Positions 1-22,157 of a stretch of 22,157 nt of DNA are shown in pieces. Under the pieces are notes generated by a model. It was given only the letters and a program-made list of their open reading frames with translations, did not search any database and was not told where the DNA came from. Both the position numbers and the translations under genes were made by a program. Source of the stretch: a virus; IMG/VR virus record IMGVR_UViG_3300042484_002402, positions 1 through 22,157 of that record. The stretch is one strand, 5' to 3'. Positions within the stretch are counted from its first letter, which is position 1. Every line of letters begins with the position of its first letter.

Positions 1-676
1 TGCCACAATGCACAGCCCAATTGCCCACAAACTCATACTCGCTGAACCACTTGATAATATTGCCGTTACCCCAAGGAGGTACTGTGGGCATACCCGGTAC
101 TGCATCAATGATAGAATCAAGCCAGTACTTGTCAGGCCATCGTTGTGTTAGATGTTCTCGCAGTTGCACCCAGTCTGTGTACCGAACAGGCACAAACTCT
201 GTGACAAAACAATGCGGACTCTGATGTGGCAGTCCAGTGATGCTTTCAAACACTCCGTTGTAGCTGCCTTGTATTGTGTCCATCAGTGCATGAAAGTTCA
301 ACACTCCATCTTGGTAACAGCAATACGGCTCTATTAGAAATGTGTCGGGATCTTGCATGAGCATGACATCAATCTTTAAGTGATCCAAGAAGCTGAGTTT
401 GATAGCTTGCTGTCGCAACCACCAGCCTCTGTAGTCGTCTTTGAATACCCAGTTGTTTACTTCAGGATAATTTTGATAGATTACATCATCGTTGATGTAT
501 TCAAACCGGCTGGTGTCTATACCATGGTTGTGGAATATAGACCACAGTTCATCTTTTGGTACAGGACTAGCAATCACTGTATAGTCTATGCCCAGCAAGT
601 TATAATCAAACTGCAAACTCACACACGCATGCGGAATACGATACCTAGCTAGAAACAATATTCTTGCCACAGTCAT
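1..676 (-). CDS. Glycosyltransferase-like protein, DUF6492-type (partial, C-terminus off the left edge)
   Basis: An open frame reads leftward from an ATG at 676 to the window edge without a stop, giving 225 residues. The ATG overlaps the stop of the upstream radical SAM gene (ATGA), which points to translational coupling and supports this start. A GWWLRQQAIKL segment at residues 85-95 is followed by a hydrophobic strand and QDPDTFLIEP at 108-117. This is the pattern of nucleotide-sugar transferases of the DUF6492 kind, where the second segment normally reads LDSDTVF and holds the metal-binding acidic pair. FSEYEFVGNW at 211-220 matches the conserved late SEYELYG segment of that family. The protein probably transfers a sugar in the phage or host cytoplasm; donor and acceptor are unknown. 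The acidic pair is partly altered (DPD), so activity is not certain. The gene is real with high confidence; the family call is moderate. Confidence 0.72.
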   Translation of the reverse strand, partial: MTVARILFLARYRIPHACVSLQFDYNLLGIDYTVIASPVPKDELWSIFHNHGIDTSRFEYINDDVIYQNYPEVNNWVFKDDYRGWWLRQQAIKLSFLDHLKIDVMLMQDPDTFLIEPYCCYQDGVLNFHALMDTIQGSYNGVFESITGLPHQSPHCFVTEFVPVRYTDWVQLREHLTQRWPDKYWLDSIIDAVPGMPTVPPWGNGNIIKWFSEYEFVGNWAVHCG

Positions 677-1692
677 GCAGAGGCTCCGCAACTGTTCACA
701 CACTGGTACAGTCTGCCATCGCGTATGCTGGCTTTGGCCCAGGTTGCTTCTACACTATCAAACCAGGCCATGCTATGCTCCAGTCCATATTCCAGTGCAT
801 TGTTTTCATGTACTAGTGGCAATAGTTGTTCGTTGCCCGGATGTGTCATTTGTCCTGGATAAAATCCCAAATAACAACAAGGATAAACTGTGCCATCGGC
901 TGCAATGTAAATTTCTTGTGCTCGCTTGTGTTGGCAATTGTACGTGATATCAGCAGTGTCTTTTGGAACATCAACAGTTTCAGTTTGGAACCAGGTCACA
1001 TGACTTTGTAGCATGTCTTTGATAGGAGGAGCTGATTTTTCTGCAGGTCCTAGCCAATGCGAAAATTCCCCATCTCGTTTGTAAACAGGACCACGATCAC
1101 GACCGTCATAGATGTTTTCAAACCTTTTGAATTTTAACTCACGACTTAGATCCTTGCAGGCTTGTTCTTGATGACGATTATGATCAAATGGCACAAATCT
1201 CCACACTGCTGCTCCGCCTGCTGCAATGTATGCACTAGCATTGTCAATAATTTTTTGCCAGTCTGTGTCTTGACGATACAAATGATGTGTGTCTGCTAGT
1301 CCGTCTAGTGCAAAGCCAATGCTGACTCCTGGCAAAGCCAACCGACTCCACCAATCTGTGCTTCTTGTGCTGCCATTGGTGTTGATTGTTACTTTGATGT
1401 TGTGGTCAATGAAGAATTTAACAATTTCAACTCCGTCCCGGGCATTGCTAAAGTCTCCAACATTGCCATTGAAGTTGGCTGTACAACCTTGCAGCTGAGA
1501 CAACACTTTGGCTGTGAATATTTTTTCAATATCAGCCAAGGTTAGTTCGCAAGTGGGATATCCTGAATTATAATCATGGCCACGATAATTGCGCACACAC
1601 ATGGGACATCTTGCATTGCACCTGGTTGTAAGCTCTATGTGAATGGATTTAAGCTGTTCTAATTTCTGCAACATGCAAATATTTATAGGCAT
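673..1692 (-). CDS. Radical SAM protein with SPASM-like C-terminal cysteines
   Basis: The 339-residue protein has the radical SAM motif CxxxCxxC as C25, C29 and C32 (TRCNARCPMC), which binds the 4Fe-4S cluster that cleaves S-adenosylmethionine. A C-terminal segment around residues 255-282 (CQHKRA, then GTVYPCCYLGF) and the closing CVNSC look like the auxiliary cluster ligands of SPASM/twitch domains. Such enzymes modify peptides, sugars or cofactors; the substrate here is unknown. It is the first gene of a minus-strand pair and is coupled by ATGA overlap to a glycosyltransferase-like gene, which favours a glycan or small-molecule role. The start is ambiguous: ATG at 1692 gives 339 residues. 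An in-frame ATG at 1674, directly after a TATAAATA box, gives 333 and loses no motif. No Shine-Dalgarno site precedes either start. Confidence 0.85.
   Translation of the reverse strand: MPINICMLQKLEQLKSIHIELTTRCNARCPMCVRNYRGHDYNSGYPTCELTLADIEKIFTAKVLSQLQGCTANFNGNVGDFSNARDGVEIVKFFIDHNIKVTINTNGSTRSTDWWSRLALPGVSIGFALDGLADTHHLYRQDTDWQKIIDNASAYIAAGGAAVWRFVPFDHNRHQEQACKDLSRELKFKRFENIYDGRDRGPVYKRDGEFSHWLGPAEKSAPPIKDMLQSHVTWFQTETVDVPKDTADITYNCQHKRAQEIYIAADGTVYPCCYLGFYPGQMTHPGNEQLLPLVHENNALEYGLEHSMAWFDSVEATWAKASIRDGRLYQCVNSCGASA
1680..1687 (-). promoter_or_regulatory. Possible T4-type late promoter box (TATAAATA), minus strand
   Basis: The minus strand reads TATAAATA, the exact T4 late-promoter core recognised by gp55-programmed RNA polymerase. 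It ends 5 bases before the in-frame ATG at 1674. Transcription from such a box would start at about that ATG and give a nearly leaderless message. The box also lies inside the longer reading frame that starts at 1692, so chance occurrence in AT-rich codons cannot be excluded. Confidence 0.35.
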
Positions 1693-1700
1693 ACATTTTG

Positions 1701-1707
1701 CTAAATA
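1701..1707 (+). promoter_or_regulatory. Possible late promoter box (CTAAATA), plus strand
   Basis: CTAAATA, a one-base variant of the T4-type late box, ends 5 bases before the ATG at 1713. No Shine-Dalgarno site is present there. It faces the TATAAATA box on the other strand with the same 5-base spacing to an ATG. The genes that follow look like virion-associated late genes, which fits late control. Confidence 0.35.
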
Positions 1708-1712
1708 TTCTT

Positions 1713-2018
1713 ATGAAGCCAGAGTTTATAACTGTGTTGAGTGACGTGTATTGCAAGTGTGGAGACACGCCGGTTCGATACCGTGCGTATGTCAACGATG
1801 AGTTGTTTGCAGAACGTACATGGGTTTGGTCAGACATGTATCTTGAAGAAATGTTGCAGATCAATGCTGTACCGGGCAAGTACACTATTCGATATGAGTT
1901 AGTGGATGGATATAACAACAGCGCCGGCCTGAAAATTCGCAATATGCGAGTAGAGCACGGACCGGGACGTATCATTGATAAACAAGGCACATTGGAGGTT
2001 TGGCATGCGGGCTTATGA
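1713..2018 (+). CDS. Small beta-rich protein of unknown function (101 aa)
   Basis: The frame runs from an ATG at 1713 to a stop at 2018. A TTG 15 bases upstream (1698) is also in frame, but it would lie across the CTAAATA box, so the ATG is preferred. The sequence alternates hydrophobic and polar residues (VRYRAYVNDELFAERTW, then KYTIRYELVDGY), suggesting a small beta-sandwich. Small proteins of this look occur near structural genes in T4-like marine phages, and a minor virion or assembly role is possible. I do not recognise a named family. The 3' end overlaps the next gene by 14 bases. It opens the plus-strand block leading to the two large probable virion proteins. Confidence 0.65.
   Translation: MKPEFITVLSDVYCKCGDTPVRYRAYVNDELFAERTWVWSDMYLEEMLQINAVPGKYTIRYELVDGYNNSAGLKIRNMRVEHGPGRIIDKQGTLEVWHAGL
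1994..1998 (+). promoter_or_regulatory. Strong Shine-Dalgarno site fixing the start at 2005
   Basis: GGAGG lies 6 bases before the ATG at 2005, inside the 3' end of the preceding gene. It chooses this ATG over an in-frame upstream ATG at 1975, which has no such site. Confidence 0.75.
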
Positions 2019-2217
2019 AATAATGGAAAACGCTTCAGCAGGAGCCAGCAGCTCTGGCAGTATTGCCACTGTCGGTATGGCCATGGGCACACAAACAAGA
2101 ATGGGTGGATCACTATTAAGTGGTAAATACACCAACGATCCTACGCCTAACACGCCCAAGGAATACAAAAGGAACAAAAATGTTAGCGGACGCTTTAAAA
2201 ACACTCCTGGCAACTGA
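2005..2217 (+). CDS. Small conserved-type phage protein of unknown function (70 aa)
   Basis: The ATG at 2005 follows a perfect GGAGG at 6 bases. The product begins MRAYEIMENASAG and is followed by a Ser/Gly/Ala-rich hydrophobic stretch (residues 14-34) and a Lys/Asn/Pro-rich tail. Short proteins starting with this MxAYEIxExAS pattern are familiar from T4-like aquatic phages, but I know of no function for them. The hydrophobic stretch is too short and too small-residue-rich to call a membrane segment. The gene overlaps the preceding one by 14 bases and the Dps gene by 38 bases, in a different frame each time. Such overlap is unusual but is supported by good ribosome-binding sites for both flanking starts. 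Confidence 0.6.
   Translation: MRAYEIMENASAGASSSGSIATVGMAMGTQTRMGGSLLSGKYTNDPTPNTPKEYKRNKNVSGRFKNTPGN
2167..2173 (+). promoter_or_regulatory. Shine-Dalgarno site fixing the Dps start at 2180
   Basis: AAAAGGA ends 6 bases before the ATG at 2180. This supports the 146-residue Dps form over a longer in-frame extension from 2120, whose extra residues do not resemble the family. Confidence 0.65.
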
Positions 2218-2620
2218 ATACGCTTTCGTAATCAAAGCACAACAGTTTCACTGGAACGTCGAAGGACCTGACTTTGGTCAGTTACACAAGTTCTTTAACA
2301 TGATCTACGATGATGTTTACGGTGCAATTGATCCTACCGCCGAGTACATCCGAGCACTCAATGAATATACTCCTGGCAGCTTTGAACGTTTTGCAGAGTT
2401 ATCTCAAATTTCTGGACAAACAAAAATTCCACGTGCTCGACTTATGCTTGAAGAATTGCTGGCCAACAACGGTCAAATGATAGAATTACTCAACCAGTGC
2501 TTTGCTGAAGCTGAACAAGAAAACCAGCAAGGTATTATGGACTTTTTAGCCTCGCGTATTGATGCTCACCAAAAGCACGGCTGGATGCTGAGAAGTTACT
2601 TGAAAGATCAGCGAGCATGA
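2180..2620 (+). CDS. dps: Dps/ferritin-like protein with intact ferroxidase centre
   Basis: The 146-residue product matches the Dps family in length and core motif. FHWNVEGPDFGQLH at residues 23-36 and AIDPTAE at 49-55 supply H24, H36, D51 and E55. These have the same spacing as the ferroxidase ligands of Listeria Dps (H31, H43, D58, E62). Dps proteins form 12-subunit shells that oxidise and store iron using peroxide and protect DNA. The short N-terminus lacks the long Lys-rich tail of E. coli Dps, so DNA binding may be weak. The gene sits between small and virion-type phage genes and is coupled by ATGA overlap to the next one, so it may be expressed late. Protection of DNA from oxidative damage during infection or packaging is inferred. 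The family call is strong. Confidence 0.88.
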   Translation: MLADALKTLLATEYAFVIKAQQFHWNVEGPDFGQLHKFFNMIYDDVYGAIDPTAEYIRALNEYTPGSFERFAELSQISGQTKIPRARLMLEELLANNGQMIELLNQCFAEAEQENQQGIMDFLASRIDAHQKHGWMLRSYLKDQRA

Positions 2621-3357
2621 GCAACGACATCAAGAGTATTTTAGAGCGTATGGCTGTGCTGGAAGGTAAGATCACTCCGGTCAATGTCAAGCACGGACTA
2701 AATCAACAACAAAAGTCAGTTCACCAACTGCCGGCGCTGTTCAAGCCCAGAGACATCAGCACAGTGCTCAAAAGCAAAACAGATCCTGAACACCCTATGA
2801 AAGGGGAGTTGGTAGGAGACAGTGTTGAGCCAAAACAAAATGCACTTGAAGAAGCCATGGGCGAGATTGAAGAAGACATGGTCAGCAAGGTCAAAAAAGA
2901 CCTCACCCACTATCTTGACCAGCTGGCAAAGAAAATGTCTGATGACGGCAACCGTGATCGAGACAACTCTCCGTTGGACAAACTGGAAAAGAAACAACAT
3001 GTTGATCGTGCTCTCAAAGTAAAAGCTGTTGATGCTGTGCAAAAGCGTCAGGCAGAAGAAAACAACGAACTAGACGAAGATCCCACTCAGCAAGAGCTAG
3101 GAGTTGAAACTCCACCGCCGCCCATGCAGGATCCACAATTGCCTGAATCAGCTGTGAAAAGTTATGCCATGGAAGATGGAATTGCACTCGAGGCATATGG
3201 CGATCAGACTCGTGGATTTGAACTTCGTCGTGGCAGCCGCAAGTTGCCAACTCGATTCCGCAACATAGATGACGCAGATATTGCAGTCAAGTTGTTTCAA
3301 AAACGCAAGGCCAATCAAGCACAAGACCTTGATCAAGATTACATAGAAGAACGATGA
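2617..3357 (+). CDS. Phage protein of unknown function, probably virion-associated (246 aa)
   Basis: This highly charged, low-hydrophobicity protein starts MSNDIKSILERMAVLEG and continues with a Gln/Lys-rich segment. Helical, probably coiled-coil stretches follow at about residues 75-150. The C-terminal segment GFELRRGSRKLPTRF at about 200-214 looks like a short conserved domain. The combination of an N-terminal ILERMAVLEG helix and this C-terminal RGFELRRG segment is one I associate with T4-like marine phages, where the protein has no assigned role. The start is coupled by ATGA to dps, and the stop is one base from the next start, so the three genes are probably co-expressed. A head-internal or scaffold-like role is possible but unproven. 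Confidence 0.68.
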   Translation: MSNDIKSILERMAVLEGKITPVNVKHGLNQQQKSVHQLPALFKPRDISTVLKSKTDPEHPMKGELVGDSVEPKQNALEEAMGEIEEDMVSKVKKDLTHYLDQLAKKMSDDGNRDRDNSPLDKLEKKQHVDRALKVKAVDAVQKRQAEENNELDEDPTQQELGVETPPPPMQDPQLPESAVKSYAMEDGIALEAYGDQTRGFELRRGSRKLPTRFRNIDDADIAVKLFQKRKANQAQDLDQDYIEER

Positions 3358-3358
3358 T

Positions 3359-6220
3359 ATGATTATTGACCAACTTTACACTAAAAAAATAACAACACCC
3401 AAACGTCAGGGCAAGCTGTTGTCTGAAAGCATGCTCATGGAAGATCCTGTCTACCGTAACTTCAAACGGATAGGACGTTACATTGCTGAACGCAAGATGA
3501 CCGAGAAAGAAATTTTGCAAGTGTTTGCTGATGCCGAAGCAGGCATGACTGACAAGGCTACAGGTGCCAACCGTACCATGCTGGGTCGTGGCAAAGATAC
3601 CACCATGGATTTTGCTGGCGGCGTAGCTGATGCTCTAAAAGGCGTCTGGAGCGGCATACAAAATTCAGTTCCTGTTTCTGCTGTTGATGTGGCCTATGAC
3701 CAAGCCACTGATGCTTTGGCTGACCTGACCGGCGGACAAAAAGGACAAGTGATGCAGGCGATCAAGAAGTATCGCATGTTGGCCAAACAGTATCCTAAAA
3801 CAGCTGGCTTGGCCAAAGCGGCCTTGGTTGGTATTACTGGCTTGGCCACAGGCGGCGCTGGCCTACCGGCCGCTGTGGCTTTGATCTATGGTTTGGATTC
3901 AGCCATCAAGGGCGAGAAGTTTTCAGATATTGCACTCAAGGCCGGTGCCGCAGCCGCAACTGCCTGGGCAGCTGGATCTATTGCTGGTATGTTTGGGGCA
4001 GACCCAGCAGTTAGCGCTGAAGTTGGTGCAGACCCAGCTGCTGGTGCCGAAGTTGGTGCTCAAGACAGCATGGGCGCAGGTGAAGAAATTGTCGGTACTG
4101 GTGCCACAGATGCTGTGCCATCAAGATTTGATAATATTGTGAGCAATGCTGTAGACTACAAGGTCAAGCCAGGCGACACACTGTCTGATATTTTAGCAAA
4201 TAAAAAAATCAATCCAGAAGCGTTCAAACGTCTGCCTGGCAATGAAGTATTTTTTGGACCCGATGGCAACCCTAACATACTAAAAGCAGGACAAACTATC
4301 AAACTGCCTGATCCGGCTGATATTCCTGACTTGAATAGACTGAGTTACACTACTCCAGATCCCGCTAATTTTGCACAGTTTGATAAAGATTATGACACCA
4401 CTGGCTATAGTGGTCAGTATAATCCAAACAACAGCCTATCAAGCCTGGATGCCGCAAGCAACTTAAAGAGGCAGAATTTGCCTGCAGACTATGCTCAGCC
4501 TAGATTTGGGCCCGACGGCGGCATAGCAGCTGACCGTGTGGCTCAAGATGCAGGAACCAGAATGACAACTGATGTGAGTCAAGCTGCTGTTGATCCAGGA
4601 AAATATTCTGCTGCTATTGATTACAGTCAATCGGGACCAACCAGCACTGACTCACTGGGGCAAAACTTAGAATACGGCATTCCTGTCAACGACAAGGGTA
4701 GTTTTATTCCACCAAACGCTGGCTTGCCTGCTGACGAACTGGCCAGACAAACAGCCGCATATGATGCCTGGAAGGCAGACTTTACCAAACGTTTTCCAAA
4801 TGCTGAACTACAGCCAGACGGATCTATGAAAGCTACCAAACCAGGGTTGGCACCAATGGGTCCATCAAATTACACACCCGGTGGTGCCGGCGGTTCAATA
4901 AGACCAAAAGGATTTGCAGAATCTGTCAAGTTAATAATATTGCCGGCCAGTCAGTTGATTGATAAAAAAACAACCATCTTGAATTGGAAATTGAACGAAA
5001 GCATAGGACGCAAGAACAAAACTGTAAACTTAACCACTGCTGGCACCTACACAGTGTTTGAAAACGTTGATCGTTATCGCAAAGATATCCTTGAAGCAAC
5101 ACAACCTGGTCGCCCAGAATTGCCTGATTTGTATCGTCCTGACATGGCAGGTGCTCCAGTTGCACCTGCAGCCAAAAAACCCGGCATGTTGAGCCGTGGG
5201 CTCAGCAAAGTAGGTGGTGCACTGAGCACATTTGGTCGTCAATTTACCACCAACGTGACCAAAGAAAAACTCAAGATGAACTGGCATCAAAAGGGCAAAC
5301 CCAGTGATTCAGATCAATTGGCTGCCTGGTTGGTCACACAAGGTGTGCCACAAGACCTGGTAACTTCAGTTTACAGTAAAATGGGTATACCTTACACAGC
5401 ACCTGTTTCGCCGGCAGCTGATCCACAAACAGCTGATCCACAAACAGCCACTAGCACCACAGCAAAAGCTTCTGAATTTGAACGCCCCATCAACAAAAGA
5501 TTTATAAATCCTGCCACTGGCCGACCTTACCTACCAAGCGAACTTCGTGCTGAACGTGAAAAAGAAATTGCTGATGAACTTAGCAAAGCACAACAAGCTG
5601 CCGGTGATGCAACTGACGCTGTTTCTGCAACAACAAGCAAGCCAGCAGCGGACACAACCAAGCCAGCAGCAACCACAGCAGCTGGCAAGTTCCCAGGCGA
5701 GGATCCACAAGGAGCTGGCTATGTTGGTCGTAGAGAAGTTGCTCGTCGTCAAGCTGCACGTGATGCGGAAGCTGCCAAAAAACCAGCTGCACCTAACTTT
5801 GCTCAACAAGGCGCTGGCTACAAGAATGTAACCTATGCGCCCAATATCAAAACTGGTATTAACCTGCCCAAACCAACAGTTCCTAGTTTAACATCAACAC
5901 CTGCAAAAGTTACACCGCTAGCAGCACCTGCTACTAAGGTAACATCTGGAGGAGTAACACCAGCTGAACGTGCTGCTTATGAAAAGAAAGTGGCTGATGC
6001 TGCAAAGTTGGCCGTGGCTGAAACAGTCAAGCAAGTCAAACACATGCTGGAGTCTGTTGCCACCCGCGACGACATAGACAAGATTAAAAAATACATTGAC
6101 CGCCAATTTACCAAACATGGATTAATCAACGAATTGGCATTTGCACAACGAAATCACCTGATTGAACGTGTGGTGTATATTGGCGCTCAACGCCGTAGAG
6201 AACATGCTCAATTGAACTGA
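3359..6220 (+). CDS. Large LysM-containing probable virion protein (953 aa)
   Basis: The 953-residue protein has a helical N-terminus. Two hydrophobic Gly/Ala-rich stretches follow at about 151-182 and 192-213. A LysM peptidoglycan-binding domain sits at about 265-316 (YKVKPGDTLSDIL through AGQTIKLPDP). A long low-complexity Pro/Ala/Gln-rich region follows, then a compact segment around 625-685 (KMNWHQKGKPSDSDQ with QGVPQDLVTSVY). Ala-rich linkers precede a C-terminal helical domain. LysM plus membrane-compatible helices in a late-type block suggests a virion protein that engages or crosses the cell envelope. I see no lysozyme or amidase catalytic motif. Proteins of this build occur in T4-like marine phages without a known role. 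It contains two small in-frame tandem repeats. The gene call is very strong; the function is tentative. Confidence 0.8.
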   Translation: MIIDQLYTKKITTPKRQGKLLSESMLMEDPVYRNFKRIGRYIAERKMTEKEILQVFADAEAGMTDKATGANRTMLGRGKDTTMDFAGGVADALKGVWSGIQNSVPVSAVDVAYDQATDALADLTGGQKGQVMQAIKKYRMLAKQYPKTAGLAKAALVGITGLATGGAGLPAAVALIYGLDSAIKGEKFSDIALKAGAAAATAWAAGSIAGMFGADPAVSAEVGADPAAGAEVGAQDSMGAGEEIVGTGATDAVPSRFDNIVSNAVDYKVKPGDTLSDILANKKINPEAFKRLPGNEVFFGPDGNPNILKAGQTIKLPDPADIPDLNRLSYTTPDPANFAQFDKDYDTTGYSGQYNPNNSLSSLDAASNLKRQNLPADYAQPRFGPDGGIAADRVAQDAGTRMTTDVSQAAVDPGKYSAAIDYSQSGPTSTDSLGQNLEYGIPVNDKGSFIPPNAGLPADELARQTAAYDAWKADFTKRFPNAELQPDGSMKATKPGLAPMGPSNYTPGGAGGSIRPKGFAESVKLIILPASQLIDKKTTILNWKLNESIGRKNKTVNLTTAGTYTVFENVDRYRKDILEATQPGRPELPDLYRPDMAGAPVAPAAKKPGMLSRGLSKVGGALSTFGRQFTTNVTKEKLKMNWHQKGKPSDSDQLAAWLVTQGVPQDLVTSVYSKMGIPYTAPVSPAADPQTADPQTATSTTAKASEFERPINKRFINPATGRPYLPSELRAEREKEIADELSKAQQAAGDATDAVSATTSKPAADTTKPAATTAAGKFPGEDPQGAGYVGRREVARRQAARDAEAAKKPAAPNFAQQGAGYKNVTYAPNIKTGINLPKPTVPSLTSTPAKVTPLAAPATKVTSGGVTPAERAAYEKKVADAAKLAVAETVKQVKHMLESVATRDDIDKIKKYIDRQFTKHGLINELAFAQRNHLIERVVYIGAQRRREHAQLN
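3995..4054 (+). repeat. Two tandem 30-base in-frame units
   Basis: Two consecutive 10-residue units of the form GADPAxxAEV are encoded back to back, just after the second hydrophobic stretch of the LysM protein. The DNA copies have diverged at several positions. They look like an expanded linker. Confidence 0.7.
5416..5445 (+). repeat. Two identical tandem 15-base units
   Basis: The unit agctgatccacaaac occurs twice in perfect tandem and encodes a repeated ADPQT peptide in a linker of the LysM protein. Perfect identity suggests recent slippage. Confidence 0.8.
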
Positions 6221-6225
6221 CCAAA

Positions 6226-6310
6226 CACCCTTAGGACCGGTACTTGTTACCGTAAGTGTGGGGCGGCTACTGCCCTGGGGAAACAATTCGCTACTGCGTA
6301 CCCTAAAGTG
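6226..6310 (+). ncRNA. Candidate structured RNA element in the intergenic gap before the radical SAM gene
   Basis: The only gene-free stretch between 6221 and 6327 can fold into nested helices. A closing stem pairs 6240-6243 (GTAC) with 6298-6301 (GTAC). The stem continues by pairing 6230-6235 (CTTAGG) with 6302-6308 (CCTAAAG, one bulged A). Inside it TTGTT (6244-6248) pairs with AACAA (6282-6286). An inner hairpin pairs 6260-6266 with 6270-6276 over seven consecutive pairs including G-U. The octamer GCTACTGC occurs twice (6266-6273 and 6290-6297), each time able to form a small hairpin with loop TACT. It could be a riboswitch-like leader, an mRNA stability element or a processing site. I do not recognise a known class, and no energy calculation was possible. 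Confidence 0.35.
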
Positions 6311-6327
6311 AGCACCTACATCTAGTA

Positions 6328-7170
6328 ATGAAACCTGTATTGCCTTTTTTAGAAATAATGTTAACACAGGTCTGCAATCTGAGTTGCAACGGCTGTAGTA
6401 CCTACAGTGATTACCGTCACCAAGGCTACGCAGACTGGTCCACAACTCATCACTGGTTGCAACAGTGGTTGGAAAAAATTTCAATTGAAGATATTGGATT
6501 CATGGGAGGAGAGCCCTTGATCAATCCTCATGTGTTGACCTGGTTGAAGGGCGTTCGTGAATTGCTGCCCAACAGTCGTATACGTTTTCCTACCAATGGT
6601 CTACTGCTTGAAAAACACTGGCAAGTGGTTGAATGGTTGTATCAAGATGGCAATGCTGTTCTTAAAATTACTGACCATACTGGCAATATTGATTCAGTGC
6701 TGGCCCGATTGCGTAGCAGTTATACATGGACACCCGTACATGAGTATGGACTAGATCGATGGATAACCAACACTGGCCTACGATTGCAAATAAACACACC
6801 TACAAAATTTACACAAACATTTCAGGGCACTTACACCAACATGCGACCCTGGCAGTCTGATCCTGACTTGGCCTACGCCAATTGTCATCAAGCCACATGC
6901 CCCATGTTATGGAAGGGCAGAATCTACAAATGTTCGACATCGGCTCTGACCCAACAAGCATGGTCAGATCACGGCAGTGCCAATGCAGAGGCCTGGAAAG
7001 AATACTTTGATCATGCAGCCAACGGCAGTATTGACTTGCAATCTGACCCCACAGCAATCAGCCATTTTGCTGAAAATTTTGGGCATGTGCATGCCATATG
7101 CAAACAGTGTCCCACTGCTGCGGATATCAATTCTGTAATTGAACATCGTGTTAATGTGATACAAAGATGA
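6328..7170 (+). CDS. Radical SAM protein with SPASM-like C-terminal cysteines
   Basis: The 280-residue protein has CxxxCxxC as C16, C20 and C23 (CNLSCNGC) and the GGEP motif at residues 60-63, both hallmarks of radical SAM enzymes that bind S-adenosylmethionine and a 4Fe-4S cluster. Later cysteines C186, C191, C202, C258 and C261 (including YKC and CKQCP) resemble auxiliary cluster ligands of SPASM/twitch proteins. It is not QueE: it lacks that family's short form and has the C-terminal cysteine set instead. The stop overlaps the next start (ATGA), coupling it to a glycosyltransferase-like gene. The same radical SAM plus transferase pairing occurs at the left edge. The reaction is unknown; modification of a sugar or peptide is the most likely theme. 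A structured RNA candidate lies directly upstream. Confidence 0.85.
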   Translation: MKPVLPFLEIMLTQVCNLSCNGCSTYSDYRHQGYADWSTTHHWLQQWLEKISIEDIGFMGGEPLINPHVLTWLKGVRELLPNSRIRFPTNGLLLEKHWQVVEWLYQDGNAVLKITDHTGNIDSVLARLRSSYTWTPVHEYGLDRWITNTGLRLQINTPTKFTQTFQGTYTNMRPWQSDPDLAYANCHQATCPMLWKGRIYKCSTSALTQQAWSDHGSANAEAWKEYFDHAANGSIDLQSDPTAISHFAENFGHVHAICKQCPTAADINSVIEHRVNVIQR

Positions 7171-8249
7171 CAGATTTTGACACCGAGCAGATGAAGAGAT
7201 TAGCAGGGCATCACAATGTCACTGTGGTATACTTACAGGTCGACGGGGACTACTGGATCAACCAACAAGAATTTTGCGATGCTTTTAGAAATGCACCGTG
7301 GTCGGACCATGTGGTAATTCATGTGCGATTTGAAGGTTTGAGTCTATCAACAGCCGGAGTAGTGTCAGCAGTTGAAAAGATCATGAAAGAAACTGAAAGA
7401 TCGGCAGATTCTGTTTTTATCTTTAGTCCAAATGCTTTGTCAACTGATGCACCTTGGGAAAATCTCTTTTGGAAACAATTCAAAGTCAGTGATGAATTTA
7501 GAAGATGTCAGACATACTGGCATGATGCAGATATAGACCTAGAATCCGACTGGAAATCATGGGCACTGTTTGTAGGAAGACGAACTACTCCCAGATTGCT
7601 GGCCTTGTATGATATCTGGCATGGCCCGGCACTGAAGCAATCCTGTTTGCTCAGCAAGATGAACGACGCCATGCCTCCCGTATTACAACCGTTTGATCAC
7701 AGCCACATGATACATGATCAATTATGTGACTGGATGCCAGTCGTTGATCCCGTTGAAAAAATATCCGCACACGAACACTTTCGTAATTTTTGTGTTGACA
7801 TACCGGTCAACTCCATAGATGGATATAATGTCATTGACCAATATACCAATGCGGTCTGTGGCGAAAATCGAAATGCTGCCCCTACTAAAAATTTAATCAA
7901 TATTAGTGGAAAATATCTTTTTGAAATCACATTTGAAACTATGACCAAGGGCACTACATTTACCCCCAGTGAGAAAACCATAAGAACCATTGTGGCTCAA
8001 AAGCCCATGGTGGTGTATGCTCCAAAGAATTTTTTGCAACAGATGAGATTGTTGGGATTTAAAACTTTTGATAATTTATGGGACGAAAGTTATGATCAAC
8101 TAGAAGGTCCTGAAAGATATCAAAAAATTATAAATATAGTGCAACAAGTTGTTGGTATGCCTGTAAATCAACAACTTGAATTGTACCAAAAGAGCAGACA
8201 AATCTGTAGCCACAATAAACAACGTCTGATTGCATTGACAATGAAATAG
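7167..8249 (+). CDS. Glycosyltransferase-like protein with GT10-like C-terminal part
   Basis: The 360-residue product has FVGRRTTPRLLALYDIWH at about 135-152, resembling the LNRRPRPHR-type segment of phage GT10/exostosin-like transferases. A C-terminal stretch at 252-311 reads FEITFETM, then PSEKTIRTIVAQKPMVVYAP, then GFKTFDNLWDESYD. This is the usual nucleotide-sugar-binding half of those proteins, in which a conserved Glu and Lys contact the donor. The start is coupled by ATGA to the radical SAM gene. Sugar transfer in concert with that enzyme is inferred. The N-terminal 130 residues match nothing I know. The donor sugar and acceptor are unknown. Confidence 0.65.
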   Translation: MTDFDTEQMKRLAGHHNVTVVYLQVDGDYWINQQEFCDAFRNAPWSDHVVIHVRFEGLSLSTAGVVSAVEKIMKETERSADSVFIFSPNALSTDAPWENLFWKQFKVSDEFRRCQTYWHDADIDLESDWKSWALFVGRRTTPRLLALYDIWHGPALKQSCLLSKMNDAMPPVLQPFDHSHMIHDQLCDWMPVVDPVEKISAHEHFRNFCVDIPVNSIDGYNVIDQYTNAVCGENRNAAPTKNLINISGKYLFEITFETMTKGTTFTPSEKTIRTIVAQKPMVVYAPKNFLQQMRLLGFKTFDNLWDESYDQLEGPERYQKIINIVQQVVGMPVNQQLELYQKSRQICSHNKQRLIALTMK

Positions 8250-8281
8250 CCAGTTAAATTGTGTGAAAAGAAAGATAAAAT

Positions 8282-8767
8282 ATGTATACGTCCATTTTGA
8301 CATTAAATTGCCATGTTAAACCAGATACCAGTGCGCTGGTCACAATTGTGCTTGACGGCATTTCTCAACAGTTCAATCTGTTGCCAACAATAAACTGGGT
8401 GCCTAGCTCGTCCACGCAAGATTCTCGTGAAATTTTGATCAATTTGCCGGTGGCGAGTAATACAGTATTACTCGCTACAGTGGCGAGTAATACATTAGAT
8501 TTTGAATCAGAGGTCAAAGATTTTGATTTTGAAATCAAGGCCGAACACACTGATATATTGATTTGCGGATATAATTGTTCACATGGAAGTTTTAATATAT
8601 CTACTCAACCAGTATGGGATGCGCCAGCCTGGCAACCCTATGATATTTCTGGTCATACCGGTGATAGCCCACCATACTCGGGGCCTGGCAGTTTACAAAT
8701 ACTCAACGGACAAACAGTACGATTTACAGGCACACTTACAATCCAACTGAATCCGCTAGCGCCTTAA
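8282..8767 (+). CDS. Beta-rich protein of unknown function carrying an inverted-repeat array (161 aa)
   Basis: The frame starts at an ATG 32 bases after the previous stop, with only a weak purine-rich ribosome-binding site (GAAAGA). The product is rich in Thr, Ser, Asn and beta-branched residues with no charge clusters or signal peptide, so it probably forms beta structure. I do not recognise a family. Residues 57-71 are three 5-residue units (VASNT, VLLAT, VASNT) encoded by an alternating inverted repeat, which looks inserted. The gene is convergent with the next, minus-strand gene, and their stop codons overlap on opposite strands at 8764-8767. No terminator hairpin separates them. It could be a small virion decoration or fibre-associated protein, but nothing proves it. 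Confidence 0.6.
   Translation: MYTSILTLNCHVKPDTSALVTIVLDGISQQFNLLPTINWVPSSSTQDSREILINLPVASNTVLLATVASNTLDFESEVKDFDFEIKAEHTDILICGYNCSHGSFNISTQPVWDAPAWQPYDISGHTGDSPPYSGPGSLQILNGQTVRFTGTLTIQLNPLAP
8450..8494. repeat. Three 15-base units in alternating orientation
   Basis: An arm gtggcgagtaatac at 8450-8463 is followed by a single A, its reverse complement with one mismatch at 8465-8478, another single A, and a second forward copy at 8480-8493 with a trailing A. Each adjacent pair can form a near-perfect hairpin of up to 14 pairs. The array is 45 bases long and preserves the reading frame. Confidence 0.9.
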
Positions 8768-9411
8768 AATGGATATCCAGTAAATGGTTTGGGCACGTAG
8801 GTTGGGTCGTATACTGGTACCATTGAAAACACTGCCGACCCTGTGTTGATACGAGCTTGTTTTTTCATTATTATCACAGTTTCTACATTGTAGTAGTTGA
8901 ATTCTTTGTGTATTTCCTGAGACCACCCCCAAAATCCTGATCCATGGTTAGCATCCACATATCCAGTAAAACAATGAAAATCTTGATGCCAGTCCAGCGG
9001 ATAGTCATTCATTAATAATCGCCAGCCAGGTGCCATTTTGGCTCGCCAAGGCCAAGCCAAAATCATTGGTCGATCCCACACATATTCGCCGGCAACCTTT
9101 TGAGCCCAGAGGGTTCCATGCAACATTTCTTGCAGCAAATGTCCATACCTCCAGATACCGGCCGTGATACCAGTATGCAGCACAGCATCCAATGGAATAG
9201 TCCATCCCAATTGACTTGCCCCGCGCAGCCCCAAACACAATCTTGCAGTGTGATTTTTGTGATCTCCACTGGCTGGTAAATATTCACGCAGATCACCACG
9301 TAGATTTTTCCACCATTCAGGAAAATGTACAGCACACGATACAGGCGCAGGAGCCAACTCTGCTTGTTCTGCTCGTTCCCACGTTAGATAATCGTTTACC
9401 ATAATGTCCAT
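8764..9411 (-). CDS. Phage protein of unknown function (about 215 aa)
   Basis: The frame can be extended to an ATG at 9492. That extension would cover the promoter of the divergent dsbA gene, so an internal ATG at 9411 (MDIMVNDYL) or 9402 (MVNDYL) is more likely. Neither has a strong Shine-Dalgarno site. The protein is Trp-rich and has the pattern HFPEWWKNL, GWTIPLDAV, PMILAWPW, PGWRLLMNDYP and NYYNVETVIIM, ending in a VPVYDP segment. This arrangement resembles uncharacterised phage proteins that share a C-terminal GxxxFxMVPV-type strand (DUF6065-like), but the match is from memory and weak. No signal peptide or membrane segment remains once the shorter start is used. It is the only minus-strand gene among plus-strand neighbours. 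Confidence 0.6.
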   Translation of the reverse strand: MDIMVNDYLTWERAEQAELAPAPVSCAVHFPEWWKNLRGDLREYLPASGDHKNHTARLCLGLRGASQLGWTIPLDAVLHTGITAGIWRYGHLLQEMLHGTLWAQKVAGEYVWDRPMILAWPWRAKMAPGWRLLMNDYPLDWHQDFHCFTGYVDANHGSGFWGWSQEIHKEFNYYNVETVIIMKKQARINTGSAVFSMVPVYDPTYVPKPFTGYPF

Positions 9412-9458
9412 GTTGTATGTAGCGCTAGTACTAAAGGAAAAAAATATTCTGAACAGAC

Positions 9459-9488
9459 TAGACAACACTGGGCAAAGTCTGTTATACT
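9459..9488 (+). promoter_or_regulatory. Sigma-70-type promoter for dsbA
   Basis: TAGACA at 9459-9464 and TATACT at 9483-9488 each match the bacterial -35 and -10 consensus at five of six positions, with an 18-base spacer. Transcription would begin near 9495, about 46 bases before the dsbA start. Confidence 0.65.
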
Positions 9489-9512
9489 GCATGTTGCACG
9501 TACAACAGATGC
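9489..9512. promoter_or_regulatory. Imperfect palindrome across the predicted dsbA transcription start
   Basis: TGTTG (9492-9496) and CAACA (9503-9507) flank CACGTA. GCAT (9489-9492) and ATGC (9509-9512) can extend the stem with a small bulge. The element sits right at the expected start of transcription. It could be an operator or a 5' hairpin. Confidence 0.4.
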
Positions 9513-9540
9513 AATCAAAAACTTAACAAAGGAATAAATT

Positions 9541-9798
9541 ATGAGTAAAACATTCAATGGTGATCAAAAGATCAAACTCACCCAACTTATTAATGAAGGC
9601 ATGCAAGTGACTCAGGAAATTGAGACTTTAACCGGCGGCCTCAATGACACAGTCAAGGCCATTGCCGAAGAGCTTGAAATCAAGCCGGGTGTCTTGAAGA
9701 AGGCTATCAAGCTAGCACACAAAGCTGAGTTTGGTAAAGCCAAACAAGATCACGAACTATTAGAAACAATTCTTGAGACTGTGGGCAAAACTCTCTAA
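9541..9798 (+). CDS. dsbA: DsbA-like double-stranded DNA-binding protein (late transcription)
   Basis: The 85-residue product is close in length to T4 DsbA (89 aa). It has the pattern GLNDTVKAIAEELEIKPGVLKKAIKLAHKAEFG at residues 33-65, followed by a HELLETILETVGKTL tail, which I associate with DsbA homologues of T4-like cyanophages. T4 DsbA binds DNA near late promoters and modestly stimulates late transcription. The ATG follows AAAGGA by 7 bases. A near-consensus promoter and a palindrome lie just upstream, so the gene looks early or middle and possibly autoregulated, although operator binding is not shown. The stop overlaps the next start (TAATG), coupling it to an amidinotransferase-like gene. 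The assignment rests on sequence pattern alone. Confidence 0.68.
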   Translation: MSKTFNGDQKIKLTQLINEGMQVTQEIETLTGGLNDTVKAIAEELEIKPGVLKKAIKLAHKAEFGKAKQDHELLETILETVGKTL

Positions 9799-10895
9799 TG
9801 TATTCGGTGTTCCAGCATTGGGATCCACTGCAAGTATGTGTGGTAGGCCGAAGTTATCCTCCGGAATTTTATTCGTGGATACAAAATACCAACACACGAC
9901 GGCGTTTTGAACAGTTAGCGGATGAAACTGAACAAGACTTTCAGTCGTTGATACAGTTATTACAAGGGCAGTTTGGCATTCGGGTCCTGCGTCCCGAAAT
10001 GCCTGCTGATTCCAGTAGTCTGAAATGTCATGGACGCTGGATTGTCCCACCTGTGACACCCAGAGATTACTTTGTTATGATTCATGATCAGTTGTGGATT
10101 CCAAGAAGTCCCAATAGTAGTCATGCACACCGAGTTTTTTCTAATCAGTCTGATCTAGACTTAGCTACATTCCAGAACCGTGACCTAGATCAGCACTGGG
10201 CCAAATTAGCATGTTATCAAAATATTTTTCAAGACGTTCATGATCAGGGCAATCAAGTGCGATACACTGATCTTGATGTGGTGTCTGGATGTTTTGTCAG
10301 CAGAATTGGTCAAGACTTATACTTTGCCACACAAAGTTATGATGAAGATCAAAGCATGATGTTGACACGTATCAATCAACAGTTTCCCAATACCCGCAAC
10401 AAAATTGTCAACGCTGGCGGCCACGGCGATAGCACTTATTGTCCAGTAACGCCAGGCCTAATCATAAGTTTACGTGACGTTCCTACTTATTCAGATACAT
10501 TTCCCGACTGGGAGGTGGTGTATCTTCCAGCGTCTACATATGCCGACACTGCTGAATTTAGATCTAGCATGAAGCACAATTGTGGCCGTTGGAACATTCC
10601 GGGGTTTGAATCAGATCCTGATCTTGTGCATATAGTAGAACACTACTTTGAGTCTTGGGTTGGCAATGCAAGTGAAACTGTTTTTGATGTTAACATACTA
10701 GTAATTGATCAAAAAAATATTGTGGTAAGTTCACACAACGATCAAGTTGAACGTGCTTGCGCACGATATGGAATTGAAGTACATGTGTCGCCATTTAGGC
10801 ATCGGTATTTTTGGGACGCTGGTACACACTGTATCACAAACGACTTGAATCGCCAAGGCAAAATTAACAATTACTTTGTTAACACTGATAAGTAA
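9798..10895 (+). CDS. Pentein-fold amidinotransferase (glycine amidinotransferase-like)
   Basis: The 365-residue protein has the landmarks of arginine:glycine/inosamine-phosphate amidinotransferases. PRD is at residues 88-90, GHGDST supplies H209 and D211, and a C-terminal FRHRYFWDAGTHCITNDLNR ends with the catalytic Cys C345. These enzymes attack arginine through the cysteine, release ornithine and transfer the amidino group to an amine. A deiminase or dihydrolase of the same superfamily is a less likely alternative. The acceptor is unknown. The gene is coupled to dsbA by TAATG and precedes the replication block. In a genome encoding a TGT-like base exchanger, an amidino transfer onto a modified base or nucleotide is an attractive but unproven idea. 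Use in host arginine or polyamine metabolism is equally possible. Confidence 0.78.
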   Translation: MYSVFQHWDPLQVCVVGRSYPPEFYSWIQNTNTRRRFEQLADETEQDFQSLIQLLQGQFGIRVLRPEMPADSSSLKCHGRWIVPPVTPRDYFVMIHDQLWIPRSPNSSHAHRVFSNQSDLDLATFQNRDLDQHWAKLACYQNIFQDVHDQGNQVRYTDLDVVSGCFVSRIGQDLYFATQSYDEDQSMMLTRINQQFPNTRNKIVNAGGHGDSTYCPVTPGLIISLRDVPTYSDTFPDWEVVYLPASTYADTAEFRSSMKHNCGRWNIPGFESDPDLVHIVEHYFESWVGNASETVFDVNILVIDQKNIVVSSHNDQVERACARYGIEVHVSPFRHRYFWDAGTHCITNDLNRQGKINNYFVNTDK

Positions 10896-10900
10896 CAAAG
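10874..10900 (+). terminator. Hairpin at the end of the amidinotransferase gene (weak terminator candidate)
   Basis: CTTTGTTA (10874-10881) and TAACAAAG (10893-10900) form an 8-base stem over an 11-base loop spanning the stop codon. No T-run follows, so an intrinsic terminator is doubtful. It may instead protect or process mRNA before the polymerase gene. Confidence 0.25.
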
Positions 10901-10954
10901 AGTCGCTCACGTTACGAGCATGTATCACGGCTTACCGGCCACAAACGGAGAACA

Positions 10955-13618
10955 ATGAGTTATATTGACGCACTTTATGATCGTGAACACGATCGAATTC
11001 ACGTGGTAGAACGCCGCAACGGAGCTCGAGTCTACCGGGAATATCCTGCCAACTACATCTTTTACTATGATGATGCCAGAGGCAAGTTCCGCAGCATCTA
11101 CGACACACCTGTGTCGAGATTTAGCACACGCAACAACAAAGAATTTCGCAAAGAAGTTCGCATGCACTCGGGCAAGCAACTGTACGAGTCAGACATCAAT
11201 CCCATCTTTAGATGCTTAGAAGAAAACTACAAAGACCAAGACGCTCCTGAACTGTACACAGCGTTCTTTGACATTGAAGTGGACTTTGACAAAGACCGTG
11301 GATTCTCACCAGTCGACGATCCGTTTAATCCAATCACTGCTATATCAGTTTATCTAAATTGGTTGGACCAACTGGTCACACTGGCGGTTCCTCCCAAGCA
11401 CTTGAGCATGGCTACTGCACAGGAAATGGTAGCTGAGTTTGACAACACATTCTTGTTTGAAAAAGAAGAGGACATGATCAAAATGTTTCTGGACTTGATT
11501 CAAGAAGCCGACGTTCTAAGTGGCTGGAATTCAGAAGGCTATGACATTCCTTACACTATAAATCGTTGCACAAGAATTCTCAGCAAGGATGACACTCGTA
11601 AGTTTTGTTTGTGGGGACAGTTTCCTAAGAAACGTATGTTTGAACGCTTTGGTGCAGAACAAGAAACATTTGACTTGGTAGGCCGTGTACACATGGACTA
11701 TATGCAATTGTATCGCAAATACACCTACGAAGAACGTCACAGCTACAGTCTGGATGCTATTGCAGAATACGAACTGGGCGAACGCAAAACACAGTTTGAA
11801 GGTACTCTGGACCAGCTGTACAATCAACACTTTAAAACATTTATTGAATACAACAGACAAGATACTGCACTGCTGGACAAATTAGACAAAAAACTACGCT
11901 TTTTGGAATTGGCCAGTGAACTAGCACATGCCAACACTGTGTTGTTGCAGACCACAATGGGTGCTGTGGCAGTGACCGAACAGGCTATTATCAACGAAGC
12001 ACATGAGCGTGGTATGGTTGTTCCCAACCGCAAGCACAGAGACGACAGCGTTGACAATCAAGCTGCTGGTGCATATGTTGCATATCCTCGCAAGGGCATG
12101 CACGAATGGGTAGGGTCAGTTGACATCAACAGTCTGTATCCATCAGCAATTCGTGCCATGAACATGGGTCCAGAAACTGTGGTTGCGCAATTGCGGCCTG
12201 TGATGACTGACAAGTACATTCGAGAAAAGATGGCCAAGAACGGAGGCAAGTTTGCAGATGCTTGGGAAAATTTGTTTGGCAGTCTTGAATACTCTGCTGT
12301 AATGAACACAGAGCCAGGCACACAGATCACCATTGACTGGCAGGATGGTTCTGAAAGCACACACTCAGCAGCAGAAATCTGGAAGATTGTGTTTGACAGC
12401 CATCAGCCCTGGATTCTCAGCGCCAACGGTACTATTCTTACATATGAGAAGAAGGGTATTATCCCGGGATTGCTAGAACGCTGGTATTCAGAACGTAAGG
12501 ACATGCAGGCCAAGAAAAAAACAGCAACTGATCCCAAGGACATTGCGTTCTGGGACAAGCGACAACTGGTCAAGAAGATCAACTTGAACAGCTTGTATGG
12601 TGCTATTTTGAATCCCGGCTGTAGATTCTTTGACAAGCGTATTGGACAATCAACTACGCTGACAGGTCGTGCCATTGCTCGGCACATGGATGCCTACATC
12701 AACGAGTGTATCACTGGCAAATATGATCATGTGGGAGAAGCGGTTATCTACGGTGACACTGACTCATGTTATTTTAGTGCATGGTCTGTGCTTAAGACAG
12801 AAGTGGAACAAGGTCGTACGGAATGGAGCAAGGAAACTTGTATTGCTCTGTATGACTCAATTGCAGACCAGGTGAATGAATCATTCCCAGGATTTATGGA
12901 ACGTGCGTTTCATTGTCCACGAGACATGGGCGAACTGATCAAGTGCGGTCGTGAGATGGTGGCAGATCGCAGTTTGTTTATTACCAAGAAACGATACGCT
13001 GTAAACATCATTGATCTTGAAGGGAAGCGACTGGATGTGAACGGCAAGATTGGCAAAACCAAGGCCACTGGCCTGGATCTAAAACGCAGTGACACACCCA
13101 AGGTTATTCAAGACTTCTTGTTGGAAATTCTAAACAAGATTCTAAGTGGTGTGCAGCGTGATGATGTGGTCGAACACATTCGCAAATTCAAATATGAATT
13201 TATGGAGAGGCCAGGCTGGGAAAAAGGATCTCCCAAGCGTGTGAACAACTTGACCAAGTATGGTGCAGCCGAAAAAGAACAAGGCAAAGCCAACATGCCT
13301 GGTCATGTTAGGGCTGCCATGAACTGGAACAACATGCGACGAATGAACAGCGACAATTACAGCATGCAGATTGTGGACGGCATGAAAACCATTGTGTGCA
13401 AGCTCAAAAGCAATGCTCTGGGATGGACTAGTATTGGCTATCCCACAGACGAACAACGCCTGCCAGAATGGTTTAAAGAACTGCCATTTGATGACGGATT
13501 GATGGAAGCCACTGTTGTGGATCAAAAAATTGATAACTTGTTGGGTGTGCTGGAGTGGGATCTAGCAGCGGCCACCAATACTGAAAATACATTTACTAGT
13601 TTATTTGCATTTGAATGA
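10955..13618 (+). CDS. 43: Family B DNA polymerase, T4 gp43-like
   Basis: The 887-residue enzyme (T4 gp43 has 898) carries the full set of replicative motifs. Exo I is FFDIEVDF (D106, E108), Exo II is SGWNSEGYDIPY (N192, D197) and Exo III is YNRQDTALLD (Y299, D303), so proofreading should be active. Polymerase motif A is DINSLYPS (390-397), motif B is KKINLNSLYG (540-549) and motif C is YGDTDS (599-604). A KKRY segment follows. The protein ends TFTSLFAFE, resembling the C-terminal clamp-binding peptide of gp43, and a gp45-like clamp is encoded 971 bases downstream. GGAG precedes the ATG by 4 bases. The stop overlaps the next start (ATGA). It synthesises phage DNA at the replication fork. Confidence 0.97.
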   Translation: MSYIDALYDREHDRIHVVERRNGARVYREYPANYIFYYDDARGKFRSIYDTPVSRFSTRNNKEFRKEVRMHSGKQLYESDINPIFRCLEENYKDQDAPELYTAFFDIEVDFDKDRGFSPVDDPFNPITAISVYLNWLDQLVTLAVPPKHLSMATAQEMVAEFDNTFLFEKEEDMIKMFLDLIQEADVLSGWNSEGYDIPYTINRCTRILSKDDTRKFCLWGQFPKKRMFERFGAEQETFDLVGRVHMDYMQLYRKYTYEERHSYSLDAIAEYELGERKTQFEGTLDQLYNQHFKTFIEYNRQDTALLDKLDKKLRFLELASELAHANTVLLQTTMGAVAVTEQAIINEAHERGMVVPNRKHRDDSVDNQAAGAYVAYPRKGMHEWVGSVDINSLYPSAIRAMNMGPETVVAQLRPVMTDKYIREKMAKNGGKFADAWENLFGSLEYSAVMNTEPGTQITIDWQDGSESTHSAAEIWKIVFDSHQPWILSANGTILTYEKKGIIPGLLERWYSERKDMQAKKKTATDPKDIAFWDKRQLVKKINLNSLYGAILNPGCRFFDKRIGQSTTLTGRAIARHMDAYINECITGKYDHVGEAVIYGDTDSCYFSAWSVLKTEVEQGRTEWSKETCIALYDSIADQVNESFPGFMERAFHCPRDMGELIKCGREMVADRSLFITKKRYAVNIIDLEGKRLDVNGKIGKTKATGLDLKRSDTPKVIQDFLLEILNKILSGVQRDDVVEHIRKFKYEFMERPGWEKGSPKRVNNLTKYGAAEKEQGKANMPGHVRAAMNWNNMRRMNSDNYSMQIVDGMKTIVCKLKSNALGWTSIGYPTDEQRLPEWFKELPFDDGLMEATVVDQKIDNLLGVLEWDLAAATNTENTFTSLFAFE

Positions 13619-14559
13619 TACTGAGCGAAGTTGTAAAGTATAAAAACTTGCTGGATAACATGAGCATGGATCCTGCGTGTGGTGCTGCAATTGGGCACTT
13701 GGCAGGAATCATGCATGTTATTGGCGAACAATCTATTAGACTGGCCAGCGTAAACGAAAACTTAGAACTGAACTTTAACAAAGTAAAAGATTCTATATCT
13801 CTGTTCAACAATGATATTGTGGATTTAACTCGTAAGCTTCAAGCCATGATTGACACCTACGAACCGGCACTGTATCAATTGAGTCAGCGTGTGTACGAAG
13901 AAGAAATGTGCTATGAATCCAACGACTACATTCTCAATCGAAGACTAGCCATTGATCCATCTAGCAACATTATCTTGCGAGCCAGACTCAAAAGTTACAC
14001 TGACTGGAGACTGCCTGGAATGATTATCCGTCCTGGCAGAGAAAATTTTATTGAAGATCTAGTGCCGCTAGATCCTTTGTATTTTGTGGATCACAACAAC
14101 GAACTGCTTGAGCCTGCAATCGCAGCGTTTACTCCTGAATATCAACGACGTCTACGTCCCTACGAAGTCAATGATTATCGTGGCTTGCCGGCCATGCATC
14201 AACTGCCTGACAATCAGTTTGGCCTGGTATTTGCCTACAACTATTTCAACTACAAACCTATCAACGTAATACAGTCGTATTTACATGAAGTGTTTGCCAA
14301 ACTACGACCGGGGGGTGTGTTTTTGTTTACCTATAACAACTGCAATCTCTGGCACGGAGTGGCCCTGGCTGAAAAAAGTTTCATGAGTTATGTACCCGGG
14401 CATCGGCTGCGAATCATTGCAGAAAATATCGGCTATGAGATCACACACAACCACAACGGCGAAGGTGATATCAGTTGGATCGAACTTCGCAGACCTGGTC
14501 AAATTGTTTCACTGAGAGGCGGCCAGAGTGTTGCCAAAATAATTGCAAACCCGCAATAA
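13615..14559 (+). CDS. Methyltransferase-like protein with N-terminal helical region
   Basis: The 314-residue product begins with a long helical, probably coiled-coil region (about 35-95). The C-terminal part has YFVDHNNELL (156-165), then LPDNQFGLVFAYNYFNY (197-213) and FAKLRPGGVFLFTYNN (227-242). The last two resemble motifs II and III of class I S-adenosylmethionine methyltransferases, where LRPGG precedes a beta strand. The glycine-rich motif I (GxGxG) is not evident, so cofactor binding may be lost or altered. The gene is coupled to the polymerase by ATGA overlap, implying early or middle expression. A DNA- or nucleotide-modifying role would fit the location. A non-catalytic Rossmann-fold protein is a real alternative. 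Confidence 0.62.
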   Translation: MILSEVVKYKNLLDNMSMDPACGAAIGHLAGIMHVIGEQSIRLASVNENLELNFNKVKDSISLFNNDIVDLTRKLQAMIDTYEPALYQLSQRVYEEEMCYESNDYILNRRLAIDPSSNIILRARLKSYTDWRLPGMIIRPGRENFIEDLVPLDPLYFVDHNNELLEPAIAAFTPEYQRRLRPYEVNDYRGLPAMHQLPDNQFGLVFAYNYFNYKPINVIQSYLHEVFAKLRPGGVFLFTYNNCNLWHGVALAEKSFMSYVPGHRLRIIAENIGYEITHNHNGEGDISWIELRRPGQIVSLRGGQSVAKIIANPQ

Positions 14560-14571
14560 AACCTATATACT
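14543..14571 (+). promoter_or_regulatory. Sigma-70-type promoter for the clamp-dpdA operon
   Basis: TTGCAA at 14543-14548 and TATACT at 14566-14571 have a 17-base spacer and match the -35 and -10 consensus at four and five of six positions. It lies across the end of the methyltransferase-like gene and would start transcription near 14578, just before GGAG at 14581-14584 and the ATG at 14590. Confidence 0.6.
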
Positions 14572-14589
14572 AACACACAAGGAGAATTT

Positions 14590-15312
14590 ATGAGAGATTA
14601 CTTACTGGACCTGGTCCAACACACACACGATTTAGGTTGCATTGACCTAGTTAAAATTGTCGGCGACACAAATACCACAACAATTTCGGGACTAGCCGAA
14701 GATCTGAGTGTGGTAGTGCAAGCAGAATTTAAAAATCCTGTTCCAGAGTTCGTGGGCACGTTTGGTATGCCAAATTTGACCAAACTCAAGACCCTGCTGA
14801 ATCTGCAAGAATATCGCGAAGACGCCAAGCTCACAATCACCAAACGAGCAACTGGTGAACCTGATGGCATTGCATTTGAAAACAAAAACGGTGACTTCAA
14901 GAACAGCTATCGATTCATGGCAAGTGAAATTGTCAATGACAAGCTAAAAACTGCTAAGTTCAAAGGCGTCAATTGGCACATTGAGTTTGAACCCAGTGTT
15001 GCCAGCATCATGCGGTTGAAAATGCAAATGAGTGCCAACGTTGAAGAACCTAACTTTCAAGCCAAAGTTGAAAACGGTGACCTTAAGTTTTTCTTTGGCG
15101 ATCATAGCACACATGCCGGAAACTTTGTGTTTCAAGCTGGAGTCACTGGCACACTCAAACGTGCATGGTCCTGGCCAGCCACACAAGTATCTAGCATACT
15201 GGGTCTGACTGGCGATAAGATCATGCGCATCAGCGACGATGGTGCAGCACAAATCACTGTTGACTCTGGCATTGCTGTTTACAACTATATTCTTCCTGCA
15301 CAAAGCAAGTAA
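14590..15312 (+). CDS. 45: Sliding clamp (DNA polymerase processivity factor), T4 gp45-like
   Basis: The 240-residue length is close to T4 gp45 (228). The segment FVGTFGMPNLTKLKTLL at residues 54-70 matches the conserved gp45 N-terminal domain. The rest alternates beta strands and helices in the two-domain clamp manner, ending in VYNYILPAQ. The protein forms a trimeric ring that tethers the polymerase to DNA and, in T4, also activates late transcription as a mobile enhancer. GGAG precedes the ATG by 5 bases, and a promoter lies directly upstream. The stop overlaps the start of the DpdA-like gene (TAATG), so a replication protein and a probable DNA base-exchange enzyme are made from one message. 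Confidence 0.92.
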   Translation: MRDYLLDLVQHTHDLGCIDLVKIVGDTNTTTISGLAEDLSVVVQAEFKNPVPEFVGTFGMPNLTKLKTLLNLQEYREDAKLTITKRATGEPDGIAFENKNGDFKNSYRFMASEIVNDKLKTAKFKGVNWHIEFEPSVASIMRLKMQMSANVEEPNFQAKVENGDLKFFFGDHSTHAGNFVFQAGVTGTLKRAWSWPATQVSSILGLTGDKIMRISDDGAAQITVDSGIAVYNYILPAQSK

Positions 15313-16946
15313 TGACTGAGCAAGTGCAAGACAATCTAACTGCCAAGCAAAATGACTATGCTGTGTTCTTGCCGGCTATCTCTGGTTTCTACGCCACGTT
15401 TGTGGGCAAGCAACGCAACGAGCACTATGTAGATCCGGCTCGTTTTCCAACTGGGCTCACTGATATGGAACAAATGAACTGGCTCAACAGTTCTAAAGCC
15501 TTGTTTCCATACAAGTGGTCATTGTATTCGGGAGGGCACGCCAACTTGGACTTGAACAAACAGGATTGGTCAGAAGACATGGTTCGTAATCGTGAACCTG
15601 GTACATTCATGCTGGGCGACTCAGGCGGATTCCAGATTGCCAAAGGTCTATGGGAAGGTGATTGGAAAGCCAACTCAGGTTGTCCCAAAGCACAAAAGAA
15701 ACGAAGTCTAATCTTGAACTGGCTGGACAATGTAGCAGACTATGGTATGATCTTGGATATACCGACCTGGGTCATCCACGACAAGAAAGCGTCAGCCGCT
15801 TGTCAAATCACTACACTACAGGAAGCAGTAGATGCAACCAAATTCAACAATGAATACTTTATGAAACACCGTCGAGGTGTTGCTAACGGTGGTGCCAAGT
15901 TTTTGAACGTGTTACAAGGCGACAATCATACCAGTGCTGATGCTTGGTATGAAACCATGAAAGAGTATTGTGATCCTGTGAAGTATCCAGACACACACTT
16001 TGATGGTTGGAGTATGGGTGGCCAGAACATGTGTGACGTTCACTTGGTGTTAAAGCGCTTGGTGGCCCTGCGTTACGATAACTTGTTACAAGAGGGCAAG
16101 CATGATTGGATGCACTTCTTGGGCACAAGTAAACTGGAGTGGGCAGTGCTACTCACAGTTATTCAACGAGCAGTGAGAAAATATGTTAACCCTAGTTTTA
16201 CTATCTCTTTTGATTGTGCTAGTCCATTCCTTGCAACGGCGAACGGGCAAGTCTATTTTGAAAACGTTTTTGAGCACGATTCAAAGTGGTCGTACAGAAT
16301 GGCGCCGTCAGCAGACGACAAAAAGTACTCAGTAGACACTCGTAAGTGGTCAGACGGAGTAATACAAGATGGTATCTATCCTCGTTGGGAAGATAGTCCC
16401 ATAAGTGACATGCTCACTATGAAGGACATTTGCATCTACAAACCAGGTGTGGTCAAGCCCGGTATCACACTTACCCCCGAAAACTTTCAAGATCCACAAT
16501 CCTATCATGTACAGCCAGACCTAAACAAAAATGGCAAGTGGGGCAAAACAAGCTGGGATAGCTTTAGCTACGCCTTGTTGATGGGACACAATGTCTGGAT
16601 GCACTTGACAGCGGTACAAGAAGCCAATAGACGTTTTGATGCAGGTGAACATCCTGCCATGATGCAACGACAAGGTGGCGACTATGCTAAGTTTGAAGAT
16701 ATTGTAGAAGCTATTTTTGCAGCACCAGATCGTGCTACTGCCGAAGCCATTATCGAAACCTACGACAGCTACTGGATGGAGATTGTGGGCACACGAGGCT
16801 TCAAAGGCAAAAAGGCCAAGAATGCTCGGACTCAATTTAATGTATTGTTTGATTTAGAACAAACCGATGTTGACGATAATGAGGAAGATAGTGTACAATT
16901 GAATGAAGCAGCACTAAATCAACTTGAAAACGAGCAGGCAAAATGA
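15312..16946 (+). CDS. DpdA/TGT-superfamily base-exchange enzyme (candidate 7-deazaguanine DNA transglycosylase)
   Basis: The 544-residue protein has the tRNA-guanine transglycosylase signature DSGGFQ at residues 103-108 (acid-base Asp D103). LQG follows at 201-203, DGWSMGG at 231-237, FLGTSK at 269-274 and ISFDCASPF at 298-306, where D301 is at the position of the nucleophile. The Cys/His zinc cluster of tRNA-acting TGT enzymes is not seen after D301, which suits a DNA-acting DpdA rather than a tRNA enzyme. Phage DpdA inserts preQ0-derived 7-deazaguanine into DNA and blocks host restriction. The C-terminus is acidic and lacks a clear clamp-binding peptide. The gene is coupled to the clamp (TAATG) and to the next gene (ATGA). 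A tRNA substrate remains possible. Confidence 0.8.
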   Translation: MTEQVQDNLTAKQNDYAVFLPAISGFYATFVGKQRNEHYVDPARFPTGLTDMEQMNWLNSSKALFPYKWSLYSGGHANLDLNKQDWSEDMVRNREPGTFMLGDSGGFQIAKGLWEGDWKANSGCPKAQKKRSLILNWLDNVADYGMILDIPTWVIHDKKASAACQITTLQEAVDATKFNNEYFMKHRRGVANGGAKFLNVLQGDNHTSADAWYETMKEYCDPVKYPDTHFDGWSMGGQNMCDVHLVLKRLVALRYDNLLQEGKHDWMHFLGTSKLEWAVLLTVIQRAVRKYVNPSFTISFDCASPFLATANGQVYFENVFEHDSKWSYRMAPSADDKKYSVDTRKWSDGVIQDGIYPRWEDSPISDMLTMKDICIYKPGVVKPGITLTPENFQDPQSYHVQPDLNKNGKWGKTSWDSFSYALLMGHNVWMHLTAVQEANRRFDAGEHPAMMQRQGGDYAKFEDIVEAIFAAPDRATAEAIIETYDSYWMEIVGTRGFKGKKAKNARTQFNVLFDLEQTDVDDNEEDSVQLNEAALNQLENEQAK

Positions 16947-17452
16947 TTAGACCGGACCACGACGAATCAGTAAAGTTCTTTACTGGCACAGAAGTAGAAC
17001 ATACTCCTGCATTGGGAAAGAAAACTCTGTTTGTGGTAGGCGTGCAAACAGAGGATAGTATTACAGAACATCTGCTGGGAAGTGAGCACATCTACTTTGG
17101 TGCCAACCAGAGCTTTCCCAACATCCGCAACAACGATGCAGTACAATGGCAACGGTGGGAAAATATGATCCGGCCATTCTTGAACAAAGGTTATCTATGC
17201 ACCCTGGATATAGATGTCCAATGCGTGGAAGGTTTGCTAGAATGCGGATTCACTGAACACTACAATTTCATTCCAATGATATCGGTTAAGTTGCCATACA
17301 TTCAACAGCTGGGCTACAATGCCACACTCAAACTGGACGACAAAGACTTTGCTGCTACCAATCCCGGCGTTTGGTGTCACAGTGTACATAAATTACAAAG
17401 TCGTGCAGCATTCACTGACTGGTCTAAATATACCAAGGACGAAACATTATGA
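16943..17452 (+). CDS. Conserved-type phage protein of unknown function (169 aa)
   Basis: The product begins MIRPDHDESVKFFTGTEVEHTPALGKKTLFVVG and continues with HIYFGANQSFPN (residues 49-60). It has a QRWENMIRPFLNKGY helix and a CTLDIDV strand at about 90-97. I associate this pattern (FFTGTEVEHTPA plus GANQSF) with proteins of T4-like cyanophages that have no assigned function. The alternation of strands and helices suggests an alpha/beta fold. It is coupled to the DpdA-like gene and to the T-fold gene by ATGA overlaps on both sides. That makes it a candidate partner in the same pathway; nothing in the sequence shows a catalytic motif I can name. Confidence 0.65.
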   Translation: MIRPDHDESVKFFTGTEVEHTPALGKKTLFVVGVQTEDSITEHLLGSEHIYFGANQSFPNIRNNDAVQWQRWENMIRPFLNKGYLCTLDIDVQCVEGLLECGFTEHYNFIPMISVKLPYIQQLGYNATLKLDDKDFAATNPGVWCHSVHKLQSRAAFTDWSKYTKDETL

Positions 17453-17892
17453 ACCAACAACAAAGATCAACTGTAGACAGAATCATGACCGTGGCAGAAC
17501 GCAAGATCTGGATCACGTTTCGTAAAGAAGGCATACATTGCTACCCTGCTGCTGCCACAGATCCTGCACTGGCCACAGGCAACGAATACGATGTGAGTTT
17601 TTTAGGAACACCGCATCGTCACATTTTTCACTTCCGTGTGTGGATTGACGTAATTCACAACGACCGAGACATTGAGTTTATCCAGTTCAAACGTTGGCTA
17701 GAGAATCTCTACAGAGACAGCATATTGCAACTAGACTACAAAAGTTGCGAAATGATGGCAGATGATTTGTATCTGCAGATTGCTGCAAAATATCCTGACC
17801 GTGCGGTCTGGATTGAGGTAGCCGAAGATGGTGAAAACGGCGCCCTTATTAAATATCAAACTCACCGTCCTGTACAATCTCTTGCAATTTAA
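17449..17892 (+). CDS. T-fold (QueD/PTPS-like) protein candidate
   Basis: The 147-residue product has three features of 6-pyruvoyl-tetrahydropterin synthase/QueD proteins in order. EGIHCYP resembles the first zinc His (the FxAAHRLP segment). PHRHIFHFRVWIDVIH resembles the HGHxYxVxV segment with the other two zinc His. DRDIEFIQFKRWL resembles the GMVxDFxxLK segment. SCEMMADDLYLQI and VAEDGENG may match the late TAEN and ET segments. The catalytic Cys normally four residues before HGH is not present. QueD makes carboxytetrahydropterin on the route to preQ0, the base DpdA inserts, so the position two genes after a DpdA-like gene is suggestive. A non-catalytic or differently acting T-fold protein is the main alternative. 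The gene itself is secure through two-sided coupling. Confidence 0.55.
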   Translation: MNQQQRSTVDRIMTVAERKIWITFRKEGIHCYPAAATDPALATGNEYDVSFLGTPHRHIFHFRVWIDVIHNDRDIEFIQFKRWLENLYRDSILQLDYKSCEMMADDLYLQIAAKYPDRAVWIEVAEDGENGALIKYQTHRPVQSLAI

Positions 17893-17903
17893 GGAAAAAT
17901 AAA

Positions 17904-18554
17904 ATGGCCGAGCCAATCATCGACCCCAATCAGCCCCTTACAGAAATCATTGAGGATATTGATCTTGCTGCCAAGAAAGAATTTGATAGAAGAATGTTGT
18001 TGCACGGTGATGCCTATCACTATGACAATGCTGTCAGGGACGGATACGGACTGACTGTACGCACAGTAGGCAAATTTATAGGCGACTGGTCCGTTGATTT
18101 ACACATTGTTGCCCAACGAGCAGTGCAGGAACTATGGTCGTCTAAAGATATTATCTATCTGGCTGAGCTGGGCCAGGATACCCCCGATCTCAATCGAATG
18201 GTAGAAAAATTTCATTTGGATCAATTAATCACTGCTAGAGTTCAGATTCAAAAACCCGGAGACGTAGTTCTACGTCACCTCGATGATTTCTCAAAGCATG
18301 CTGGTTCTGGAAAAATAGTTACCAGATTCATAATTTTTCTAGAAGATTGGCAAGCTGGCCAATCCATGTGTTTTGGCAATACGGTGTTAGACTACTGGGA
18401 AAAAGGTCAAATAATCTATAGTAACTTTGAAAAATTTCCTCATAGCACCAGTAACTCAGGCTGGAATTCTCGCAGTATTCTACAGATTACTGGAGTAGCA
18501 TCCAGTGTTACTATTCAAAACTTGGCTTTGAATTTTGGCAACATCACTATCTAG
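17904..18554 (+). CDS. 2-Oxoglutarate/Fe(II)-dependent oxygenase-like protein
   Basis: The 216-residue protein has the HxD...H iron facial triad as H125, D127 (RHLDDF) and H180 (KFPHSTSNSG). R190 in RSILQITG is placed to bind 2-oxoglutarate. The intervening RFIIFLEDWQAGQSM and WEKGQIIYS strands fit the double-stranded beta-helix (cupin) core. These enzymes hydroxylate or oxidise peptides, nucleic acids or small molecules. AAGGA precedes the ATG by 7 bases, and the gene follows the T-fold gene after 11 bases, so it is likely the last gene of the clamp-dpdA message. Oxidation of a modified base is possible. Many T4-like cyanophages carry such oxygenases with unknown substrates. Confidence 0.78.
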   Translation: MAEPIIDPNQPLTEIIEDIDLAAKKEFDRRMLLHGDAYHYDNAVRDGYGLTVRTVGKFIGDWSVDLHIVAQRAVQELWSSKDIIYLAELGQDTPDLNRMVEKFHLDQLITARVQIQKPGDVVLRHLDDFSKHAGSGKIVTRFIIFLEDWQAGQSMCFGNTVLDYWEKGQIIYSNFEKFPHSTSNSGWNSRSILQITGVASSVTIQNLALNFGNITI

Positions 18555-18612
18555 TTCTGTGTTGTACAAAATCAATAATGCAGGTAGAGGCACTCAAGAA
18601 AGAGAAATACAC

Positions 18613-18641
18613 TTGACAAAATCAGTTGTAGATTCTAAAAT
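18613..18641 (+). promoter_or_regulatory. Strong sigma-70-type promoter for the sugar operon
   Basis: A perfect TTGACA at 18613-18618 and TAAAAT at 18636-18641 (five of six) have the ideal 17-base spacer. Transcription would start near 18648, giving a leader of about 67 bases before the ATG at 18715. The gap 18555-18714 holds no gene that I can support. Confidence 0.75.
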
Positions 18642-18714
18642 GCAAACTCAGCATGTCCAGTTTCAATGATAAAAATTTCAGCAACGACATCGATTACTAT
18701 TGAAAGGAAAAAAA

Positions 18715-18942
18715 ATGTCTAAAATCGCAATCAAATCAAATCCTCGTGTGCAACAGATCTTTGAGGATCTTGAACAATATCTGGAGTTCTGCCAGGACTT
18801 TGGGTACCGCTACAACGAAGCGGATCTTTACAACTTCAAAAGCTATGCCTGGCAACAGTTTAGCAAGCATGCTCAAGGCAAGAATGCCAAGAACATGTGG
18901 TGGGAAGATGCACGTCGACTTGCAGGATTTCGTCCAGCATGA
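18715..18942 (+). CDS. Small conserved-type phage protein of unknown function (75 aa)
   Basis: The ATG at 18715 follows AAAGGA with an A-rich spacer and is preferred over an in-frame TTG at 18700, which lies on top of that site. The product has a helical core NPRVQQIFEDLEQYLEFCQDFGYRYNEADLYNF at about residues 9-41, then a SYAWQQFSKHAQGKNAKNMW segment. Small proteins with this RVQxIFEDLExYLEFC and YNEADLYNFKSYAW pattern are familiar from T4-like aquatic phages, but I know no function. It is the first gene after a very strong promoter, as often seen for early host-takeover proteins. It is coupled to the next gene by ATGA overlap. Confidence 0.72.
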   Translation: MSKIAIKSNPRVQQIFEDLEQYLEFCQDFGYRYNEADLYNFKSYAWQQFSKHAQGKNAKNMWWEDARRLAGFRPA

Positions 18943-19328
18943 GCGGGTCTCGAGAAAAAGATCAGGCAGACTTTGATCTCGAGCGATTTGTTGACATGTT
19001 TGACGAAGCAATGACCAGTCAGGATCCGCGTGTGATGGATGCACTACGTGGTCTCATGATGATGGTGCTGCTGACTCGTCCCGAAATCAAAACAGAACAC
19101 AATCGCAACCACGGACCTCTGAGAAGATTGTTCGAAGACATGAATCATCTAAATAGACGTATGCATGACATGGAAGACAAAGTCAATAACATGGGTCGAT
19201 CTAGTGATTCGGCTGAAAAATATGCATACACCCATTATCCTGACAAAAAGTATGCCATGACTGCTGCACAAGCTATGGCAACGCAAATTGATCAAGAGGT
19301 ATTGAATCTAGTACAAGGACTAAAATGA
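18939..19328 (+). CDS. Helical phage protein of unknown function (129 aa)
   Basis: The ATG at 18939 overlaps the previous stop (ATGA), which supports it over an earlier in-frame ATG at 18897. The product starts MSGSREKDQADFDLERFVDMFDEAM and is almost entirely helical. A Met-rich hydrophobic run RGLMMMVLLTRPEI is followed by a heptad-like stretch at about residues 64-85 (LRRLFEDMNHLNRRMHDMED) that may form a coiled coil. No catalytic motif is visible. The stop overlaps the start of the glycosyltransferase gene, so it belongs to the same message. I do not recognise a family. It could be an adaptor or regulatory protein. Confidence 0.65.
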   Translation: MSGSREKDQADFDLERFVDMFDEAMTSQDPRVMDALRGLMMMVLLTRPEIKTEHNRNHGPLRRLFEDMNHLNRRMHDMEDKVNNMGRSSDSAEKYAYTHYPDKKYAMTAAQAMATQIDQEVLNLVQGLK

Positions 19329-20527
19329 GAAAACTATTTTATTGTGGTTTGGAGTCGTATGAAGCAAGATACACTCTACAACTGACAGAGTGGAATCGAC
19401 GTGTGTTTGATCGTCGAGGTCTTGATGTGGTATATGTGCCTGGCGAAACCCTAGACAACAGCAAGAGCATTGTGGTAGGTCAGGTGCTGGACGCACATGG
19501 TCGCAGTTATTTTGGCATGAGTCAAATGATGAATCTGGTTCGAATGATGCGTGAAGGCGAAGTCACAAGTGAAGATGTTATCTACTTTGAAGACATGTTT
19601 ACTCCAGGCATTGAGAGTTTGCCATACATCATGGACCAAATTCCTGCCAATCTAAGACCCCGTGTGTATGTACGCTGCTTGGCACAGGCCATTGATCCTG
19701 ATGATTTTGTTCATGTGTGGGGCATGGCTGGCTGGATGTCGACTTATGAAAAAATGGTCAATCACTTTGTGACAGGTGTGCTTGCTACCAACGAAGAAAT
19801 GGTTGCACACATGCGTATTGCAGGCTGGACTGCTCCTATCTACAACATATCAGGCTTGGCATTTGGCAAAGAGGAAGTGCTAGAACGCATTGGCGGCATC
19901 GAAAAAATCCGGCCATTTGAAGAACGCAAACGGCGTGTGGGGTTTGCAGCCAGATTTGATCAAGAGAAGCAGCCGGGCTTCTTCATGGATCTGATTGAGA
20001 TGTATGGTGAACTCACTAGCGAGCCTTGTGAGTTTGCCATCTACTCTGGCGGTGCATTGCGCAGCAACAATCCTGAATTTGTGACCCGTGCCAGAGCCAT
20101 GGAAGCGGCCGGCAAGTTAAAAATCTATGATAACATAAGCAAGAATGAATACTATGCTTTCCTTAATGATACTCGTGTGCTCTTTAATTGTGCTTTACAA
20201 GACTGGGTTTCCAACACCGTCAGTGAAGCAGACACTCTGGGCTGTAATGTGCTTTACCCTGCTTATCGCAGTTTCCCTGAAACCTTTGCAAACGATCCTA
20301 ATCGACTTTATGTTCCTTGGAGCATAGATGACGCTTACCACAAGATGCAGAACTTGTTGCGTGAACCGCATCACAACATGGGTTTGATTTCGGACTGGAA
20401 CAACGGCACTGTGGATCGTGTGGTTGACATCATTGAAGGCCATGGTGAACAATGGAATCGTGCAGGCAATCGTTATCGTGATCATGTTGCTCACGAAAAA
20501 TATCAAGTGGTAAAAATACAATCATGA
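19325..20527 (+). CDS. GT-B-fold glycosyltransferase-like protein (400 aa)
   Basis: The protein has a two-domain layout typical of GT-B transferases. An N-terminal Rossmann-like half contains VIYFEDMFTPGIESLPYI, and the second half opens with KRRVGFAARFDQEKQPGFFMD (residues 202-222). A late FNCALQDWVSNTVSEADTLG (about 291-310) matches the donor-binding SEAxxxG segment of family 4-like transferases, where the Glu contacts the nucleotide sugar. It has the same length as T4 alpha-glucosyltransferase but does not look homologous to it. It is coupled by ATGA to a GalE-like epimerase, which could supply its UDP-sugar donor. Whether it glycosylates phage DNA, a virion protein or a host glycan cannot be told from the sequence. 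Confidence 0.75.
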   Translation: MRKLFYCGLESYEARYTLQLTEWNRRVFDRRGLDVVYVPGETLDNSKSIVVGQVLDAHGRSYFGMSQMMNLVRMMREGEVTSEDVIYFEDMFTPGIESLPYIMDQIPANLRPRVYVRCLAQAIDPDDFVHVWGMAGWMSTYEKMVNHFVTGVLATNEEMVAHMRIAGWTAPIYNISGLAFGKEEVLERIGGIEKIRPFEERKRRVGFAARFDQEKQPGFFMDLIEMYGELTSEPCEFAIYSGGALRSNNPEFVTRARAMEAAGKLKIYDNISKNEYYAFLNDTRVLFNCALQDWVSNTVSEADTLGCNVLYPAYRSFPETFANDPNRLYVPWSIDDAYHKMQNLLREPHHNMGLISDWNNGTVDRVVDIIEGHGEQWNRAGNRYRDHVAHEKYQVVKIQS

Positions 20528-21468
20528 ACATAGTAATAACAGGTGCAGCCGGTTACATTGGCGGGCAAATTGCCTTACAGCTCAAGGATGCAGGGCACGC
20601 CATAACAGGGATTGATCGTAGACCCCTGCCAACGCATCTTACAGGTATTATGGATTTTGTGCAAGCAGACTTTGACTGTAATGAATCCTTCAAGAAACTG
20701 CTTGATGTCAGGCCAGATGCTGTTGTACACTGTGCTGGTTCCAGCCTGGTTGGCCCCAGCATGAAAACTCCCAGCGACTACTATCACAACAACATGGCCA
20801 AAACCATGCACCTGTTGGACTTTGTGTTGGCAGCCATGCCACAGACTAGAATTATTTTTAGTTCAAGCGCCGCGGTGTACGGTGAGCCAGTTATGGCTAA
20901 TTGTCACGAAGTTGATCCCAAAGAACCTATCAGTCCTTATGGCGAAAGCAAGCTGATGATTGACTGGATGCTGGAAGCATACCGACGTGCGTATGGTCTT
21001 GATTATGTCAGCTTTCGTTATTTCAATGCGTGTGGAGCTGATGCTCAAAAGCGACATGGTCAAGAACCTGGTGCTACTCACATTATTGCGCGAGTTTTAG
21101 AATGTTTGCGTGATGACGCTGAGTTCACACTGAATGGCACCAACTATCCCACGCCGGATGGCACTTGCATTCGCGACTATGTACATGTGGAAGACATTGC
21201 TCGAGCTCATGCTCTTGCTCTAGATCGTGCTGTGCCAGCTGGAGTATATAATCTAGGTTCTGGTACAGGCATCAGCAACCGAGAAATCATTGCTGCGGCA
21301 GAACGCATCACTGGCAAAGAACTAAAAATTATATCCGGTAAACAACGTGACGGTGATCCTCCGTTGTTAACCGCCAGTGCAGGCAAGTTTAATTCAGTAG
21401 CAGATCAGTGGCAACAACATGATCTTGACGCCATGATCGGTCATGCTTGGGCGTGGTATGTTCGATAA
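20524..21468 (+). CDS. galE: NAD-dependent sugar epimerase, GalE-like
   Basis: The 314-residue protein is an extended short-chain dehydrogenase/reductase. The NAD-binding GAAGYIG is at residues 7-13, FSSSAAVYG at 112-120 contains the catalytic Ser, and SPYGESK at 137-143 gives Y139 and K143. RYFNACGAD at 165-173 is typical of UDP-glucose 4-epimerase. It would interconvert UDP-glucose and UDP-galactose or a related pair in the cytosol. It is slightly shorter than bacterial GalE (about 338). It is coupled to the glycosyltransferase upstream and overlaps the aminotransferase-like gene downstream by 11 bases. The three probably form a nucleotide-sugar pathway. A 4,6-dehydratase or another epimerase of the family is a lesser alternative. 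Confidence 0.9.
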   Translation: MNIVITGAAGYIGGQIALQLKDAGHAITGIDRRPLPTHLTGIMDFVQADFDCNESFKKLLDVRPDAVVHCAGSSLVGPSMKTPSDYYHNNMAKTMHLLDFVLAAMPQTRIIFSSSAAVYGEPVMANCHEVDPKEPISPYGESKLMIDWMLEAYRRAYGLDYVSFRYFNACGADAQKRHGQEPGATHIIARVLECLRDDAEFTLNGTNYPTPDGTCIRDYVHVEDIARAHALALDRAVPAGVYNLGSGTGISNREIIAAAERITGKELKIISGKQRDGDPPLLTASAGKFNSVADQWQQHDLDAMIGHAWAWYVR

Positions 21469-22045
21469 GATTCTAAAGTTTGAGCAAGCACTAGCAGAGT
21501 TCACTGGCGCACCTTATGTGATCATGACTGATTGCTGCACACATGCCATTGAACTTTGTCTACGCCATGATCGAGTACGAAGCTGTAGCTTTACTGCATT
21601 TACCTATCTGAGTGTGGCCATGACCATGCACAAACTGGGTATCAAGTATGGCCTGGAAAACGAAATCTGGACTGGTGAGTATCACATTCATGACACACGG
21701 ATCTGGGACAGTGCTCGAAGACTGGAAAAGAACATGTATCGATCTGGCGCCATGCAGTGTCTGAGTTTCGGGCATGGTAAACCCCTGCACATTGGTCGCG
21801 GTGGTGCCATATTGTTGGATGACTCAGCAGCATACGAGACCATGATCCGTCAACGCTATGATGGTCGCGATCTTGATATCACACCCTGGCAAACACAACA
21901 CACATTTCAAGTTGGCTATCACTACAAGCCCACTCCCGAAGAAGCTGTTCAGGGCCTGGCCATGTTGGTAGGTATCAAGGAACAAGGCTGTACTCCAGTA
22001 CATGTTGTGTATCCAGATTTAAGAAACATTACCATAGTAGATTGA
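21458..22045 (+). CDS. Compact DegT/DnrJ-like PLP aminotransferase homologue (195 aa)
   Basis: The ATG at 21458 lies in the last codons of galE. A start 15 bases earlier (21443) is also open. KFEQALAEFTGAPYVIMTDCCTHAIEL (residues 7-33) matches the N-terminus of sugar aminotransferases of the DegT group. SFGHGKPLHIGRGGAILLDD (103-122) matches the segment holding the PLP-linked Lys, here K108. RQRYDGRD follows at 131-138. Typical members are about 370 residues, so this is roughly half length and ends soon after the Lys domain. The ending is clean, with no downstream remnant, so it looks like a compact form rather than a broken gene. Such short homologues are known to me from aquatic phages. With GalE and the transferase it may make an amino sugar, if it is active. 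Confidence 0.78.
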   Translation: MFDKILKFEQALAEFTGAPYVIMTDCCTHAIELCLRHDRVRSCSFTAFTYLSVAMTMHKLGIKYGLENEIWTGEYHIHDTRIWDSARRLEKNMYRSGAMQCLSFGHGKPLHIGRGGAILLDDSAAYETMIRQRYDGRDLDITPWQTQHTFQVGYHYKPTPEEAVQGLAMLVGIKEQGCTPVHVVYPDLRNITIVD

Positions 22046-22070
22046 CTTCACGGTCTAAATACTATACAAT
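22042..22070 (+). promoter_or_regulatory. Sigma-70-type promoter overlapping a CTAAATA box
   Basis: TTGACT at 22042-22047 and TACAAT at 22065-22070 each match consensus at five of six positions with a 17-base spacer. CTAAATA, like the box at 1701, lies in the spacer at 22055-22061. The promoter begins inside the stop of the DegT-like gene. It would serve the gene starting at 22112 both early and possibly late. Confidence 0.55.
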
Positions 22071-22077
22071 TAACAAA

Positions 22078-22093
22078 ACGCAATCCACTGCGT
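22078..22093 (+). other. Small hairpin in the leader of the last gene
   Basis: ACGCA (22078-22082) and TGCGT (22089-22093) can pair over a 6-base loop. It sits at the 5' end of the predicted transcript, 19 bases before the start codon. It may stabilise the mRNA. Confidence 0.35.
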
Positions 22094-22111
22094 CAACATC
22101 GGAGAACATAA

Positions 22112-22157
22112 TTGACAAAAGAATTTGTACCAGAAAAAATACTGCGCAACACAGCCG
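22112..22157 (+). CDS. Start of a further gene (TTG start, partial)
   Basis: An open frame begins with TTG at 22112, 7 bases after GGAG (22101-22104), and reads MTKEFVPEKILRNTA to the window edge. The codon just before it in frame is a stop (22109-22111), so the TTG is the first possible start. It is preceded by a promoter and a small leader hairpin. Fifteen residues are too few to assign a function. Confidence 0.55.
   Translation, partial: MTKEFVPEKILRNTA

Follow-up and report, generated by a model that had tools for sequence, protein, structure and literature searches.

The window, a freshwater phage fragment of 22,157 nucleotides (positions 1-22,157 of IMG/VR record IMGVR_UViG_3300042484_002402), appears to carry the base-inserting half of a pathway for 7-deazaguanine modification of phage DNA. 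In the full model that we favour, and that we consider somewhat better than an even prospect, guanine is exchanged after replication by an enzyme tethered to the sliding clamp, and the new base is then probably glycosylated. FolE, QueD and QueE, encoded beyond the end of the fragment, would make 7-carboxy-7-deazaguanine (CDG); a T-fold-like protein (17449-17892) would process CDG, QueC being absent; DpdA (15312-16946) would swap guanine in already replicated DNA for the modified base, its tail docking on the putative clamp (14590-15312), which would keep the exchange behind the fork; and a glycosyltransferase (19325-20527), supplied by epimerase and DegT genes, would glycosylate the base once it is in place. 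The features computed were gene order, conservation, the TGT fold, the catalytic motifs, the absence of queC in large relatives, the linkage of the glycosyltransferase and the similarity of the tails. A wider proposal, that a widespread phage family has glycosylated 7-deazaguanine DNA, its synthesis independent of QueC and its installation the work of a clamp-riding base-exchange enzyme with a copy of the polymerase tail, is more tentative and falls a little short of an even chance. We know of no earlier description of glycosylated 7-deazaguanine in DNA, and a literature search brought up no paper dealing with DNA that bears glycosylated deazaguanine, and none on DNA modification in PA5oct-like phages. 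The likely benefit to the phage would be protection from host restriction, an effect already demonstrated in other phages with DpdA (PMC6884629).

Five consecutive ORFs, all on the + strand, occupy positions 14590-18554: those of the putative clamp (14590-15312), DpdA (15312-16946), a 169-residue protein, u169 (16943-17452), the T-fold-like protein (17449-17892) and an oxygenase-like protein (17904-18554). This is the order given by an earlier, sequence-only reading of the same DNA. That reading had also joined the first four genes by 4-base overlaps, which is correct for dpdA/u169 and u169/tfold but not for clamp/dpdA, where a single base is shared (TAATG); the oxygenase ORF starts after an 11-base gap downstream of tfold, and in relatives a 4-base overlap is usual between polB and the next gene. 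The promoter-led message that it proposed was not borne out. A promoter-like site does lie upstream of the clamp gene (14543-14571, 9/12 match), but it is one of 17 such sites in 6 kb, against 11.1 ± 3.2 in shuffled sequence, and is therefore no evidence for a separate promoter. Conservation was counted at the 46 loci whose downstream sequence reaches 4.5 kb or more and, for upstream genes, at 73 loci. The genes for u169, the T-fold-like protein, the glycosyltransferase and the epimerase were each found at 46/46 loci, and those for the family B DNA polymerase (polB, 10955-13618, + strand; PF00136, PF03104, phrog_262) and the clamp candidate at 73/73. The comparison of gene order that had been proposed thus gave non-random neighbours in relatives. 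None of the five products matched a family of known function above cut-off in Pfam, PHROG, NCBIfam or PDB sequence searches.

The 544-residue product of the second ORF was modelled with AlphaFold from alignments of the window and viral-contig sequences only (mean pLDDT 66; C-terminal tail below 50). The model gave VIA Z values of 16-17.7 to TGT structures, all 50 of the 50 matches listed being TGTs, and its best Foldseek match was 2pwu (E 1e-4). All three motifs noticed earlier are in place: DSGGFQ at residues 103-108 (15618-15635, + strand, the D102 region of TGT), SMGG at 234-237, and SFDCAS at 299-304 (16206-16223, + strand, the D280 region), which contains the presumed nucleophile D301. 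Both D103 and D301 are invariant among 25 sequences. The sequence-only reading had set a structural match to TGT with an intact zinc site against its own proposal; the fold is present, and the CxCxxC zinc motif of tRNA TGT is missing. The TGT fold and catalytic motifs without CxCxxC therefore mark the protein as a DpdA-type transglycosylase, and its DNA-modification setting is supported by folE, queD and queE in relatives. Alignment to a DpdA2 profile was also obtained (hhalign 94%, P 1e-7). Neither nt-1 nor X1 was among the tblastn matches of the window DpdA, which has no direct similarity to nt-1 DpdA2; by these sequence comparisons it is distant from DpdA2 and related only at the profile level. 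Because PF01702 gives no match to the window DpdA, absence by Pfam carries little weight for such enzymes. Scans of viral contigs with the DpdA of PA5oct and of Vibrio 2.275.O as queries returned no matches. The system is a common one: a single viral collection contains at least 599 stretches related to the window DpdA and at least 380 related to DpdA2. DpdA2 of Vibrio phage nt-1 (PMC6884629) shares with the window enzyme the TGT fold, the DSGG and D-nucleophile motifs and the link to folE/queD/queE. In contrast to it, the window DpdA represents another subfamily, is accompanied by no queC or amidotransferase, and stands in a cassette that adds a T-fold protein, a glycosyltransferase and a clamp gene.

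The T-fold-like protein (17449-17892, + strand; phrog_17812) was characterised by hhalign, alignment and co-occurrence. In the alignment it keeps His30, His56 and His58 together with Glu101 and Glu126, positions that resemble the His triad and Glu of QueD/6-pyruvoyltetrahydropterin synthase (PF01242). It differs from QueD in having no Pfam match, since PF01242 matches none of 18 family members, and in lacking the catalytic Cys of CxxxHGH, there being no Cys four residues before H56; the hhalign match to a QueD-like profile (79%) extends over 43 columns only. The earlier label of QueD-like can stand at most at the level of the fold. A PF01242 protein is encoded elsewhere in relatives, which had been overlooked, and beside it the window product would make up a second T-fold family. 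The search for precursor genes suggested earlier covered 17 phages, either large relatives or otherwise related, and found folE in 16/17, queD in 15/17 and queE in 14/17. In relatives the three genes lie 5-15 kb downstream; in one relative the identity of queE, queD and folE rests on NCBIfam matches below equivalog cut-offs. As the window record ends before these genes, we infer their presence in this phage from the relatives. In the same 17 phages queC exceeded the cut-off only in Vibrio 2.275.O, an absence that had likewise gone unremarked. With folE, queD and queE but without queC, the precursor should be CDG, and the T-fold-like protein is predicted to act on it in place of QueC, perhaps by decarboxylation or by other chemistry. 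Among 80 viral DpdA2 loci queC occurred in 3, none of them with the T-fold or glycosyltransferase gene (Fisher P 0.007), and in Cellulophaga phage phiST the T-fold family adjoins QueD, QueE and FolE. Cui et al. 2023 reportedly describes dCDG, dDG and a CDG decarboxylase, DpdL, in phages; CDG/DG-type phage pathways are QueC-less, as are the relatives of the window. We know of no glycosyltransferase or clamp-like tail in that work.

The link between modification and the clamp gained an independent line of evidence from the tail of DpdA. The polymerase ends in FTSLFAFE (13592-13615, + strand), a putative clamp-binding C-terminus, and a similar putative clamp-binding peptide, FNVLFDLE (16836-16859, + strand), lies in the disordered tail of DpdA. 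In the window family the tail pattern is matched by 45/66 DpdA and 61/64 polB sequences; the remaining 21 families, with about 520 members in all, gave 1 match. A polymerase-like LEDLF/LDELF tag ends 56/76 viral DpdA2 proteins as against 2/985 other ORFs, one of these two being a polymerase; the tail patterns were drawn up after examples had been seen, and the related sequences are non-independent (15/22 at 70% identity). The tails of polymerase and DpdA also resemble each other within individual phages: SLDDLFE and TLDELFE in ACP17, SLESLFG and SLEELFG in X1, NTDLFDW and NNDLFGW in Vibrio 2.275.O, SLEDLFGW and SLDDLFG in YB07. A clear match is missing in DpdA2 of nt-1 and pf16 and in DpdA of Phosso. 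We infer that the tail peptide may dock the enzyme on the putative clamp, whose gene immediately precedes dpdA. There are precedents in T4: the C-termini by which gp43, gp55 and gp33 bind the clamp are interchangeable (PMC2988020), and alpha-glucosyltransferase, also a DNA-modifying enzyme recruited by a sliding clamp, binds gp45, although its share of modification was found to depend mainly on something other than this binding (PMC13216743). In T4 the enzyme acts on hydroxymethylcytosine, whereas the proposal made here, which is drawn from sequence, has a base-exchange enzyme as the clamp-tagged one. The clamp itself is putative. The 240-residue protein (14590-15312, + strand; phrog_12062), which follows polB and precedes dpdA, is so named from its position, from the polymerase tail and from the clamp/PCNA names that depositors gave its homologues in Phosso and PAC2; no profile match to known clamps was obtained, hhalign of its family against two T4-like clamps gave no match, and no gp45-type clamp was found elsewhere in the large relatives.

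Just past the five genes, and overlooked by the sequence-only reading, are conserved glycosyltransferase, epimerase and DegT genes, all on the + strand. The GT-B-like glycosyltransferase (19325-20527) matches PF00534/PF13524 below cut-off, while its X1 homologue exceeds the cut-off for PF00534 (E 8e-12). It is followed by an NAD-dependent sugar epimerase (20524-21468; PF01370, E 7e-55) and a short DegT/DnrJ/EryC1 family protein (21443-22045; PF01041, E 4.5e-14; 41/46 relatives). In a tblastn search of 50,697 phage records the glycosyltransferase matched only BUCT-ZZ01, ACP17 and X1, each time beside DpdA/T-fold, and in PA5oct and Phosso, too, a homologue neighbours DpdA or the T-fold protein. 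It was undetected near the T-fold gene in the regions examined from phiST, D479, Ahp1, RHph_I1_18, Bakedbeans and MA9V-3, and is therefore no fixed companion of the T-fold protein.

The product may nevertheless be unglycosylated. The same DpdA pathway would then leave 7-deazaguanine or CDG as the final base in DNA. In that case the T-fold protein would be the CDG decarboxylase or just another enzyme of the pathway, and the targets of the glycosyltransferase and sugar genes would lie elsewhere, for example on the host surface or in virion proteins. Large phages often carry sugar genes for other purposes, and this explanation would agree with the T-fold genes of phiST, D479, Ahp1 and RHph_I1_18 and with the dDG, dCDG and DpdL said to occur in phages. 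Against it, the collection of isolates has the glycosyltransferase family only next to DpdA/T-fold genes, and the family accompanies them in 64/80 viral DpdA2 loci and in all 46 relatives; we hold it to be unlikely. Improbable to a clearly greater degree is the earlier proposal that the oxygenase and u169 tailor the base. The 2OG/Fe(II) oxygenase-like protein (17904-18554, + strand) has HLD 125-127 and H180, which would suit an HxD...H iron site, and a PF05118 match below cut-off (E 0.059). It adjoins the cassette in the window, and an oxygenase of 29% identity occupies this slot in L060; u169 is in 46/46 relatives and beside folE in ACP17. However, the oxygenase occurs in 5/46 relatives, only one of them above 30% identity, and unrelated genes fill the slot elsewhere. 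Its part as a partner on the same base is thus unsupported, and by its distribution it is an accessory gene and no conserved pathway member.

That the transglycosylase acts on tRNA like TGT, and that the cassette tunes translation, seems most improbable. The enzyme does share the fold and catalytic aspartate motifs of tRNA TGT, and depositors named the X1 homologue queuine tRNA-ribosyltransferase; it differs in the missing CxCxxC, in its length of 544 residues, in the polymerase-like tail and in its co-located polymerase and clamp genes, and its DpdA2 relatives are tied to the modification of DNA, as Hutinet et al. 2019 (PMC6884629) report for nt-1. A doubt of more substance, though still on the unlikely side and a shade above that of an unglycosylated product, concerns the tail, whose likeness might be due to chance or be real but meant for another partner, the dpdA gene lying with those of clamp and polymerase only for early or middle expression. 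The lack of a profile match for the clamp candidate and the tails of nt-1, pf16 and Phosso fit this explanation, whereas the agreement of tails with the phage's own polymerase C-terminus in several unrelated phages, and the contrasts of 56/76 with 2/985 and of 45/66 with 1/~520, argue for docking on the clamp as favoured here.

DpdA is known for inserting 7-deazaguanine into phage DNA, and the polymerase-like tag offers a concrete, testable answer to how it finds new DNA. Sugar-bearing pyrimidines are already known in phage DNA; should this base be the substrate of the glycosyltransferase, a sugar-bearing guanine would be added to them, with relevance to restriction, CRISPR and type IV enzymes recognising sugar-modified DNA. 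The isolated phages PA5oct, ACP17, X1, BUCT-ZZ01 and Phosso make the model testable now.

Three further genes of the window, all on the + strand, are conserved. The alpha/beta protein u169 (16943-17452) has homologues in PA5oct and ACP17 as well; its model (pLDDT 81) had no fold match that reached significance. Full-length VIA matches to 6nhl (Z 5.9) and 5th5 (Z 5.5) suggested a degenerate QueE, but hhalign did not back this, and STAS/RsbS folds outscored them (Z ~7). Between polB and the clamp gene lies a gene that evolves fast and whose product shows weak likeness to methyltransferase domains (13615-14559; PF08241/PF13649 below cut-off; 72/73 relatives), and a small protein (18715-18942) is conserved in 46/46 relatives.

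The cassette of the window, a fragment of 22,157 bases, is predicted to be a DpdA pathway that lacks QueC and is linked to a glycosyltransferase, in which DpdA, the exchange enzyme, would on the evidence of its sequence be tethered to the replication clamp. Its single parts are of known kinds; to our knowledge, their combination and the DpdA tag are new. The positions of the five ORFs proposed in the sequence-only reading were borne out by an ORF check. It can be seen that two of the supposed 4-base overlaps joining the first four genes are indeed 4 bases, while the first one, between the clamp gene and dpdA, is 1 base, and that the oxygenase ORF starts 11 bases past the preceding gene. The proposed promoter gained no support, the promoter-like site ahead of the clamp gene being within chance expectation.

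The 544-aa protein (15312-16946, +) had no match in Pfam, PHROG, NCBIfam or PDB sequence searches. An AlphaFold model with 22 window-family sequences as input (mean pLDDT 66, pTM 0.72) matched tRNA-guanine transglycosylases (TGTs) with VIA Z of 16-17.7, TGTs being all 50 of the matches listed. D103 (in DSGGFQ) and D301 (in SFDCAS) are invariant in the DpdA alignment, PA5oct, Phosso and Vibrio phage 2.275.O included. Profile comparison linked the protein to DpdA2 proteins, the subfamily of nt-1 (94%, P 1e-7, 195 columns); tblastn with it did not reach nt-1 or X1. Taken together, fold, motifs and profile link support the earlier assignment as a DpdA/TGT-like enzyme. A TGT match with an intact zinc site had been named as evidence against a base-modification operon; the fold was found and the zinc motif CxCxxC is absent. 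The most fitting name for the protein is DpdA-type enzyme, in a subfamily far removed from DpdA2.

Gene order was compared across 80 viral loci, each count being taken only over loci with enough flanking sequence. Upstream of DpdA, a family B DNA polymerase (polB; 10955..13618, +) and the putative clamp were present in 73 of 73 loci. Downstream, u169 (169 aa; 16943-17452, +), the T-fold-like protein (17449-17892, +), a 75-aa protein, a GT-B-like glycosyltransferase (GT; 19325-20527, +) and an epimerase (20524-21468, +) were present in 46 of 46, and DegT (21443-22045, +) in 41 of 46. The 2OG/Fe(II)-like oxygenase (17904-18554, +), previously taken as a partner in base modification, was found in 5/46 loci, with more than 30% identity in only one, and its slot is occupied by other genes in other genomes. 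These counts indicate that the conserved unit reaches past the reported span and that the oxygenase is not part of it. The conserved u169 is an alpha/beta protein (structure model pLDDT 81), and the best matches in its fold search were not significant.

The search for base-synthesis genes covered 14 larger relatives and, in addition, PA5oct, Phosso and Vibrio phage 2.275.O (n=17). folE was present in 16, queD in 15 and queE in 14, while queC passed the cut-off only in Vibrio phage 2.275.O. One relative has the order clamp, dpdA, u169, tfold, GT, epimerase, DegT, folE, ..., queD, ..., queE; NCBIfam support for its base-synthesis genes is at family level, below equivalog cut-offs. With queC over the cut-off in only one of the 17, the pathway should stop at 7-carboxy-7-deazaguanine (CDG). 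Among isolates with the T-fold gene, queC was not found in ACP17, phiST, RHph_I1_18, Ahp1, MA9V-3, Bakedbeans and BUCT-ZZ01; D479 has a partial match over the cut-off and X1 a sub-threshold match far from the cassette. In Vibrio phage 2.275.O (L083:7905-10835), the gene after a DpdA of the window's subfamily encodes an Amidoligase_2 protein (PF12224, E 1.8e-4, at cut-off), and QueF, QueC, YhhQ and FolE are close by; the base is possibly extended there via an amide bond. A phosphoribosyltransferase gene lies near QueE in two unrelated cassette-carrying lineages (L116:9093-9554, BUCT-ZZ01; L206:13524-14051).

The T-fold-like protein had been described as QueD-like. Three His and two Glu are kept at QueD-like places in the alignment and its profile is moderately similar to that of QueD-like proteins (79%, 43 columns), but the catalytic Cys of QueD is absent; since relatives encode a separate PF01242 gene, it is ruled out as the QueD. 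Most phages with this protein encode it next to TGT/DpdA, FolE or QueE genes. Cui et al. in 2023 reportedly described a phage CDG decarboxylase, DpdL. Close to the T-fold genes of phiST (L112:12816-13595), D479 (L118:9683-10540) and Ahp1 (L117:9417-10289) are proteins of 259-290 aa that have TGT-like motifs and could be a second exchange enzyme of smaller size; kinase-like genes also occur at the phiST and D479 loci, that of D479 being annotated dNMP kinase. In Vibrio phage Bakedbeans (L115:11182-12363) the T-fold domain carries a fused N-terminal region of ~260 residues. The PF01242 QueD-like proteins of T-fold phages keep Cys and Asp-His, but most carry other residues in place of the first and third zinc His (RQW, HGY; alignment A8); PA5oct encodes both this altered type and a canonical QueD.

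When the window GT was used in tblastn against 50,697 phage records, only BUCT-ZZ01 (66%) and ACP17 and X1 (23-24%) were found, and each homologue adjoins a DpdA or T-fold gene. With profile searches, further GT genes were found in PA5oct, immediately following dpdA, and in Phosso, following the T-fold gene. T-fold and GT are both present in 64 of 80 viral DpdA2 loci, and the three queC-holding loci have neither (Fisher P 0.007), some loci being truncated by contig ends. This gene linkage suggests that GT may act on the inserted base. In Xanthomonas phage X1 (L114:7843-9031), a PAPS-reductase-family gene and a PIG-L/LmbE deacetylase-looking protein, possible sugar-tailoring genes, stand between FolE and a GT-DpdA-tfold-QueE run.

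The polymerase C-terminus of the window family is mostly FTSLF[ASDE]FE, and most members carry FN[AV]LF[DSE][FL]E within the disordered DpdA tail. A match to F[TNSD].LF.[FWLY] occurs in 61/64 polymerases and 45/66 DpdA proteins of the window family, in 1 of ~520 proteins from the 21 remaining window gene families, and at a background rate of 6 in 865,000 residues, the tail patterns having been defined after examples had been seen. DpdA tails also resemble the tail of their own polymerase in ACP17, X1, Vibrio phage 2.275.O, PA5oct and YB07. Among viral DpdA2 proteins, 56/76 end in the polymerase-like tag (15/22 at 70% identity); of 985 other ORFs, 2 do, and one of these two is a polymerase piece; the tag was not clear in nt-1, pf16 and Phosso. 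No profile search confirmed the 240-aa protein (14590-15312, +) as a clamp; its gene follows polB everywhere, some depositors name its homologues clamp or PCNA, and a search of the large relatives turned up no gp45-type clamp elsewhere. The T4 proteins gp43, gp55 and gp33 have C-termini that serve as interchangeable clamp-binding motifs (PMC2988020), and T4 alpha-glucosyltransferase, a DNA-modifying enzyme, binds gp45, although clamp binding does not mainly determine its share of modification (PMC13216743). For DpdA, the polymerase-like tail is sequence evidence for a putative clamp tether. In BUCT-ZZ01 (L116:11010-12353), a second GT-like protein immediately before DpdA ends in SLEDFFND, similar to the DpdA tail SLDSFFD.

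The window also encodes two radical SAM proteins (PF04055; 673-1692, -, and 6328-7170, +) and an ORF of Dps/ferritin-type look, judged by eye (2120-2620, +). The sequenced PA5oct genome is 286,783 bp, compared with ~375 kbp by pulsed-field gel (PMC3936114), a gap that could reflect terminal redundancy or modified DNA migrating slowly.
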